The translations under genes and the position numbers were made by a program. Below the pieces are notes generated by a model, which worked only from the letters and a program-made list of their open reading frames with translations, did no database searches and was not told the origin of the DNA. Source: Candidatus Eisenbacteria bacterium (lineage in GTDB: Bacteria; Eisenbacteria; RBG-16-71-46). Taken from it: a stretch of 64,000 bases of DNA. Below are positions 1 through 64,000 of the stretch, piece by piece (the first letter of the stretch is position 1; the number at the start of each line of letters is the position of its first letter). The stretch lies in assembly GCA_020847735.1 (NCBI GenBank), contig JADLBL010000007.1:1-64000 (forward strand), written 5' to 3'.

Positions 1-131
1 AGGCCAGGTGGGCGGCGTCGCGGTTCGCGGACCGGCTCGAGCTGCCGCTCGAGGACCTCTTTCGGCACGCACTCACGTGCCTGGCCCCCGCGAGCGCGAG
101 GCGTGTCCAGGCGCCAGCGCCTGGGGCTTGA
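1..131 (+). CDS. C-terminal fragment of an unidentified protein, cut by the left edge
   Basis: A frame open from the left edge ends at TGA 129-131. The 42 visible residues include FADRLELPLEDLFRH, which resembles the end of a Cro/CI-type helix-turn-helix domain (often LGVPLEELF), but this is too short to assign a family. It runs towards the convergent hbd gene, with about 146 bases between them. It could also be a chance open frame in GC-rich DNA. Confidence 0.3.
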   Translation, partial: ARWAASRFADRLELPLEDLFRHALTCLAPASARRVQAPAPGA

Positions 132-277
132 GGGCGGGCGAGGGACCGGGATGCGTCCACCGAGATCGCGCTCATGATGAACGCGGAGGTCCTCGGCGTC
201 CGCCAGCCCGCGCGACGCGTGCCCCCCCACACACAGCACCCGCGCCCACCCAAAGCGATCCGCCGAAGCCGAACGCC

Positions 278-1174
278 TCAGCCCTGCGCGTACTCGTAGA
301 ACCCGCGGCCGCTCTTTCGGCCCAACCAGCCGGCGGCGACCATCTTGCGCAGCAGGGGGCACGGGCGGTACTTAGAGTCGCCGAGGCCCTCGTGCAGAAC
401 GTTCATGATGGACAGGCAGGTGTCGAGGCCGATCAGGTCGGCCAGCGCGAGGGGCCCCATGGGGTGGTTCATGCCGAGCTTCATGACGGTGTCGATCGCT
501 TCCTTCGTCGCGACGCCTTCCATGAGCGTGTAGCAGGCTTCGTTGATCATCGGCATGAGGATGCGGTTGGCGACGAAGCCGGGGTAGTCGTTGACCTCGA
601 CGGGGGTCTTGCCCAGGCGCTTCGAGAGATCCTCGGTGAGCGCGTACGTTTCGTCCGTGGTCGCGAGGCCGCGGATGACTTCGACGAGTTGCATCACGGG
701 CACGGGATTCATGAAGTGCATGCCGATGACGTGGCCGGGGCGCTTCGTGACGGCGGCGATCTCGGTGATCGAGATGCTCGAGGTGTTGCTCGCCAGGATC
801 GTTCCCGCCGGGCAGGCCGCGTCGAGTGTGGTGAAGATCTGCTTCTTGAGATCCCAGCTCTCGGTCACGGCCTCGATCACGAGCTGGCAGCCCTTCGCCG
901 CGTCGAGCGAGGTGCTGCCGTGGATGCGCCCGACGATGCCGGCGGCCTTGTCGGCGGGCCACTCCTGCTTCTTCGCGACGCGGTCGAGGTTCTTCGCGAT
1001 GGTGGCGAGCCCGCGGTCCACGAACTCGGGCTTCACGTCGATCAGTTCGACGTCGAGGCCGCTGGTCGCGAACACCTGCGCGATGCCGTTGCCCATCGTT
1101 CCGCCGCCCACGACGGCGACCTTCTTCACCGCGGCCGACGGGCCGCTCGTCCGCTGCTCGGCGAGGGTGCTCAT
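278..1174 (-). CDS. hbd: 3-hydroxybutyryl-CoA dehydrogenase
   Basis: NAD(P)-dependent oxidation of 3-hydroxybutyryl-CoA to acetoacetyl-CoA (or the reverse), a cytoplasmic step of butyrate, PHB or beta-oxidation metabolism. The 298-residue protein has the usual single-domain length. The N-terminal Rossmann motif [13 protein letters not shown] has its glycines at about residues 23-28. The family signature [20 protein letters not shown] and the C-terminal [12 protein letters not shown] are both present. I chose ATG 1174 because the domain begins just after it and it overlaps the thiolase stop as ATGA; an upstream in-frame extension would run deep into thiolase. Co-transcribed downstream of thiolase, so the pair interconverts acetyl-CoA and 3-hydroxybutyryl-CoA. 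Confidence 0.95.
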
Positions 1175-2364
1175 CAGACACGCTCCACGGAAAGAGCGAC
1201 GGCGTTGCCTCCGCCCAGGCACAGCGTCGCGAGCCCGGTCTTCTTGCCGCGCGCTTCGAGCGCGTAGAGCAGCGTCGTCAGGATGCGGGCGCCGCTCGCG
1301 CCGATGGGGTGGCCGAGCGCGACGGCGCCGCCGTTCACGTTGACGCGCTCCCAGTCCCAGCCGAGCGCGTCGCCGTCGGCCAGGGCCTGCGCGGCGAAGG
1401 CTTCGTTGGCTTCGATCAGGTCGAAGTGGCCGATCGCGACACCCAGCTTCTTCAGCAGCTTCTGCACGGCGTCCACGGGCGCGAAGAACAGCTCCTTCGG
1501 CTCTCCGCCGCCGGTGGCGTAGCCGGTCACGCGGGCGAGGGGCTTCGCGCCGGTCGCCTTGACGCGCGCTTCGCTCATCAGCACGAGCGCGGCGCCGCCG
1601 TCGTTGAGGCCTGGCGCGTTGCCGGCGGTGATCACCCCGTCCTTCGCCTTCGTCACCGCGCCCAGCTTCGCGAGGGCCTCGAGCGTCGTGTCGCCGCGCA
1701 CGGTTTCGTCGGCCCGGACGACCAGGGGTTCGCCCTTGCGCTGCGGGATCGTGACCGGCGCCATCTCGCGGTCGAACGCGCCCGAAGCCTGCGCGGCGGC
1801 GGCCTTCCTCTGGGAGCCGAGCGCGAACTCGTCAATGCGCTGGCGCGTGAGCTTCGCCTTCTCGGCGGTGTACTGGGCCAGCTCGATCATGTGGCAGTCG
1901 TTGAATGAGCACCACAGTCCGTCCATGACGACGCCGTCCTTGAGCGTGCTGTCGCCCAGCTTCTGTCCGCTCCGCAGCGTGAACAGGTAGTGGGGCGCGG
2001 TGCTCATGCTCTCCTGCCCGCCGGCGACGATGCACTCGGCGTCGCCGGCGCGAATGGCCTGCGCGCCGAGCATCACCGCCTTGAGTCCGGAGCCGCAGAC
2101 CTTGTTGATCGTCACCGCTCCGACCGCCGGGTTGATTCCGGCCTTGATCTGCGCCTGTCGCGCGGGCGCCTGGCCCTGCCCGGCCTGGACGACGTGACCC
2201 ATGATCACCTCGTCCACGTCGTTGCCGCCGACCTTCGCTCGCAGCATCGCTTCGCGTATCGCGACGGCGCCGAGGTCGGAGCCCTTGAGCGGCGAAAGCG
2301 CACCGAGGAACTTGCCCGTGGGCGTGCGCGCGGCGCCCACGATGAAGACGTCGGGAGTGGCCAT
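1174..2364 (-). CDS. atoB: Acetyl-CoA C-acetyltransferase (thiolase)
   Basis: Condenses two acetyl-CoA to acetoacetyl-CoA, or cleaves it. At 396 residues it is full length for the biosynthetic/degradative thiolase family. The nucleophilic Cys90 lies in [23 protein letters not shown] is the substrate loop; His352 is in [14 protein letters not shown] and the second catalytic Cys382 in [11 protein letters not shown]. It is first in a two-gene operon with hbd (ATGA overlap). ATG 2364 is the natural start for the [20 protein letters not shown] terminus. Family assignment is secure; whether the physiological direction is synthesis or degradation cannot be read from sequence. Confidence 0.95.
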
Positions 2365-2439
2365 GAGGAACCTCTGGAAGCCGGCGGGCCGGAAGGCGCC
2401 GCGGAGGGTCGAAGCGGGCAGGTGCGGGAACCGGTGCGC

Positions 2440-2469
2440 ATCTTACACGAGCGGGCGCGGGCGGGCACC
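2440..2469 (-). promoter_or_regulatory. Candidate promoter of the thiolase-hbd operon
   Basis: On the minus strand a clear -10-like TAAGAT lies at 2445-2440, about 75 bases before the thiolase ATG. The hexamer 18 bases upstream (GGTGCC, 2469-2464) is a poor -35. The TG two bases ahead of the -10 may act as an extended -10 element. Weak evidence alone; it fits the pattern seen at other operons here. Confidence 0.3.
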
Positions 2470-2527
2470 CGGCGCGCGTGTTTCTCGGCGGCGAGCGCGT
2501 GTTCATTCTCGGCGTGCGCTCGTCGCC

Positions 2528-2557
2528 TTGCGCCCGCCGGAGCGCGGTGACTAGAGT
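2528..2557 (+). promoter_or_regulatory. Candidate promoter of the heme-copper oxidoreductase operon
   Basis: TTGCGC (2528-2533), 18-base spacer, TAGAGT (2552-2557), with TGAC directly before the -10. The same two hexamers and spacer length recur upstream of the cupin genes at 60987-61016, and a near copy precedes rplS, which raises confidence. The predicted start falls about 65 bases upstream of the subunit II ATG. Confidence 0.5.
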
Positions 2558-2628
2558 ACGTTCGGGCGCCATCGGTGGCACGGACGGCATCGCTCGCGAC
2601 ACACCGGCGCGACATCCTGGAGGTATCC

Positions 2629-3162
2629 ATGTCCATCTGGCTTCTTGGCGTCCTGACGCTGGTGGTTGCCGTCGCCGCGTGGGGCATCGCCGTCTGGCTC
2701 GGGCGCCGTCCGGTGGCCCAGCCCAGTCCGACCGTGCCCAAGCAGGTCTACGGTGCGCGTCAGGTTTACTTCGTGGTCCTGATCGTCGGCCTCGCCGTGA
2801 CCTTCGCGGTCTCGATGGCGCACCTGCCGTACCCTTCGCCCGGCGAACACGGCCAGGTGCAGCTGGATGTCACCGGCCGGATGTGGGCCTGGGACTTCGG
2901 CAGCGCCCCGCTCGCGGAGGATGGCGCCATCGAGGTTCCGGTGGACCAGGCGATCGAGTTCCGCGTCACCTCCGGCGACGTGAACCACGGCTTCGGCATC
3001 TACAGCCCCTCCGGTCACCTGCTGTCCCAGACGCAGGCCATGCCGGGATACACGAACCGCCTCCTCTACACGTTCCGGACGCCGGGGGACTACCACATCA
3101 TGTGCATGGAGTACTGCGGCCTCGTGCACCACGGCATGACTTCCGTCCTTCGAGTGAGGTGA
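2629..3162 (+). CDS. Heme-copper oxidoreductase subunit II (CuA protein)
   Basis: Electron-entry subunit carrying the binuclear CuA centre outside the membrane. The 177-residue protein has two hydrophobic segments (about 3-24 and 45-66) followed by a cupredoxin domain. All CuA ligands are visible: His120 in NHGFGIY, then CMEYCGLVHHGM with Cys159, Glu161 carbonyl, Cys163, His167 and Met170, matching the C-x-E-x-C-x3-H-x2-M pattern. It is short, like the B-type (ba3) subunit II rather than aa3 CoxB. ATG 2629 is preceded by TGGAGGT at good spacing; a 54-base upstream in-frame extension lacks this. First gene of the operon; a CuA rather than a heme c acceptor implies a soluble cytochrome or cupredoxin donor, or a quinol link not visible here. 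Confidence 0.9.
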   Translation: MSIWLLGVLTLVVAVAAWGIAVWLGRRPVAQPSPTVPKQVYGARQVYFVVLIVGLAVTFAVSMAHLPYPSPGEHGQVQLDVTGRMWAWDFGSAPLAEDGAIEVPVDQAIEFRVTSGDVNHGFGIYSPSGHLLSQTQAMPGYTNRLLYTFRTPGDYHIMCMEYCGLVHHGMTSVLRVR

Positions 3163-3169
3163 GCCGACC

Positions 3170-4606
3170 ATGAACCCGGAACAGACCTTCGATTCCTCGC
3201 GCGGTCGCTCGGCCGTTTCGCTGTGGCTGATCACCACCTGCGTGCTGTTCGCGGTGATGGTGATCCTCGGATTCCTCATGCGCTCCGGGCAGTCCGGAGT
3301 GCTGGCGCTCGACCCGCAGTTGTTCTACGCGATCATGACGCTGCACGGACTCGGCATGGCCGGCGTGCTCTTCACCGGCGGTCTGGCGATGCTCTGGCTG
3401 CTGGTGTCGCGTTACGCGCCGCCCAGCCTGCGCGTGCTCAACACCTCGTACGTGCTGATCGTCCTCGGGGTCGTCGGCCTGGTCGTCGCGACGCTGGTCG
3501 GGCGCTTCGGTCCCGGCTGGTACCTGCTCTACCCGCTGCCGTTCGCGGCCTCCGGCTGGCCGCACTGGTCCATCGGCCTCGCGACCGCGTCGCTGATGAT
3601 TCTCGGCGTGGGCTGGCTGCTGACCCAGCTCGACATCCTGCGCGTCATCGCGCGCCGCTACGGCCCCGCCGGCATGCTCGGCTGGACCCGCGCCGGCGAA
3701 CCCGAGACGCCGCCGACCGTGATGATCGCGGCGGTCGTCACCGTGGCGGGCAGCCTGACCACCGTGGTCGGCGCGGCGGTGTTCTTCCTCTACCTGCTCA
3801 AGTGGTTCAACCCGTCGGTCGAGTACGACGCGCTGCTGCTCAAGAACATGGTGTTCCTGTTCGGGCACACCATCGTGAACGTGACCATGTACATGGGCGT
3901 CGCGGCCGTCTACGAGCTGCTGCCCGAGTTCACCGGACGCCCGTGGAAGAACAACCGGATCACGACGCTGTCGTGGAACGTCACGCTGCTGTTCGTGCTC
4001 ACCGCCTACTTCCACCACATCTACATGGACTTCGCGCAGCCGTTCGCGCTGCAGATCGTCGGGCAGGTCACGTCGTACCTGAGCTCGGTCCCCGCGACCG
4101 CGGTCACGATCTTCGGCGTCATCGGCCAGGTGTACCGCGGCAGCAACCGCTGGAGCTTCACGCCGCTGGCGATGACCGCGGGCATCGTCGGCTGGGTCGT
4201 GGGCGGCTTCGCGGCCGTCGCGGACTCGACCATCGCGATCAACCGCGTCCTGCACAACACGCTCTGGGTCCCCGGGCACTTCCACACCTACTTCCTGGTG
4301 GGCTACGTGCTCATGCTGCTCGGCTTCGCGCATCACCTGTACCGCTCGCACGCCGAGAAGCTCGCCGCGGCCTCGCTGGGCCTGATGCTGCTGGGCGGCT
4401 ACGGACTGGTGACGTCGTTCTACCTGGGCGGCGCGAACTCCGTCCCCCGGCGCTACGCGAGCTACGACATGATTCCCATGAGCTCGCTGGCGCTCACCGG
4501 CAAGCACCTCGCGCTGCTCGGGGCGATCTCGGCGCTCACGTTCCTGATCGGCGTGCTGACGTTCTACGTTTCGCTCATGAAGGGCCGGCGCGCGGCAGGT
4601 CAATGA
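3170..4606 (+). CDS. B-type heme-copper oxidoreductase subunit I lacking the active-site Tyr; possible NO reductase
   Basis: Catalytic membrane subunit with heme and CuB, 478 residues and about 12 membrane helices. Ligands seen: His59 in MTLHGLGM, CuB His233 in FLFGHTIVNVT, His282-His283 in YFHHIYM, and His370/His372 in WVPGHFHTYF. His233 and His282-283 coincide with Thermus ba3 numbering as I remember it, and VPRR near the C terminus also aligns. The oxygen reductases carry GHPIVY in helix VI, whose Tyr237 is cross-linked to the CuB histidine; here the motif is GHTIVN, so position 237 is Asn. Loss of this Tyr is typical of nitric oxide reductases, including the CuA-type enzyme of Bacillus azotoformans. 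Thus either an sNOR-like NO reductase or an unusual oxidase. No subunit III gene is present. Confidence 0.88.
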   Translation: MNPEQTFDSSRGRSAVSLWLITTCVLFAVMVILGFLMRSGQSGVLALDPQLFYAIMTLHGLGMAGVLFTGGLAMLWLLVSRYAPPSLRVLNTSYVLIVLGVVGLVVATLVGRFGPGWYLLYPLPFAASGWPHWSIGLATASLMILGVGWLLTQLDILRVIARRYGPAGMLGWTRAGEPETPPTVMIAAVVTVAGSLTTVVGAAVFFLYLLKWFNPSVEYDALLLKNMVFLFGHTIVNVTMYMGVAAVYELLPEFTGRPWKNNRITTLSWNVTLLFVLTAYFHHIYMDFAQPFALQIVGQVTSYLSSVPATAVTIFGVIGQVYRGSNRWSFTPLAMTAGIVGWVVGGFAAVADSTIAINRVLHNTLWVPGHFHTYFLVGYVLMLLGFAHHLYRSHAEKLAAASLGLMLLGGYGLVTSFYLGGANSVPRRYASYDMIPMSSLALTGKHLALLGAISALTFLIGVLTFYVSLMKGRRAAGQ

Positions 4607-5205
4607 AGCGGACCGGGCTCCGGGGCCTGCTGCCGCTGGCGTGCGTGACCGGCTGGACGGCGCTCCTCGCCGTCTGGACGTACGGCGGCACGGCGTTCAC
4701 CTCGTTCTCGGCGGCGGCGGCGGCTCCCGGGCCGCTGCCGCGCGCCACACCGGAGCTGCGGCTCGTGGGCTCGGACGGGCAGCCGCGGACGCTGGCGGCT
4801 TCCTCCGGACGCTGGCGGCTCGTCAACTTCTTCTACTTGAGCTGCACCGGCGTCTGCCAGGCCAACACCGCCCGCATCGAGGGCGTGCGCGAGGAACTGG
4901 GCGACCTCGTGGGCCCGCGGCTCGAGATCGTCAGCGTGAGCGTGGACTCGGACCCGCCCGAGCGGCTCGCCGAGTTGCGGCGGCTCTACGGCGATCCTCC
5001 CGGCTGGACGTTCGCCTCGCTCGCCGATCCCGACGCCGCGCGCACCTACGAGCGCTTCGGCGTGCTGGTCGTTCGGCGTCCCGACGGCCTCGTCAATCAC
5101 GGCACCGACCTCTACCTGCTCGACCCGGACTCGCGCCTGGTCCGGATCTTCGGCGCCGGCGACGCTCGATCCATCGCGGCGCGGATCCGCGACGCCCTCC
5201 GATGA
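4603..5205 (+). CDS. SCO1/SenC-family copper chaperone
   Basis: Membrane-tethered thioredoxin-fold protein that metallates and reduces CuA sites. The 200-residue sequence has an N-terminal membrane anchor (about 7-28), then the copper motif CTGVC (Cys81, Cys85) and distal ligand His166 in NHGTDLYLLD, the complete SCO set. ATG 4603 overlaps the subunit I stop (ATGA), and its own stop overlaps the next gene, so it is translationally coupled in the same operon. Its presence supports subunit II being a genuine CuA protein. Confidence 0.92.
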   Translation: MKRTGLRGLLPLACVTGWTALLAVWTYGGTAFTSFSAAAAAPGPLPRATPELRLVGSDGQPRTLAASSGRWRLVNFFYLSCTGVCQANTARIEGVREELGDLVGPRLEIVSVSVDSDPPERLAELRRLYGDPPGWTFASLADPDAARTYERFGVLVVRRPDGLVNHGTDLYLLDPDSRLVRIFGAGDARSIAARIRDALR

Positions 5206-5786
5206 TCCTCGCGCTCGCCTGGCTGCTGGTCACCGGCGCGCTGCTCGCGCCGCCGCTGGATCCCTACCTCGACGGCGTCATGGTGCGCGTCGTCCTGATC
5301 CAGGTGCCGCTGCTGCTCGTGCTCGGCGCGCTGGTGGGACGGCGGACGCCTGACGCGGCGGCGCGCCGCTGGGACCCGGCGGGTTTCACCGGGCTCGCCT
5401 TCGCGGCCGGCGCGCTCGTCTTCTGGATGCTGCCGCGCTCGCTCGATGAAGCGGCGCGAAGCGAAGTCATGGACCAGCTCCGGCATCTGTCGCTGCTGGC
5501 GGCCGGCTTCGGACTCGGGGCCGGCTGGCGGCGGCTTCCGTTCGCGGCCCGGGGCGGCGCCTCGATCCTCACCGTCGCGATGCTCGGAGCGATGGGAGTC
5601 TTCTACTCCCGCTACGACGCGCTCGTGTGCGGCTGGTTCACGCTCGCCCAGCAACGCGAGGCCGGCGCCGCGATGCTGCGCGCGAGCGGACTGGCGCTGG
5701 TCGCGTTCGCGGCCCTGCTCGTCCTGACCCTGGCGCGCGAACATCGCGAGCAGCGCCGCGCTCTGGCGGCGGATTCATCGTCCTGA
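5202..5786 (+). CDS. Integral membrane protein of the heme-copper operon, function unknown
   Basis: 194 residues with about five or six hydrophobic segments (near 2-16, 27-44, 64-78, 92-105, 115-135 and 163-179). FWMLPRSLD, between helices three and four, is a conserved-looking motif. No cofactor-binding His pair or cysteine motif is evident. The ATGA overlap with SCO places it as the last gene of the oxidoreductase operon, so an assembly or stability role is the reasonable inference. It is not recognisably CtaG or CtaA. The gene ends just before a strong hairpin. Confidence 0.75.
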   Translation: MILALAWLLVTGALLAPPLDPYLDGVMVRVVLIQVPLLLVLGALVGRRTPDAAARRWDPAGFTGLAFAAGALVFWMLPRSLDEAARSEVMDQLRHLSLLAAGFGLGAGWRRLPFAARGGASILTVAMLGAMGVFYSRYDALVCGWFTLAQQREAGAAMLRASGLALVAFAALLVLTLAREHREQRRALAADSSS

Positions 5787-5795
5787 TTCGCGAGC

Positions 5796-5822
5796 GCGCA
5801 CGGCGGTCGCAACGCCGTGCGC
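5796..5822. terminator. Hairpin between convergent genes, probable bidirectional terminator
   Basis: GCGCACGGCG (5796-5805), 7-base loop, CGCCGTGCGC (5813-5822): a perfect 10-bp stem starting 10 bases after the stop at 5786, in the 85-base gap between convergent genes. No U-tract follows, as is common in very GC-rich genomes. A second imperfect GCGAGCGAC/GTCGCGCTCGC hairpin follows near 5838-5868. Confidence 0.5.
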
Positions 5823-5871
5823 CGACGGTCGAATCGCCGACGCGAGCGACGCGCGGCGTCGCGCTCGCGCC

Positions 5872-6471
5872 CTATGCCGCACCCTGGGCGTGCGGGCGCG
5901 CGGGATCAGCCGCGGAATCGGGGTCGAACGCGTGCCGCGAGCGCAGCTCGTCCACGAGGGCGCGCGCGTCGTGCTCGCTCAGCGAGCGCGCGAAGCGCAC
6001 GACGTGTCCGCCGGATTCGAAGCGCGCGCCGCTGGCTCCCTGCCCCGACACGTCGAGGCCGAACGCGATCACCGGCGGGATCCCGCGCCCGAACGGACGC
6101 AGGCGACGGATGGAGGCGAGCGGCCAGCGCCGCGTGCGCCACAGGCCGAGGATGCCGAGCCGGATGACGAGGTCGTCGCCCTCGATCGAAATGCGCTCAC
6201 GGCCCACCAGCAGCCAGACCATGTAGGCCATCACGCCTCCGCCGGCGGCGAGCCACAGCACGAGCCAGGCGAACAGGAACAGGCGGTCGGCGGCGAACGG
6301 CCCGGGCAGAAGCAACTGCTGGATCATGAAGGCGACGCCGAAGGCCCATCCCACGAGCCACAGCGACAGCACGCCGACGGTGACCGGCCGCCGCAGCGAC
6401 GGCAGGTCGGCGACGCGCCCGCCACCCTGGAGGGCGGGCGTCACGGAGCTGGACGAGGAGGAGGTGTGCAT
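5872..6471 (-). CDS. Two-helix membrane protein with a PH-like cytoplasmic domain (hypothetical)
   Basis: 199 residues. A Ser-rich N terminus (six consecutive Ser at 4-9) precedes two hydrophobic segments (about 31-52 and 64-89). The soluble domain begins VGRERISIEGDDLVIRLGI and continues with RTRRWPLASIRRLRP, typical of membrane-anchored PH-like (bacterial PH/YdbT-style) domains. No catalytic motif. Stands alone, convergent with the oxidoreductase operon and about 150 bases downstream of the FIST gene. Function unknown. Confidence 0.7.
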   Translation of the reverse strand: MHTSSSSSSVTPALQGGGRVADLPSLRRPVTVGVLSLWLVGWAFGVAFMIQQLLLPGPFAADRLFLFAWLVLWLAAGGGVMAYMVWLLVGRERISIEGDDLVIRLGILGLWRTRRWPLASIRRLRPFGRGIPPVIAFGLDVSGQGASGARFESGGHVVRFARSLSEHDARALVDELRSRHAFDPDSAADPARPHAQGAA

Positions 6472-6624
6472 GGGAAGGGCTCCCGCGCGGCGGGAGCGTC
6501 CGGGTTATCGGCCGCACCCGCAGGATAGAACAGCGGCGGTCGCGGCACAGCGCGAGGGCCCCGGCGCCGGATCGGGGCGCGCGTGTTCTCGAGGAGGATT
6601 TGCGCCGGCCTGACCCCGCCGGCT

Positions 6625-7788
6625 TCAGCGCGGCCGGACGATCGCGATGCTGGCCGTGTGTCCGTGCAGGAAGTTGCGGCCGCCGATCGGACCGACCTCG
6701 CCGGCGCAGAACATGCCCGCGGCGGGAACGCCGCCGAGCGCGGCCTGGAGCGTCGCGATGTCGCGGTCGGGCTCGCCGTACAGCGCGCGACCGCGGCCGT
6801 TGCACGCGAACAGCAGGGCCGCGGCGGCGCGGCTGTCGAACGTTTGCGGCGAGAGCAGCATGCCGAGATCGGCCGCGGCGGCGTCCGCGTCGCGCACGTG
6901 CAGGCGAATCTTCTCGCCCGCTCCGATCCGGTCGCCGACCGCGATCGCGCCCTTTTCCCGGTCGGCTCCGAGCAGGTTGCGGATCAGCCACCCGCCGCGC
7001 CCGCTGGCGTCGCCGTGCGCGGGCCGGCCGACGTAGAGCCCCTGCCGGAGCCTCGCCTGCCCGTCCTCCGGCAGATCGCCCAGCACCCGCGCGATGCGGG
7101 CGAGCGCCGGTTGTCCGTCGAGCTCGAGGATCAGGAGGTCGCGCGCGCGGGTCACTTCGAGCACCGGACCCACGGGCTCGCAGCCCTGCGAAACGACGAC
7201 GTCCGCGCGCAGCGCACCGTGCAGCGCGATCATGAAACCGCCCTCGGGCGAAGCCCAGTCGTTCAGGAACGACCAGTTGCCGCCGGGTCGCGCCGACGCG
7301 CTGGCGAAGCCGCCGACCATGCGGACGTCCGGCGCGAAGCGGTTGACGAGCGCCAGCACCCGCTCGCCATCGAGCGAGAACGGATCGGCGGCGAACAGCG
7401 CCAGCTCGGCGCCGCGCAGTCGCGGCGCCAGCCGATCGAACGCCGCCGCGTCGGCCACCTCGTCGCTCCACGCCTCCTGCACGAGCAGCAGCGGACGCAC
7501 CTCGACGCCCGGAAGTCTCGCGGCGATGACCGAGAGCGCGGCGCCCTGCTCGTGCTCGTGAGCGGACGAAACGATCCCGCGCGCCGGGACGCCGGCGAGC
7601 GTGGCCGGCGCCAGCGCGCGCCGCAGCACCGCGGCGATGCGTTCGGCGGCCGCGGCGAGTGGCGCCGAGTAGAATGCGAGCGCGAGATCCACCGGACCCG
7701 GCCCGAGGGCGCCGGCGAGTTCGAAGGCGACGGACTCGGCGGCCTCCGCCGCGTCGTGCGACAGCACGTGCGCGCTCGCCCAGCGCAT
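6625..7788 (-). CDS. FIST N- and C-domain signal-transduction protein
   Basis: 387 residues resembling the FIST family, which is thought to sense small ligands and often pairs with signalling domains. The N-terminal half (alternating helices and strands up to about residue 200, with GGFAS near 225) and the C-terminal half (GRGRALYGEPDRDI, then GMFCAGEVGPIGGRNFLHGHT near the end) fit FIST_N plus FIST_C; the GEIGP/GPI...N..LHG signature is characteristic. ATG 7788 is chosen because GGGAGGA lies 7 bases upstream; a GTG 18 bases earlier has no such site. It follows the acyl-CoA dehydrogenase gene by 19 bases and is probably co-transcribed. No transmembrane segment or output domain. Confidence 0.8.
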   Translation of the reverse strand: MRWASAHVLSHDAAEAAESVAFELAGALGPGPVDLALAFYSAPLAAAAERIAAVLRRALAPATLAGVPARGIVSSAHEHEQGAALSVIAARLPGVEVRPLLLVQEAWSDEVADAAAFDRLAPRLRGAELALFAADPFSLDGERVLALVNRFAPDVRMVGGFASASARPGGNWSFLNDWASPEGGFMIALHGALRADVVVSQGCEPVGPVLEVTRARDLLILELDGQPALARIARVLGDLPEDGQARLRQGLYVGRPAHGDASGRGGWLIRNLLGADREKGAIAVGDRIGAGEKIRLHVRDADAAAADLGMLLSPQTFDSRAAAALLFACNGRGRALYGEPDRDIATLQAALGGVPAAGMFCAGEVGPIGGRNFLHGHTASIAIVRPR

Positions 7789-7807
7789 GCGCGCGTCCTC
7801 CCGCACG

Positions 7808-8950
7808 TCAGACGTCGCGGAGGATCTCGCGGGCGATCACCATGCGCTGGATCTCGCTCGTGCCCTCGCCGATCTCCATGAGCTTGACGTCGCGGTGCAT
7901 CCGCTCGACCGGCAGGTCGCGGCAGTAGCCCATGCCGCCGTGGATCTGGATCGCCTTGTCGGTCACCCAATTGCCGATCTCGCTGGCGAACAGCTTCGCC
8001 ATGGAGGCCTCCTTGCCGAACTCGCGGCCGGCGTCGCGCAGCATCGCCGCGTGGTAGACGAGGTGGCGCGCGGCTTCGATCTTGACCGCCATGTCGGCGA
8101 GCATGAACTGCACGGCCTGGAAGTTCGCGATCGGCTGCCCGAACTGGTGGCGCACCTTCGCGTACTTGAGCGAGTGCTCGTACGCCCCCTGCGCGCAGCC
8201 GAGGGCCAGCGCGCCGATCGAGATGCGGCCGCCCATCAGGGTGCGCATGAACGCCTTGAAGCCGCCGGTGGGCTCACCGAGCATCTGGTCGGCGGGAATC
8301 AGGCAGTCCTCGAACACGATCTCGACGGTGTCCGAGCCGCGCAGTCCCATCTTCTTCTCCTTCTTGCCGACTCGGAACCCCGGGGTCGCCGTGTCCATGA
8401 TGAACGCCGAGATGCCGTTCGCGCCCTGGCTCGCGTCGGTGACCGCGGTCAGCGTCACGTACTTCGCGTAGCTCGCGTTCGTGATGTAGATCTTCGAGCC
8501 GTTCACGCGCCAGCCGCCGGCGACCTTCGCCGCCCGCGTCTGGGTGCCGGCGGCGTCCGAGCCGGCGTTCGGCTCGGTGAGCCCGAACGCGCCGATCGCC
8601 TCGCCCTTCGCCATCGGCACGAGGAAGCGCAGCTTCTGCTCCTCGGTGCCCGCGCCGTAGACCGGACCGCAGCCGAGCGAAACGTGCGCCGCGAGCGTGA
8701 TGGCGGTGGACGCGCACACGCGCGCGACCTCCTCGACCGCGATCGCGTACGACAGCGTGTCCATGCCCGCGCCGCCGTATTTCTCGGGGTACGGCAGACC
8801 CATCAGGCCCAGATCGCCCATCTGTTTCACGGTGTCGAGCGGGAACTCCTCGTGCTCATCCAGGTCCCGCGCGCGCGGAGCGACGATCTCCTCGGCGAAG
8901 CGGCGCACCATGTCGCGAACCTGGTGGTGTTCTTCCTTCAGCATCAGCAT
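7808..8950 (-). CDS. Short-chain acyl-CoA dehydrogenase (butyryl-CoA dehydrogenase-like)
   Basis: FAD-dependent oxidation of acyl-CoA to enoyl-CoA, passing electrons to ETF. 380 residues, the standard length of the SCAD/BCAD group. Visible: FAD/substrate segment [24 protein letters not shown], the R-x-Q-F-G-x-P loop [12 protein letters not shown], and [22 protein letters not shown]. The catalytic base is Glu362 in [11 protein letters not shown], at the short-chain position. ATG 8950 with AGGGAG upstream is preferred over a GTG 36 bases earlier because the domain starts immediately after it. With thiolase, hbd and the acyl-CoA mutase in this window it points to C4 acyl-CoA metabolism. Confidence 0.92.
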
Positions 8951-9045
8951 GCGGACGGACTCCCTGAGGGTGGATGCGGAGGGCACGCCGGGGCAGCCTG
9001 CCGGAGACGACGCGGCGAGGGAAGGGCCGGCGTGGAGCGCCGGGA

Positions 9046-9075
9046 ACTGTACCGGAAAGCCGGCCGGCGCGTCAG
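9046..9075 (-). promoter_or_regulatory. Candidate promoter of the acyl-CoA dehydrogenase-FIST operon
   Basis: Minus strand: CTGACG (9075-9070), 18-base spacer, TACAGT (9051-9046). One mismatch from the TTGACS-N18-TANNNT pattern seen upstream of other operons here. The start would fall about 90 bases before ATG 8950. It slightly overlaps the 3' end of the upstream lipoprotein gene. Confidence 0.4.
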
Positions 9076-9293
9076 CGCGTGAGCGAATCCATTTGCGCGG
9101 CGCCGGCCGTCGCCTTCGCCGATTGCTCGAGCGCCCTGCCCACCGTCGCGGCGCCGGGAATCGGCTCGGTCGCGAGAACGCTGTCGCGCTGGTGCTCGGT
9201 GAGCGCCGCCTTCGCCGGCTTCTGCGCCGGCGCGCAACCCGCGAGCAGGGCGAGCAGGGCGATCGCGAACGACACGGGAACGCGGTCTCTCAT
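9072..9293 (-). CDS. Small lipoprotein, function unknown
   Basis: 73 residues: basic start MRDR, hydrophobic core, then lipobox LLAGC with Cys20, so a mature lipoprotein of about 54 residues rich in Ala and charged residues. ATG 9293 is preceded by GAGGAGGA. It lies 28 bases after the upstream secreted protein gene on the same strand and is probably co-transcribed with it. No homologous family recognised. Confidence 0.7.
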
Positions 9294-9321
9294 GGAAGGT
9301 CCTCCTCGTGCAGGCAGCGCT

Positions 9322-9978
9322 TCAGCGGGCGCTCTCGGCCCGCAGCGCCGGCGACAGGTCGCAGCGGACGTCCACGGGGAAATCGCCTGCGCGGTGATGG
9401 AGCAGGTCCAGCGCGAGCAGCGCCGTCGCGCGGCCCGCGTCCCGCCAGGGAAAGCGAAAACCCTCGGCCGTGTTGCGCAGGACTCCTGCCGGCGTGACGC
9501 TCTGCGGGAAGACGATCGCCGCGTGTTCCGGCATCGCGCGCGCGCCGGCGGCGATCGCCTCGGGAGAGAGCACGAGCAGCGCGACCGTCATGCCGCGCGA
9601 GGCCCTCAGGTGCGGGTCCACGAAGCGCTCGTACTTGCCGGTGTAGCGGTTCCTGCGTTTCGCGCTGAAGGGCGGCGGCGCGCGGACCACGACCTGCAGG
9701 GTCCACGCGTCGGCCGCCTCGGGGTCGTCCTCGCGCGCGAACCCATCGGGCCGGGTGCCGGCCGGCCGCCATGCGCCGTCCCGCTCGCGCTGTTCGACCG
9801 CGAGCGTGCCGGCCGAGATCGCCTCGTCGAAGCCCGCCATGAAGCCCGCCCGGATCGTGGAGTCCGCCGGAACCCCTTCGACGGAGACGACGCGAAGGGG
9901 TCGCGGGCCCTGCGGTCCCGACTCGGCCGCGAGCGGCGTACCCGCCAGGGCGGCGGCCGCCAGCAGTTCGATGATCAT
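9322..9978 (-). CDS. Secreted protein of unknown function
   Basis: 218 residues from ATG 9978, which has GGAGGA 8 bases upstream and opens directly into a signal peptide (MIIELLAAAALAGTPLAA, cleavage near residue 18). A longer in-frame start would bury the signal. The mature domain is alpha/beta-like with no recognised catalytic motif; a stretch near residue 110 is basic (KRRNRYTGKYER), and a segment late in the protein reads AGRATALLALDLLHH. Upstream of the small lipoprotein gene in an apparent two-gene unit for envelope proteins. Confidence 0.65.
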   Translation of the reverse strand: MIIELLAAAALAGTPLAAESGPQGPRPLRVVSVEGVPADSTIRAGFMAGFDEAISAGTLAVEQRERDGAWRPAGTRPDGFAREDDPEAADAWTLQVVVRAPPPFSAKRRNRYTGKYERFVDPHLRASRGMTVALLVLSPEAIAAGARAMPEHAAIVFPQSVTPAGVLRNTAEGFRFPWRDAGRATALLALDLLHHRAGDFPVDVRCDLSPALRAESAR

Positions 9979-10082
9979 GACCGGAATCCTCCACTTTGCC
10001 GCACCGACTCTCGCCGTTCGGGCGCCGCCCGACAAGTCCTTCGCGCGGCGGTCATCGCCCCCGGCTCATGCGGGCCCGCGAA

Positions 10083-10781
10083 TCACTCCCGCGCCTGCGG
10101 CTTCGCCGGCGGCGAAACGAGGTCGACGGCCGGCAGGTCGCAGAGCTCGCCAATCTCGCGCAGCGTCACCTGCGCGGGCGGAATCCGCGAGAGCCGCGAC
10201 TGCTCCTCGGCGTAGTGGCCCTGACGGACGAGCACGGTTGTGACCCGATCGCCCCAGCGCCGCCGGATGCCGTCGAGGACCTCGAGCTTGTCTTCGACCA
10301 TCACGTAGTGGCGCGCCGGATAGCGCCGCTCGACGTCCTGCAGCATGCGCTGCTTGTGGACGTAGATCAGCACCTGGTCCTGCACGGCCGCGGCGATGCC
10401 GGAGTTGCGGATCTTGCGGGGCTGAAGCACGGCGTCGCCGTCGGAGACCACCACGCAGGGCCCTGAACGCGACAGGTGCCGGATGGCCTCCAGCGCCCGC
10501 GGGAAGAGCCGCGCGGCGAAGTCGTAGTCGAGCAGGAACTCGGCCAGTTCCTGCGCGCGCACGGCGTCGTCGCATTCGAGCCGGAACACCTGGATCGCGC
10601 CGAGCAGGTCGGCGTAGCCCAGCCGGCCGCGCAGATCCTCGTAGGTGCTCCAGAACTTCGCCGCCCCCTCGGGGCCGAACCCGGCGGCAACGCGCCGGTC
10701 CAGGTCGTACTTGATCCGATCGTTGTCGAGCAGCGTGTTGTCCACATCGAACAGGAAGACGACCGGCGCCTCGCGGCTCAT
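10083..10781 (-). CDS. HAD-superfamily hydrolase
   Basis: 232 residues with HAD motif I DVDNT at about 11-15 ([14 protein letters not shown]), motif II in VVVSDGD, and motifs III/IV through [11 protein letters not shown] and [11 protein letters not shown] (acidic Mg ligands). A helical cap lies between motifs I and II. Probably a phosphatase of a small phosphorylated metabolite; specificity is not readable. ATG 10781 overlaps the zwf stop (ATGA), so it is coupled to glucose-6-phosphate dehydrogenase and may act on a sugar phosphate, which is inference. Confidence 0.85.
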
Positions 10782-12175
10782 GCGCCGGCCTTCGGCGCCG
10801 GGGCCGGCTCCGGATCGTTCCAGCCGCCGAAGCCGGCGGTCAGCGCGTCCGCCGCTTCCGGTCCCCAGCTTCCGGCCGCGTAGCGCTGCACCGGCACACG
10901 GTCCCCCAGCACGGGATCGAGAACGCGCCAGGCCTCCTCGACGCAGTCGTCGCGAGTGAACAGCACCGAGTCGCCCTCGAGCGCGTCGCCGAGCAGCCGC
11001 TCGTAGGGCGCCATCGCCGTGCGCACGTGCCGGTGCGCCACCAGCTCGACCTCGCGCCCCAGCATCTCCTCCCCCGGCAGCTTGACGCGCGCGCCGATCG
11101 AGATGGCGACGTCGGGGTTGAACCGGAACCGGAAATGGTTCACCGCCGAATCCGGCAGATCGTCGAACACCTGCTGCGGGGGGTTCTTCAGGCGCACCAG
11201 CACCTCGGTGCACTTGAGCGGCAGGCGCTTGCCGACGCGGATGAAGAACGGCACACCGGCCCAGCGCCAGGTGTCCATGTGCACGCGCAGGGCGGCGTAG
11301 GTCTCGACTTTCGAGTCCGCGGCGACTCCCGGCTCCGCGAGATAGCCCTCGAACTGCCCGCGCACGACGTCGGCCGGCTCCAGCGGCCGCATGGAGCGGA
11401 ACAGCCGCAGCTTCTCGTCGCGCATGGCGTCGGCGCTGCGGTTGGCGGGCGGGTCCATGGCCAGCAGGGCGAGGACCTGGAACATGTGGTTCTGCACCAC
11501 GTCGCGGATGGCCCCGACTTCGTCGTAGAACCTGCCGCGGCCCTGCACGCCGAAGTCCTCGGCCATGGTGATCTGCACGCTGGCGACGTGATCGCGGTTC
11601 CAGAGCGGCTCGAGCAGCGCGTTCGCGAACCGGAAGTAGAGCAGGTTCTGCACCGGCTCCTTTCCGAGGTAGTGGTCAATGCGGAAGATGTCCCGCTCCT
11701 GGAAATAGCGGTGCAGCGTCCGGTTGAGCGCCTTCGCGGACTTGAGGTCGCGGCCGAAGGGCTTCTCCACGATCACGCGCGCGCCCTGGGAGCAGCCGGC
11801 CGAGGCCAGCCCTTCGACGACCGGCACGAACAGGCTGGGCGGGATGGCCAGGTAGTGGAGCGGGCGGCGGGCCTCGCCCAGCGCCTGGCGAAGCCGGGCG
11901 AACGTCGCGGCGTCGTTGTAGTCGCCATCAATGTAGCGAAGCTGCCGGGACAGCTTCTCGAACGCGCGCTCGTCCACGCCGCCGTGCTCGGCGAGGCTGG
12001 CGCGGGCCCGTTCGCGAAGCTGGTCCACGTTCCAGCCCGAGCAGGCGATGCCGATCACCGGCACCTCGAGCTTGCCGTCCCTGACGAGCTCCTGCAGCGC
12101 CGGAAAGATCTGCTTGTAGGCGAGGTCGCCGGTGGCGCCGAAGAACACGAATGCGTCCGATTGCCCTGCCGACAT
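10778..12175 (-). CDS. zwf: Glucose-6-phosphate 1-dehydrogenase
   Basis: Oxidises glucose 6-phosphate to 6-phosphogluconolactone with NAD(P)+, entry to the oxidative pentose phosphate pathway. 465 residues, slightly shorter than the 480-490 typical. Nucleotide motif [16 protein letters not shown] is near residue 12; the active-site signature RIDHYLGKE is intact, with VIVEKPFG preceding it. The ATG at 12175 begins [17 protein letters not shown]; upstream in-frame sequence is low-complexity GC-rich and rejected. First gene of a two-gene unit with the HAD hydrolase. Confidence 0.95.
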
Positions 12176-12481
12176 GACCCTCGATCCTGGTGAAGGGTGG
12201 CGTTCGCGGCCCCCGGGCCGCGTGCCGCGGCGCGTCGCGCACCCGTGACGCGCGGACGTTACACCAAGCGCGCCATCCGGGTCGGCGCGCACGCCCGGGC
12301 CGCCGTCGCGACCGCGGCCCGGCTTCCGGGAGGTTCCGCGAGCGACCCGGAAACCGCGGCCGGTCGCCGGGGTGGTACGGCGGCCCGGAGGGTGAGTGTT
12401 CGCCCCGGGGCGAAGCTTCGTTTCCCCATCGTGAGCCGCCTCGCGCGCATGGGACGCGGGCGCGGCCGGAAAGGAGCCATC
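12176..12481. other. Divergent intergenic region between zwf and the exported-protein cluster
   Basis: 306 bases without a convincing gene. On the minus strand CCGACC (12285-12280), 18-base spacer and TAACGT (12261-12256) is a weak promoter candidate for zwf. On the plus side a perfect 16-bp palindrome TTCGCCCCGGGGCGAA (12399-12414), followed by the palindrome CGAAGCTTCG (12411-12420), lies about 65 bases before the exported-protein start and could be an operator or mRNA-leader structure. AAGGAG at 12471-12476 is the ribosome site for GTG 12482. Confidence 0.4.
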
Positions 12482-13048
12482 GTGAGACTCGTGAACAGGT
12501 GCGCCAGCACCTTCGCGTTCGTCGCCTGCCTCGCCGTCGCCGGCGCGGGCACCCCATCGTGGACGCACGCCCAGGGCTTTTCCATCAAGCGAGGAACCAT
12601 CGGCGGCGGCGGCGCCACGGGCAGCTCGGGCGGGGCGTTCTCCCTCTCGGGCACCATCGGTCAGCCGGAGGCGGGCGCTCTCACCGGCGGGCCGTACACC
12701 GTGCACGGCGGGTGCTGGGTGACCTCGGCGACGACCGCGCTCGGCGTTCCCGATCCACCCGCCGTCCTGCAGCCCGACCTGCTGTCGGCGCCGCGGCCCA
12801 ATCCATTCGGTACCAGCACCGAGGTGGCCTTCGCGCTCGCCCGCCCGGGCCACGCGCGACTCGAGGTCTATGACCTCGCCGGCCAGCGCGTGCGCTCGTT
12901 CATGAACGGCGCTCAGGCGGCGGGAACCTTCCGGGTGAACTGGAACGGCGACGGAGACGACGGGCGGCACCTCGCGGCCGGCGTCTACTTCTTCCGACTC
13001 GAAACCGACGTTCGGCGCACTTCACGTCGCGTCGTGTTACTTCACTGA
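12482..13048 (+). CDS. Exported protein with C-terminal FlgD-Ig/T9SS-like sorting domain
   Basis: 188 residues from GTG 12482, chosen for AAGGAG 5 bases upstream and a signal peptide right after it (hydrophobic to about residue 25, cleavage after THA). The mature N-terminal part is Gly/Ser-rich ([22 protein letters not shown]), a segment common in exported proteins of this type, ending with GGCWV. The last about 75 residues are a beta domain: [35 protein letters not shown], the FlgD_ig/type-IX-like signature. Head of a cluster of three exported proteins. Role unknown, probably a surface component. Confidence 0.75.
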
Positions 13049-13101
13049 CGACGCATCCGGCGGCGCACATCCGCCCGCACCCGATCCAGGAGACCTCTTC
13101 C

Positions 13102-14475
13102 ATGCGCATTCGACCTCTGGCCATTCTGCTCGCCGCCCTCGCCCTCCCGGGTTTTCCCGGAGCCGCCGGCGCGGCGCCCATGGGCTCCGCCATCACCTAC
13201 CAGGGCGAGCTGCAGCTGAACGGCATCGCGGTAACCGGCAGCTACGACTTCGTCTTCACGCTCTACAACGCGGCGGCCGGGCCCGGCGCGGTCGGAACGC
13301 CGATCACGGTGCTGAACCAGCAGGTCGTGAGCGGACTGTTCACCGACTCCCTCGATTTCGGGGCGGCCGTGTTCGACGGCAGCAAGGTCTGGCTCGACAT
13401 TCAGGTGCGTTCGGCCGGCTCGGGCGCCTACACGACCCTCACGCCCCGCCAACCCATCCTGGCCGTGCCCTACGCGCTTCGCGCGCTGAACGGCGGAGGG
13501 AGCAGCCCGTGGGCGGACGACGGCCATCAGAACATCACCTACAACGGCAACGTCGGAAGCACCGGTAACACGTATTACCCCGCCACCGGCAAGGGCGTGT
13601 TCCTGCAGGGCGGCTGGCCGGACCGCGCGTTCGTCTACGGCTACGACTACACCACCGACAAGGCGCTGCCGCTCTACCTGAACGCCCAGGGCACCACGCA
13701 GACGGTCGTGATCGGCAACATTCAGACCCTTCCCACGAACGCGGCGCGGCTCGAGGTTGCCAGCGCCCGCTACGGCATCCGTAGCCATGGCGAGGGCCAC
13801 GCTGCCTATCCGGACGCGGCGGCGGTCTACGCCATCGGCGAGGTCGGCGCCGGCCCGCTGGGCCGCGGAGCGTTCGGCGTCTACGCCACGAGCAACGCGA
13901 ACGACGGCGTTTACGGACAGAGCTCCGGCGCCGGATACTCCGGGGTCACGGGCCTCTCGACCTCGGCGAGCGGGCAGGGCGGTTACTTCCGCAACGATGG
14001 CGGCGGGGCGGCGCTGTTCGCAGACGGGCTCGCCAAGGTGCGGGTGCTCCAGATCCTGGGCGCCGATCTCGCCGAGAGCTTCCCGGTGCGCGAAGCGAAC
14101 GTCGAGCCCGGCACCGTGCTGATGATGGACGAGCGCGAGCCGGGCCGGCTGCGCGTGGCCGACGAGCCGTGCTCGCGGCGGGTGGCCGGCGTCGTGAGCG
14201 GGGCCAACGGCCTCGACCCCGCCGTGGTGTTCAAGGGCAAGTCGTTCGACGAGCCCGCGCATGAGGCGGTCGCCCTGACCGGTCGCGTGTGGGTGAAGTG
14301 CGACGCGGACTTCGGCGCCATCGTCCCGGGAGACCTGCTCACCACCTCATCGCATGCCGGCTTCGCCATGCGCGTGGCCGACGGCGCCCGCGCCGACGGC
14401 GCCGTGCTCGGCAAGGCAATGAGCGCGCTGGAGACGGGGACCGGCTACGTGCTGGTTCTCGTGGGGCTGCGATGA
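13102..14475 (+). CDS. Large exported protein with tail-fibre-like C-terminal domain
   Basis: 457 residues with a clean signal peptide (MRIRPLAILLAALALPG, cleavage near 24, AGAA). An N-terminal beta domain (about 27-130; ITYQGELQLNGIAVTGSYDF and ending PILAVPYALRA) is widespread in exported proteins of FCB-group bacteria. The middle is Gly/Asn-rich repeats (GVYATSNANDGVYGQSSGAGYSGV). The C-terminal domain (DLAESFPVREANVEPGTVLM, later GDLLTTSSHAGFAM) resembles domains that end S74-type or phage-tail-like adhesins, but the S74 self-cleavage residues are not evident. AGGAGA precedes the ATG. Its stop overlaps the protease start, so expression is coupled. Confidence 0.75.
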   Translation: MRIRPLAILLAALALPGFPGAAGAAPMGSAITYQGELQLNGIAVTGSYDFVFTLYNAAAGPGAVGTPITVLNQQVVSGLFTDSLDFGAAVFDGSKVWLDIQVRSAGSGAYTTLTPRQPILAVPYALRALNGGGSSPWADDGHQNITYNGNVGSTGNTYYPATGKGVFLQGGWPDRAFVYGYDYTTDKALPLYLNAQGTTQTVVIGNIQTLPTNAARLEVASARYGIRSHGEGHAAYPDAAAVYAIGEVGAGPLGRGAFGVYATSNANDGVYGQSSGAGYSGVTGLSTSASGQGGYFRNDGGGAALFADGLAKVRVLQILGADLAESFPVREANVEPGTVLMMDEREPGRLRVADEPCSRRVAGVVSGANGLDPAVVFKGKSFDEPAHEAVALTGRVWVKCDADFGAIVPGDLLTTSSHAGFAMRVADGARADGAVLGKAMSALETGTGYVLVLVGLR

Positions 14476-16325
14476 GGGGCACCGCACGGGCAACGCTCGC
14501 CACCTTCGCCGCGATCGCCCTCGCGTTCGCCGCCCTGCCGCGGACCGCGGCGGCGATCAACGCCGACCCACGTCCGGCGCAGTTCGTCCAGCCCGACGGC
14601 AGCCGGATCACCCTTTACCTGCGCGGCGACGAGTGGCTGCACTGGCAGGAGGACGCACAGGGATATCCGGTCGTGCAGGTGAATGGGGAGTGGCGCTACG
14701 CCCGCCAGGGCGGAAGCGGCGAGCTGGTCGCGACCGACGCGGCGGTCGGCCGCTCCGACCCACGGGCACTCGGTCTCGCGAAGGGGGGGCCCCGACCGGG
14801 CCCCGAGGCGCGCGCGCAACGGCTCGCGCGCACGAACCTGTCACGTACGCGCCCGGCACCCGCGGCGACCACGCCCATCGGCGTGGTGAAGAATCTCGTG
14901 ATCCTGTGCCTGTTCTCCGATCAGACCGTGGAAAACAGCGGGCGCGCGCCTTCGGCCTACGATTCGCTCTTCAACCAGGTGGGCTCGACGGGCTTCAACG
15001 CTCAGAGCGGCAGCGTGCGCGACTATTACTCGCAGGCGTCGTACGGACTGCTCACGCTTCAGAGCACGGTACTCGCCTGGGTGACGCTGCCGCACGAACA
15101 AGCGTGGTACGCCAACGGTGGCTACGGGTTCCCGAATGCGGCCAATCCGTATCCGAACAACGCGGCGGGCATGGTGCACGACGCCCTCGCGCTGGTGGAC
15201 GGGGTGGTGAACTTCGCCGACTTCGATCAGAACAACGACGGTTACGTGGACGCCATAGACTTCATCCACTCCGGCTATGGTGGCGAAGTGAATGGCAACG
15301 GCAACGGCACGATCTGGTCGCACAAGGGCAACCTGAACAACACCTTTGGCGGTGGCGAGTGGTCGAGCGCCGACCGGAACGCGAACAACGTCAACGTCAA
15401 GGTGGACCTGTATCACACCGAGCCGGCGCGCTGGGGCACGAGCGGGCCGGACCTAGTGCGGCTCGGGGTGATCGCGCACGAGACCGGGCACTTCTTCGGC
15501 CTGCCCGATCTGTACGACTCGGACTACACCAGCTGGGGCATCGGCAACTACTGTCTGATGGCGAACTCATGGGGCTGGGACCAGAGCCAGCTGTATCCGC
15601 CGCTGCCTTCCGCCTGGTGCCGCATCCAGCTCGGCTGGGTCGTGCCGGGCGGGCTCAATACTGCGGGCACCTTCGCGCTGCAGCCGGTCGAGCATTCGCC
15701 CAGTATCCTGCGCGTGGACCTGCAGATGCCCGGCAACGAGTACCTGCTGATCGAGAACCGACAGCCGGAGGGTTACGACCAGCAGATTCCGCCGGGCGGG
15801 GCCGGGCTCGCCATCTGGCATATTGACGAGAATGTCGGCAGCAACGACAACGAGGGGTATCCCGGCCAGAGCGGCTGGCCCACGAACGGCAATCACTTCC
15901 ATGTCGCGCTGCTGCAGGCCGACGGCGACTACGACCTCGAGAAGAAGGTCAACAAGGGCGACGCGGGCGACCTGTGGCACGACGTGGCCGGAATCGCGCT
16001 GGACCAGGCTACGGTGCCGTCCACGAACAGCTACTCGGGAAGCTTCGAACCCAGCGGTAACGAACTCGCCGTCGTCAGCAAGATCAACCCCGCCGACAGC
16101 AGCATGACGGTCCATTACAGGCCCGCCGCATGGGTGGACTTCAGCTACGGCGGTCCCCAGAACGGTAGCTTCGAACAGCCGTGGTCGTCCCTGGGCAACG
16201 CGATGGCGCTGACGCCCGCCGACTGGGCGGTAATCTGCAAGGGAGGCATCACCGGGGAGCGCCCGACGCTGAACAAGGCGATGATGCTCAAGAGCTATCC
16301 GACGCCCGTGCTGATCGGCCCGTGA
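14472..16325 (+). CDS. M6-family zinc metalloprotease, exported
   Basis: 617 residues. Signal peptide to about residue 30, propeptide-like segment with YLRGDEWLHWQEDAQGYPV, then the catalytic domain. Zinc-binding HExxH is at His336-Glu337-His340 in VIAHETGHFFGLPDLYD; the following GLxD and downstream SWGIGNYCLMANSWGWD fit immune-inhibitor-A/M6 proteases. A beta-rich C-terminal region follows (QPVEHSPSILRVDLQ, LIENRQPEGYD). Unlike many relatives it lacks a FlgD-type sorting domain at the end. ATG 14472 overlaps the previous stop (ATGA). Secreted or surface proteolysis is inferred. Confidence 0.9.
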   Translation: MRGTARATLATFAAIALAFAALPRTAAAINADPRPAQFVQPDGSRITLYLRGDEWLHWQEDAQGYPVVQVNGEWRYARQGGSGELVATDAAVGRSDPRALGLAKGGPRPGPEARAQRLARTNLSRTRPAPAATTPIGVVKNLVILCLFSDQTVENSGRAPSAYDSLFNQVGSTGFNAQSGSVRDYYSQASYGLLTLQSTVLAWVTLPHEQAWYANGGYGFPNAANPYPNNAAGMVHDALALVDGVVNFADFDQNNDGYVDAIDFIHSGYGGEVNGNGNGTIWSHKGNLNNTFGGGEWSSADRNANNVNVKVDLYHTEPARWGTSGPDLVRLGVIAHETGHFFGLPDLYDSDYTSWGIGNYCLMANSWGWDQSQLYPPLPSAWCRIQLGWVVPGGLNTAGTFALQPVEHSPSILRVDLQMPGNEYLLIENRQPEGYDQQIPPGGAGLAIWHIDENVGSNDNEGYPGQSGWPTNGNHFHVALLQADGDYDLEKKVNKGDAGDLWHDVAGIALDQATVPSTNSYSGSFEPSGNELAVVSKINPADSSMTVHYRPAAWVDFSYGGPQNGSFEQPWSSLGNAMALTPADWAVICKGGITGERPTLNKAMMLKSYPTPVLIGP

Positions 16326-16372
16326 TGCGGCGGCGTGGCGCCCTCCGCGCGTCACGGACCCGGCGGCGGCGC

Positions 16373-16396
16373 GGACACGCGATCCCTCGCGTGTCC
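16373..16396. terminator. Hairpin in the convergent gap after the M6 protease
   Basis: GGACACGCGA (16373-16382), loop TCCC, TCGCGTGTCC (16387-16396): perfect 10-bp stem with a 4-base loop, 48 bases after the protease stop and 24 bases from the converging DUF2934 gene end. Likely serves both directions; no T-run. Confidence 0.55.
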
Positions 16397-16419
16397 TGCG
16401 GCCGCCGGGGCCGGGCCAG

Positions 16420-16683
16420 CTAGACGCGCAGCTCGGCGAGCAACTGGCGCTCGGCCTCGAGCCAGAACTCCTGGTCGCGTCCAGGCGGACGGCCGGACGC
16501 CTCGAACAGGGCGTAGGCGCGCACGGCGACCGCTTCGTGGTCGGCCTTGCGCGGCGAGGGCTGCGCGGCCTTCGTCACGCGCGCGGCCTTGCGCACCGGC
16601 TTCTCGCGCGGCGGCGTGGAAGCGAACGTCGAGGACTCGGCATTGCCGTGAAGCGACTGCATTCGAACGATGGCGCTCTTCAT
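16420..16683 (-). CDS. DUF2934 small protein
   Basis: 87 residues. The C-terminal half carries the DUF2934 pattern: VRAYALFEASGRPPGRDQEF followed by WLEAERQLL, which in this family is written AYxLwExxGRPxGxdxxdWxxAE. The N-terminal half is basic and low complexity. ATG 16683 has AAGGAGA upstream. Function of the domain is unknown; such proteins are common in soil and GC-rich bacteria. Monocistronic. Confidence 0.8.
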   Translation of the reverse strand: MKSAIVRMQSLHGNAESSTFASTPPREKPVRKAARVTKAAQPSPRKADHEAVAVRAYALFEASGRPPGRDQEFWLEAERQLLAELRV

Positions 16684-16750
16684 GAGCTTCTCCTTGAGGC
16701 GGCCCGGGGACGATTCGGCCTCGAGATCGGATGGCGACCCGCGTGAACGC

Positions 16751-16782
16751 AGGTTAGCAACTCGCCTGTAAACGCAGGGCAA
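16751..16782 (-). promoter_or_regulatory. Candidate promoter of the DUF2934 gene
   Basis: Minus strand TAACCT (16756-16751), identical to the proposed ugd -10, about 70 bases before the ATG. TTGCCC lies 20 bases upstream (16782-16777), a longer than usual spacer, so only the -10 is moderately convincing. The region is less GC-rich than its surroundings. Confidence 0.35.
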
Positions 16783-16910
16783 ATTCCCGGCGCCGATTGC
16801 CCCGCATCAACCTGCGCAGGGGCGGCGGCATGTCCGCGGAGCGCGCTTCACAAGGACCTTGAGTTTGCGGACCGGACTCGTGGGTCGCTCGCGCGGCGTG
16901 ATGCCCGCGC

Positions 16911-17531
16911 TCAGCGCCGCGGCTCGACGCCGCCAGGCAGCAGCGGCGGGCTGGTCGCCAGCTCCCGGCCCGCATCGCGCGAGCGCGCCAGCAGCGCTTC
17001 GGTGACGCTGCCGAGCTCGTCGTCGGGGTGCTGCCAGAGAATCGTCTCCTGCCACTTCGTCCCCACCCACTTCATCCAGCCGCGCACGGTGCGCTCGGCG
17101 AGTTCGTGGGTGTGGTTCGAGCTGCACGCGGTCACGAACACGCCGCGCCGCGTGCGCTCCCATTTCGGCACCACGTCCGTGCCCCCGCCGGGCAGCGTGA
17201 CGAGCGGCGTCACGCAGTTGCAGCGGTCAATGAGCGCCTTGAACGGGGCGCTCACCGTGTCGAAGTAGACCGGCGAGCCGGCCACGACCGCGTGCGCGCG
17301 TTCGAGCGCCGCGTAGACACGGTCCATGTCGTCGTGAAAGACGCAGTAGCCGCTGGTCGCATCCGGACCGCAGGCGATGCACGGCTTCACGGACAGCGAG
17401 TAGCAGTCGAACCGCGCGACTTCGGCCCCGCCCTCGCGCGCGCCGGTGGCGACCGCCGCGAGCATCTTCGAGACGCTCGAGCGCGGCAGCGGGCTGCCGT
17501 TGATGACGACGACGAGCGGCGCCGGGCTCAC
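16911..17531 (-). CDS. NAD(P)H-dependent FMN reductase / iron-sulfur-flavoprotein-like
   Basis: 206 residues of flavodoxin-like fold. N-terminal phosphate loop VVVINGSPLPRSSVSKML; SPVYFDTVSAPFKALIDR is the FMN isoalloxazine loop of the FMN_red family. A cysteine cluster CIACGPDATSGYC around residues 53-65 resembles the compact cluster motif of archaeal-type iron-sulfur flavoproteins. GTG 17531 overlaps the methyltransferase stop (GTGA). Redox role inferred; last gene of the mutase-linked run, so it may be co-expressed with the B12 enzyme. Confidence 0.8.
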   Translation of the reverse strand: MSPAPLVVVINGSPLPRSSVSKMLAAVATGAREGGAEVARFDCYSLSVKPCIACGPDATSGYCVFHDDMDRVYAALERAHAVVAGSPVYFDTVSAPFKALIDRCNCVTPLVTLPGGGTDVVPKWERTRRGVFVTACSSNHTHELAERTVRGWMKWVGTKWQETILWQHPDDELGSVTEALLARSRDAGRELATSPPLLPGGVEPRR

Positions 17532-18319
17532 GCGCGCTCCGCCCACACGAGCGTCGTCGCGCCCGCGCCGCGCACGAGCGGCAGCGCTTCGGCCAGCGCC
17601 TCGGCCGCGCGCCCCGCTCCGGCCAGCGCATCGGGCAGCGTCTTGGGCACCCACAGGAAGTGCCGCGTGCCCAGCACGCGGAATCCCGCGCTCGAAAGCC
17701 CCGCGGCCAGTTCGGCGGCCGCGAGCGGATGGTGGTAGCGATACGGGTGGTAGGCGGCCGCGTCGTCGCTGGCCTCGGGAAAACACGAGGAGGGCAGCGC
17801 CCGGCGCAGCCACGGCCAGCGCACCGCGACGCGCTTCACGGACTCGATCGGCGAAGCCGGGTTCGGAGTCGAGATCGCGATCCGCCCTCCGCGCCGCACG
17901 ACGCGCGCGATCTCCGCGAACACGGCCGGCCGGTCGGGCCGGTAGACGTGCTCCATCATCTCGACCGACACCGCGCGATCGAAGCTCGCGTCCGGGAACG
18001 GCAGCGCCTTCGCGTTGGCGTGCACGAGCGAGGCGCCGGGCGGCAGCGCACCGCGGGCCCAGCGCAGCTGGTCCATGCCCAGATCGATCCCCGTCGCGCG
18101 ACAGCCGAGTGAGTGCGCCCAGTGCGTGCCGTAGGCCCAGCCGCAGCCGAGGTCGAGCACCGCCTGGCCCGCCGCCAGGTCGGCGTGTTCGAGCACCTCC
18201 TGAAAGCGCCGCACCATCATGTAATGGCGGACGCGGGAACCGAGGTACCAGTGTTCGACCAGGTACGGCAGATCCTTGCGGCTCGCGAACTCGAGCCGTG
18301 GCGGGCTGAGGCGGGTCAC
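17528..18319 (-). CDS. Class I SAM-dependent methyltransferase
   Basis: 263 residues with motif I VLDLGCGWAYGTHWAHSLG, motif II VSVEMMEHVYR and post-motif VVRRGGRIAIS, the Methyltransf_11 pattern also used by ubiquinone/menaquinone-type enzymes. GTG 18319 preceded by GGAGGCGAC is preferred because in-frame sequence further upstream is antisense to the Lys/Ala tail of the cobalamin subunit. Sits between the B12-subunit and flavoprotein genes (13-base gap, GTGA overlap). Substrate unknown. Confidence 0.85.
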   Translation of the reverse strand: MTRLSPPRLEFASRKDLPYLVEHWYLGSRVRHYMMVRRFQEVLEHADLAAGQAVLDLGCGWAYGTHWAHSLGCRATGIDLGMDQLRWARGALPPGASLVHANAKALPFPDASFDRAVSVEMMEHVYRPDRPAVFAEIARVVRRGGRIAISTPNPASPIESVKRVAVRWPWLRRALPSSCFPEASDDAAAYHPYRYHHPLAAAELAAGLSSAGFRVLGTRHFLWVPKTLPDALAGAGRAAEALAEALPLVRGAGATTLVWAERA

Positions 18320-18332
18320 GTCGCCTCCGGCG

Positions 18333-19034
18333 TCAGCGTCCGAGTCGCTTCGCGGCCCGCTTCGGCGCGGTCTTCTTCGCCGGCCCGCGCTTCGCGGCCC
18401 GCTTCGGCGCGGCCTGCTTCGCCGCCTTGCGCTTCGCCGGCCGGGCGGCGGCGCGCACGGACTTCTTCGCCGGCCTGCCGCCTGCCGCCTTGCGCTTCGT
18501 GGCGGGCGCCGGCGCGGCGACGCGCACGTGGTGGCGGTCGGGCCGCGGCGAAGCGGGCGCCGGTATCTCGCCCGAGCCGACGACCGGCTCGGCCCGCGGC
18601 GGCGGCGGGGGCAGCGGCGGCAGCGCGTCGGCGCCATGCCGCTCCGCATACCACTCGCGGATGTAAACGACGATGTCCACCGTGGACGATCCGGGGCCGA
18701 ACAACCGGCCGACGCCGCGCTCGAGCAGCGTCTGCATGTCCTCGGCCGGAATGATGCCGCCGCCGGTCAGCAGCTTGTCGCCGACGCCCGCGGCCTGCAT
18801 GAGCCGCTGCACCTCCGGAAAGAGCGTCATGTGCGCGCCGGAGAGCACCGACAGCGCGACGACGTCCACGTCCTCCTGCACGGCCGCCTCGACGATCTGC
18901 TCGGGGGTCTGGTGCAAGCCGGTGTAGATGACCTCCATGCCCGCGTCCCGCAGCGCCGCCGCCACCACCTTGGCGCCGCGATCGTGGCCGTCCAGGCCGG
19001 GCTTGCCCACCAGCACGCGAATCTTGCGCGGCAT
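18333..19034 (-). CDS. icmB: Cobalamin-binding subunit of acyl-CoA mutase with histone-H1-like tail
   Basis: 233 residues. Residues 1-135 are a B12-binding domain: [20 protein letters not shown] holds the DxHxxG lower-ligand motif (Asp15, His17, Gly20), then ALSVLSG and LLTGGGIIP. This is the small subunit that docks on the large mutase subunit. Residues 136-233 are unusual: a proline run ([10 protein letters not shown]) followed by a Lys/Arg/Ala/Pro-rich tail with repeats such as PKRAAKR and [14 protein letters not shown], like histone H1 or AlgP tails. IcmB and archaeal MCM small subunits normally stop near 135. ATG 19034 with GGAGGAA upstream. The tail is in the same frame, ending at TGA 18335. 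Confidence 0.88.
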
Positions 19035-19151
19035 CGCTTCCTCCGACGTTCTGGAACACCTGTCCGGGCGAGCCCCGCCCGCGTCCCGGTCCATCCTTCG
19101 CATCCGCCGATCGCGAGCGCCACCGGTGCGCGGCCCGCGGACGGCCGCGAC

Positions 19152-19793
19152 TCAGCCCTCGTGCTCCTCCGGCTCGCGTTCGAGCGCGAGCGCCTGCTCG
19201 GTTTCCTCGTGGATGCGGCGCGCCTCGGCGAACTGCTCCTCCGACGGCGGCGCCGGATTGCCGTCCTCGTCCTGCCCGACGCGGATGACGCCGCGCGTCT
19301 CGAACAGGCGCAGCGCCGCCTCGGCGGCATCCCGTGTTTCGAACCCGAACACGACGAACTCGCCGTCTCGGCCGAGCGCCTCGAAGCGCCACGGCTCATC
19401 GCCCCCGCCGCGTCGCACGCGCGCGCCCGTGAAGTCGCCGGCATGCCAGCTCGCGGCGATGGCCGCGGCCCCGCGCCGGGCATTGGCGGACTCGCCCGCT
19501 TTCCAGCCCTCGCCCTCCTCCTGCGGCGGCACGAGGCGCACGGCGTGGCGGTCGGGCAGGAAGCCGTAGCCATCCGAGGTGACGGCGACGACCTCGTCCT
19601 CGCCCCAGTCGTCGTCGGGCTCGGCTTCGAGCACGTCGGGCTCGGGCGCCGCACCCTCGGAGACCGCGTCCTCGCCGGCGGTGCCGGCCCCGCCGGGTTC
19701 CGCCTCGTCCTCCCGCCGTCCGCCGCGCATGACGAACGCGGCGACCACCAGCAGGACCACGGCGCCGCCCGCCAGCAGTGCGTTCCGGTCCAC
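19152..19793 (-). CDS. Single-pass membrane protein of unknown function between the mutase subunit genes
   Basis: 213 residues starting at GTG 19793, which shares one base with the icmA stop (TAGTG). One N-terminal membrane helix (LLAGGAVVLLVVAAFVM, about 7-23), then an acidic linker (AEPDDDWGEDEVV) and a compact alpha/beta domain with FVVFGFETRDAAEAALRLF and RVGQDEDGNPA, ending in a charged helix. No known domain recognised. Tight coupling to icmA suggests a partner or localisation factor, but this is inference from position only. Confidence 0.7.
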   Translation of the reverse strand: MDRNALLAGGAVVLLVVAAFVMRGGRREDEAEPGGAGTAGEDAVSEGAAPEPDVLEAEPDDDWGEDEVVAVTSDGYGFLPDRHAVRLVPPQEEGEGWKAGESANARRGAAAIAASWHAGDFTGARVRRGGGDEPWRFEALGRDGEFVVFGFETRDAAEAALRLFETRGVIRVGQDEDGNPAPPSEEQFAEARRIHEETEQALALEREPEEHEG

Positions 19794-21577
19794 TAGAACT
19801 CCACCGACTCGACGTAGTCCCCGAACACCTCGCGCATGGCGTTGCGGATCTCGCCCTCGGTCGCGTAGCTGCGCGCGCACTCGAGGATCTTCTCCATCAG
19901 GTTCGCCCCGCCGGGAGCCGTCGCCGCCGCCGCCGTGAGCGCCTTGAGCGCCGCGGTCGTAGCCGCGTCGTGGCGGACGCGCTTGAGCTCGGCGATCGCG
20001 CGCTTCTGGCCCGCCTCGACCTCCTCGCCGATGTACAGGATCGGGATCTCGAGCTTTTCGTCGGGCTCGACGTACTCGTTCACGCCGACCAGGATGCGCT
20101 GCTTTCGCTCGACCTCCTGCTGGTACTGGTAGGCCGCGGCCGCCAGCTCGCGCTGGAAGAAGCCCTTCTCGATGCCCGGCACGACGCCGCCCATGCCCTC
20201 GATGCGCCGGAAGTAGTCCTCGGCCTGCTCCTCGAGCGTGTTCGTGAGGTGCTCGACGTAGTACGAGCCCGCGAGCGGATCGATCGTCTCGGTGACTCCG
20301 ATCTCGTGGGCGATGATCTGCTGCGTGCGCAGCGCGATCTTGACCGCCTTGTCGCTCGGCAGCGCGATCGTCTCGTCCATCGAGTTCGTGTGCAGCGACT
20401 GCGTGCCGCCGAGCACGCCCGCGAGCGCCTCGAACGCCGTGCGGACGATGTTGTTCTCGGGCTGCTTGTCCCAAAGCGAGCAGCCGGCCGTCTGGGTGTG
20501 GAAGCGCATCAGCCACGACTCGCGCCGTTTCGCGCCGTAGCGCTCGCGCATGTGCCTCGCCCAGATGCGCCTCGCCGCGCGCAGCTTGGCGATCTCCTCG
20601 AAGAAGTCGAGGTGGCTGTTCCAGAAGAACGACAGGCGCGGCGCGAAGTCGTCCACATCGAGCCCGCGTTCGAGGCAGCGCTCGACGTAGGTGAAGCCGT
20701 CGGCGAGCGTGAACGCCAGCTCCTGCGCCGCCGTCGAGCCCGCCTCGCGGATGTGGTAGCCGCTGATCGAGATCGTGTTCCACTGCGGAACGTGCTTCGT
20801 CGAAAACTCGATCAGGTCCACGATGATGCGCAGCGACGGCTCGGGCGGAAAGCACCAGCACTTCTGGGCGATGTACTCCTTGAGGATGTCGTTCTGCAGC
20901 GTGCCGCGCAGCCGGCGGAACGGCACCCCGCGCTTCTCGGCGTTCGCGAGGTAGAACCCGTACATGATGGACGCCGGTCCGTTGATCGTCATGGACGTCG
21001 AGACCGCGCCCGGGTCGATGCCGTCGAGCAGGATCTCCATGTCGCGCAGGCTGTCAATGGCGACCCCGCACTTGCCGACCTCGCCGTGCGACTTCGGGTG
21101 GTCGCTGTCGTAGCCCATGATCGTCGGGTTGTCGAAGGCGATGGACAGTCCGGTCTGGCCGTGCTCGAGCAGGTAGTGGAAGCGCTGGTTCGTGTCGCGC
21201 GCCGTGCCGAATCCGGCGAACTGCCGCATGGTGAACATGCGGCCGCGGTACATCGTCGGATGCACGCCGCGCGTGTACGGGTATTCGCCCGGTACCGACA
21301 GGTCGCGCGCGAGGTCCATGCCCTGAAGGTCCGCGGGGCCGTAAAGCGGCTTGATCGGCAGGCCCGAGATCGTGAACGGATACAGGTCGCGCCGCTCGCG
21401 GTCCTTCGGGTAGGCCGACTCGAACGACCGCGTCTGCGCGGCGAAGGCGCCGTTGGCCTTCGGGGCGGCCGGGGCGACCCTGCGCCCGCGCGCGGGCGAC
21501 TTCCGCGCGGGGCCCGGGCGCGCGGAGTGGCTGCGGGAGGTCGTGCGGGCCTTCGTCTTCGGGGTGCGGGACGCCAT
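19793..21577 (-). CDS. icmA: B12-dependent acyl-CoA mutase large subunit, isobutyryl-CoA mutase type
   Basis: 594 residues: a TIM-barrel mutase without its own B12 domain, so it needs the separate subunit. With a constant offset of 31 from Propionibacterium methylmalonyl-CoA mutase, His275 matches catalytic His244 ([10 protein letters not shown]) and Gln228 matches Gln197. The carboxylate-binding residues differ: Tyr89 is Phe120 ([10 protein letters not shown]) and Arg207 is Gln238 (LKEYIAQK). Phe/Gln is the isobutyryl-CoA mutase signature, so interconversion of isobutyryl- and butyryl-CoA is predicted. Residues 1-42 are an extra basic Lys/Arg/Ser/Pro tail absent from IcmA. Head of the operon; meaB-like GTPase encoded 1.8 kb upstream. 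Confidence 0.9.
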
Positions 21578-21648
21578 GGAGCGGATCCTCGTGGAGGGCC
21601 GATGAACGGCGGGTCCGGAAGGGCCCGGCAGCCGTCGAGAGCCGGGGG

Positions 21649-21678
21649 AGCGTAAGCGGGCCCCGGAATCAGGGTCAA
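21649..21678 (-). promoter_or_regulatory. Candidate promoter of the acyl-CoA mutase operon
   Basis: Minus strand TTGACC (21678-21673), 18-base spacer, TACGCT (21654-21649), in the gap between the membrane glycosyltransferase gene and icmA, about 70 bases before the icmA start. Good match to the shared pattern of this window. Confidence 0.5.
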
Positions 21679-21700
21679 GGCTCGCGCCGCGCGAGCCGGC

Positions 21701-23308
21701 CTACGGAATGCGCGGATCGAGCGGCGACGCCGCTGCGCCCACGCGCCAGACGAACCACGGGTCCGGCCCTGTCGTGAAATCGCCCATGCGGCCGAGCAGC
21801 GCCAGCTCGCCGGGCCGAGGCCGGGCGGTCCCGGCCTCGAGATAGGCCGGGTCCTCGCGCATGCCGAGCAGGTAACGCGCGCCGCTGTCGCGCAGGTAGT
21901 CGGACAGGCGGCGCGCCCGCAGCGCCTCGTAGGCGGCGCGATTCACGACCCCGTCCATGTTCACGACCACCAGCGAGTCGGCGTAGTAGCCGATCGCGCC
22001 GCTTTGCAGCGCCCCGATCACCGTGCCAGCGGGGAAGCGCCCGCGGGCCCACAGCCCCGCGTTGCGGTAGCCGAGCGTACGGTCGTTGCGCGACAGCCAC
22101 GTCCGGGCGAACGGCGGCTGCAGGACGTTGCCCGCCACCACGAGCGCCAGCACCGCCGCGGCCAGCGCCCGGCGTGCGGGATGCGCCGCGAAGCGCCCGG
22201 CGAGCAGGTCCAGCCCCGCGCCGCAGACGAGCAGCAGCGGCAGAAGCACCGGGAAGAAGTAGCGCGGATAAAACCAGCCCGCGTTGAGCCAGGCGACGTA
22301 GGCCGCGAGCAGCGTCGCGGCGAACAGCGCCGCCGGCGCCGCCGGCCGCAGCCGCGCGCCGAGTTCGCGCGCGGGCACGCGGGCGAGCGCCAGCGTCACG
22401 GCCAGCAGGCCCGCCAGGGCGATCGGGAACGCGTTCCGCCGAGCGAGCACGTCGAGCGCGCGCGCCGCCATCGGGCCCCAGTAGTTCCGCCAGCCCGGCT
22501 CGTGGCCGACGTTGGCGACGCCCATCGCGTGCAGCGCGGCGCCCGAGACCGGAAACCAGTCGCCGGTCGCCGCCCGCAGCCAGACCATCCAGGGCAGGTA
22601 GCACGCCAGGGCCACCGCACCCGCGAGCGCGGCATCGCGCAGCCCGGAGCGCCACGGCTCGCCGCGGCCGCGCGACCACGCGAGCAGGCATCCCGCCGCG
22701 ACCGGCGCGGCGGCCAGCGCGTCCACGCGCGCGAAGACCGCGAGCGCGAGCAGCGCGCCGGCCGCGACGATGCGGCACGTGCGCGCGAACGCGTCCGCGG
22801 CGCGGCGGACGCGCTCGAGCGCGAGGAAGAAGGCGACCAGCGTCGTGAACGCCGGCGTCGTCTCGAGCCCGTTGAGCGTCGTGTGCAGCACGTAGGGGCT
22901 CAGCACCCACGCGAGCGCCACCGCGCCGGCGGCGAAGCGGGTGCGCAACACGAGGCGCAGGAGCCGCCACAGCAGCACGAGCGCGAGCACGTCGGCGGCG
23001 ACCAGCAGGATCAGCGAGGCGCGCACGACCGCGTCCGGATCGCCGGGGAACAGCCAGTGGAAGGGCGCGGTCAGCAGGACGTAGAGCGGCTGGAAGCCGC
23101 TCGTCGGGCCGGTGCCGTACCACGGCCCCAGGCCGTGCGCGAGGCCGCGCGAGATCGTGAGCGACAGGTAGGCGTCGTCGGGGATCGTCAGGCCGTCGAG
23201 CAGCCGCAGCGGCCGCAGCGCGGCCGAGAGCTTGAGCGCGAGGTCCAGCCCGACGAGCCCGGCGAGCACCGCGTCGGGGCGTCGTCGCGTCCGGTTCGGG
23301 GCGGCCAT
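21701..23308 (-). CDS. GT-C-fold membrane glycosyltransferase (GT39/ArnT-like)
   Basis: 535 residues with about ten to twelve hydrophobic segments and a soluble C-terminal part. The first extracytoplasmic loop has the acidic pair of polyprenyl-phosphate-sugar transferases (TIPDDAYLSLTISRGLAHG) and GFQPLYVLL. Likely moves a sugar from a lipid carrier to a lipid, protein or glycan outside the membrane. ATG 23308 follows a basic start (MAAPNRTRRR); the open frame continues upstream as antisense-like sequence through meaB and is rejected. Stands between meaB and icmA on the same strand. Confidence 0.8.
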   Translation of the reverse strand: MAAPNRTRRRPDAVLAGLVGLDLALKLSAALRPLRLLDGLTIPDDAYLSLTISRGLAHGLGPWYGTGPTSGFQPLYVLLTAPFHWLFPGDPDAVVRASLILLVAADVLALVLLWRLLRLVLRTRFAAGAVALAWVLSPYVLHTTLNGLETTPAFTTLVAFFLALERVRRAADAFARTCRIVAAGALLALAVFARVDALAAAPVAAGCLLAWSRGRGEPWRSGLRDAALAGAVALACYLPWMVWLRAATGDWFPVSGAALHAMGVANVGHEPGWRNYWGPMAARALDVLARRNAFPIALAGLLAVTLALARVPARELGARLRPAAPAALFAATLLAAYVAWLNAGWFYPRYFFPVLLPLLLVCGAGLDLLAGRFAAHPARRALAAAVLALVVAGNVLQPPFARTWLSRNDRTLGYRNAGLWARGRFPAGTVIGALQSGAIGYYADSLVVVNMDGVVNRAAYEALRARRLSDYLRDSGARYLLGMREDPAYLEAGTARPRPGELALLGRMGDFTTGPDPWFVWRVGAAASPLDPRIP

Positions 23309-23415
23309 GCGCGGCAGGATAACGCGCGCGGGCCGGCGGGGCGGAAGCTCACCGGCCGTCCGCGGGCAGGCCCGCTTGCGGACAGGGCGGCGAACGGAGC
23401 GCGGAGGGCGGCGGT

Positions 23416-24429
23416 TTACGACGACGTGCGCGGAGGCGACCCGGCGGCTTCGACGCCGCCCGGGGCTCCCGCCGCCCGCTCGACCAGCTCGGCCGCGATT
23501 TCGTTCGGCGTCCGGCGGCGCGCGGCGAGGGCCTCGAGGCTCTGGCGCCAGTCGGCGTCCGGAATCCGCGCGCGGAACCCGGCCCACAACCGGCTCTCGA
23601 GCAGGTCGCGCAGCCGCTGCTCGAGCCGCTGGCGGCGGCGGAGTTCGAGCCCGCCGCTCTCGCGCAGGAACAGCAGGTGCTCCTCGAAGCGGTCCACAAC
23701 CCCGGCGACGCCCTCGCCCGTGGAGGCGACCGTGCGGTGCACCGGGATGCGCCAGGCGCTGGTCGGCGCGCGCAGCTCCAGCGCCGACTGGACGGCGAAC
23801 GTGGCGCGCTCGGCGCCCTCGCGGTCGGCCTTGTTGATCACGAACACGTCCGCGATCTCCATGAGCCCGGCCTTCATCGCCTGCACGGCGTCGCCCGATT
23901 CGGGCACCAGCACGACCGCGGTCGTGTCGGCGGTCTGCGCGACCTCGAGCTCGCTCTGCCCGACGCCGACGGTCTCGATGAGGATGCGGCCGAAGCCGGC
24001 GGCGTCGAGCACGTCGCAGACCTGCGCCGTGTGCACCGCCAGCCCGCCCATGCTGCCGCGCGTCGCCATCGAGCGGATGAACACGCCCGGGTCGCCGGCC
24101 AGTTCGTTCATGCGCACGCGGTCGCCGAGCAGCGCCCCGCCCGAGAAGGGACTCGTCGGATCCACCGCGACGATCGCGACCGTTTCGCCGCGGCCGCGGT
24201 ACTCCCGGGCGAGCCGGGTGACGAGCGTGCTCTTGCCCGCGCCGGGCGGTCCGGTGATGCCGATGCGGAACGCCCGCCCGGCGGCGCCGAAGCAGGCGTC
24301 GAGCAGCGCGGCGGCGCCGGGCTGTTCGTTCTCGACCCACGAGATCGCGCGGGCCAGCGGCACGCGCTCGCCCGCCAGCGTTCGGCGGATGAGTTCGGCT
24401 TCGGATGGGTCGGCGAAGGCGGCGTTCAC
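23416..24429 (-). CDS. meaB: MeaB/ArgK-family G-protein chaperone of acyl-CoA mutase
   Basis: GTPase that gates cofactor loading and protects B12 mutases. 337 residues, normal for the family. Walker A GPPGAGKS at 60-67, switch region VDPTSPFSGGALLGDRVRM, IETVGVGQSE as Walker B/switch II, and NKAD as the base-recognition motif. GTG 24429 (VNAAFADPSEAELIRR) matches the family N terminus; the ribosome site is weak. A TTGGCA-N17-CACCTT element at 24521-24493 could be its promoter. Its partner icmA lies 1.8 kb downstream, separated by the GT-C gene. Confidence 0.93.
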   Translation of the reverse strand: MNAAFADPSEAELIRRTLAGERVPLARAISWVENEQPGAAALLDACFGAAGRAFRIGITGPPGAGKSTLVTRLAREYRGRGETVAIVAVDPTSPFSGGALLGDRVRMNELAGDPGVFIRSMATRGSMGGLAVHTAQVCDVLDAAGFGRILIETVGVGQSELEVAQTADTTAVVLVPESGDAVQAMKAGLMEIADVFVINKADREGAERATFAVQSALELRAPTSAWRIPVHRTVASTGEGVAGVVDRFEEHLLFLRESGGLELRRRQRLEQRLRDLLESRLWAGFRARIPDADWRQSLEALAARRRTPNEIAAELVERAAGAPGGVEAAGSPPRTSS

Positions 24430-24625
24430 GGGATTCCGGGAGGTTTTCGGGTTCGGGACGGACGCCCGGCGGACAGGGCGCGACCGGCGGGCAAGGTGCC
24501 ACGATTGCCGGACGCTGCCAACCGGCCCATGGCGACCCGGAGCCCGCTCCGGCACGCGTGGCGCGGAGTCCGCACGCCGGCCCGCGGTGCGATCCCGCGT
24601 GCGCGCCTCGCGGGCGGAAGCGCCG

Positions 24626-25288
24626 TCAGTTCAGCAGTCGCGAGCCGAAGACCACGCCGACCTTGATCTGCGCGTAGCCCGGCTGGATCGTCACCGCGCC
24701 GGCGCCGAGCTGCTGCGGCACACCGTAGGAGTGCAGCCAGCGCGCCCCGACGTCCACGCCCCAGCGGTCGGAGAAGTTGAAATCCACGCCGGCGTTCGCG
24801 TCCCAGCCGAAGGCGACCTCGTCGCGGCTCCGGAGGCTCTGGCGGATCTCGTTCTGGCGATCGTAGTCGTCGGGCACGACCACGTCGGTGCCGATGCCGT
24901 ACCAGACGAGCGCGAGGTTGACGCCGCCGTAGGGCCGCAGCACGCCGCGGCCGTGCGAGCCGAACTGCGTCCCGACGAACAGGCGGCCGTAGTTCTGCGA
25001 TGTCTGCTGCTCGACGCGCAGGCCGGTGAGCGCGTCGCGGAACTCGGTGGTGGTCATGAGCAGGTTGACGACTTCCACGCCGACGACGCCGGCCAGCAAT
25101 GTGGCGGTGCCGGGCAGCGGCAGCACGCCCTGCACGCCTCCACCCCAGCCCGGCCGGCTGTACTGGCGCGAATCCACGTCGGTCGGAACCATGCGCAGGC
25201 CGTAGACCTCGACCTTGGGCCCGGCCCAGGCGGCGTCGGCGAAACCGAGCAGGGGCAGCACGAGTGCGGCGGCGAACATCGAACGCAT
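24626..25288 (-). CDS. Outer-membrane beta-barrel-type protein
   Basis: 220 residues: signal peptide (MRSMFAAALVLPLLGFADAAWA, cleavage near 22), then alternating amphipathic strands rich in Gly and aromatic residues (VLRPYGGVNLALVWYGIGTD, WDANAGVDFNFSDRWGVDVG) and a C-terminal strand ending in a hydrophobic pattern, as in OmpW/opacity-type small barrels. ATG 25288 has GGAGGT upstream. It lies 29 bases downstream of the glycolipid glycosyltransferase, so may share its transcript. Specific role unknown. Confidence 0.7.
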   Translation of the reverse strand: MRSMFAAALVLPLLGFADAAWAGPKVEVYGLRMVPTDVDSRQYSRPGWGGGVQGVLPLPGTATLLAGVVGVEVVNLLMTTTEFRDALTGLRVEQQTSQNYGRLFVGTQFGSHGRGVLRPYGGVNLALVWYGIGTDVVVPDDYDRQNEIRQSLRSRDEVAFGWDANAGVDFNFSDRWGVDVGARWLHSYGVPQQLGAGAVTIQPGYAQIKVGVVFGSRLLN

Positions 25289-25317
25289 CGCGACCTCCGA
25301 TCTCCGCGGGGAGCGGC

Positions 25318-26658
25318 TCAAGCCGGGCGTGCGAGCGGCGCGGGCAGGGCCGCGAGCACGCTTCGGGCAATGGTCTCTGCTGCGAGCGGCCGCGCCAGCC
25401 GGGCCGCGTTCCCGCGCACGCGCTCGCGCGCCGCGGGATCCGCGAGCCAGCGTTCGACCGAGGCCGCCACGTTCTCGACCGAGTCGGCGAGCACGGCCGC
25501 GCCGCCGTCCTCCAGGTACCGCGCGTTGCGGACTTCCTGCCCGGGGGTGGGCCGGAAGGCCACCAGCGGGGTGCGCTTGATGAGCGCTTCGGCGCACGTC
25601 AGCCCGCCGGCCTTGCCCACCACGACGTCCGCGGCCTCGAGCAGCGCATCCACCTCGTTCGTGAAGCCGAGCGCGCGCACGCGGCCGTCGTGCTGCGCCG
25701 CGAGCGCCTCGATTTCGCCGAGCAGCCGCCGGTTCGTGCCGCAGGCCACCACGAGCGAAGGCCGCGAAGGGAGCAGCGCGAGCCGGCGCGTCAGCTCGCC
25801 CATGGGTCCGACGCCGCTGCCTCCGCCCATGACGAGCACCACCGGCCCCGCGGCCGGCAGGCGAAAGCGCGCCCGCGCGGCGTCGCGGCCGATCGTGCGG
25901 GCGAAGCGCGGGTCCACCGGAATGCCCGAGACCTCGATGCGCTCGCGCGGCACGCCGTGGCCGTGCAGCTCGTCGGCGACCTCGTCCGAGGCGACGAAGT
26001 AGCGGTCCACGTGCGGATACGCCCACATCGGGTGGGCCGTGAAGTCGGTGATGACGACGTAGAGCGGAACCCGCAACCGGCCCTGCCCCCGCCGCGGCGA
26101 GAGCGCTTCGACCGGAAGGAAATGGGTGCACACGACCGCGTCGGGGTGCTCGCGCTCGACGACTCGCACCAGGCTGCGCAGCGAAAGCCGGTCAATGGCC
26201 TCGCGCGTCGGGCCGGCCGCGCGGTGCACGCGCTGCTGCGCCCACAGGTGGTAGAGCGCGCCCCACAACTTCGGCGCCCGCTGCGCCATCGCGTTGTAAC
26301 CCTGCGAGTAGGTCGAGCGGTAGAAGCGCGAGGCGAAGACCAGCGTGTCCACTTCGCGCACGCGGGCGCCCGGCGCCTGCGCGCCGATGGCGCTGGCCAG
26401 CGCCAGCGCGGCGCTCTTGTGCCCGCTGCCGGCGGTCGCGTGCAGGATGGCGATGCGCGGCCCGTCGGCCTGCTCGCCGGTCAGCGTTTCGACCGCGACG
26501 ACGCCCCCGCCCTCGGCGGGAAACAGCACCTCGTGGTCGCCGGCCATCTGCCGGAGCCGGGCGCGCCACCAGCGGCGCTGGGCGCGCAGCCGCGCGCGCC
26601 AGTTGCCCGCGCCCAGCCGGGGCATTCGGAGTCGTCCGATGCGGGGGATCTTCACCAT
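25318..26658 (-). CDS. MGDG-synthase-like diacylglycerol glycosyltransferase
   Basis: 446 residues in the MGDG_synth plus GT28 C-terminal layout used by plastid MGDG synthase and bacterial processive diacylglycerol glucosyltransferases. N-terminal acceptor domain: ILHATAGSGHKSAALALASA (the GxGH motif), VCTHFLPVEALS, YVVITDFTAHPMWAYP. C-terminal nucleotide-sugar domain: VLVMGGGSGVGPM, ADVVVGKAGGLTCAEALIKR. Basic amphipathic N terminus (WRARLRAQRRWWRARLRQM) would bind the inner face of the membrane. Likely makes membrane glycolipids. Gap to yraN is 16 bases, so probably part of the rplS-rnhB-yraN transcript. Confidence 0.85.
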   Translation of the reverse strand: MVKIPRIGRLRMPRLGAGNWRARLRAQRRWWRARLRQMAGDHEVLFPAEGGGVVAVETLTGEQADGPRIAILHATAGSGHKSAALALASAIGAQAPGARVREVDTLVFASRFYRSTYSQGYNAMAQRAPKLWGALYHLWAQQRVHRAAGPTREAIDRLSLRSLVRVVEREHPDAVVCTHFLPVEALSPRRGQGRLRVPLYVVITDFTAHPMWAYPHVDRYFVASDEVADELHGHGVPRERIEVSGIPVDPRFARTIGRDAARARFRLPAAGPVVLVMGGGSGVGPMGELTRRLALLPSRPSLVVACGTNRRLLGEIEALAAQHDGRVRALGFTNEVDALLEAADVVVGKAGGLTCAEALIKRTPLVAFRPTPGQEVRNARYLEDGGAAVLADSVENVAASVERWLADPAARERVRGNAARLARPLAAETIARSVLAALPAPLARPA

Positions 26659-26674
26659 GAGCGACGCTTACGAA

Positions 26675-27025
26675 TCACTCCGTGATTGCGTTGCGATAGT
26701 GCGTGAGGCGTGCGCCGTCGGGGTCCAGGTCCACGGTCACAACGTCCACGCGGATGCGCGAATAGCCCTGCTGCGCGAGCGCGAGCGCCGCGCGCGCCAG
26801 CCGTTCCCGCTTGCGTCGGTCCACCGTCGCCGCCGCGCCGCCGAAGTCGCCGCGGCTGCGCAGCCGCACCTCGATCAGCACGCGCGTCGCGCCGTCGTCC
26901 GCCACCACGTCCACTTCCACCCCGCCGAGCCGGAGGTTGCGCCCGACCGGCCGCAGCCCGGCGAGCCGCAGGTAGGCCGCTGCGAGATCCTCGCCCGCGC
27001 GGCCACGATCCTGGGACAGTCCCAT
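26675..27025 (-). CDS. yraN: YraN/UPF0102 nuclease-fold protein
   Basis: 116 residues. Typical UPF0102 arrangement: GRAGEDLAAAYLRLAGLRPV, NLRLGGVEVDVVADDG (usually GEIDLIA), VLIEVRLRSRGDF (usually VEVKxR), IRVDVVTVD. The acidic residues of the restriction-endonuclease-like core are retained, although the usual GEID reads GVEVD and the Lys of VEVK is Arg. Family function is unsettled. Encoded after rnhB as in many bacteria, with a 118-base gap containing a possible minus-strand -10 TACCTT at 27065-27060. Confidence 0.88.
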   Translation of the reverse strand: MGLSQDRGRAGEDLAAAYLRLAGLRPVGRNLRLGGVEVDVVADDGATRVLIEVRLRSRGDFGGAAATVDRRKRERLARAALALAQQGYSRIRVDVVTVDLDPDGARLTHYRNAITE

Positions 27026-27143
27026 GCGTGTCGCTCCCGCGGGGGCAGTTGAGGGCCGAAAGGTAGCAGAAAGCCCATCGTGAAGAGGCGCGGCGTCACG
27101 TTCCGGGGCTCACCGTGCGTCCGGCGGCGAGGCGGCGAGCGCC

Positions 27144-27776
27144 TCAGCCCAGGGGCAGCTCCAGCGCCATCACGGGCGCGTAGGTCGCCCGGTGCGCCGG
27201 GCACGGCCCGTGCGCGCGGAGTGCCGCCAGGTGTTCGGGCGTGCCGTAGCCCTTGTGCTGCGCGAAGCCGTAGGCGGGCCAGACACGGTCGAGCCGTGTC
27301 ATGATCCGGTCGCGCACGACCTTCGCGACGATGGACGCGGCCGCGATGGACAGGCAGGTCGCGTCGCCGTCCACCACCGCGCGCTGCTCGCAGGCGAGGT
27401 CCGGCACCTCGTCGTTGCCGTCCACCAGCACGCACTCCGGAACGACCGGCAGCCCCGCGACCGAGCGGGCCATCGCGCCGAGCGTCGCGCGGCGGATGTT
27501 GACGCGCTCGATCGTGCGCGGCCCGGCGACGCACCAGCGAAAAGCCCGGGCGCCTTGCAGCACCCGGGCGAACACTTCCTCGCGCCTGCGCGCGGGGACC
27601 TGCTTGCTGTCGTCGAGCCCGTCCCAGTCGAGCGACAGATCGAGCACCACCGCCGCGGCCACCACCGGACCGGCGAGCGGGCCGCGACCCGCCTCATCCA
27701 CCCCGGCGATCGTGCCGGAGCGCCCGGCGATCCGGGCTTCGGCACTCGCGAGGCGTCGCCAGCGCCCGAGGGTCAC
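27144..27776 (-). CDS. rnhB: Ribonuclease HII
   Basis: Cleaves RNA in RNA-DNA hybrids and at single ribonucleotides. 210 residues. The core begins GVDEAGRGPLAGPVVAAAV with catalytic Asp27 and Glu28; DSKQ, VLVDGND (third Asp) and SIVAKVVRDRIM follow, and HKGYGT with HR...Y is present at the end. GTG 27776 overlaps the rplS stop (GTGA). Conserved rplS-rnhB neighbourhood. Confidence 0.95.
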   Translation of the reverse strand: MTLGRWRRLASAEARIAGRSGTIAGVDEAGRGPLAGPVVAAAVVLDLSLDWDGLDDSKQVPARRREEVFARVLQGARAFRWCVAGPRTIERVNIRRATLGAMARSVAGLPVVPECVLVDGNDEVPDLACEQRAVVDGDATCLSIAAASIVAKVVRDRIMTRLDRVWPAYGFAQHKGYGTPEHLAALRAHGPCPAHRATYAPVMALELPLG

Positions 27777-28132
27777 TCGTTCGTCGAGGCGCCGGCCTTC
27801 TCCTTCAGGCGGGCGGCCTTGCCCTTCTTCTTGCGCAGATAGAACAGCTTCGCGCGGCGGACCTTCTTCTGGCCCATCACCTTGATGTCCGCGATGGACG
27901 GCGAGTGCAGCGGCCAGGTGCGCTCGACGCCGATGCCCTCGGACATCTTGCGGACCGTGAACGTCCGGCGCAGCCCCGCGCCGCGCACGTTCGTGACCTC
28001 GCCGCGGAACTTCTGCTGGCGTTCCTTGTCTCCCTCGATCACGCGCACGCTCACCTCGACGGTGGTGCCGGGACGGAGGTCGGGAACCTCGCTCTTGAGG
28101 TGCGCGTTCTCGACTTTCTGGATCAGGCCCAT
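27773..28132 (-). CDS. rplS: 50S ribosomal protein L19
   Basis: 119 residues, family length about 115. MGLIQKVENAHLKSEVPDLR start, PGTTVEVSVRVIEGDKERQQ, FRGEVTNVRGAGLRRTFTVR and RRAKLFYLRKKKGKAAR are diagnostic. ATG 28132 has GAAAGGAG upstream; longer in-frame starts run into the promoter region. Normally follows trmD, but here trmD is about 12 kb away at 40 kb, and rplS has its own promoter candidate. Confidence 0.97.
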   Translation of the reverse strand: MGLIQKVENAHLKSEVPDLRPGTTVEVSVRVIEGDKERQQKFRGEVTNVRGAGLRRTFTVRKMSEGIGVERTWPLHSPSIADIKVMGQKKVRRAKLFYLRKKKGKAARLKEKAGASTNE

Positions 28133-28191
28133 GACCGGGCTCCTTTCAGTGCCAATGAGCCCGACAGGCCGGGCCACGGAAGCGGGCGGGC

Positions 28192-28221
28192 AGTCTAGGG
28201 GAAGCCCGGGGGGAGGCGCAA
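28192..28221 (-). promoter_or_regulatory. Candidate rplS promoter
   Basis: Minus strand TTGCGC (28221-28216), 18-base spacer, TAGACT (28197-28192). Same -35 and spacer as the oxidoreductase operon and rmlC-like promoters. Start would be near 28185, giving a leader of about 50 bases with a clear ribosome site. Consistent with rplS being an independent transcription unit. Confidence 0.55.
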
Positions 28222-28249
28222 GGCGCACGGCGGCCGGGCGCGGGCGCCT

Positions 28250-28708
28250 CTACTTCACCCCGGTGTGGCCGAATCCGCCGCCCTCGCGTGAGGTCGCGGT
28301 CAGTTCGTCGCTCTCGATCCACGCCACCCGCGGAACGCGCTGCAGCACCATTTGAGCGATGCGCATGCCGCGCTCGATCACGAACGGCTCGGGGCCGAGG
28401 TTCTGGACGATCACCCGGATCTCGCCGCGATAGTCGGAGTCGATCGTCGCCGGGCTGTTGGGCAGCGTGATGCCGTGCTTCGCGGCGAGCCCCGAGCGCG
28501 GGCGCACCTGCATCTCGAAGCCCTCCGGCACCTCGATCGCGAAGCCGGTGGGAACGAGCGCGATGGCGCCGCTCGCGAGGGTGAGCGGCTGCTCCACGGC
28601 CGCGCGCACGTCCATGCCGGCGGCCCCGTGCGTTTCGTAGGCGGGCAGCGGCAGGTCGCCGGCGTGCGGCAGGCGGCGGATGCGGACGGAAACGACTGGC
28701 TCGCTCAT
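28250..28708 (-). CDS. dut: dUTP diphosphatase
   Basis: Hydrolyses dUTP to dUMP, keeping uracil out of DNA. 152 residues, trimeric dUTPase family: AGMDVRAA (motif 1), [12 protein letters not shown] (motif 2), [11 protein letters not shown] (motif 3), RIAQMVLQR (motif 4) and the C-terminal P-loop-like [10 protein letters not shown] (motif 5). All five motifs intact. ATG 28708; no Shine-Dalgarno upstream and the -10 lies only 8 bases away, suggesting leaderless translation. Confidence 0.96.
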
Positions 28709-28715
28709 GCCGCGA

Positions 28716-28721
28716 ACCTTA
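28716..28721 (-). promoter_or_regulatory. -10 element giving a possibly leaderless dut mRNA
   Basis: Minus strand TAAGGT (28721-28716) ends 7 bases before the dut ATG, so transcription would start at or one base before the A of ATG. No convincing -35 (TCGCGC at 17 bases). Confidence 0.35.
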
Positions 28722-28750
28722 GCGGGCCGGGCAACGCAGCGCGAGCGGGT

Positions 28751-29410
28751 TCACACGGCGGGCGGGCGGAACTGCGCCTTGATCGAACCCCAGGTGCGGG
28801 TCTGCGTCGGATTTGCCCGCACGCCCTCCGGCAGGGTCTCGTCCTCCCAGCGGTCCATCCACCAGCGGGTCGAGTCGGGGCGAACGCCCCGGGCCGCGAG
28901 CTCGGCGGGGATCGCGGCCGAATCGCCGCGCACGAAGTAGAACCTGGCGTAGCCATGGACCTCGACGAGTTCGGGTCCGCCGCCGCGGTCCACCGTGACC
29001 TTGAGGCTCACGGGCGCGCGGATGGACCGGTGCCAGACCGGGTTCCTGCCCGGTCGGTCGTCGGGGAGCTCGGCGAGCGGAGGGCCGAGGTTCACGTCGA
29101 TGTCCACGGCCTGCCCGAAGGCGCCGCAGGACGCCGCCAGCTCGTCCGCGCGCACCCACGGCGTCACGGAGTATGCGCCGCCGGCCGAATCGCCGGCGGC
29201 GAAGACGAAGCGATAGTCGTCCGTGAAGAGCGGCGGGAGTGCATCGCAGTCGCGCCGCTGCCAGCTCCACTCGAGAAGCCGCACGGCGTTGGCCGGGGAG
29301 TCGGCGGGCGGCGGCGCCCCGGGCACGGCGGCAACGGGACGGCTGGACTTGCCGCACGACGCGCTGGCGACGAGCAGCAGGCACGACAGGATGACGACCG
29401 AGCGACGCAT
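28751..29410 (-). CDS. Exported/lipoprotein-like hypothetical protein
   Basis: 219 residues. Signal MRRSVVILSCLLLVASASC with a Cys at about 19; the lipobox (SASC) is weak. The mature domain has a conserved-looking core: RLLEWSWQRRDCDALPPLFT and DDYRFVF resemble the start of SnoaL/NTF2-like exported domains, and the end reads WWMDRWEDETLPEG. Similar lipoproteins with an LLxWxxxxxD...L...DY pattern occur in related genomes as far as I recall. ATG 29410; a longer in-frame GTG/CTG start lacks a signal. Function unknown. Confidence 0.65.
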   Translation of the reverse strand: MRRSVVILSCLLLVASASCGKSSRPVAAVPGAPPPADSPANAVRLLEWSWQRRDCDALPPLFTDDYRFVFAAGDSAGGAYSVTPWVRADELAASCGAFGQAVDIDVNLGPPLAELPDDRPGRNPVWHRSIRAPVSLKVTVDRGGGPELVEVHGYARFYFVRGDSAAIPAELAARGVRPDSTRWWMDRWEDETLPEGVRANPTQTRTWGSIKAQFRPPAV

Positions 29411-29586
29411 CGTTGCAAGGACTCCGGGTTGGCCTGCCGGGAGCATATGGGATCGGCGCGGGATGGCGCCATGGTCGCGGTGTGCGGCGATCGCGATCCA
29501 TGTTCATGAGCAGACGCGCGGACGCCGGCGGCGGCAGGACGAATGAAGCCGCCAGCTCGCTGGTCGCGGCCATCGCGAGAGCGTCG

Positions 29587-29727
29587 CCGGGGCCGCGGCG
29601 CGCTCGATGGCCTCGCCGTCGGGCGGCGGCATCCTGCCGCCTTGCCCTCCTCGCTGGGCGCTTCCACCGCCATCCCTGGCTACGGAAGCGCTTCGCAGCG
29701 AGGCCATCGAGCGCGCCGCGGCCCCGG
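29587..29727. repeat. Palindromic element A: perfect 30-bp inverted repeat with a conserved loop core
   Basis: Left arm 29587-29616 and right arm 29698-29727 are exact reverse complements over 30 bp; the loop is 81 bases. Inside the loop CGGCATCCTGCC (29627-29638) and CCGCCATCCCTGGCT (29667-29681) are identical to, and have the same 40-base start-to-start spacing as, the cores of element B on the other side of the sugar transferase gene. GGCGGCATCCTGCCGCC also forms a small hairpin. No encoded protein is evident. Confidence 0.85.
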
Positions 29728-30009
29728 CTCCTGTCGCGTACACACTTCCCGTGCTGATGGGGTCATGCGGGGCTGCCCGCCTGGGGATGTTCCTTGCGGG
29801 CGCCGGTGGGGCGAGGGTTCGGAGGGTTTGCTTCACGCGGTTTTCGAGGGAGACGTCGGGGAGTGCGCGGGCGGCGGCGACGCACTCGCGGTCTCGGGGC
29901 AGCGGGCGGCTTCAACCCTGTCCAGCGGCCTCCGAATCGAATCGTCCTTCCGCGCGCCGCTCGCACCGGCGCTACTTCCGCCCCGATTCCGGCGCCGCGC
30001 CCTTTCGGC

Positions 30010-30015
30010 TACATT
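30010..30015 (+). promoter_or_regulatory. -10 element just upstream of the sugar transferase ATG
   Basis: TACATT at 30010-30015 ends 8 bases before ATG 30024. Start of transcription would be within one or two bases of the ATG; no ribosome site is visible between them. The -35 (TTCCGG at 17 bases) is weak. Confidence 0.35.
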
Positions 30016-30023
30016 GCGCCGCG

Positions 30024-31421
30024 ATGTTCGCCCGAAGCCGGCAACTCTTCGCCTCCGCGATGTTCGCCGTGGACGCCGTCCTGATCGGCGGCTCGTGGCT
30101 GCTCGCCTGGTGGTTGCGCTTCCACGGCCTCGGCCTCCCGGCGCCGCGCGGGCTCGCGCCGCTGTCGCTCTATCTTTGGAGCGGGGCCGTACTGGTGCCG
30201 AGCGCGCTGCTCGTGCTGCGGACGCTGCGCCTGTACCGCTCGGCGCGAACCGCGAGGCTCGGGTCCGAGCTGCTCTCGCTGGTCCAGTCCATGCTCGTCA
30301 TCAGCGCGCTCGCGGCGATCGGCTCCTACCTTTCGCGCGGCGAGCTGTCGCGTCTCGTGATCCTGATCTTCTTCCTCACCGGATCGCTCGTGCTGTGCGC
30401 GAGCCGAGTCGTCCTGCGGCTCATGCTTCGAGGCCTGCGCAAGAGCGGCCACAACCTGCGCCACGTGCTGGTCGTCGGCACCGGCGAGCTTGCCGGCGTC
30501 GTGCTCGAGAAGATCCGCCGGCACTCCGACTTCGGGCTGCGCGTGCACGGGCTGGTCGCGGCCGACACCGCGCAGGTCGGCGCGACCGTCCACGGCGCGA
30601 GGGTGCTCGGGTCCATCGCGGATCTGCCGCGCCTGGCCGGCGAGGAGGGCGCGGAGCTCATCTATCTGGCGCTCGCACGGCCCGAGTGGCAGGCCGAGGA
30701 GGAGGCGCTCCGGCTGCTCGCCGACTCGACGGCCTCGGTGCGGCTCGTGCCCGACCTGACGAGCGCGTTCCGCCTGAACCCCAGCGTCGAGGACTTCGAC
30801 GGGCTGCCGGTGGTGCTCGTCACCGACAGTCCCGAGCAGGGCTGGAACGCGGTCGTGAAGCGCGCGTTCGACCTCGCCGGCTCGGGGCTCGGACTGGTGC
30901 TGCTCTCCCCCATCCTTCTGCTGCTCGCGATCCTGGTCCGGCTCGATTCACCGGGTCCGGTCTTCTACGCGCAGGAACGCGTCGGCATGAACGGGCGGCG
31001 CTTCCGCATGCTCAAGTTCCGCAGCATGCGAGTGGACGCCGAGGCGGCCGGTGTCGCGTGGACGACGAAGGACGACCCGCGGCGCACGAAGCTGGGCGCG
31101 TGGCTGCGCAAGCTCTCGCTCGACGAGCTGCCGCAGCTGTGGAACGTGTTCGCCGGCGACATGAGCCTGGTGGGACCGCGGCCGGAGCAGCCGCGTTTCG
31201 TCGAGGACTTCCGCGGTTCGATCCCGCGCTACATGCTGCGGCACCACGTGAAGGCGGGCATGACGGGCTGGGCGCAGGTCAACGGCCTGCGCGGCGACAC
31301 GCCGCTGGCGCGGCGCATCGAGTACGACCTGTTCTACGTCCAGCACTGGTCGCTGTGGTTCGACGTGCGGATCCTGCTGCTGACGGTCGTGCGCGTGTTC
31401 CGCGACGCGTCGGCGTACTGA
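30024..31421 (+). CDS. Undecaprenyl-phosphate sugar phosphotransferase (WcaJ/WbaP type)
   Basis: Initiates polysaccharide repeat-unit synthesis by transferring a hexose-1-phosphate to undecaprenyl phosphate at the inner membrane. 465 residues: four N-terminal membrane helices (to about 130), a CoA_binding_3 Rossmann domain (HVLVVGTGELAGVVLEKIRR), a fifth helix near 285-305, then the catalytic domain with FRMLKFRSMRVDAE, RKLSLDELPQLWNV and DMSLVGPRPEQP; the C terminus is characteristic (WAQVNGLRGDTPLARRIEYD). Only plus-strand gene in the 21-60 kb stretch and bracketed by palindromic elements. The preferred sugar (glucose or galactose) is not readable. Confidence 0.93.
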   Translation: MFARSRQLFASAMFAVDAVLIGGSWLLAWWLRFHGLGLPAPRGLAPLSLYLWSGAVLVPSALLVLRTLRLYRSARTARLGSELLSLVQSMLVISALAAIGSYLSRGELSRLVILIFFLTGSLVLCASRVVLRLMLRGLRKSGHNLRHVLVVGTGELAGVVLEKIRRHSDFGLRVHGLVAADTAQVGATVHGARVLGSIADLPRLAGEEGAELIYLALARPEWQAEEEALRLLADSTASVRLVPDLTSAFRLNPSVEDFDGLPVVLVTDSPEQGWNAVVKRAFDLAGSGLGLVLLSPILLLLAILVRLDSPGPVFYAQERVGMNGRRFRMLKFRSMRVDAEAAGVAWTTKDDPRRTKLGAWLRKLSLDELPQLWNVFAGDMSLVGPRPEQPRFVEDFRGSIPRYMLRHHVKAGMTGWAQVNGLRGDTPLARRIEYDLFYVQHWSLWFDVRILLLTVVRVFRDASAY

Positions 31422-31424
31422 GGC

Positions 31425-31472
31425 GGCTCGCGACGGTGCCGGTTCGCGACGGTGCCGGTTCGCGACGGGCAC
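31425..31472. repeat. Three 16-bp tandem copies after the sugar transferase stop
   Basis: GGCTCGCGACGGTGCC (31425-31440), GGTTCGCGACGGTGCC (31441-31456), then GGTTCGCGACGGGCAC (31457-31472), beginning 4 bases after the stop. Part of a 358-base convergent gap made almost entirely of repeats. Confidence 0.8.
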
Positions 31473-31488
31473 CGGCTCGCGGCGGGCG

Positions 31489-31637
31489 CCCCGGGCGGCC
31501 CGCGATGCAGGCGAACGCGGCCCGCTCGGCTCGGCATCCTGCCTCGCTCTCGCTGCATCCAGTCGCCGCTCCCGCCATCCCTGGCTTCGCGGCTCCTCGG
31601 ACGCACCGCGTTCGCCTGCATCGCGGGCCGCCCGGGG
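31489..31637. repeat. Palindromic element B: perfect 32-bp inverted repeat with the same loop core as element A
   Basis: Left arm 31489-31520 and right arm 31606-31637 are exact reverse complements over 32 bp, with an 85-base loop. The loop contains CGGCATCCTGCC (31532-31543) and CCGCCATCCCTGGCT (31572-31586), identical to element A with the same spacing, while the arms differ in sequence from those of A. Located between convergent genes, so it may also terminate transcription. Confidence 0.85.
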
Positions 31638-31775
31638 CTTTCGCGAGTGCGGTCGCCTGCATCGCGAGCCGCCCGGGGCTTTCGCGAGTGCGGTCGCCTG
31701 CATCGCGAGCCGCCCGGGGCTTTCGCGGGTGCGTTCGCCTGCATCGCGGGCCGCCCGGGGCTTTCGCGGGTGCGG
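31612..31775. repeat. Four tandem 41-bp repeats continuing from the right arm of element B
   Basis: Units at 31612-31652, 31653-31693, 31694-31734 and 31735-31775, each beginning TCGCCTGCATCGCG and containing CCGCCCGGGGCTTTCGCG, with only one to three substitutions between units. The first unit overlaps the right arm of element B, so the array looks like amplification of that arm. It ends 4 bases before the stop codon of the neighbouring minus-strand glycosyltransferase. Confidence 0.88.
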
Positions 31776-31779
31776 TCGC

Positions 31780-32880
31780 CTACTCCGCCGCCGCCGCGTG
31801 GTAGGCGGCGCGGGCGGCTTCGGCGGTTTTCGCCCATGAGAAGCGCTTCACGCGCTCGCGGCCGCGGGCGACCAGGCCGTCGCGGCGCGAGGGGCTGCCG
31901 AGCAGGCTCGTGATCGCATGCGCCCAGGCCGCCGGGTCGCGCGGCGGAAGCAGCTGGGCGGCGTCGCCGACCACTTCGGGGAGCGAGCCGGCGTCGCTCG
32001 AGAGCACCGGCGTGCCGCAGGCCATGGCCTCGAGCGGCGGCAGGCCGAAGCCTTCGCACAGCGCCGGGTGCGCGTAGAGCGCCGCGCCGGCGTAGAGCGC
32101 GGCGAGCGACCCGTCGTCGCGCGACTCGCCGGCGAAGTGCACGTGCTTCGCGACGCCCAGCGCCGCCGCGAGGTGCGCGTGCCGGTCGTCCGCGGGCCAC
32201 GGCGCGCCGGACAGGACGAGCGGTGGGCGTTCGCTCCCGCGCATCGCCGCCCATGCCCGCAAGAGCAGCCCGAGGTTCTTGTGGCGTTTGCGGGCGCCGA
32301 CATACAGGACGTAGTCGGCGGGCAACCCGCGCGCGGCGCGGAACGCCGCGACCGCCCCGGGCGGCGGCGCGGCCAGGCCTTCGGGCGCGGCGAGATAGGC
32401 CACGCGGACCTGGTCGGGATTCGCGCCGAGCAGCTCGATCACGTCCTCGCGCGTGAACTCCGAATCGGCCAGCACCACGCGCGCGCGCGCCACCGCGGCG
32501 CCCGCGACGACGCGCGCGTAGAGCGCGGCGCCCGGCGGGTGAAACTGCGGGAAGCGCAGGTGGATCAGGTCGTGGATCGTGACCACGGCGGGTCCGTTCC
32601 AGAGCAGCGGCAGCGTGTAATGCGGGGCGTGCAGCACCTTCGCGCCGGCGGCGCGCGCTTCGCGCGGCACGACCCAGTGCTCGGAGAGCCCGTACTTGCC
32701 CGCGCTCGCGGTCCGCTCGGCCACCGGACCCGGCCAGGCGACCCGGCCGGCGTCCCGCGGGTCCACGAGCGCCGTGAACGCGTCGCCGCGAACGTCGCGC
32801 GCGAGCGCCCCGAGCACGCCGCGGATGTACGTGCCGATGCCGCCGTCGAACAGCTTGCGGGCGTCGAGCGCGACGTTCAT
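31780..32880 (-). CDS. GT4-family glycosyltransferase
   Basis: 366 residues, GT-B fold retaining mechanism. N-terminal GGIGTYIRGVLGAL, mid-protein VVTIHDLIHLRFPQFHPP, donor domain YVLYVGARKRHKNLGLLLRA and the E-x7-E motif CEGFGLPPLEAMACGT. Most like mannosyltransferases of polysaccharide loci. ATG 32880 overlaps the stop of the GT2 gene (ATGA). Last gene of a minus-strand run; the 41-bp repeat array starts right after its stop. Confidence 0.88.
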   Translation of the reverse strand: MNVALDARKLFDGGIGTYIRGVLGALARDVRGDAFTALVDPRDAGRVAWPGPVAERTASAGKYGLSEHWVVPREARAAGAKVLHAPHYTLPLLWNGPAVVTIHDLIHLRFPQFHPPGAALYARVVAGAAVARARVVLADSEFTREDVIELLGANPDQVRVAYLAAPEGLAAPPPGAVAAFRAARGLPADYVLYVGARKRHKNLGLLLRAWAAMRGSERPPLVLSGAPWPADDRHAHLAAALGVAKHVHFAGESRDDGSLAALYAGAALYAHPALCEGFGLPPLEAMACGTPVLSSDAGSLPEVVGDAAQLLPPRDPAAWAHAITSLLGSPSRRDGLVARGRERVKRFSWAKTAEAARAAYHAAAAE

Positions 32881-33758
32881 GTGCGCCCCTCCCTCGCCAG
32901 CCAGTCGCGCCACCCTTCGCGGCGGCCGCGATGGGCGGCGGCGTACTCGCGCATGCGCCGCAGGTCGAGGCGCAGCGCGAACGCGAACGCCCCGAGCCAT
33001 GCCCGCCGCTCGTAGCGGCGCTGCAGGCGCGCGAAGCGATCGCCGTCGGGGCCCCCCGAGTGCTTGGCGAACAGCGCGCCCCAGCCGCGGCCGTAGGAGC
33101 TCATGCGGCGCAGGGCACCGGCGTCGTCGCGGATCTCGAACGGGTCGGGATGGTCCACGCGCACCTCGGGAGCGTACGCGCCGGTCTCACCGCTCGCGAG
33201 AAGGCGGATCAGCAGGTCGGACTCCTCTCCGCTCGGGTACTCGGCGCCGACGCCCAGGCGCTCGTCGAAGCCGCCCGCGCGCTCGAGTGCCTCGCGGCGC
33301 ACGACCAGCCCGGGACTAACTGCGGTGCGCAGGACGTCCTCGACGTCCGCGAGCGGGCGCGCCCGGCCGTCCATGCCCGGCTGCATCGTCCGGCCCGAGG
33401 GGTAGGTCACGTGGCCGCAGACGAAAGCCGCCCCGGGCGAATGCGCGATGGCGCGGGCGAACGCCGCGACGAAGTCGGGCGCGACGGTCGCATCGTCGTC
33501 CGGGAACGCCACCCAGTCGCCGGTCACGACCTGCAGCGCGGCGTTGCGCGCGCGCGACAGACCGCGTTCGGCGAGTCCCAGGTGGCGCGCCCCGAAGCGT
33601 TCGCACAACTCCCGCGCCTCGGGTCCGCGCGACTGGTCCGCGACGACGACCTCGTGGAAGCCCGGCTGCGCCGCCGCCAGGGCGGCGAGCGAGCGCGCCA
33701 GCCAGTCCGGGCGGTCCAGCGACGGCACGATCGCACTGATGCGCTGCGCCCCGGTCAT
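32877..33758 (-). CDS. GT2-family glycosyltransferase
   Basis: 293 residues, GT-A fold. ISAIVPSLDRPDWLARSLAA start, VVVADQSRG, GLSRARNAALQVVTGDWVAF followed by the metal-binding DDD (FPDDDATV), and ED-type base region GEESDLLIRLLASG. ATGA overlaps at both ends tie it to flanking GT4 genes. Rhamnosyl- or galactosyl-type transfer is possible; donor unknown. Confidence 0.88.
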   Translation of the reverse strand: MTGAQRISAIVPSLDRPDWLARSLAALAAAQPGFHEVVVADQSRGPEARELCERFGARHLGLAERGLSRARNAALQVVTGDWVAFPDDDATVAPDFVAAFARAIAHSPGAAFVCGHVTYPSGRTMQPGMDGRARPLADVEDVLRTAVSPGLVVRREALERAGGFDERLGVGAEYPSGEESDLLIRLLASGETGAYAPEVRVDHPDPFEIRDDAGALRRMSSYGRGWGALFAKHSGGPDGDRFARLQRRYERRAWLGAFAFALRLDLRRMREYAAAHRGRREGWRDWLAREGRT

Positions 33759-34834
33759 CGCACGGCCTCCTCGAAGACCTGCTCCCACCGCGGCGCGAGG
33801 GCATCGGGCGTGAACGGGCGCACCCGTTCGCGGCCCGCCGCGCCGAGCGCCGCCGCGCGCGGCTCGTCGGCGGCGAGCGCGTCGATCGCGGCGGCCAGCG
33901 CCGCCGCGTCGCCCGCATCCACCAGCACGCCCGCAGTCGGCTCGCCCTCGAGCAGGCCTTCGACCGCGCGGCCGCAGCGCGTCGAAAGGATCGGCAGTCC
34001 CGCCTGCATCGCTTCGAGCAGCGCGAGCGGCAGGCCTTCGGCCGGCGAGGTCAGCACCCACGCATGCGCGCGAGCCATCTCGGGCGCGGGGTCGCGAACG
34101 AAGCCCGCGAACCGGACGCGCCCGCCGAGCCCGAGGCTCGCGGCCTGCCCCTCGAGTGCGGCCCGGAGCGGCCCGTCGCCGAGTAGCGTGAGCGAAATCG
34201 AACGATCCGCGACGCGGGCGAGCGCATCGAGCAGCAGATCGTGCGCCTTCTCGGGAACGAGCCGGCCGACCGCGAGCAACCTGAACGGCTGGCCGGCGAC
34301 GCGCGGGGAGCGGGCGGCGAGCGGCGCGGGTGGCGCGGGGTTCGGGATCTCGACCAGCCGCTCGTCCGGCACGCCGAGTCGCCGCGCCGCGGCGAGCGCC
34401 TCGGGCGAGACGGCGACGACGCGGCGGCAGGCGGCGAGCGCGCGGCCGTAGACCCACCATTGCGCGCCCGGCAGGCGGAAGTGGGCGTAGGTCCGCTCGA
34501 GGTCGGTGTGCACCACCGCCACGACCGGGCGGCGCGCCAGCGCCGCGCACGCCACCGCGAAGCAGGTCGCGTCCAGTTCCAGCCCGCCGACCACGAGGTC
34601 CGCGCCTCTCGCCGCGTGGCGCAGGCCCGCGACCAGGCGCGGCGCGCCGGACGCGAGGGAGCGACGCGCCGGCCCGAGCGTGCGCACCGTCACACCGGAG
34701 GGCACGTCGTGCTCGACGCGGTCCTTGAGCAGCACGATCTCGAGCGCGGCGCGCGTGAGCGCCGGCGCGAGCCGGAGCGGCAGGCGTTCGGCTCCGCCGC
34801 CCGAGAGATCGGTCAGCACCCAGCAGACGCGCAC
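33755..34834 (-). CDS. GT4-family glycosyltransferase
   Basis: 359 residues from GTG 34834 (RVCWVLTDLSGGGAERLPLR, a typical GT4 start). Donor domain FRLLAVGRLVPEKAHDLLLD, LTLLGDGPLRAALE, and E-x7-E in AEGLPLALLEAMQAGLPIL. Fourteen bases after the methyltransferase gene; its stop overlaps the GT2 start. Part of the same polysaccharide transcript. Confidence 0.86.
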   Translation of the reverse strand: MRVCWVLTDLSGGGAERLPLRLAPALTRAALEIVLLKDRVEHDVPSGVTVRTLGPARRSLASGAPRLVAGLRHAARGADLVVGGLELDATCFAVACAALARRPVVAVVHTDLERTYAHFRLPGAQWWVYGRALAACRRVVAVSPEALAAARRLGVPDERLVEIPNPAPPAPLAARSPRVAGQPFRLLAVGRLVPEKAHDLLLDALARVADRSISLTLLGDGPLRAALEGQAASLGLGGRVRFAGFVRDPAPEMARAHAWVLTSPAEGLPLALLEAMQAGLPILSTRCGRAVEGLLEGEPTAGVLVDAGDAAALAAAIDALAADEPRAAALGAAGRERVRPFTPDALAPRWEQVFEEAVR

Positions 34835-34848
34835 GGGCCGCTCGCGGC

Positions 34849-35580
34849 TCAGGCGGGCTCGGCCACGCCGACGAGGTCGAACTCGGTCGGCACGCCGACG
34901 CCCTCGCGGCCCAGGTCGGCGATCAGGTACATGCCCCACAGCCAGCGCCCGACGCTCGCCACCGCGAGCCGCGCCCAACCCCCCACCGTGAACGGCCGGT
35001 AGCGCTGGCCGCCGATGAACAGGGGCTTGAGCGCGCAGACCTGGAACGCCGCGCGCAGCGAGTTCTCGGTGAACAGCTGTTCGTGCGTGAGGTCGCCCCA
35101 GCGCAGGCGCGTCGCGATCGGGGAGTTGGCGTTCGCCGTCTTCACGACCAGCCGCCCGCCGGGGCGCAGCGCCTTGCGGGCGAGGTCGAAGAACGCGAGC
35201 AGTTCGTCGCGGTCGAGGTGCTCGATGAAGTCGAGCGCGAGGATCGCGTCGCAGCTCGCCGATTCGCCCTCGAGCGTGCGGAACGCGTCGCCCTCTTCGA
35301 CCGGCAGGCCCCGCCGCCGGGCGAGCGCAACCTGCTCGCCGCTCAGGTCCACGCCCCGGACATTCGTGTAGCCGGCCTCGCGCAGCATGTGCACCGCGTA
35401 GCCGTTGCCGCAGGCGAGATCGAGGAGGCGGGCGTCCCGCGACGCCGGCAGGTGCGGCAGCAGGACCTGCCGCAGGATGCGCGCGCGCATGCGGTAGTCC
35501 GCGTCCGTGGCGGGGTTCGCGCGCGCGAAGGTGGTGCTGTAGTACGCGCCATAGAGGCGCTCGCGGAACCGGCCTGTCAT
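34849..35580 (-). CDS. Class I SAM-dependent methyltransferase
   Basis: 243 residues: LLDLACGNGYAVHMLREAG (motif I), VRGVDLSGEQVALA, AILALDFIEHLDRDEL, LRPGGRLVVKTANANSP. The final part (GMYLIADLGREGVGVPTEFD) resembles glycan-locus methyltransferases. ATGA overlap with the flippase gene upstream. Likely methylates a sugar or caps a glycan; inferred from location. Confidence 0.87.
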   Translation of the reverse strand: MTGRFRERLYGAYYSTTFARANPATDADYRMRARILRQVLLPHLPASRDARLLDLACGNGYAVHMLREAGYTNVRGVDLSGEQVALARRRGLPVEEGDAFRTLEGESASCDAILALDFIEHLDRDELLAFFDLARKALRPGGRLVVKTANANSPIATRLRWGDLTHEQLFTENSLRAAFQVCALKPLFIGGQRYRPFTVGGWARLAVASVGRWLWGMYLIADLGREGVGVPTEFDLVGVAEPA

Positions 35581-36815
35581 CGCTTCTCCCCCGGATCGAG
35601 GAACGCCCGATAGAGCAGGTAGAGCACCACGTAGGTGCCGACCGTCGCCCACGCGGCCCCGACGATCCCCGCGCGCGGAATGAGCACGAGGTTCGCGGCC
35701 ACGTTCGCGGCGGCACCGATCGCCGCGAGAACCAGGTTCGTGCGCTCCCGCCCGGCCGCGATCGCCGCGAGACCGCGCACGGACACCGCGAAATCGAGCG
35801 GGATCGCGAGCGCGAGCACCCCGAGCGCGGGCGCTGCGGCAGCATACCCCGGACCGTAGAGCGCCTGCAGGAGCGGGGCGCGCACCCACAGGAGCGCCGC
35901 GGCGAGCGCGGCGCCGGCCGCGAGCCCCAGCCACTCGAGCCGCGCGGCGGTGCGGCGGGCGCCCGCCGGGTCGTCTCGCATCGCCGCGCTCAGCGCGGGC
36001 AGCGAGGCGGCCGTGAGCGCGTAGAACGCCGCGAAGGGCAGCTGCAGGATACGGTACGCGCCGCCGTAGAGCCCGACCGCGCGCTCGTCGGCCAGCGCGA
36101 AGAGCAGGAGCTGGTCGGCGCTGTTGTAGACGAGCACCGCGAGGTTCGCGGCGAGGATCGTGGCTCCGGCGCGCATCAGCACCGTGCCGCCGTGCGCGGA
36201 GCGCCACGCGGCCCCCTCCTGCTGCGCCGCGCGCGTGAACGGCCAGCGACGCATCCACACCATGCCGAGGACCGCGGCGGCCGCGGAGCCGGCGGTCCGC
36301 GCGAGCGCCGCGAGCGGGACGTCTCCCGGCGCGTGCACGCACGCCAGCACCAGCACCAGCGTCACCGCGGCGGGCACGGCGTTGAGCACGGCCGCGCGGC
36401 CCATGCGCTGCAGGCCGCGCAGTGTCCAGTCGGGCAGGAGCGCGGTGGGCAGCGCGGCCGCCAGCGTCACGAGCGCGACCGTGCGCACGAGCGGCTCCGC
36501 CGGCAGCGCCCACGCCGCGAGCATGGCGATCGCCAGCGCCGCGGTCGAGAGCCCGAGGCGCACCGTCGCGAGTCCGGTCCACGCCGCGCGTGCCTCGGCC
36601 GGCGCGTTCGCGACCGCGCGCACGCCGTGGGTCGCGAGGCCGCCGTCGCCGACGAGCAGCGCGTAGCCGAGCAGCGCCTGCGCGAACGCGAGCACGCCGA
36701 AGGCCCCGGGGCCGAGCACGCGCGCGAGCACGACGGTCGTCACGAACGTCAGCCCTCGCGAGAACCCCTCGCCCGTCAGCAACAGCAGCGAATGCGCCGC
36801 GATGCGCCGGAGCAT
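35577..36815 (-). CDS. Wzx-type polysaccharide flippase
   Basis: 412 residues, about twelve membrane helices, MATE/MVF-like polysaccharide transporter. Start LLLLTGEGFSRGLTFVTTVV and VLARVLGPGAFGVLAFAQAL is the classic Polysacc_synt N terminus; YNSADQLLLFALADERAVGL is the helix-7 region. Would flip undecaprenyl-linked repeat units outward, fitting the WcaJ-type initiator and Wzz nearby. Confidence 0.9.
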   Translation of the reverse strand: MLRRIAAHSLLLLTGEGFSRGLTFVTTVVLARVLGPGAFGVLAFAQALLGYALLVGDGGLATHGVRAVANAPAEARAAWTGLATVRLGLSTAALAIAMLAAWALPAEPLVRTVALVTLAAALPTALLPDWTLRGLQRMGRAAVLNAVPAAVTLVLVLACVHAPGDVPLAALARTAGSAAAAVLGMVWMRRWPFTRAAQQEGAAWRSAHGGTVLMRAGATILAANLAVLVYNSADQLLLFALADERAVGLYGGAYRILQLPFAAFYALTAASLPALSAAMRDDPAGARRTAARLEWLGLAAGAALAAALLWVRAPLLQALYGPGYAAAAPALGVLALAIPLDFAVSVRGLAAIAAGRERTNLVLAAIGAAANVAANLVLIPRAGIVGAAWATVGTYVVLYLLYRAFLDPGEKR

Positions 36816-36822
36816 GCCCGCC

Positions 36823-37683
36823 TCAGCCCACCGGCCTGCGCGCCACGAAACAGTGGTTCTGCGCGACCGCGTTGAGCGGCCACGACAGCGCGTCGTCCAC
36901 CGCGTCCCAGAGATCCGCGGCCCACGCCGCGTCGCGCGCGGGCCCGAGCAGGCGGTGGGCGTTGTTGCGCGGGATCACGCCATAGCGCCGCGTCTCGAGC
37001 AGCTCGAGGCCCGCGCCGGCGACGAGGCCGCGGATGTCGTCGCGCGTGTAGCGCCAGAAGTGCCGGTGCTTGCCGGGCACGTGCCGGGCGATCGAGTCGA
37101 TCCAGCTCCAGCGGTTGGGAAAGTGCCAGCAGACGAACACGCCGCCGGGCCGCAGCACCCGCGCGATCTCGCCGAGGCTGCCCGGCTCGTTGCCGCCCGT
37201 CTCGCGCACGTGCTCGAGCACGCCGATCGAGGCGACCGCGTCGAACGAGGCGTCCGCGAACGGCAGCTTCACCGGCTCCGACTCGCTGCCGGGCACGTAA
37301 CGGTACGCCGGCGACTTCGGCAGCCACGGCTCGTAAAGGAAGGGCATGAACGAAAAGCCCGTCGCCCGCCAGCCGCCGCGGACGAGGAAGTACGAGAAGT
37401 GCCCGTTGCCCGCGCCCCAGTCCAGGACCTCCGCGCCCGCGGGGACGTTCCGGCGCCACAGGCGATGGAGCGGCAGGTACTGGTGCGCCGAGGCGAGGCT
37501 TCCGAACTGCAGCATCTCGGGCATGCCGGCGCGCGCGTGCGCGGCGAGTTCGGCCAGGATCGCGCGGTCTTGCCGATCGGTGCGGTGGTCGGGCCGTGCG
37601 TCGTCGGCGCCGGGCCGCGTGTCGCGAGGGCGGGCGCCAGGTTCGTCCGGGCCGGTCCGCGCCCCGCCGGGGCCGCGCGTCAT
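36823..37683 (-). CDS. Class I SAM-dependent methyltransferase
   Basis: 286 residues with a disordered charged N terminus (about 1-38). Core: EVLDWGAGNGHFSYFLVRGG (motif I), FDAVASIGVLEHVRETGGNE, VLRPGGVFVCWHFPNRWSWI. GIPRNN-type end (YGVIPRNNAHRLLG). ATG 37683 overlaps the GT4 stop (ATGA). Short 7-base gap to the flippase. Sugar or lipid-carrier methylation inferred. Confidence 0.86.
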   Translation of the reverse strand: MTRGPGGARTGPDEPGARPRDTRPGADDARPDHRTDRQDRAILAELAAHARAGMPEMLQFGSLASAHQYLPLHRLWRRNVPAGAEVLDWGAGNGHFSYFLVRGGWRATGFSFMPFLYEPWLPKSPAYRYVPGSESEPVKLPFADASFDAVASIGVLEHVRETGGNEPGSLGEIARVLRPGGVFVCWHFPNRWSWIDSIARHVPGKHRHFWRYTRDDIRGLVAGAGLELLETRRYGVIPRNNAHRLLGPARDAAWAADLWDAVDDALSWPLNAVAQNHCFVARRPVG

Positions 37684-38837
37684 GCCGCCCCCGCGCGCCG
37701 TGTGGCGAGCCCGCGCTCGAACGCCGCGCGGAAGCGCTCGTCGAAGACTTCGGCGGCGAACGGCGCCGCGAGCGCGCGCAGCTCGTGCGGATCGAAGCGC
37801 GTCGCTTCGAGGCAGGCGATCGCGGCCGCGAGACAGTCCGCCGACTGCGTGCCGAAGAGCACGCCGCCCGGCACACGCGCGATGCCGCCGGCCGCGACCT
37901 CCGCCAGCGCCGCGGCGTCCGCGCCGCGACCGACCGTTTCGAGCGCGCCGCCGCGCCCGTAGGCGACGACCGGCGTGCCGCTCGCCATCGCCTCGACCGG
38001 CATGATCCCGAAGTCCTCCTCGCCGGGAAAGAGCAGCGCGCGCGCCGACGCGTAAAGGCCCGGCATCCCGGCCTCGGCGACCCAGCCGAGGAACACGCTG
38101 CCCGGCGGCGCGAGCCGCTCGAGCCGCGCGCGCTCCTGCCCGCTGCCCGCGACCGTGAGCGGCCGCCCCAGTCGCGCGCACGCCGCGAGCGCGAGATCGC
38201 CGCGCTTGTAGGGCGCGAACGCCCCGGCGAGCAGGTAGCGTTCGCGCGCGCCCGTTCCCGCGGTGAAACGGTCCACGTCCACCGGCGGCGTCACCACCTC
38301 GGCGTCGCGTCCCCAGTGGCGGCGAATGCGACCGGCGACGTACGCCGAGTCCGCGAGCAGGAGGTGTGCGCGGTCCGCGGTGCGGCGGTCCCAGTCGCGC
38401 AACCTCGCGCACGTACGCTTCACGTACGCCGACAGCGGCCACGGAAAGCGTCCCGGCGGAAAGTAGGTGTCCTCCAGATCCCAGACGTAGCGCATCGGCG
38501 TGAAGATGTAGCTGAGGTGGAACGCTCCGGGGCCCGCGCGCGCGCCCTTGGCGACCGCGTGGCTCGTCGAGATCACCGCGTCGAAGCCCGAGAGGTCGAA
38601 GCTCTCGATCGCTCGCGGGAAGAGCGGCAGGAAGTTGCGGTAGTGCCGGGCCGCCCCGGGCAGGCCCTGCAGGAAGGAGGTGCGGATCGGGTGCGCTTCG
38701 AGTTCGGCCGACACCGAGCCGCGGTTCCAGACGAGGGTGAAGATCGGCGCCTGCGGAAACAGCCGCGCGACGCGCTCGAGCACCCGCTCGCCGCCGCGCA
38801 TTCCGGTCAGCCAGTCGTGCACCAGCGCGACGCGCAT
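37680..38837 (-). CDS. GT4-family glycosyltransferase
   Basis: 385 residues: MRVALVHDWLTGMRGGERVL start, SYIFTPMRYVWDLEDTYFPP (typical of the GT4 mannosyltransferase group), LADSAYVAGRIRRHWGRDAE, YLLAGAFAPYKRGDLALAAC, E-x7-E in EEDFGIMPVEAMASGTPVV. Start shares one base with the upstream stop (TGATG). Polysaccharide assembly. Confidence 0.9.
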   Translation of the reverse strand: MRVALVHDWLTGMRGGERVLERVARLFPQAPIFTLVWNRGSVSAELEAHPIRTSFLQGLPGAARHYRNFLPLFPRAIESFDLSGFDAVISTSHAVAKGARAGPGAFHLSYIFTPMRYVWDLEDTYFPPGRFPWPLSAYVKRTCARLRDWDRRTADRAHLLLADSAYVAGRIRRHWGRDAEVVTPPVDVDRFTAGTGARERYLLAGAFAPYKRGDLALAACARLGRPLTVAGSGQERARLERLAPPGSVFLGWVAEAGMPGLYASARALLFPGEEDFGIMPVEAMASGTPVVAYGRGGALETVGRGADAAALAEVAAGGIARVPGGVLFGTQSADCLAAAIACLEATRFDPHELRALAAPFAAEVFDERFRAAFERGLATRRAGAA

Positions 38838-40045
38838 CAGGCCTCCGGCCCGTCCCACGCGCCCGCCGCCCACGCCAGGCCGACGAGCGTGAACAGCGGG
38901 TAGAGGAGTTCCTCGTCGCCGAAGTTCCATTCGAAGAAGCCCGCGACCAGGAAGCCCGCGAGCGCGGCGGTGACGCCGAGCTTGAGCCCGGCCGCGAGCC
39001 CGCGACGCTTCACCAGCGGCCGCAGCCCCGCGGACGCGGCACTGACCAGCGAGCCGTACAGCCAGGTGAAGGCCGCCAGCCCGACCACGCCCATCGTCGC
39101 GGCGATCTGGACGACGACGTTGTGCAGGTGGCCCGCGCGCTCGACCGCGGCCGGCGAGCGGTAGCGGTCGTAGAGTGCGTGCAGGTCCTGCAGGCCCACG
39201 CCCGTCAGCGGATGGTCGCGGAACATGCGCAGCCCGGCGTCCCACATGTGCATGCGCTCCTCGTTCCACTTGTTCGCCGGATCGAAGACGCTGCGAACGC
39301 GCTCGCCCAGAGTGCCGGGCGTGAGGAACCAGGCCGCGACCGCCAGCAGCGCGAGCGCCACGAGCCCGAGCGGCGCGCACGCGCCGAGGAGCACCGCGCC
39401 CGAGACGAGCAGGCCGATCCAGGCGCTGCGCGTGAACGTCGCCGCGAGGGCCACCAGCCCGACCACCGCGACCGCGGCCGCGCCCAGCCGCCAGCGCCTC
39501 CCGCGTGCGAGAAGCGCCACGCCGAGCGCGACCGGCAGCTCGAGCAGAAGCTGGCCGGCGAACGTCATGTAGTGGCCCGAGAGCCCGCGCGCGCGCGATT
39601 CGAAGCTCGCGCCGTGCGCGAGCCACAGGCCGATGCCGAGCGCGGCCACCACCCCCGACGCCGCGAGGTAGGCCGCGAGCGCGCGCTCGCCCGTTCGGCG
39701 GTCGGCGCCGTGCAGCGCCGCGAGCCCGACGAGCAGCGGCATGAAGCCCTTGCCGAGCCGCGGAAGGCTCGCGCCGCGGTCCACCGCGAACACCGCCGAC
39801 AGCAGCAGCGCGAGCAGCCAGCCGAGCCAGGCGAGGTTCACCGGCGTGTATGGCCAGCGCGCCCGCCCGCTGGCGATCGCCGCGATCGTCAGCGCGCCGC
39901 ACAGCGCCGCGCCGATTCCCATCGGCGCGATCGAGCCCGGCAGCACGAAGGCGAACAGAACGAACGCCGCGCCCGCGGCCGCGACGAGCGGCCCGGCCGG
40001 CCGCGTCGCGACGTCCGCCGCGCTTCCCTGCGCGCGCGCGCTCAC
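38837..40045 (-). CDS. O-antigen ligase/polymerase-like membrane protein (Wzy_C domain)
   Basis: 402 residues, about ten to twelve helices. The periplasmic loop has DAGLRMFRDHPLTGVGLQDL and GHLHNVVVQIAATMGVVGLA, the H-N-x(2)-L/V-Q signature of WaaL/Wzy. Ends in acidic WNFGDEELLYP. GTG 40045 overlaps the trmD stop (GTGA), so a surface glycan gene is translationally coupled to tRNA methyltransferase. Ligase versus polymerase cannot be distinguished. Confidence 0.87.
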   Translation of the reverse strand: MSARAQGSAADVATRPAGPLVAAAGAAFVLFAFVLPGSIAPMGIGAALCGALTIAAIASGRARWPYTPVNLAWLGWLLALLLSAVFAVDRGASLPRLGKGFMPLLVGLAALHGADRRTGERALAAYLAASGVVAALGIGLWLAHGASFESRARGLSGHYMTFAGQLLLELPVALGVALLARGRRWRLGAAAVAVVGLVALAATFTRSAWIGLLVSGAVLLGACAPLGLVALALLAVAAWFLTPGTLGERVRSVFDPANKWNEERMHMWDAGLRMFRDHPLTGVGLQDLHALYDRYRSPAAVERAGHLHNVVVQIAATMGVVGLAAFTWLYGSLVSAASAGLRPLVKRRGLAAGLKLGVTAALAGFLVAGFFEWNFGDEELLYPLFTLVGLAWAAGAWDGPEA

Positions 40046-40800
40046 GCCCCGGGGTCCTTCCCGCGCGCGAGCCGCCGCAGGACCTTGCGGTCTTCGTCGG
40101 TCAGCGCCGCCGTCTCGAGCAGGTCGGGCCGGCGCTCGAGCGTGCGCCGCAGCGCCTCCTCGCGACGCGCCTTCGCGATTTGCGCGTGGTGCCCGGAGAG
40201 CAGCACCTCGGGCACCTTCCAGCCGCCGTAGTCCGCCGGCCGCGTGTAGTAGTCGCAGTCGAGCAGCCCGGAATGGAACGAGTCGCTCTCGACCGAGTCG
40301 AACGTGCCCACGACGCCTTCCTGCAGCCGCGCCACCGCGTCCACCACGCACAGCGCCGCCGGCTCGCCGCCCGAGAGCACGAAGTCGCCGACCGAGAACT
40401 CCTCGTCCGCGAGGTGGCGTGCGACGCGCTCGTCCACGCCCTTGTAGCGCCCGCAGACGAGCACGAGGTGTTCGAGCGCCGCCCAGGCGATCGCCGTCTC
40501 CTGCGTGAATCGCGGGCCCTGCGGCGAGGTGAGCGCGACCTTCGTCCCGGCCGGCCGCCCGCCCCTGGGCGGCAACGCCAGCGCGCGCAGCGCACGGTCC
40601 ACCGGCTCGATCTTCAGGATCATGCCCGGTCCGCCGCCGAACGGCGCGTCGTCCACGCTCTGGTGCGTGTCGTCCGTGAACGCGCGCAGGTTCACGACCT
40701 CGAGCTCGAGCCGTCCGGCCTCGCGGGCGACGCGGATCATGCCCTCGGCGAACGGGCTCGTGAACCATTCCGGGAAGATGGTGACGATCGTCACCCGCAC
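40042..40800 (-). CDS. trmD: tRNA (guanine-37-N1)-methyltransferase
   Basis: 252 residues, usual length. VTIVTIFPEWFTSPFAEGMI start, DDAPFGGGPGMILKIEPVD, the trefoil-knot SAM site LVCGRYKGVDERV and VGDFVLSGGEPAALCVVDAV, then GLLDCDYYTRPADYGGWKVP and LLSGHHAQIAKARREEALR. GTG 40800 lies 5 bases after the rimM stop. Catalyses m1G37, preventing frameshifting. Usually followed by rplS; here the next gene is an O-antigen ligase. Confidence 0.97.
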   Translation of the reverse strand: MRVTIVTIFPEWFTSPFAEGMIRVAREAGRLELEVVNLRAFTDDTHQSVDDAPFGGGPGMILKIEPVDRALRALALPPRGGRPAGTKVALTSPQGPRFTQETAIAWAALEHLVLVCGRYKGVDERVARHLADEEFSVGDFVLSGGEPAALCVVDAVARLQEGVVGTFDSVESDSFHSGLLDCDYYTRPADYGGWKVPEVLLSGHHAQIAKARREEALRRTLERRPDLLETAALTDEDRKVLRRLARGKDPGA

Positions 40801-40805
40801 GACCG

Positions 40806-41321
40806 TCAGATCTCCAGCAGACCGGGCGGCAGCTCGACCGTGATGACGCCGGCGTCGAGATCCACCCGCTTGAGGAACGGTTCGTAGGCCGGCAGCAACC
40901 GCTCGCGGCCCCCGTGCTCGACGACGTAGAGAGGCTGGGCCCCCGCGAACGACAGGTCCCGCACCACGCCGAGTTCGGCGCCGTCCGTCCCCACCACGCG
41001 CAGGCCGACGAGCTGGAACGTGTACGCCACGCCCGGGCCGGGATCGGGCAGCCGGTCCGCGTCGCCCCACAGCTCGCCGTTGGTCAGCCCGGCCGCCGAT
41101 TCGCGATCGCCGACGCCCCGGAAGGTCGCGAGCAGCCGGTCGTGCGTCGGGCGCATGGCCTCGAGATCCAGGCGCCGCGCCTGCCCGCCGCGGCCGCGCC
41201 ACTCGAGCCGGCCCACCGCCAGCCATGCCTCGGGCCCGAGCGACGTGCGATCCACGTACACCTCACCCGCCACGCCGTGCGTCCGACCGACGCGGCCGAG
41301 GAAGACCAGCCTAGTCGGCAA
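40806..41321 (-). CDS. rimM: Ribosome maturation factor RimM
   Basis: 30S maturation factor binding S19. 171 residues: N-terminal LVFLGRVGRTHGVAGEVYVD and the PRC-barrel C-terminal part (LVGLRVVGTDGAELGVVRDL, LLPAYEPFLKRVDLDAGVIT). TTG 41321 is the only reasonable start before the domain and overlaps the khpA end by 11 bases; a CTG at 41309 is an alternative. Both are rare starts, so translation may depend on coupling to khpA. Confidence 0.92.
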   Translation of the reverse strand: MPTRLVFLGRVGRTHGVAGEVYVDRTSLGPEAWLAVGRLEWRGRGGQARRLDLEAMRPTHDRLLATFRGVGDRESAAGLTNGELWGDADRLPDPGPGVAYTFQLVGLRVVGTDGAELGVVRDLSFAGAQPLYVVEHGGRERLLPAYEPFLKRVDLDAGVITVELPPGLLEI

Positions 41322-41607
41322 TCTCGAGCGTCATGCGGCGGTCGATGCGTCCCGCCGCCGCGCCGAGCGCCAGGCGCAGCGAGCGCGCGGTGCGCCCCTG
41401 CTTGCCGATCACGTGCCCGAGATCGTCCGGGTTCACGTGCAGCTCGAGCACGCCGTCGTCGCCCGCCGAGAGGATCTCGACGACCACGTCGCCCGGATGA
41501 TCCACCAGACCCTTCGCCATGAAGCCGACGAGGTCGCGAAGCTGGAAGTCGAGGTCGTCCGGCTCCTGCTGGATGCGCTGCCGCGCCGGGCGCGGGGCGC
41601 CGATCAC
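41311..41607 (-). CDS. khpA: KH-domain RNA-binding protein KhpA (YlqC)
   Basis: 98 residues. Core FMAKGLVDHPGDVVVEI, LELHVNPDDLGHVIGKQGRT (GxxG loop GKQG) and ARSLRLALGAAA match KhpA. GTG 41607 overlaps the stop of the membrane sugar transferase (GTGA); an ATG 189 bases further upstream would overlap that gene extensively in another frame and is rejected. Partner of rimM-trmD in most bacteria, but rpsP is absent from the upstream side here. Confidence 0.92.
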   Translation of the reverse strand: MIGAPRPARQRIQQEPDDLDFQLRDLVGFMAKGLVDHPGDVVVEILSAGDDGVLELHVNPDDLGHVIGKQGRTARSLRLALGAAAGRIDRRMTLEIAD

Positions 41608-42635
41608 CTCGCCGGCGGGGACGGCCGGGCGATCGGCACGGACGATAGTCGCAGCCCGCTCCAGAAGAGCAGGATCGTCAACGGGACCGACAGGAGGAGC
41701 GTTGGGATCGGCCGATTGAGGCGCAGCGTAGCGATTCCGGCGGCGCATAGGACGGCCCCACTGAGCCAGATCATCAGGACGGTTCGAATCGGACATTTGA
41801 GGACACTCGCGAGTCGGTGGTTGCTGTGGTCCTTGCCGCCCTGCTGCACCGGGCGGCCGTCACGCACACGGGTGACGACCACGAAGACGAGATCGAACGC
41901 CGGGTACGCCAGCATGATCGCCGGGCCGGCCTGGCCCCAGCCCGCGGGCGCGGACTTCATCGCCAGCAGGGCCGAAGCGCCGAGACTATAACCCAAGAGC
42001 AGGCTTCCCGCGTCGCCCAGGAACAGCCGCGCCCTCGGGAAGTTGTGCGGCAGGAACCCCAGGCAGGCCCCCGCCAGCGCCAGCTGGGCCGCCGCGACGC
42101 CGTTCGCCCCCCGCTCGAAGCTGGTCCAGGCGAAGCCCAGCAGCGCGATCGCCGCGAGGCCGCCCACCATGCCGTTCATGTTGTCGAGGAAGTTCACGGC
42201 GTTCATGAGCGCCACCAGCGCCACCAGCGCGAGGATGCCCTCGACGCCCGCCGGCAGGCCCAGTTCCGGCACCGCGCCGCCCGCGATGATCATGGTCGCG
42301 GCCGCGGCCTGCCCCAGCATCTTGATCTGCGGCGACATGCCGAAGCGGTCGTCCCACAGGCCCAGCCCGAGCGCGATGCCCGCGCCGAACAGCAGGTAGT
42401 AGGCCTCCCAGTCCGACGGTGTGTGCGGCATGACCGCCATCGCCGCGCCCCAAACGGCCAGCGCCACCGCGAACACCCCCGCGCCGCCGAGCAGCGCGGT
42501 CGCCGAGGTGTGCAGCTTGCGCGCCTCGGGGTGGTCGAGATAGCCGGTCGCCCACGCGAGGCGGACGACGAGCGGCATCGCCGCGAAGGACACCAGCAGG
42601 GCGATCGGGAACGCGCCCAGCGGGAAGACGGCCAC
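41604..42635 (-). CDS. WecA/MraY-family polyprenyl-phosphate GlcNAc-1-phosphate transferase-like protein
   Basis: 343 residues, about ten helices, initiating transferase family (glycosyl transferase 4). Motifs: HTSATALLGGAGVF, LWDDRFGMSPQIKMLGQAAA, VNFLDNMNGMVGG, RARLFLGDAGSLLLGYSLGA, and the His motif GGKDHSNHR. More like WecA/TagO than MraY. Second possible lipid-carrier initiator besides the WcaJ-type enzyme. GTG 42635; 13 bases downstream of the epimerase gene and GTGA-coupled to khpA. Confidence 0.9.
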   Translation of the reverse strand: MAVFPLGAFPIALLVSFAAMPLVVRLAWATGYLDHPEARKLHTSATALLGGAGVFAVALAVWGAAMAVMPHTPSDWEAYYLLFGAGIALGLGLWDDRFGMSPQIKMLGQAAAATMIIAGGAVPELGLPAGVEGILALVALVALMNAVNFLDNMNGMVGGLAAIALLGFAWTSFERGANGVAAAQLALAGACLGFLPHNFPRARLFLGDAGSLLLGYSLGASALLAMKSAPAGWGQAGPAIMLAYPAFDLVFVVVTRVRDGRPVQQGGKDHSNHRLASVLKCPIRTVLMIWLSGAVLCAAGIATLRLNRPIPTLLLSVPLTILLFWSGLRLSSVPIARPSPPAR

Positions 42636-42648
42636 GGGTCGGACGGCG

Positions 42649-43647
42649 TCAGGCCGTCGCGACGCCCACCGGGCAGGGAATCCGCATCTGCTCGCAGTGG
42701 TCGCGGATGGTCGTCTCGAGCAGCATGTCGAGCGAGTACTGCGGACGGTAGCCGGTGAAACGCCGGATCTTCCGCAGGTCCGGCACCCGCCGGCGCATGT
42801 CCTCGTACGATTGCCCGTACACGCGGTCGTAAGGCATCAGCTCGATGTCCGAATCACTCCGGCACAGGCGCTTGATGCGCTGGGCCAGCTCGAAGACCGT
42901 GATTTCCTCGTCCGAGCCGATGTTGAACACCTCGCCGTCCGCCTCGGGCGTTTCCGCGAGCAGCAGCATGCCGCGCACCACGTCGTGCACCGCCGAGAAG
43001 CAGCGCGACTGCTGGCCGTCGCCGAAGACCAGGATCGGCTGGCCCGTGAGCGCCCGCTGCACCATGGACGGGATCACCATGCCGTAGGCCGCCGACTGCC
43101 GCGGACCGCAGGTGTTGAAACAGCGCACGATCACCACCGGCAGCGAGTGCTGCTGGTAGTAGGCCTGCGCGAGGCTCTCGTCCACCGTCTTGCCCGCCGC
43201 GTAGGACCAGCGGAGCTTGTGCGTCGGGCCCATCAGCCGGTCGTCGTCCTCCGAGAACGGCACCGTGGCGCCCTTGCCGTAAACCTCGCTGCTCGAGGCG
43301 ATGAGCACCTTGCGCCGGTGTTCGGCACAGGCTTCCAGCACCACCTCGGTGCCGCGGATGTTCGTGATCAGCGACTTGAGCGGGTTCTCGAGCACGTACT
43401 TGACGCCGACCGCGGCCGCGAGGTGATGCACCTGCTCGCACTGGGCGACGAGCCCGTGGACGAGCGGGGAGTCCATGACGTCGCCTTCGAGGAAGCGGAA
43501 GCGCGGGTTGTGCCGGAAGGACTCGAGGTTTTCGATTCGGCCGGTCGAAAGGTCGTCCAGGGCCCAGACTTCGTGTCCGCGTCCCAGCAACTCTTCCGAA
43601 AGATGCGAACCGATGAAGCCGGCACCTCCTGTGACCAGGATCTTCAT
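42649..43647 (-). CDS. NAD-dependent nucleotide-sugar epimerase/dehydratase
   Basis: 332 residues, extended SDR. MKILVTGGAGFIGSHLSEEL with GxxGxxG, ALDDLSTGRIENL, Ser/Tyr-Lys active site SSSEVYGKG and SYAAGK (YxxxK), CFNTCGPRQ, and DDRLMGPTHKLRWSYAAGK. Most similar to UDP-glucuronate decarboxylase/UDP-GlcA epimerase groups; exact product unassigned. ATG 43647 after AAGGGA. First gene after promoter 43784-43755; leads into wecA-like, khpA, rimM and trmD. Confidence 0.88.
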   Translation of the reverse strand: MKILVTGGAGFIGSHLSEELLGRGHEVWALDDLSTGRIENLESFRHNPRFRFLEGDVMDSPLVHGLVAQCEQVHHLAAAVGVKYVLENPLKSLITNIRGTEVVLEACAEHRRKVLIASSSEVYGKGATVPFSEDDDRLMGPTHKLRWSYAAGKTVDESLAQAYYQQHSLPVVIVRCFNTCGPRQSAAYGMVIPSMVQRALTGQPILVFGDGQQSRCFSAVHDVVRGMLLLAETPEADGEVFNIGSDEEITVFELAQRIKRLCRSDSDIELMPYDRVYGQSYEDMRRRVPDLRKIRRFTGYRPQYSLDMLLETTIRDHCEQMRIPCPVGVATA

Positions 43648-43754
43648 GTTCGTCCCTTCATGTCGGTGCAACGGCGCGCAGGCCAGCCGGACGCACCGGA
43701 CAGGGCCGGGCACGCGGGGGGCAGCGTGGGCCGCGTTGCATTCAATCGCGACGC

Positions 43755-43784
43755 AGGGTACGGAAGCCCGGCGGGCGAAGTCAA
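43755..43784 (-). promoter_or_regulatory. Candidate promoter of the epimerase-wecA-khpA-rimM-trmD unit
   Basis: Minus strand TTGACT (43784-43779), 18-base spacer, TACCCT (43760-43755), in the 234-base gap upstream of the epimerase gene. One of the best matches in the window. Would transcribe translation-maturation genes together with polysaccharide genes. Confidence 0.55.
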
Positions 43785-43881
43785 TGGGCCGTGCGGCGGT
43801 AAGCGCGCTCCCGGCAAGGGCGGCCCTCCTTGCGGAAATCGCATGCGAGCTCCGGACGGACCGGCCTTGTGCCCGGGAGGA

Positions 43882-45033
43882 TCAGGGACCGTCGCGGGTG
43901 ACGGACCCGGCCGCGGCCAGCGTCTCGCGGTAGACGCGTGCCATCCCCCGCGCCAGGGCTTCCGGCGAGAAGCGCTCACGCGCCCGCCTCGCCCCGGCGG
44001 CGCCGCGCTCGCGCGCCAGCGCCCGCTCCGCGTTCCACTCGAGCAGTTCGCGCGCGACTCGGTGCGCGAGTGTGGCCTCTGGCTCGAAGGGAACGAGCTG
44101 CCCGGTCCGGCCGTCCTCCACCACCTCGGGCAGACTGCCCACCGCCGTCGCGAGCACGGGCAACCCGACGAGCATCGCCTCGAGCACCGCGATGCCGAAC
44201 GTTTCAGCGCGGGTCGTGGTGACGAACACATCCGCATCGGCCAGATGTCCCGCGACGTCGGCGTCCGGCCCGTGCCAGCGCAGACGGTCGGCGATCCCCA
44301 GGCGGGAGGCGAGCGACCGGAGGCCGGCTTCACCGGGTCCGTGTCCGACGATCGCGAGCTCGAAGTCGAGGCCCCCCTGCAGGGCGAGCGCGAGGGACTC
44401 GAACAGCACCTCCTGACCTTTTCCGGGTCCGAACCGGCCCACGGTGACGAGGCGCATCGCGCCTCCACGGACGAATGGGGCGGCCATCCTGGCGGGGCCA
44501 CCGTCCAGCGCCAGCGGGGTCGCCGCATGAACCACCGCGATGCGCGGTGCGAGCGACGGATCGAAGGCGACGAGGCCGCCCCGGGCGGCGTCGGAGACGG
44601 TCGTCAGCACCCGGGCGCGGCGCATGTCGCGCGATTCGAGCCACACCCATGCCGAGCGCCGCGGTCCCCGCGGCAGGCTCTGCCAGCGAAGCTCGTGGAC
44701 GGTCAGCACGAAGGGCAGGCCCGCCCTGCGCGCGGCACGCTCGGCCCAGAACGCGGCGCGCGGGCCGTGCGCGTGAACCAGATCGAACCGCCCCCGCCAC
44801 GCCGCGGCAAGGCGCGAAGCCGCGCGCAGGTCGAGCTTTCGAACCGGAGCGCCGTGCTCGACCGGGACGCCCCGGGCCCGCAGCTTCGTCGTCAGGTTCC
44901 CCTCGCCGGGCACGAACAACGTCGCGGCCACCCCCTCGTGCCGCAGCGAGGGCAGCAGCGTCAGCAGGAAGGACTCGACCCCGGAGCGACCGACGGTCGC
45001 CACCACATGGGCGACCCGGATGGGTGCGCTCAC
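43882..45033 (-). CDS. GT4-family glycosyltransferase
   Basis: 383 residues from GTG 45033 (RVAHVVATVGRSGVESFLLT). VHAHGPRAAFWAERAARRAG, MRLVTVGRFGPGKGQEVLFE, E-x7-E in AETFGIAVLEAMLVGLPVLA. An alternative ATG-like start further upstream would overlap the ligase gene. Separate from the downstream epimerase unit by 234 bases. Confidence 0.87.
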   Translation of the reverse strand: MSAPIRVAHVVATVGRSGVESFLLTLLPSLRHEGVAATLFVPGEGNLTTKLRARGVPVEHGAPVRKLDLRAASRLAAAWRGRFDLVHAHGPRAAFWAERAARRAGLPFVLTVHELRWQSLPRGPRRSAWVWLESRDMRRARVLTTVSDAARGGLVAFDPSLAPRIAVVHAATPLALDGGPARMAAPFVRGGAMRLVTVGRFGPGKGQEVLFESLALALQGGLDFELAIVGHGPGEAGLRSLASRLGIADRLRWHGPDADVAGHLADADVFVTTTRAETFGIAVLEAMLVGLPVLATAVGSLPEVVEDGRTGQLVPFEPEATLAHRVARELLEWNAERALARERGAAGARRARERFSPEALARGMARVYRETLAAAGSVTRDGP

Positions 45034-45070
45034 AATTCGCTTCCCGCCGAGCGGCCCGCCGGCGCCCCGC

Positions 45071-46516
45071 TCACGCGGGTTCCCGGGGACGAAGCGAGAG
45101 CTGCCCGGCACGAACCAGCAGCAGGCACCACAGGGCGAGCTGCGAGATCCCGGCGAGGCCGACCCAGTTGTCGCCCGTCAGGTTCGAGATGGCCAGGGCG
45201 ATGAAGTAGGGCTTGTGCAGGCGGGCGAGCGCCGCGGCGAAGGAGTCGGGCGGGGCATGCCGGGCCACCACGTCGGAAAGGTTCAGCGTCCGCCAGAACA
45301 GGCGCGCGAACACGACGATGCCGATGATCCCCATGCCCGTGGCGACCTCGAGGTACATGTTCTCGCAGGTACCGAGCATGATGCCGAGCTCGTTGAAGCG
45401 GTCGCTGAAATGCCGGAAGCCGAGGTAGCCCACCCCGGTGATCGGGTGGGAAAGGAACATGCGCCCGGCGCTGAACCAGCCATAGACCCGCACCAGCGAC
45501 GTGTAGACCTCGAAGGATCCACGGTCGGCCGACACCGTGCGGGCCATTCGCTCCCACCAGATGGTCGCCACGAACGGCGCCACGATCAGGATCCCGACGG
45601 CCGCCGTCACGAGGAACCGGCGCGGCATCCGTCTCCAGGTGAGCAGGGTGAACATGAACCAGGCGAGCAGCCCGCTGCGTGACTGGGTGAGGAACATGAA
45701 GACCAGCGTCAGCGCCATCATGATCCAGCCCCAGGCGGTCGCCCGGCGGCTCTGCCAGGCGAGGAGCACGACCCAGACGAGCAGCAGGCCGATGCCGGCC
45801 TCGTTCGGGTCGCCGATGGACCAGCCCGGCTCGTTGACGAACCAGGTCATGCCCGCGCGCCGGAGCGTGTTGTCCGCGGTGATCGGCGCCATGGTGAAAC
45901 CCGCCAGGTTCACCGCGGCCAGCAGCAGCATCCCGACGACGAGGGCCCCGATCACGCGGCCGAGATCGCGTTCGTTGTGAATCGTCGCGAGCCCGATCCC
46001 GAAGACCAGCATGCCTTCCACGACCCGCCCGAGCTTGAGGGCCGAATCGAACGCTCCGGCGGCCTCCCCCATCCACACCGTGACCAGCAGCGAGGCGGCG
46101 GCCGCGCCGACGTAGAGCCATGCCGATCGCGTGAACCGGCGAACGGTTCCCGCCAGCTCGGCGGAGCGTGCGTCGAGCTGCGCGATCGGAAGCGACCGCC
46201 GCCGCATCCATTCCCGGACGGTCGCCACGATCAATGGAAAGAGCAGCACGTCGAACGGCATGACGTTCCGCTCGCCGGAGCCGACCGACACGACCACGCT
46301 CACGACGCAGGACAGGGAGAGCACGAGGAATCCGGCGAACGGGGCGAGCACGGTCGCGATGAGCACCGCCACCCCCAGCGCCGCGCCGAACAGCAGGCGG
46401 TTCCCGGGCGAAGGATCACCGAGCCCGATCGCGTTGATCAGGGCGAAGCCGGCACCCAGCAGCCACAGCGGAACCGCGATCCGCGGGCCGGGCCGGTCCA
46501 CGCGGACGTCGCTCAC
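45071..46516 (-). CDS. O-antigen ligase/polymerase-family membrane protein
   Basis: 481 residues, about twelve helices. Large periplasmic loop: FVNEPGWSIGDPNEAGIGLL, FMFLTQSRSGLLAWF (the QSRSG signature of Wzy_C proteins), FLSHPITGVGYLGF and CENMYLEVATGMGIIGI. The second member of this family in the window, so one may be the polymerase and the other the ligase. GTG 46516; 10 bases after wzz. Confidence 0.87.
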   Translation of the reverse strand: MSDVRVDRPGPRIAVPLWLLGAGFALINAIGLGDPSPGNRLLFGAALGVAVLIATVLAPFAGFLVLSLSCVVSVVVSVGSGERNVMPFDVLLFPLIVATVREWMRRRSLPIAQLDARSAELAGTVRRFTRSAWLYVGAAAASLLVTVWMGEAAGAFDSALKLGRVVEGMLVFGIGLATIHNERDLGRVIGALVVGMLLLAAVNLAGFTMAPITADNTLRRAGMTWFVNEPGWSIGDPNEAGIGLLLVWVVLLAWQSRRATAWGWIMMALTLVFMFLTQSRSGLLAWFMFTLLTWRRMPRRFLVTAAVGILIVAPFVATIWWERMARTVSADRGSFEVYTSLVRVYGWFSAGRMFLSHPITGVGYLGFRHFSDRFNELGIMLGTCENMYLEVATGMGIIGIVVFARLFWRTLNLSDVVARHAPPDSFAAALARLHKPYFIALAISNLTGDNWVGLAGISQLALWCLLLVRAGQLSLRPREPA

Positions 46517-46526
46517 CGCCGGCCTC

Positions 46527-47648
46527 TCAGGCGGTCGTCGCCCGACGCCGTTCGATCCATACCCAGCCGAGCGCGAGCACGGACGACACGAGGGTCGCCA
46601 CGGCGACGATCAGCGACCGTCTGGGGCGGGCCCGCATCTGGGCGGGCCGTGCCGGATCCAGCACCGTGATCGTGGGCGTGTCGCGGGCTTCCTGGACGCG
46701 CGCGTCCTCGTACTGCGCGGTGATGAGGGAGAACAGCCGCCGCTGGAGCTCCGCGTCGAGCGCCAGGCGGGCGCCCTCCTGCTTGAGCGCGGGCATCTTG
46801 GCCAGTTCCCGCTCGAACGCCCTCATTTCGGAGTCGATCTCCTGCAGGGCCGGACTGTCCTCACGGCTGAAGCTGGCGACGTAGGCGCGGCGGACCTGGA
46901 GGTTCAGGCGTTCGGCCATGATGCCGGCAAGACCGCTCACGCCCGCGGACTCGGTGGTGGTCACGACCTTGTGCGTGCGCTCGTACGCCGTGAGCGAGGC
47001 CTCGGCTTCGTTCATGCGCCGCGAGACATCCGCGAGACGCTCTTCCAGGAACAGGCGCACGCGTTTGGCGCGCGTGCTGTACGTCTCGCGATTGAACCGG
47101 TCGAGCCCGGCCACGAGGTGGTTCGCCATGTCCGCCGCACGGGTGGCCTGGCGATCCTCGACGCCGACGTGCACGACGCCCGCCTTGTCCACTTCGACGC
47201 GCACGTGCTGGCCAAGCTTGCGAAGGGCGACGTCCATGTTCTTCGCCCCGTAGACGCTCTGCAGGTCGAACGTCCTGACGAGGTCTTCGCGAAGCCGCCG
47301 GCTGCGCAGGATCTCGGCGGCGAGATCGCTGGGACTCTGCGTGCTCAGGAGCCCGATCTTGCTGAGTGCGGCGTTCTGGACGAGGCTGGCCATGGTCCCG
47401 AAACTGTCGGCGCCTTCCATGGGTGGCAGCACGCTGGAGTCGCTCTGGTACCACTGGGGCAGCAGCAGGGCGACGGCCGCGGCGACCACCGTGACTCCGG
47501 CGACGAAATACACGACGCCCCGCAGGTGAGCGCGCACCGCGGTGAAGTAGCTTCGCAGTTCGGGGCTGAGCAGTTCGTTGAGCGTCTGCCGCATCCTGAG
47601 GCTCGTGGAGGGTCGTGGTGCGTGCGGCACCGTCGGCATCAGGGCCAT
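46527..47648 (-). CDS. Wzz-type chain-length determinant protein
   Basis: 373 residues. Two membrane helices bracket a large periplasmic coiled-coil domain: first near 43-63 (GVVYFVAGVTVVAAAVALLL), second near 345-365 (SLIVAVATLVSSVLALGWVW), preceded by the Pro-rich LDPARPAQMRARPRR motif. Contains long helices LFLEERLADVSRRMNEAEAS. No fused tyrosine-kinase domain. Sets the length of polymerised glycan. ATG 47648; own promoter candidate upstream; wzy-like gene follows. Confidence 0.9.
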   Translation of the reverse strand: MALMPTVPHAPRPSTSLRMRQTLNELLSPELRSYFTAVRAHLRGVVYFVAGVTVVAAAVALLLPQWYQSDSSVLPPMEGADSFGTMASLVQNAALSKIGLLSTQSPSDLAAEILRSRRLREDLVRTFDLQSVYGAKNMDVALRKLGQHVRVEVDKAGVVHVGVEDRQATRAADMANHLVAGLDRFNRETYSTRAKRVRLFLEERLADVSRRMNEAEASLTAYERTHKVVTTTESAGVSGLAGIMAERLNLQVRRAYVASFSREDSPALQEIDSEMRAFERELAKMPALKQEGARLALDAELQRRLFSLITAQYEDARVQEARDTPTITVLDPARPAQMRARPRRSLIVAVATLVSSVLALGWVWIERRRATTA

Positions 47649-47671
47649 GAGGCGGCCGCCCGAGCCGGCGG

Positions 47672-47701
47672 ACAGTACGGGCCGCTCGAATCCGGCGTCA
47701 A
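47672..47701 (-). promoter_or_regulatory. Candidate wzz promoter
   Basis: Minus strand TTGACG (47701-47696), 18-base spacer, TACTGT (47677-47672), about 25 bases before the ATG. Good agreement with the window's shared pattern. Confidence 0.55.
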
Positions 47702-47769
47702 GAACCGGCGCGTCCCGCGTTGCCGGAACCAGGGTCGCGCCCCGGGGGTCGCGGCCCCAACGAAGTGCG

Positions 47770-48792
47770 TCAGGCGCGTTCGGTCGCGCCGGCGGCCCGG
47801 CCGGGCGGCGACGTCACCAGTCCCGAGTCGCGCCGAAAGCGCTCGAGCATCTCGAGCGTCACCTTCTCGCAGCCCGGCACGTCGCGCACCGCCGACCGCA
47901 TCGCCGCACGCAGGGTCGTGAACGGCATGCCTTTCAGGAAGCGGCCGCGCTGGAGCGCGTGACGCAACGGCAGGAGGAATTCGAGATAGGCGCGAAACAC
48001 CGCCCACCACAGCGCGAACGCCGGCGCCGAGAGATTGCGGCGACGATAGAGCACCTTCGAGAGCGTGCCGTTGTAGACGTAGGTCGGATCCGTCCACTCG
48101 TGCGAATCGCTCGCTTCGTGCAGCACGCGGAACGAAGGCTCGTAGCGCAGCACGAAGCCGGCCCTGATGGCGCGCGTGGAGTACTCCCACTCCTCCTTGC
48201 CGAAGAAGTACGCCTCGGGCAGCTCGCCGAGCCGCTCGAGCACCCGGCGCCGGATCAGCATGAGCGCACCGGAGATGAACGTCCGGTCGGCCGCGGTGTC
48301 GTATTGCCCGCGATCGGTCTCGCCGTGGCCGACGTGGTGCTCGTCTCCCCAGCGTCCGATCCAGCCGCCGGTGCTCCAGATCCGGGTCGTGTCGGGGAAG
48401 AACAGGATCTTGCCGCCGACGATTCCGACACGCGGGTCGGCCTCCGCCGCGGCCACTCCGTGCTCGAGAAAGTCGGGGCGATCCACCACGCAGTCGTTGT
48501 TGAGCAGGAGCACGTACCCGCAGCCGTCGGCGAGCGCGCGACGGACACCGACGTTGCAGCCCGCCGCGAAGCCGAGGTTCGCGTCGTTCCACAGGAACTC
48601 GATCCCACGGTTCGCGAACTCGGCGGTCAGGCGTTCCATCGAGCCGTCCGCGGAGGCGTTGTCCACCAGGTAGGTCCGCGCCGCCGGGTAGGTGATCCGC
48701 GCGAGGGACTCGAGACACCGGCTCGATGCCGGGTAGTTCCTCCAGTTCAGGAGGACGATGCCCACAACCGGGGTTGAACTCGTGTCGCTCAT
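47770..48792 (-). CDS. GT2-family glycosyltransferase
   Basis: 340 residues, GT-A fold, rhamnosyltransferase-like. GIVLLNWRNYPASSRCLESL, TYLVDNASADGSMERL, NLGFAAGCNVGVRRAL, VLLLNNDCVVDRPDFLEHGV (DxD-type NND), ISGALMLIRRRVLERLG, and FGKEEWEYSTRAIRAG with the catalytic-base region. ATG 48792; single gene from its own promoter candidate. Confidence 0.9.
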   Translation of the reverse strand: MSDTSSTPVVGIVLLNWRNYPASSRCLESLARITYPAARTYLVDNASADGSMERLTAEFANRGIEFLWNDANLGFAAGCNVGVRRALADGCGYVLLLNNDCVVDRPDFLEHGVAAAEADPRVGIVGGKILFFPDTTRIWSTGGWIGRWGDEHHVGHGETDRGQYDTAADRTFISGALMLIRRRVLERLGELPEAYFFGKEEWEYSTRAIRAGFVLRYEPSFRVLHEASDSHEWTDPTYVYNGTLSKVLYRRRNLSAPAFALWWAVFRAYLEFLLPLRHALQRGRFLKGMPFTTLRAAMRSAVRDVPGCEKVTLEMLERFRRDSGLVTSPPGRAAGATERA

Positions 48793-48827
48793 CGAGGGGC
48801 TCCGTCGCGGGGAACTTCGGGTCGCGG

Positions 48828-48857
48828 AGTGTGCCGGAGGACTCCGGAAAGGGTCAA
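48828..48857 (-). promoter_or_regulatory. Candidate promoter of the GT2 gene at 47770
   Basis: Minus strand TTGACC (48857-48852), 18-base spacer, CACACT (48833-48828), about 35 bases before the ATG. The -10 begins with C instead of T. Confidence 0.4.
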
Positions 48858-48885
48858 CGGCCGCGACACGGGAGGCGCCGGGCGC

Positions 48886-49974
48886 TCAGCGCCGTACCGC
48901 GCGCAGCACCGAGTCGTAGGCCGCGGGCACGTCCTGGGGCCGGCCCTGCACGGTCCACCAGCGCGGCTTTTCTCCGTAGATCCACACGTATTCGTCCGCG
49001 TTGTCCAATGCCGCCTGCACGGCGCGCCCGAAGGACTCGGGTGTGAAGTAGTTCCGCGACACCTCCGCGGGTTGCCAGGGCGTACGCGGCGAGTCGAAGT
49101 CCAGCCAGATGCCGAACCCCACGGACATCCGCCGCCGGTAGCGTGCCGGGTCCGCGACCAGGCGGAGCACCCCCCGCCTCATGCTGTCCGCCTGGGCGGC
49201 GAAGCGGGCGGGATCGCGATACGAGTAGGAAAGCTCGTGGCCGTCCACGATCCGGGTGCTGTCGCGGGCGGCCTCCAGCATGCCGTCCAGGAACGGCGCG
49301 AGCAGGCCGTTGTGCGCCCCGGTCAGCGCGCCGCGCCCGCCGATCGTCTCGTGCAGCGGCAGCGAGTAGGCGAAGGTCATGAACACGGTGAGTCCGGGAT
49401 ATCCGCGTTCGAGCGCCCGCATGACCTCGGCGCCGCGCCGCCGCACCTGGGCCGCGAGCTGGTCCCAGTTCCTGCCGGTGGCGCGCCGCTGCACGGAGTA
49501 ATCCCAGAGCTGCCCCTGGTACTGCTCCGGATCGAGCAGCACTCCCGGCGCTCCGGCCTCGCGCGCGAGCGAGGCCGCGAGCTCCAGGTTGGACAGGACC
49601 GCGGAATGATCCTCGAACCAGTCGAGGTTCCCGGGCGTGGTGTTCACACGCAGGAAGTTGTCGCGAAACCTGCCGAACCGCGTGGCGAGCAGGTCCCTGC
49701 GGGCCGAGTCGAGCTCGGCGCGGGTGAAGCGGCGCCGCCCCCACAGCTCCCACGTGAAGTCGCCGGTCCGCCCGCCGGGCTCGAAGTAGGGAACGTGGAA
49801 GACGCAACCGTCGAACGGGCTCGCCTGCAGTTCGGCGATGTGCGTTCGCATGAAGTGCGGGTCGGGTGAATCCCAGCCGAACTCGATCAGGCGCTTGCGC
49901 GGCGCCGGCTCCGGCCGGATCGCCATCGCCACCACGCCGGCGAAGAGCGCCAGCAGGAAGGTCAGCCGAATCAC
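48886..49974 (-). CDS. Membrane-anchored or exported hypothetical protein of the polysaccharide locus
   Basis: 362 residues from GTG 49974 (GTGA overlap with the GT4 gene); a GTG 9 bases earlier with GGAGGA close by is an alternative. N-terminal hydrophobic segment (about 4-20: LTFLLALFAGVVAMAI) acts as signal or anchor. The rest is soluble alpha/beta: KRLIEFGWDSPDPHFMRTHI, FDGCVFHVPYFEPGG, APGVLLDPEQYQGQLWDYSV, MTFAYSLPLHET, FGIWLDFDSPRTPW, YVWIYGEKPRWWT. Recurring acidic residues at strand ends look like a TIM-barrel glycoside hydrolase or related enzyme, but I recognise no family. Perhaps a glycan-processing enzyme. Confidence 0.7.
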   Translation of the reverse strand: MIRLTFLLALFAGVVAMAIRPEPAPRKRLIEFGWDSPDPHFMRTHIAELQASPFDGCVFHVPYFEPGGRTGDFTWELWGRRRFTRAELDSARRDLLATRFGRFRDNFLRVNTTPGNLDWFEDHSAVLSNLELAASLAREAGAPGVLLDPEQYQGQLWDYSVQRRATGRNWDQLAAQVRRRGAEVMRALERGYPGLTVFMTFAYSLPLHETIGGRGALTGAHNGLLAPFLDGMLEAARDSTRIVDGHELSYSYRDPARFAAQADSMRRGVLRLVADPARYRRRMSVGFGIWLDFDSPRTPWQPAEVSRNYFTPESFGRAVQAALDNADEYVWIYGEKPRWWTVQGRPQDVPAAYDSVLRAVRR

Positions 49975-51185
49975 CCGGGCCACCGCTCCTCCGCCAGGCG
50001 CGTGTAGAGGGCCTCGAGCTGGCGGACCATGCGCGTCGCCGAAAACGGGTCCACGCGCGCACGGCCGGCAGCGCCCATGCGCGCTGCCGTCCCGCCGTCG
50101 TTCGCGAGTTCGGTCATGCGCCGCGCCAGCCCCTCGACGTCGCCGACTTCGACCAGCCAGCCCGTCTCGCCCGGGATCACCGCGTCCGGCGCCCCGTCCA
50201 CGCGCGTCGCCACGATCGGCAGCCCGGCCGCCATGGCCTGCGGAAACACCCGAGGCAGGCCCTCCCAGCGCGAGGCCAGCACGAACACGTCGAACGCCCG
50301 CAGCAACTCGGGAACGTCGCGCCGCAGCCCGGCGAGGTGCACCCGGCCGGCCAGTCCGGCGCGTTCGATCGCGGCGATCAGCGCATTCCGCTGGGGCCCG
50401 TCTCCCACGTACACGAGCTGCGCGCCGGGACAGGCTCCCGCCACCCGCTCGAATGCCCGCAGCAGGTCGAGAGGCGACTTCTGTTCGCCGAGGCGTCCGA
50501 CGCTTCCGAACACGAACGCCTCCGCGGGCAGCCCGAGCCGTTCGCGCGCTCCGGCGCGATCCAGGGCCACGTCGCGATACGCTTCGATCTCGATTCCCGA
50601 ACGGATCAGCTCGTACTGGTCGGGCCGGCCGATGCCGAGCGCGACACCGGCGGCCTGGTCGGGTGTGCCCACCACGACCAGCGCCGAGGCCAGCGGAGCG
50701 CACCAGCGCTCGAGCTGGACGTAGAGGGCGCGAACGTACCGGGGCTGGTGATCGTTGAAGCTCCAGCCGTGCACCGTGTGGACGACGATGGGCACGCCGG
50801 CCAGCCGCGCCGCCAGCCGCCCGAGGATGCCCGCCTTGGAGGAATGCGTGTGAACGACGTCGAAGCGCTCGCGCCGCAGCAGGCGATAGATCCGCCACAG
50901 GGCGCGAAGGTCGTGCCAGGGGCTCAGGCGGCGTACGAGGTGCGGCTCCACCCGGACCGTGACCCCGCGGGCCGCCGCTTCGCCGTGCAGCTCGCCCTCG
51001 ACACCGGTCTCCGGGCCGGTGAGCAGCACGCTCGGAAAACGAACGGGGTCCACCAGCGCGCACGAGAGCATCGTGTTCTCCTGCGCACCGCCCACGATCA
51101 TGCGGGTGATGACGTGCAGCACACGCACGGCCCGCGCCGGCTCGGAGCCGCGTCGCGCCGCGGCCGATCCGCCCGACCCGCTCAC
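49971..51185 (-). CDS. GT4-family glycosyltransferase
   Basis: 404 residues. Starts at GTG 51185 overlapping the asnB stop (GTGA). Acceptor domain VLHVITRMIVGGAQENTMLS, VVHTHSSKAGILGRLAARLA, VHTVHGWSFND; donor domain FVFGSVGRLGEQKSPLDLLR, LVYVGDGPQRNALI; WEGLPRVFPQAMAAGLP has Gln in place of the second Glu of E-x7-E, seen in some GT4 enzymes. WbpH/EpsD-like. Confidence 0.87.
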   Translation of the reverse strand: MSGSGGSAAARRGSEPARAVRVLHVITRMIVGGAQENTMLSCALVDPVRFPSVLLTGPETGVEGELHGEAAARGVTVRVEPHLVRRLSPWHDLRALWRIYRLLRRERFDVVHTHSSKAGILGRLAARLAGVPIVVHTVHGWSFNDHQPRYVRALYVQLERWCAPLASALVVVGTPDQAAGVALGIGRPDQYELIRSGIEIEAYRDVALDRAGARERLGLPAEAFVFGSVGRLGEQKSPLDLLRAFERVAGACPGAQLVYVGDGPQRNALIAAIERAGLAGRVHLAGLRRDVPELLRAFDVFVLASRWEGLPRVFPQAMAAGLPIVATRVDGAPDAVIPGETGWLVEVGDVEGLARRMTELANDGGTAARMGAAGRARVDPFSATRMVRQLEALYTRLAEERWPG

Positions 51186-53164
51186 CGGCGCACCGGGACC
51201 GCCGGCGCCGTGCGTGCGGTCGCCTCGGGGCGGCCCGCGAGGGCCAGCTTCGCGGCGTCCGCGCCCGCCACCTCGCGCCACCAGAGCTCGAAGCAGAGCG
51301 CCGCCCACAGCGGTCCCGAGCGGTCGCGGCGCCGCCGGTGCTCGTCCTGCCAGCGGCGCAGGGTCGGCATGCGGAAGACACCGCTGCCCGGGGAGGCGAA
51401 CACGTCGCCGGCGAGGGTCGCGAGCGGACCGCGCAGCCAGTCCTCGACGGGCACCGAGAACCCGTGCTTGGGGCGCGAGGCCAGGTGAGCCGGCAGGACG
51501 CGGCGCGCGAGGGCGCGCAGCACCGCCTTCCCGCCGGGATCACCGAAGCGGGCGTGCCGCGGAAGTCCGGAAGCGAAGCGCACCAGGTCCTCGTCCAGGA
51601 AGGGCACGCGACCCTCCACCGAGGCGCCCATGGTCATGCGATCTTCCTTGAGCAGCAGGTCGTCCGGCAGGTACCTGAGACGGTCCACGCACAACGCCTG
51701 CGCCTCTTGATCCTGGGGAAGCCCGCCAAGCTCGGCGGACAGCTCGGCTTCGAGCCGCGCCGCGACCGCGCCCGGCTCGAGTTCGGCCTGCAGCGCCTCG
51801 TGCAAGCGCTCGGGCGCGCACGGCTCGAAGGTCGAAAGGTACGCGCCGAAGAACGACTCCCGGCCGTGCGCCTCGAGAAGCTTGCGCACCAGGACGAGGC
51901 GTTCCGCGCCGGCGCTGCCCCGGTGCTGATCGCGGTCGCCCAGCAGGCGGGCTCCCGCACGAGCCAGCGCGCGCGGCACCGGCGCGAGGTGGCGCAGCCA
52001 TTGAGGCAGGCGATGGCGGCGGTAGCCGCCGAACAACTCGTCGCCGCCCGTCCCCGAGAGCAGCACGGTCACGTGCTCGCTGGCCGCCCGGGCCACCAGG
52101 TGCGCCGGCACCGCGGCCGCGTCGGCGCACGGCTCGTCCAGCAGCGTCACCACCCGGGCCAGCGTTCGCGCGGGATCGAGCGCGACCACGCTCTCGTGGT
52201 GGCGCGTCCCGAGCACCCGGGCGACCTCGCGCGCGAAGCCACGCTCGTCGTGATGTCCTCCCGACTCGAAACCGATCGAGAAGGTCCGCGTTTCGCGGCG
52301 GATCTCCTCGGGAAGCGAAGCCACGACGAGACTCGAGTCGAGCCCGCCCGAGAGCAGGATGCCCACGGGGCGGTCGGACAGCAGCATCGCGCGGGTCGAG
52401 CGCGCCAGCCGCGCGCCCGTCTCGTCGGCCAGAGCGTCGAGCGGAGCGTGGGCCAGCTTCGGGTCGGTGGCGAGGTCGGGAAGCGGCCACCAGCGTTCGA
52501 TCTGGATGCCGGAGGGCGTCAGTACCATCCGGCATCCGGGCCGGAGCTTTCGCACCGCACGCAGCACGGTCGCCTCGCCGGGGACGAAACCGCACGCCAG
52601 GTAGCGTTCCACGCCGTCCGGGTCGAGATCGCGCGGCACCTGCGGGTCGCAGAGCAGCGCCTTGATCTCCGACGCGTACAGGACCTTCTCGCCGACGCGC
52701 GCCCAGTACAGCGGCTTCACTCCGAGCGCGTCGCGCGCCAGCAGCAGGGTCTGGTCGAGTGTGTCGAAGATCGCGCAGGCGAACATGCCGCGCAGGTGCT
52801 CGACGGCGCGCGGCCCGTGATCGAGCCACAGGTGCGGCAGCACCTCGGTATCGGTGCGCGTCCGCAGCCGGTGACGACGCGCCAGGCTCTCGCGCAACTG
52901 CGGGAAGTTGTAGAGCTCGCCGTTCTGGCTCGCCCAGACCCGCTCGCCGACGTCGCTGATCGGCTGGTGACCGCCCTCCACGTCGAGGATCGAGAGTCGG
53001 CGAACTCCGAGCGTCGCCCGGCCGAGCGACTCGAGACCCGAATCGTCGGGGCCTCGGTACTCGATGGCGCGCAGCATGGCTTCGACCACCCGGCGGTCCT
53101 CCGCCCGGAGCGAGTCCGTCGCCGGCGCGCCGCCCAGCCGGTAGATGCCGGCGATGCCGCACAT
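51182..53164 (-). CDS. asnB: Asparagine synthase-type glutamine amidotransferase
   Basis: 660 residues. Ntn glutaminase domain starts MCGIAGIYRLGG with catalytic Cys2 and continues AIEYRGPDDSG, SQNGELYNFPQLRE, LRGMFACAIFD; the synthetase domain has the PP-loop LLSGGLDSSLVVAS at about 271-284, then LLSGTGGDELFGGYRRHR and the C-terminal SRPKHGFSVPVEDWLR. Found in many polysaccharide loci, where it may amidate uronic acids or amino sugars rather than make asparagine; ugd in this locus supplies a uronic acid. ATG 53164. GT4 gene follows with a GTGA overlap. Confidence 0.9.
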   Translation of the reverse strand: MCGIAGIYRLGGAPATDSLRAEDRRVVEAMLRAIEYRGPDDSGLESLGRATLGVRRLSILDVEGGHQPISDVGERVWASQNGELYNFPQLRESLARRHRLRTRTDTEVLPHLWLDHGPRAVEHLRGMFACAIFDTLDQTLLLARDALGVKPLYWARVGEKVLYASEIKALLCDPQVPRDLDPDGVERYLACGFVPGEATVLRAVRKLRPGCRMVLTPSGIQIERWWPLPDLATDPKLAHAPLDALADETGARLARSTRAMLLSDRPVGILLSGGLDSSLVVASLPEEIRRETRTFSIGFESGGHHDERGFAREVARVLGTRHHESVVALDPARTLARVVTLLDEPCADAAAVPAHLVARAASEHVTVLLSGTGGDELFGGYRRHRLPQWLRHLAPVPRALARAGARLLGDRDQHRGSAGAERLVLVRKLLEAHGRESFFGAYLSTFEPCAPERLHEALQAELEPGAVAARLEAELSAELGGLPQDQEAQALCVDRLRYLPDDLLLKEDRMTMGASVEGRVPFLDEDLVRFASGLPRHARFGDPGGKAVLRALARRVLPAHLASRPKHGFSVPVEDWLRGPLATLAGDVFASPGSGVFRMPTLRRWQDEHRRRRDRSGPLWAALCFELWWREVAGADAAKLALAGRPEATARTAPAVPVRR

Positions 53165-53292
53165 TTCAGTGCCGGAGTGCGGGCGGGAATCCCGCGTCGC
53201 TGCGCATCGGGGTGGTCATTCGCCCGACGCTAAGGCATCGGTGCACGACAGGCCAGCGGCGCGCGCAGGGCCGCCGCGAACCTCCCGTTCGC

Positions 53293-55494
53293 CTACGGCA
53301 GCACGACCAGCCGCGTGGTACCCAGCGTCCGGCCTTCGAGAGCGAGATGCACGAAGTAGAGCCCCGCGCGCACCGGCTGGCCGCGATCGTCTCGAAGGTT
53401 CCACTCCACGCGCCCCCGTCCCGCTTCGTGACGTCCGCCCGGCAGCGAGCGCACGCGACGCCCTCCGACGTCGTAGACCGTCACGGTCGCGGCGCCCGGC
53501 GACGGCAGCGAGAACGCCAGCAGCGTGCTCAGACGGGCCGGACTGGGATGGGGAGGCTCCAGCCAGCAGCCCGCGCGGGGCGTGCGCGAGGCGGCGGACC
53601 CCGGCGGAGGCCGGCGCGATGCCGGCGGAGCCGGCGAGGATTCGACGACCACCGTGTGGTCCGGCCGGATCACGTAGGTGCATGGAGGGGAACCGCCCGG
53701 CCGGATGCCGCCGAGCAGCGGATTCTCGGCGGGGCCCACGACCACCCTTTGCCCCGGTTGCCCGGGGAGGCTCGCTTCGAGATCGAAGGCTCCGGAACCG
53801 ATCCCGCCGAACGTGATCGTGTACTCGTCCTGCCCCAGGTAACCCGATCCTCCGTCCACGATCCTGGTCTGCACGGGATGTCGGGGGTCGTCGAGCGAGC
53901 GCAGTCGCACGGTGGCGCCCTGCAGGGTCAGCCGGCCGAGACTGTCCTCGAGCCTCACCTTCACGAACGGGGTCGTGACCCGCGGCACGAGGTCGAGCCG
54001 GTTGCGCGCGAACCGCTTGCTGTAATCGCCCACCACGACATCCGGGTCGCCGTCGCCTTCGAAGTCGGCGAACGCGCTGAGCGTGCCGATCAGTCCGAGC
54101 GGGGCGAGGCTCGTGTCCGCGGCGAACGTGCCGTCGCCGTTGGCCAGCAGGAGCCGCTTTCCCCCGTCGGGCAGGAAGCACAGCAGGTCCTGGTCGCCGT
54201 CGAGGTCGAGGTCGCTCCAGCGGTCCCCCCACGACCAGCCGACCAGGCCCAGCCCGAGGACGGAGGAAGCGTCCACGAGAACTCCATCGGCGTTTCGGTA
54301 CAGCGTGGGTCCCGTGCCGGTTCGAAGGTAGAGGTCGAGGTCCCCGTCGTCGTCGAAATCGACGAACTGCGCACCTTCGTCGAACCGCGCCGGCAGCCCG
54401 ACCTGCGCCGCGATGTCGTGAAAGCGCGCGCCGCCGTCGTTGTGGAACAGGTGACCCGCGCAGTACAGGTCGAGCGCGCCGTCGCCGTCCCAGTCCGCCG
54501 CGCACGCTCCCTCGGGCCGGTCGTAGATGGTCAGGCCGGCGAGCCCGACACCCGCCGAGTCGGTGAAATCCACGAAGGTCCCGTCGCGCTGGTTGAGAAA
54601 CAGGAAGCTGCGCGATGGCGGCACATGCGCGTAGAAGGGCAGGAACAGGTCCGGCCAGCCGTCGGCGTCGAAGTCCGCCCAGACGGGGGTTTCGCCATGC
54701 CCTGCGATGTTCATGCCCATGCCGGGCGCGACGTCCACGAAACCCGACGGGGTGTTCTGGAAGAGCTGGACGCCGCTGTTCGCGAGCGTGTCGCCCCCGT
54801 AGGGCATCAGCACCAGGTCCATGTCGCCGTCACGGTCGTAGTCACACCAGGCGCCGCCGTGATAGTTGCCGTCCCCGAGGAGCGCGCGGAAGCCCGGCAT
54901 CTCCGCGAACGTCGAACCGGTGTTCAGGTACAGCGCGAGATCCGGCAGGCCGTCGCCGTCGGCGTAGCCCCAGCACGGAGGAAGGGTCCCGGGCATGTAA
55001 TCGGGAATGCCGGTCGGCAGCGCTTCGAAGCGCGGACGTTCGTCGTTCAGGAGGGTGCCCACGGCCGGCACACCATCGCTCAAGGCGTTCTCGACCGAAG
55101 TGATCCGGACCTCGAAACTCTCGTTGCCCTCGAGCAGCGAATCGCCGAGGACCGTCACCTCGAACGTCGTGCCCGTCTGGCCGGCCGGGATGACGAGATC
55201 CCTCGATGCCGGCAGGTAGTCGTTGCCCGCCGAGGTCGCCGTCCCATCGAAGGTCTCGCAGCGGAACGTGACGGGCGCCGCGGGAGGCGACGAAAGCGAG
55301 CACGTGAAGGTCAGCGCGTGCTGGCCCGAGTCCGCCTCGAAGCAGACCGCGCCGGCCACGCTCAGCCGCGGGAGCGAGCCGGCGGGCTCTTCACCGGCAT
55401 ATCGCAGGGGTTGGGCGTCGGGCGGGGCGCCGCACGGCGCCAGCAGAACCAGCGCCGCCACCACCGCGAGCTTCCCTGCTCCTGTGCGCGACAT
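53293..55494 (-). CDS. Exported Calx-beta/FG-GAP (VCBS)/ASPIC repeat protein with FlgD-type C terminus
   Basis: 733 residues. Signal peptide (KLAVVAALVLLAPCGA, to about 24; a lipobox Cys is possible). Calx-beta-like domain near 66-150, then seven or so FG-GAP/VCBS calcium-binding repeats (DYDRDGDMDLVLM, DFDADGWPDLFLP, DWDGDGALDLYC, DFDDDGDLDLYL, DLDLDGDQDLLC, DFEGDGDPDVVV) about 160-490, an ASPIC/UnbV-type segment (GRLTLQGATVRLRSLDDPRH), and a C-terminal sorting domain (VTVYDVGGRRVRSL, RAGLYFVHLALEG). ATG 55494 opens the signal. Likely surface-anchored Ca-dependent protein. Oddly sited inside the polysaccharide locus. Confidence 0.87.
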   Translation of the reverse strand: MSRTGAGKLAVVAALVLLAPCGAPPDAQPLRYAGEEPAGSLPRLSVAGAVCFEADSGQHALTFTCSLSSPPAAPVTFRCETFDGTATSAGNDYLPASRDLVIPAGQTGTTFEVTVLGDSLLEGNESFEVRITSVENALSDGVPAVGTLLNDERPRFEALPTGIPDYMPGTLPPCWGYADGDGLPDLALYLNTGSTFAEMPGFRALLGDGNYHGGAWCDYDRDGDMDLVLMPYGGDTLANSGVQLFQNTPSGFVDVAPGMGMNIAGHGETPVWADFDADGWPDLFLPFYAHVPPSRSFLFLNQRDGTFVDFTDSAGVGLAGLTIYDRPEGACAADWDGDGALDLYCAGHLFHNDGGARFHDIAAQVGLPARFDEGAQFVDFDDDGDLDLYLRTGTGPTLYRNADGVLVDASSVLGLGLVGWSWGDRWSDLDLDGDQDLLCFLPDGGKRLLLANGDGTFAADTSLAPLGLIGTLSAFADFEGDGDPDVVVGDYSKRFARNRLDLVPRVTTPFVKVRLEDSLGRLTLQGATVRLRSLDDPRHPVQTRIVDGGSGYLGQDEYTITFGGIGSGAFDLEASLPGQPGQRVVVGPAENPLLGGIRPGGSPPCTYVIRPDHTVVVESSPAPPASRRPPPGSAASRTPRAGCWLEPPHPSPARLSTLLAFSLPSPGAATVTVYDVGGRRVRSLPGGRHEAGRGRVEWNLRDDRGQPVRAGLYFVHLALEGRTLGTTRLVVLP

Positions 55495-55668
55495 CGCCGG
55501 CCCCGTGGGTGGAGGGGTGCCTTCCTGGGAACATCTTGGCCGCGCCGTTTTCGGGCGCACGCAGGGCACAGCCTAGCCCGCGCCGCTCATGGTCCACCAG
55601 CGAACTTCCCGGGCATCGGGCCCGCCGTCCGCGGAGGATCTCCGGGGGGGGTGCGGGCCCCGGGCCAA

Positions 55669-56754
55669 TCACGACGACGCACGGTGCAGCAGGTCGGCGA
55701 GCTTCGGCGTCACCGCTTCGAGCGAGTAGCGCGCCACCACGTCCTCGCGCGCCGCCGCTCCGAGTCGGCGCCGTGCGCCGGAATCGGAAATCAGTTCGTC
55801 GAGCGCCGCGACGAAGTCGGCCGGCCCGTCCGCCAGCCGGCCCGTGATCCGGTCCCGGACCATTTCCGGGTGCACCCCCACGGACGAGGCGACCGCGGGC
55901 AGCCCGAGCGACATATAAAGGAGAAGCTTGAGACCGCATTTTCCACGGGCCCAGGGATCGTCGGGCAGGGGCGCGAGGCCGACGTCGCAGGCGGCGGTGA
56001 CTTCGACCTCCTTCTCGAGGCTCCAGGCGTGCTCGATGACACGCACGCCTTCGCAGGTGAAATGCGCTCCCACGACATGCAGTTCGAGCTCCGGGTGACG
56101 GCGGAAGAGCCCGGGAAGCAGGGGCCGCAAGGGGTCGAGGTAGTGCACCGTCGAGTGGCTGCCGATCCAGACGAGCCGGAGCGGCCCGTCCCCCCTGGGA
56201 CGCGACGCCCATCTCGAGGTGTCCACCGCGGTCGGGACGACCTCGACGCTTTCGGGAGCGCGCCCGGGCCGCTGCTCCCGCGCCCACCGCGCGAGCCAGG
56301 CGTTGCCCGCCGCGACGCCGCCTGCCGCCGCGGCCAGCCGCGCGTACTGGGTGGTCGGCTTGAGCCACGCGAATCGGCGGTTGGCCTCGCTGACATTGGG
56401 AAGCCACACCGCGTCGTCGAAGTCGAACACCCAGCGCGGCTGCCGGCTCGCGAGTCGCTCGACCGCCGCGTCGCCGGCGAATGGCCAGACGTCCCTGTGG
56501 ACGAGCGCGAGGTCGAAGCGACCCGCGCGACCCAGCTCCGCCCAGCGACGGGCGCCGCCACGCGCGAGCTGCCAGGCCTTGGCCGCGATCGCCCCGGGGC
56601 GGTAAAGCGCGGCGAAGCCCGCCGAGTCGAAAAACGGCCGGACGTGCAGCCGGATGCCGTGCGCTTCGAGCGGGCCGGCCAGCTGATAGACGCGGTAGCG
56701 CGCCGACGCACCCTCGACCGGATAGGGGACGAGCGCGAGAACGGACAGGCTCAC
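55669..56754 (-). CDS. Glycosyltransferase, GT4-like
   Basis: 361 residues. N terminus LALVPYPVEGASARYRVYQL, WVFDFDDAVWLPNVSEANRR (the FDxDDAxW stretch of a GT4-like family), donor part LRLVWIGSHSTVHYLDPLRP, ACDVGLAPLPDDPWARGKCG, KLLLYMSLGLPAVASSVGVH. The second Glu of E-x7-E is not obvious. GTG 56754, 13 bases after the export protein gene. Confidence 0.83.
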   Translation of the reverse strand: MSLSVLALVPYPVEGASARYRVYQLAGPLEAHGIRLHVRPFFDSAGFAALYRPGAIAAKAWQLARGGARRWAELGRAGRFDLALVHRDVWPFAGDAAVERLASRQPRWVFDFDDAVWLPNVSEANRRFAWLKPTTQYARLAAAAGGVAAGNAWLARWAREQRPGRAPESVEVVPTAVDTSRWASRPRGDGPLRLVWIGSHSTVHYLDPLRPLLPGLFRRHPELELHVVGAHFTCEGVRVIEHAWSLEKEVEVTAACDVGLAPLPDDPWARGKCGLKLLLYMSLGLPAVASSVGVHPEMVRDRITGRLADGPADFVAALDELISDSGARRRLGAAAREDVVARYSLEAVTPKLADLLHRASS

Positions 56755-56767
56755 GCCGGAAACGCCG

Positions 56768-58372
56768 TCAGCGGCGGAGCGCCAGGATGATGGTCGCGAC
56801 CTGCGCCAGCACCAGGATGATCGTCTGGGAGTTCTGCCACAGCGAACTCTCGCCGCGATCGGGCACGTAGATCAGGTCTCCCGGCGCCACGACTTGAGCG
56901 TCGCGCGCCAGGACCGTCTGGCCATTCGCCATGCTGGTGAGCCGCACGTGTCCGCGCGAGGCCATCTTCGAGAACCCGCCGGCCAGCGCGATGTACTCCG
57001 CGACCGTCCGCCCATCGGCGAAGGCGACGATCCCGGGACGCTTCACCTCGCCGTCCACGCGGACCGACGCCGACACGGCGTCCACCCGGATCACGTCGCC
57101 GCTTTGAAGGCGAATGTCGAGATCCTCCGACCGCTGCACCCGCGACCAGTCGACCCGCAGGTCCGGAGCGCGGGCCGCCAGGCGGGCCCGCAGCGTTTCG
57201 TACTCCGTCGTCGTCATTTCGCGGCGCGACAGGCTCCCGAGCCGGGCCAGCTCAGGGTCGGCGTCGCTCGCGATCCGGCTGCCGCGATAGACACGAATGG
57301 TGGACAGGTCCGCGCGATCCAGGAATCCCCCGGCGGTGCGCACGAGGTCCGTGATGCGCGTCACGCCCGGCCGGATCGGGTAGCTGCCGGGCCTGCTGAT
57401 CTCGCCGTAGATTTCGACCTGATCGAGCTGGTGAAAGCGGGGCAGGAAATAGAAGTAGATGCGATCGCCGTTGCCGAGCGCGGGATTGAAGCCGCCCGAG
57501 GCCAGATCCGCGACCTCGAACGATGTGGACTCGGCGCGCTCGGGCGACGTGAACTGCACCAGCAGCGCCCGCTCCGCGACCGACGGCAGCAGGCCTCCCG
57601 CCAGGTCCACGATCGTCCGCAGGCTGTCCCCGGGACCGAGCTCGTAGGAACCCGGCCGTGGCACGGCGCCCTCGATCGTGACCTGCATGAGCCGCGGCGG
57701 CACGACGATCACGTCCCCGTCGCGCAACAACGGGTCCCCCGTACGCAACCCCAGCAGCCGGAAACGTTCCAGGTCCACCGGCACGACCTGTTCGTCGGCC
57801 CGACCAGCCGTCCTGCGTCTCAGGTAGATGTTTCTCTCGGAGGCCCCGGGCGTGAAGCCCGAATCGGGCAGCGCGTCGCTGGCGTGGGCCGTGGCCGGCA
57901 CCGCCAGTGCTCCCGAGACACGCACTTCGCCGGCGAGATAGACCTTCATGACGCGCGTGCGGATGAGCCGCAGGTCCACCGAGACGCCACGCATCACCTG
58001 GGTCAGCCGCCGGGTCACCTCGCGTCTCGACTCTTCCAGGGTCCGCCCCGCGATCGCGATCGGACCCACGCCCGGAACATAGATCGCTCCTTCGGCGCCG
58101 ACCTGCAGGGGGAGGTCCCGGGTCACCCGCCCCGAGAGGTTGAGCCGGAACACGTCGCCGGGCCCGACCACGTACTCGCGCGCGTCCACCGGGCCGCCGA
58201 GCGGCAGGGTTCCGACCTGCCAGGGCTCGGGCGCGGCGGCGGGAGCGGGTGCGTTCGCGGCGTCCGCGCCGAACGGAATCGACAGATCGCTCTGTGCGAA
58301 GGCGGAAACGGTCGCGAGCGGCAGGATCGCGAGCACGAAACCGGCCGCGGCACGCCGCCAGCGCGACCTCAC
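56768..58372 (-). CDS. Polysaccharide export protein, Wza/SLBB family
   Basis: 534 residues. Signal peptide (about 1-26, ending AFAQ). Poly_export domain EYVVGPGDVFRLNLSGRVTR, then several SLBB domains (VYLAGEVRVSGALAVPATA, VTIEGAVPRPGSYELGPGDS, VEIYGEISRPGSYPIRPGVT, VRVDGEVKRPGIVAFADGRT), and a C-terminal hydrophobic tail (SQTIILVLAQVATIILAL), usual for long SLBB proteins without a lipid anchor. Outer-membrane/periplasm export channel. GTG 58372 overlaps the rmlB stop (GTGA). Confidence 0.9.
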   Translation of the reverse strand: MRSRWRRAAAGFVLAILPLATVSAFAQSDLSIPFGADAANAPAPAAAPEPWQVGTLPLGGPVDAREYVVGPGDVFRLNLSGRVTRDLPLQVGAEGAIYVPGVGPIAIAGRTLEESRREVTRRLTQVMRGVSVDLRLIRTRVMKVYLAGEVRVSGALAVPATAHASDALPDSGFTPGASERNIYLRRRTAGRADEQVVPVDLERFRLLGLRTGDPLLRDGDVIVVPPRLMQVTIEGAVPRPGSYELGPGDSLRTIVDLAGGLLPSVAERALLVQFTSPERAESTSFEVADLASGGFNPALGNGDRIYFYFLPRFHQLDQVEIYGEISRPGSYPIRPGVTRITDLVRTAGGFLDRADLSTIRVYRGSRIASDADPELARLGSLSRREMTTTEYETLRARLAARAPDLRVDWSRVQRSEDLDIRLQSGDVIRVDAVSASVRVDGEVKRPGIVAFADGRTVAEYIALAGGFSKMASRGHVRLTSMANGQTVLARDAQVVAPGDLIYVPDRGESSLWQNSQTIILVLAQVATIILALRR

Positions 58373-59421
58373 GCACGCACCTCCTTCAGCACCTTCCGCT
58401 GCCCGTACATGCGTTCGTAGTACTCGCGGAACTCACCCGAGCGGATCGGCCGCCACCACGCCTCGTTCGCCTGGAACCATTCCACGGTCCGCCGGATGCC
58501 CTCCTCGAACGGGATCTTCGGGCGCCAGCCCGTGACGTTCGTGAGCTTGCTCGAGTCCACGGCGTAGCGCCGGTCGTGCCCCGGCCGGTCCTCGACGTGA
58601 CGGACGAGCGTCTTCGGCTTGCCGAGCAGGCTCAGCAGCGTGTCGGTGATCGTCAGGACGTCGAGCTCGTGCTGCGCGCCGATGTTGAAGGTCTCGCCCT
58701 CGATGCCCGGGAAGGCGAGCAGTTCGAGCAGCGCGTCGCAGTGGTCGTCCACGTGCAGCCAGTCACGGCGGTTGAGGCCCGTGCCGTACACGGGCAGCGG
58801 CTGGTCGTCGATCGCGTTCGTCACGAACAGCGGCACGAGCTTCTCCGGGTACTGACGCGGCCCGTAGTTGTTCGAGCAGCGCGTGACCACGACCGGCAGC
58901 CCGTAGGTGGCCCAGTACGCGTAAGCCAGCCGGTCGCCGCCCGCCTTGCTCGCCGCGTAGGGCGAGCGCGGATTGAGCGGCCAGTCCTCGGTCGAGTGGC
59001 CCTCGAGCACCTCGCCGTAGACCTCGTCGGTGCTGACCTGCACGAAGCGCTTCACGCCGACGCGGCGCGCCTCCTCGGCGAGCACGAAGACGCCGTAGAC
59101 GTCGGTCTGGATGAACTCCCCGGGGGTCTCGATCGAGCGGTCCACGTGCGACTCGGCCGCGAAGTTCACGACGTGGTCGCAGCCCCGCATCGCCGCCGCG
59201 ACCGCCTGGGGGTCGCGGATGTCGCCGTGCACGAAGGTCAGCTGCCGGTCCGGCAGTCCGTGCAGGTTCTCCTTGCGGCCGGCGTAGGTGAGCGCATCGA
59301 GCACCACCACCTCGGCGGCGGGATGTCGCGACAGCAGGCGATGGACGAAGTTGGAGCCGATGAAGCCGGCGCCCCCGGTGACGAGGACCCGGCTTCGCTC
59401 CAGGGTCGCGGACTGCGCCAC
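58369..59421 (-). CDS. rmlB: dTDP-glucose 4,6-dehydratase
   Basis: 350 residues, standard length. VLVTGGAGFIGSNFVHRLLS, LDALTYAGRKENL, VNFAAESHVDRSIETPGEF, VSTDEVYGEV, SPYAASKAGGD (YxxxK, with the Asp-Glu pair TDEVYG), SNNYGPRQYPEKLVPLFVTN, HVEDRPGHDRRYAVD. Provides dTDP-4-keto-6-deoxyglucose. GTG 59421, 9 bases after ugd. No rmlA, rmlD visible here. Confidence 0.95.
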   Translation of the reverse strand: MAQSATLERSRVLVTGGAGFIGSNFVHRLLSRHPAAEVVVLDALTYAGRKENLHGLPDRQLTFVHGDIRDPQAVAAAMRGCDHVVNFAAESHVDRSIETPGEFIQTDVYGVFVLAEEARRVGVKRFVQVSTDEVYGEVLEGHSTEDWPLNPRSPYAASKAGGDRLAYAYWATYGLPVVVTRCSNNYGPRQYPEKLVPLFVTNAIDDQPLPVYGTGLNRRDWLHVDDHCDALLELLAFPGIEGETFNIGAQHELDVLTITDTLLSLLGKPKTLVRHVEDRPGHDRRYAVDSSKLTNVTGWRPKIPFEEGIRRTVEWFQANEAWWRPIRSGEFREYYERMYGQRKVLKEVRA

Positions 59422-59430
59422 GCCGCTCCC

Positions 59431-60789
59431 CTACTTCCGCTTCCGCGCGCGGGACGGCCTGCGGCTTCCGCCGCCCGCGCGCCCCTTGCCCACGCCGACG
59501 TGCGTGAAGCCGGCGGCTTCGACTTCGGCGCGGTCGTAGATGTTGCGCAGGTCGCACAGGACCGGCTTCTTCATCACGCGCTTGAGGCGCGCGAGGTTCA
59601 TGCCGCGAAACTCGTTCCACTCGGTGACGATCGCCAGCGCGTGCGCGCCGCGCGCGGCGTCGTAGGGGTCGGCGCCGAGCTCGACGTTGCGCATCTCGGG
59701 CAGGTCCTGGGCCTTGGTCATCGCGATCGGGTCGAACGCGACGACCTTCACGCCGCGGCGCTTGAGGCCGGCGATCACGTGCAGCGCCGGGGCGGCGCGC
59801 AGGTCGTCGGTGTTGGGCTTGAACGACAACCCGAGCACGGCGACCTTCTTGCCCCGCGGCGAGCCGATCACCTCGCAGATCTTCGCCACCATGCGGTCCA
59901 TCTGGTGGTCGTTCGCCGCGATCGTCGCGTCAATGATGCGGCTCGCCACCTTCGCGTCCTTCGCGAACGCCGACAGGGCGTGAGTGTCCTTGGGGAAGCA
60001 GCTGCCGCCGTAACCGGGCCCGGCGTGCAGGAACTTGCCGCCGATGCGCCGGTCCATGCCCATGCCCTTCGCGACCGTCTGCACGTCGGCGCCGAGCGCC
60101 TCGCACAGGTTCGCCATCTCGTTGATGAACGAGATCTTGGTCGCGAGGAAGCAGTTCGAGGCGTACTTGATGAGCTCGGCGGTCTCGAGCGTCGTCACGA
60201 CCATCGGCGTCTCGATCAGGAAGAGCGGCGCGTGGATCTTGCGCAGGATTTCGGCCGCCTTCTTCGACTCGGCGCCGATGATGACGCGGTCCGGCCGCAG
60301 CGTGGTCTCGAGCGCCGACCCCTCGCGCAGGAACTCCGGGTTCGAGGCGACGTCGAACTCGGCGCCGCGCTTCGCCCACCTGCGCACCCAGGCCTGCAGG
60401 TCGCGGGACGTGCCGACCGGGGCCGTGCTCTTCTGGACGAGCAGCTTCCAGCCGTCAAGGTTCTGCGCGAACACCTTGGCGACCGCGTAAATGGCGCTCG
60501 TGTCGGCGCTGCCGTCGGCGCGCGGCGGCGTTCCGACGGTGATGAACACGACCTTCGATCCGCGGATCGCGCCGGCCAGGTCGCTCGTGAAGTGCAGCCG
60601 GCCCTCGTTGAAGTTGCGGGCGACGATCTCGGGCAGGCCCGGCTCGAAGAACGGCAGCTCGAGCGCCTTCATGCGCTCGATCTTGGCCGCGTCGTTGTCC
60701 ACGCAGGTGACGTTGTTGCCGAAATCGGCGAGGCACGCGCCGGTCACCAGGCCGACGTAGCCGGTGCCGACGACGGTGATGTCGTACAC
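59431..60789 (-). CDS. ugd: UDP-glucose 6-dehydrogenase with basic C-terminal tail
   Basis: 452 residues. N-terminal Rossmann ITVVGTGYVGLVTGACLADF, VGTPPRADGSADTSAIYAVA, STAPVGTSRDLQAW, EFLREGSALETTLRPDRVII; catalytic Cys in GPGYGGSCFPKDTHALS; C-terminal domain VAVLGLSFKPNTDDLRAAP. The final about 19 residues (GKGRAGGGSRRPSRARKRK) form a basic tail beyond the usual end. GTG 60789 is preceded by AAAGGA at 6 bases. Makes UDP-glucuronate for the glycan. Confidence 0.95.
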   Translation of the reverse strand: MYDITVVGTGYVGLVTGACLADFGNNVTCVDNDAAKIERMKALELPFFEPGLPEIVARNFNEGRLHFTSDLAGAIRGSKVVFITVGTPPRADGSADTSAIYAVAKVFAQNLDGWKLLVQKSTAPVGTSRDLQAWVRRWAKRGAEFDVASNPEFLREGSALETTLRPDRVIIGAESKKAAEILRKIHAPLFLIETPMVVTTLETAELIKYASNCFLATKISFINEMANLCEALGADVQTVAKGMGMDRRIGGKFLHAGPGYGGSCFPKDTHALSAFAKDAKVASRIIDATIAANDHQMDRMVAKICEVIGSPRGKKVAVLGLSFKPNTDDLRAAPALHVIAGLKRRGVKVVAFDPIAMTKAQDLPEMRNVELGADPYDAARGAHALAIVTEWNEFRGMNLARLKRVMKKPVLCDLRNIYDRAEVEAAGFTHVGVGKGRAGGGSRRPSRARKRK

Positions 60790-60881
60790 GAGGGGTCCTT
60801 TCGCGGGGTGGACGGGCCCGCACCTCCGCCGAAGTCGCGGACCTTTGCGGACCTGCGGGGCACTGCGCAAAGTCGGCGGGC

Positions 60882-60910
60882 AGGTTAGGGGAGCCTGCGG
60901 GGAGGGTCAA
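60882..60910 (-). promoter_or_regulatory. Candidate promoter of the ugd-rmlB-export gene operon
   Basis: Minus strand TTGACC (60910-60905), 17-base spacer, TAACCT (60887-60882), about 100 bases before the ugd start. Its -10 context CCCCTAACCTGCCCGCC resembles the rplS -10 context CCCCTAGACTGCCCGCC. Confidence 0.55.
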
Positions 60911-60986
60911 CCGGACGCGCGGGACACGGCGCACCGCGCCCGCGCCGGGACCCGACGCGCGGATCGCGGGTCCCGGGTCCGCGGGA

Positions 60987-61016
60987 TTGCGCGGCGTCGC
61001 GCCCGCTGATTAGAGT
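60987..61016 (+). promoter_or_regulatory. Candidate promoter of the cupin pair
   Basis: TTGCGC (60987-60992), 18-base spacer, TAGAGT (61011-61016), with TGAT directly before the -10. Identical hexamers and spacer to the oxidoreductase-operon promoter at 2528-2557. Divergent from the ugd promoter. Confidence 0.55.
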
Positions 61017-61061
61017 CCCGGCGCGAATCCGGTTTCCCACCCCAGCCTCGCGAGGCGCCGC

Positions 61062-61589
61062 GTGAAGAAAGCCAGTGAAGTCACCGTCGAGTGGCTGCAG
61101 AGCCTCGAGTACCTGATCCAGCCGCCCGGCCGGGCCACGATCCAGGGCGTCATCGTCCGCGACCTGACCGTGCACCTCGACGGCCGCGGCGAAGTGACCG
61201 AACTGTGGAGCCGGCCGTGGACGAAGGACGGACTGGACGACGTCGCGCACATCTACCAGAGCGCGACCGACCACGGCGTCGTCAAGTGCTGGCACCTGCA
61301 CGACGTGCACACGGACCACTTCACGGTCACGCGCGGCAAGCTGCAGGTGAGCCTCGTGGACACGCGCCCCGAATCGCCCACGTTCCGCCACGTGAACGCG
61401 CTGTTCCTCGGCGCCCTCAGGCCACGCCTGATCAAGATTCCCCCCCGCATCCTGCACGGCTGGAAGGCGCTCTCGGCGCCCGAGGTGCTGGTCGTCAACG
61501 CGCAGACCCACGTCTACGATCCGGCGGACGAGTTCAAGTTCCCGTGGGACTGCGTGCTCGCGGACGTCTGGGAACCGAAGAACGGCTGA
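61062..61589 (+). CDS. dTDP-4-dehydrorhamnose 3,5-epimerase-related cupin
   Basis: 175 residues. RmlC-like beta-barrel: VIVRDLTVHLDGRGEVTELW near 30-50, HLHDVHTDHFTVTRGKLQVS, LVDTRPESPTFR, LIKIPPRILHGWKAL. The canonical RmlC motif RGLHYQ is replaced by KCWHLHD, so true 3,5-epimerase activity is doubtful; family members include other sugar-nucleotide isomerases. GTG 61062 with weak GAGG upstream. Five bases separate its stop from the next cupin gene. Confidence 0.75.
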   Translation: MKKASEVTVEWLQSLEYLIQPPGRATIQGVIVRDLTVHLDGRGEVTELWSRPWTKDGLDDVAHIYQSATDHGVVKCWHLHDVHTDHFTVTRGKLQVSLVDTRPESPTFRHVNALFLGALRPRLIKIPPRILHGWKALSAPEVLVVNAQTHVYDPADEFKFPWDCVLADVWEPKNG

Positions 61590-61594
61590 GCGCG

Positions 61595-62011
61595 ATGCGG
61601 GGCGTGACCATCCGACGGCTGCCGGTGCTCGAGAAGCCGCCCGCGCGGCCGATCCTCGACGGCGTGCGCATCGTCATGCCCGCGGGGGAAGCGGCGCCGG
61701 TCTGGAACGGCGGCCCGTGGCGCTTCATCGCCTACCTCGAGCTGCTGCCGGGGCCCGGTCTGTGGCGCGGCAACCACTGGCACGAGCGGAAGACGGAGTA
61801 CTTCTACGTCATCTCGGGCCGGCTCCGCGGCGTGTTCGAGGATCTCGACTCGGGCGAACGGCTCGAAGCCGATCTCGACGCCGGCACGACGGTCGTGATC
61901 GAGCCGCGGGTCGCGCACGCGTTTCGCGGCCTCGAACGCTCGCAGGCCATCGAGTGCTCCCCGCTCGAGTTCGACGCGGGGGACGCGTTCCCGAAGCGGG
62001 TCGGGACCTGA
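61595..62011 (+). CDS. Single-domain cupin, probable sugar-nucleotide modifying enzyme
   Basis: 138 residues, small beta-barrel. Metal-type cupin motif HWHERKTEYFYVISGRLRGV, then LDAGTTVVIEPRVAHAFRGL. Compact cupins of this kind act as sugar isomerases (WxcM/FdtA-like) or dioxygenases. ATG 61595 just after the upstream stop, so translationally linked. Role in polysaccharide sugar synthesis is inferred from location. Confidence 0.72.
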   Translation: MRGVTIRRLPVLEKPPARPILDGVRIVMPAGEAAPVWNGGPWRFIAYLELLPGPGLWRGNHWHERKTEYFYVISGRLRGVFEDLDSGERLEADLDAGTTVVIEPRVAHAFRGLERSQAIECSPLEFDAGDAFPKRVGT

Positions 62012-62014
62012 GCC

Positions 62015-62037
62015 GCGGGCGGCGGCGCGCCGCCCGC
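62015..62037. terminator. Strong hairpin in a 34-base convergent gap
   Basis: GCGGGCGGC (62015-62023), loop GGCGC, GCCGCCCGC (62029-62037): perfect 9-bp stem, starting 4 bases after the cupin stop and ending 9 bases before the converging SDR stop. Probable bidirectional terminator; no U-tract. Confidence 0.55.
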
Positions 62038-62045
62038 GTCGCGAG

Positions 62046-63008
62046 TCACCGCGCGAGGCGCCCGCGCCAGTCCTCGAGCACGTCGCGCAGCGTTTCCTCG
62101 AGCGAACGCGTCACGCGCCAGCCACACTCGCGCGCGACGCGCGAGGGGTCGCCCACCAGGTAGGGCACGTCGGCGGGCCGCAGGCGTGCCGGGTCCTGCT
62201 CGTGACGGATCGGGACCCGGGCGAGCGTCAGCAACTTCGCCAGGACTTCGGTGAGCGCCGCGCCCTCGCCGCGGCACAGGTTGTAGGCGGCGCCGCCCGT
62301 CCCGCGCTCCAGCAGGGCGACGTAGCCGAGGACGATGTCGCGCACGTCCGAAAGGTCGCGCGTGACGTCGAGATTGCCGACCCGCAGAACGGGCTCCGCC
62401 CGGCCCGCCTCGATCTCGGCGATCTGCTTCGCCCATCCCGGCACGACGAAGCGATCGGTCTGACCCGGGCCCGTGTGCCCGAACGGCCGGGCGCGGACGA
62501 CGTCGAGGCCGTGCTCCCGGGCGAAGGACTCGGCCATCTGGTCGGCCGTCGCCTTGGAGAGCGCGTAAGGGCTCACGGGACGGAACGGCGCGTCCTCGGC
62601 GAGCCGCGTTCCGGGCTCGCACGGACCGTACGACTCGCTCGTGCCGACGACGATCACGCGGGCCCGCGGCGCCTGCCGCCGGATCGCGTCGAGCAGGTTC
62701 CAGGTCCCCGCGACGTTCGCGCGCAGCGTCTCCTCGGGCGCCTCGAACGAGCGCGCGGCGCTGCTCTGGCCCGCAAGGTGGATGACGCCGGCGGGCGCGG
62801 TGTCGCGCAGGGTCTCGCGCAGGCCGTCCGCGTCACCGAGGTCCCGTTCGCGCCAGCTCGCGAGCGGAGTGCCCGCGGGCGGCGTGCCGAGGCCGCAACC
62901 ATGGACCGTGGCGCCGCGTGCCACCAGCGCGCGCGCGAGGTGCGGACCGACGAAGCCCGCCGCGCCGGTGACGAGAACGCTCCGGCCGTTCAGCTCTCCA
63001 GGGCTCAT
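62046..63008 (-). CDS. Extended SDR nucleotide-sugar enzyme (GDP-6-deoxymannose reductase-like)
   Basis: 320 residues. SVLVTGAAGFVGPHLARALV (GxxGxxG), VIHLAGQSSAARSFEAPEET, VGTSESYGPCEPGTRL and SPYALSKATADQM with YxxxK, GHTGPGQTDRFVVPGWAKQI. RPFGHTGPGQ and the NVAGTWNLLDAIR stretch are typical of the RMD/GMD group. ATG 63008. Convergent with the cupin pair, divergent from the TylF gene. Confidence 0.85.
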   Translation of the reverse strand: MSPGELNGRSVLVTGAAGFVGPHLARALVARGATVHGCGLGTPPAGTPLASWRERDLGDADGLRETLRDTAPAGVIHLAGQSSAARSFEAPEETLRANVAGTWNLLDAIRRQAPRARVIVVGTSESYGPCEPGTRLAEDAPFRPVSPYALSKATADQMAESFAREHGLDVVRARPFGHTGPGQTDRFVVPGWAKQIAEIEAGRAEPVLRVGNLDVTRDLSDVRDIVLGYVALLERGTGGAAYNLCRGEGAALTEVLAKLLTLARVPIRHEQDPARLRPADVPYLVGDPSRVARECGWRVTRSLEETLRDVLEDWRGRLAR

Positions 63009-63085
63009 CGGCGGAGTCGAACCGGGGATCGCGGGCGCATGAAGCGGCGAGAATCGGGCATTCGCCGCGGGCTGTCTAGAACGAG

Positions 63086-63115
63086 TTGACGCGGGCCCGA
63101 GGACTTCTCCATCCT
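63086..63115 (+). promoter_or_regulatory. Candidate promoter of the TylF-type gene
   Basis: TTGACG (63086-63091), 18-base spacer, CATCCT (63110-63115), about 65 bases before ATG 63180. The -10 starts with C. Confidence 0.35.
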
Positions 63116-63179
63116 GCCGGGTCCAGAAACGGGCCATGCAGATCCCCCGGTCCCTCCCCGACGGAGTCCTCGAAGCGCC

Positions 63180-64000
63180 ATGTCCGACCTCGCCCTGCCG
63201 ACCGCCCCCTCGACCGCCGCGGAGCTTTATCTCGACCTGCTCAAGCGGGTGCTCACGCGCGCGCTCTTCCCCGAGCACCTGCATCGCGTCGAGTACCCGC
63301 GCGGCGACGCGCGGCGGACGTTGTTCGCCCCGCTCCAGCGGATGCTCGCTTCCCGCGACATGGCGGTGGTCCGGCGCTCGGCCCAGGACTCGGCGCTGCG
63401 CGAGACCGGCCGGGACTGGCCCGCCGACGCCGAGTCCATGATCGGACTGCGCCGGATGGAGAACCTGCAGGCCTGCGTCACCGACGTCCTGAACCGGGGC
63501 GTTCCGGGCGACCTCATCGAGACCGGTGTCTGGCGGGGGGGCGCGGTCATCTTCATGCGCGCGATCCTGAAAGCCTATGGCGACGAGTCGCGGGCGGTCT
63601 GGGTGGCGGATTCCTTCGAAGGCCTGCCGAAGCCCGACGCGCGCTATGCGGCGGACGCGGGAGATCGCTTCCACGCCTTCGACACGCTGGCCGTCTCGCT
63701 CGAGCAGGTGCGTGAGAACTTCCGGCGTTACGGACTGCTCGATTCGCGCGTGAAGTTCCTGAAGGGCTGGTTCAAGGACACGCTTCCGGCCGCCCCGGTC
63801 GAGCGGCTGGCGGTCGCCCGGCTGGACGGCGACATGTACGAGTCCACGATGGACGCCCTGCGCGCGCTCTACCCGAAGCTCTCGGTCGGCGGCTACCTGA
63901 TCGTGGACGATTTCGGCACCGTCCCGGGCTGCCGCAAGGCCGTCGAGGACTATCGCGCGGAGCACCGGATCAGCGAGCCGATCGCGGACATCGACGGTTG
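63180..64000 (+). CDS. TylF/macrocin-type O-methyltransferase (cut by the right edge)
   Basis: At least 273 residues. SAM-binding region GVPGDLIETGVWRGGAVIFM, VWVADSFEGLPKPD, VARLDGDMYESTMDALRALY and GGYLIVDDFGTVPGCRKAVE are the TylF family hallmarks (metal-binding DGDxYxST and DD). The frame is open to the edge at ISEPIADIDG, which in relatives is only a few residues from the end. Likely O-methylates a glycan sugar. Confidence 0.88.
   Translation, partial: MSDLALPTAPSTAAELYLDLLKRVLTRALFPEHLHRVEYPRGDARRTLFAPLQRMLASRDMAVVRRSAQDSALRETGRDWPADAESMIGLRRMENLQACVTDVLNRGVPGDLIETGVWRGGAVIFMRAILKAYGDESRAVWVADSFEGLPKPDARYAADAGDRFHAFDTLAVSLEQVRENFRRYGLLDSRVKFLKGWFKDTLPAAPVERLAVARLDGDMYESTMDALRALYPKLSVGGYLIVDDFGTVPGCRKAVEDYRAEHRISEPIADIDG

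Follow-up and report, generated by a model that had tools for sequence, protein, structure and literature searches.

A dispersed palindromic repeat of several bacterial phyla with paired GGA hairpins and arms that appear to be made on site

RNAs that antagonise CsrA are known mainly from Gammaproteobacteria. The SELEX consensus of CsrA is RUACARGGAUGU with the GGA in a hairpin loop (PMC7652899), and CsrA sites are generally paired, as the protein is a dimer (PMC4333381). In Leptospira, no CsrB/C homologue is known (PMC8668096). TwoAYGGAY (RF01731) and Bacillaceae-1 (RF01690), both with pairs of GGA hairpins, are predicted to bind CsrA outside Gammaproteobacteria (PMC4333381). Among DNA repeats, REP/BIME and MITE-like families (NEMIS, CIR, RPE, YPAL/RU-2) are shorter than 200 bp, non-coding, palindromic, interspersed and intergenic, and YPAL insertions carry target duplications of 3-26 bp near dyad symmetry (PMC2229807). 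Finally, template switching in replication makes perfect hairpins and repairs palindromes (PMC8794818).

The element described here, two copies of which (A and B) lie in a 64-kb stretch of Candidatus Eisenbacteria bacterium (the window, to whose positions the coordinates of A, B and their surroundings refer), resembles each of these systems in part. With the CsrB/CsrC and RsmX/Y/Z decoy RNAs it shares GGA in hairpin loops, a CANGGAUG-like context and more than one site per RNA, but its two hairpins sit on a three-way junction above a long, copy-specific closing stem, and it is dispersed, in up to at least 150 copies, also outside Gammaproteobacteria, with no match to any Rfam family, known CsrA-binding RNAs included. 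From TwoAYGGAY and Bacillaceae-1 it differs in hosts, architecture and copy number, and neither model matched it even at E up to 10. It has the size, non-coding character and intergenic, palindromic, interspersed nature of the REP/BIME and MITE-like repeats; its termini, however, are not conserved, it has no link to a Y1 or other transposase, and its arms seem to be inverted, not only direct, target copies. As in template-switch hairpins, perfect stems would arise in one event from adjacent sequence, with the difference that here the event seems to go together with the arrival of a conserved, mobile core. A literature search by motif letters gave chance matches only. The reading that we favour, with modest confidence, is that A and B are copies of a non-coding mobile element whose minus-strand core of ~85 nt acts as a folded RNA that binds CsrA, and whose arms are made on site.

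Two palindromes around a sugar transferase gene

Element A occupies positions 29586-29728 and element B 31488-31638, both with their sense on the minus strand. The outer arms of A (29586-29616, the 3' arm in sense, and 29698-29728, the 5' arm) are 31 bp long, 100% complementary and separated by a spacer of 81; those of B (31488-31520 and 31606-31638) are 33 bp long, likewise 100% complementary, with a spacer of 85. Two perfect palindromes with shared inner blocks had been described here in the original prediction, which gave the arms as 30 and 32 bp and overlooked both the small hairpins formed by the blocks and the tandem array at B. The first block, GGCATCCTGCC, starts at 29628 in A and 31533 in B, and the second, GCCATCCCTGGC, at 29669 and 31574; the equal spacing first reported, 40 nt in both elements, is correct. 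Each block is itself a small hairpin. By block match and fold, the minus strand reads GCCA-GGGA-UGGC in hairpin 1 (GCCATCCCTGGC; 29669-29680 in A, 31574-31585 in B) and GGCA-GGA-UGCC in hairpin 2 (GGCATCCTGCC; 29628-29638 and 31533-31543). When the minus strand is folded as RNA, both elements form a long stem that leads to a three-way junction and the two hairpins, each with GGA in its loop. The fold is much more stable than that of shuffled sequences, with z -11.2 for A and z -13.7 for B.

The two elements have the same orientation, and the arms of one are unrelated to those of the other. The right arm of B is the first unit of an array of 41-bp tandem repeats (31608-31771) found nowhere else in the genome, and its left arm is an inverted copy of that unit; arms and array are unstranded features. 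Apart from further copies of its own arm with which the left arm of B also pairs, A and B are the sole perfect inverted repeats of at least 18 bp with a spacer of at most 250 in the window.

Between them lies the gene for an initiating sugar transferase (30024-31421, plus strand), with Bac_transf (PF02397) and CoA_binding_3 (PF13727) domains; it is a neighbour, outside the element proper. A simple gene finder agrees that it is the only plus-strand gene of the 21-60 kb region. The suggestion that recombination between the palindromes could invert it fails: the arms of A and B are unrelated; the two elements have the same orientation, so that cores recombining with each other would remove the gene rather than invert it; and in a relative without B (G002) the gene and the downstream glycosyltransferase converge just as they do here. 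We therefore rule out an inversion switch.

Copies, hosts and selection on the folded strand

An exact pattern occurs four times in this genome, with further copies in two congeners. A covariance model finds at least 12 copies here and 7-10 in each of three congeners out of four, whereas the other tested genera of the family have one at most. In seven Planctomycetota MAGs, the count per genome runs from 78 to at least 150. A scan across 85,000 species returned 47 stretches from Planctomycetota (several of them titled Kuenenia; MAG titles are as deposited), Spirochaetes, Dyella, Eisenbacteria and a few others. Most share the fold, and about five matches, inside genes or without the fold, were set aside. 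A and B are thus copies of an interspersed, apparently mobile repeat found in several distant phyla. The original prediction had named a lack of further copies, or arms conserved across copies, as grounds for its rejection; copies are present in this genome and in relatives, and arms mostly differ among the copies of this genome. Its view of a mobile or structured family in which the stem rather than the stem sequence is kept gains support from the further copies, their folds and differing arms, and from covariation.

In the alignment of eight copies from Spirochaetes, both sides have changed in 25 of 43 pairs, compared with 13 after shuffling (0 of 500 shuffles as high), and among 110 Planctomycetota copies 149 cells have changed on both sides, compared with 47.7 after shuffling. 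Hairpin covariation can, as a general warning, come from mutation as well as from selection. Since template switching could be its source here, we counted isolated stem mismatches in a strand-neutral alignment, a count that separates the two because A.C is the wobble of the other strand. On the GGA strand, G.U outnumbers A.C by 22 to 6 in Eisenbacteria (p=0.004) and, in distinct contexts, by 27 to 7 in Planctomycetota (p=0.0008). The GGA itself is kept in 38/38 copies of hairpin 2 (10 hairpin sequences) and 33/36 of hairpin 1 in Eisenbacteria, and in 103/107 (15 hairpin sequences) and 104/109 (25 hairpin sequences) for the two hairpins in Planctomycetota, counts that are slightly biased by a search model trained on GGA copies, the loops being a small part of the score. 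Stems that covary, a GGA that stays and an excess of G.U over A.C together indicate selection on the GGA strand in a folded, single-stranded form. Family, fold, conservation of GGA and strand-specific selection are in this way borne out by the sequences themselves. RNA is the simplest reading of the selected strand, and structured ssDNA could account for much of the asymmetry as well. Genome-wide, simple perfect hairpins showed no enrichment of GGA loops, as the perfect stems of the element's own hairpins are shorter than the cut-off used.

Placement relative to genes is uneven. Convergent gene ends are favoured (17 of 43 intergenic placements) and divergent genes avoided (3 of 43, versus 27-31% of intergenic regions), and co-directional intergenic regions show no strand preference, with 11 elements in sense and 12 in antisense. 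In view of this absence of strand bias, we rejected the idea that the element is simply part of the 3' UTR of the gene upstream, transcribed together with it. The depletion between divergent genes, the indifference to gene orientation, the dispersal and the high copy number would all suit a REP/MITE-like DNA element without RNA function, whose folded ssDNA, GGA hairpins included, is recognised by a transposase acting in trans; GGA conservation and strand asymmetry would then reflect enzyme preference. G.T and G.A pairs are tolerated in ssDNA, which also favours such an element. Against it, the GGA context fits CsrA sites, arms made from the site are, to our knowledge, not a transposase product, and no enzyme is consistently present in the hosts. 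Y1 is missing from most of the Spirochaetes tested and from G157 and G170, which are rich in elements, and the RVT_1 reverse transcriptase is missing from G000, G001, G146, G156, G157 and G166; as movers, RAYT/Y1 and a resident reverse transcriptase are both rejected on account of this inconsistency. We consider the transposase explanation unlikely, if still worth bearing in mind. Of the initial guess of a REP/MITE-like element or structured RNA, the mobile, structured family stands, and a RAYT/Y1 connection finds no support: no Y1 gene is linked to the repeat, and the genus's single Y1 gene is also present in relatives without elements. Measured against the repeat classes themselves, a REP being a short intergenic palindrome with conserved ends, the element is interspersed and palindromic with arms that are mostly not conserved. 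It has neither the conserved terminal inverted repeats of MITEs, its terminal arms differing per copy, nor their fixed-length direct target duplication, direct copies being found in some cases only and with varied length.

Several other features recur around the elements. Head-to-head inverted pairs, ~110-230 bp apart, are frequent (G001 C73 and C61, G002 C607 and C394, G003 C113). Immediately 5' of the element, read in sense, L117, L129, L126 and L130 (in G001 and G002) share a 12-nt motif similar to CCTCGGTCGAGC. In Planctomycetota MAGs, two more small palindromic repeats, CACAGGTTGAAAACCTGTG and AGCCTGCACGGGCCATGGATGGCCGTGCAGGCT, lie beside elements (L149 ~1200-1400, L151 ~14900-15100), the latter likewise with GGA in its loop. 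A repeat centred on TATTCATGAACCGYGAGCC with inverted ends (L180 17510-17760, L119, L075) is possibly a transposon remnant family of the genus.

Arms and landing sites

In congener G003, the cores of L109 and L115 are identical (85/85), similarity outside them is at chance level, and each copy has its own palindromic arms; in this genome, the cores of L127/L131 and L120/L135 are ~95-97% identical and their arms unrelated. Each of the eight Spirochaete copies immediately follows the 3' end of a tRNA gene and shares its orientation. The order is tRNA, inverted copy of the tRNA 3' end, core, direct copy of the 3' end; in some, the terminator is duplicated too. For two copies the locus ends within the tRNA; for the other six, whose tRNA is complete, arms and tRNA match over 8-20 nt. 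As six kinds of tRNA are involved, the arm follows the neighbour. A third arm copy lies near L076, L109, L080 and L126, much as B adjoins its tandem array. It appears, with strong support from these comparisons, that arms are made from landing-site DNA.

As to how, we infer fold-back copying. A new copy would bring the core alone. Once paired, the short complementary ends of the core would serve as a primer for synthesis that runs back over the flank, and this template switch would copy flanking DNA in inverted orientation, building the long perfect closing stem at the landing site. A mobile core with target-made arms would be an insertion signature for which we found no description in the literature.

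Arms can also travel with the element or persist. One subfamily in this genome has related arms in which a block change is mirrored on both sides, and Planctomycetota copies have arms in common. The subfamily, together with the near-identical copies L117 and L129, which differ by paired changes, might suggest that arms are generally inherited and turned over rapidly in place by template switching, a process known to occur (PMC8794818), so that covariation would arise without RNA selection. Where cores are identical at 85/85 positions and arms are no more alike than by chance, there was scarcely any time for such turnover, and it would not explain GGA conservation or the excess of G.U over A.C; we regard it as improbable. 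A core that lands in ready-made long palindromes, such as terminators or other repeats, would acquire different arms as its targets differ, in keeping with the favoured convergent 3' ends, the tRNAs and terminators beside the Spirochaete copies and a further inverted repeat in the flank of L109. In 485 kb of this genome, however, nearly every long palindrome at element spacing holds the core, and the near absence of core-less long perfect palindromes there and from the window argues against landing in existing ones. Moreover, a tRNA 3' end does not of itself provide an inverted repeat of 16-22 bp with a gap in the middle. We have rejected ready-made targets, to which we assign a very small probability, and return to arms copied from the flank as the preferred account.

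A comparison of two Planctomycetota MAGs (~85-93% identical) yielded no clean empty site; most elements are common to both, and intergenic DNA is heavily turned over. At one intergenic site, an element in G146 (C26 18881-19073) corresponds to an unrelated palindrome in the other (L231 9983-10092), which is perfect, ~25 bp long and has two inner hairpins.

CsrA and the paired GGA hairpins

The element's loops read CANGGAUG or nearly so and come in pairs; the element thus shows GGA in two hairpin loops, as CsrB/Rsm-type RNAs do in two or more. Such paired GGA hairpins are a hallmark of RNAs bound by CsrA, and those of the element would most likely bind one CsrA dimer. This genome encodes csrA, as do 22 of 25 other element-bearing hosts sampled; the gene is missing from two MAGs of Treponema and from RYN_234 (Thermoleophilia), where the element match itself may be due to chance. 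In Thermoleophilia, a class with few elements, csrA is present in 34 of 119. Because csrA is common, and many csrA-bearing relatives lack the element, this co-occurrence is weak evidence. Most other genomes searched have one csrA-family gene; the Planctomycetota MAGs G146, G151, G157, G162 and G166 have four to six each.

The favoured account would have the core, with its closing stem, three-way junction and two GGA-loop hairpins, selected in the minus strand as an RNA that is either a CsrA decoy or stabilised by CsrA. CsrA binding, transcription and a decoy role are inferred. Copy numbers of at least 150 per genome in some hosts would be unusual for a decoy RNA and speak against that role. 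A search around A and B for the consensus of sigma-70 promoters and of terminators found neither, which is a weak test in this phylum. If correct, an RNA family with paired CsrA-type sites would provide a candidate CsrA sink for Planctomycetota, Spirochaetes and Eisenbacteria that is tied to genome repeats. Going further, we can tentatively picture cross-phylum SINE-like elements, with an RNA-coding core that carries paired CsrA sites and a closing stem built by reverse target copying; this is a possibility that we lean against, and it would imply that the RNA is always perfectly closed wherever the core lands. In Halioglobus (L053 7030-7091 and upstream), hairpins whose loops read AGGAT or TGGAT and whose stems differ stand in a row, with the CsrA-like ACAGGATGTA among them twice.
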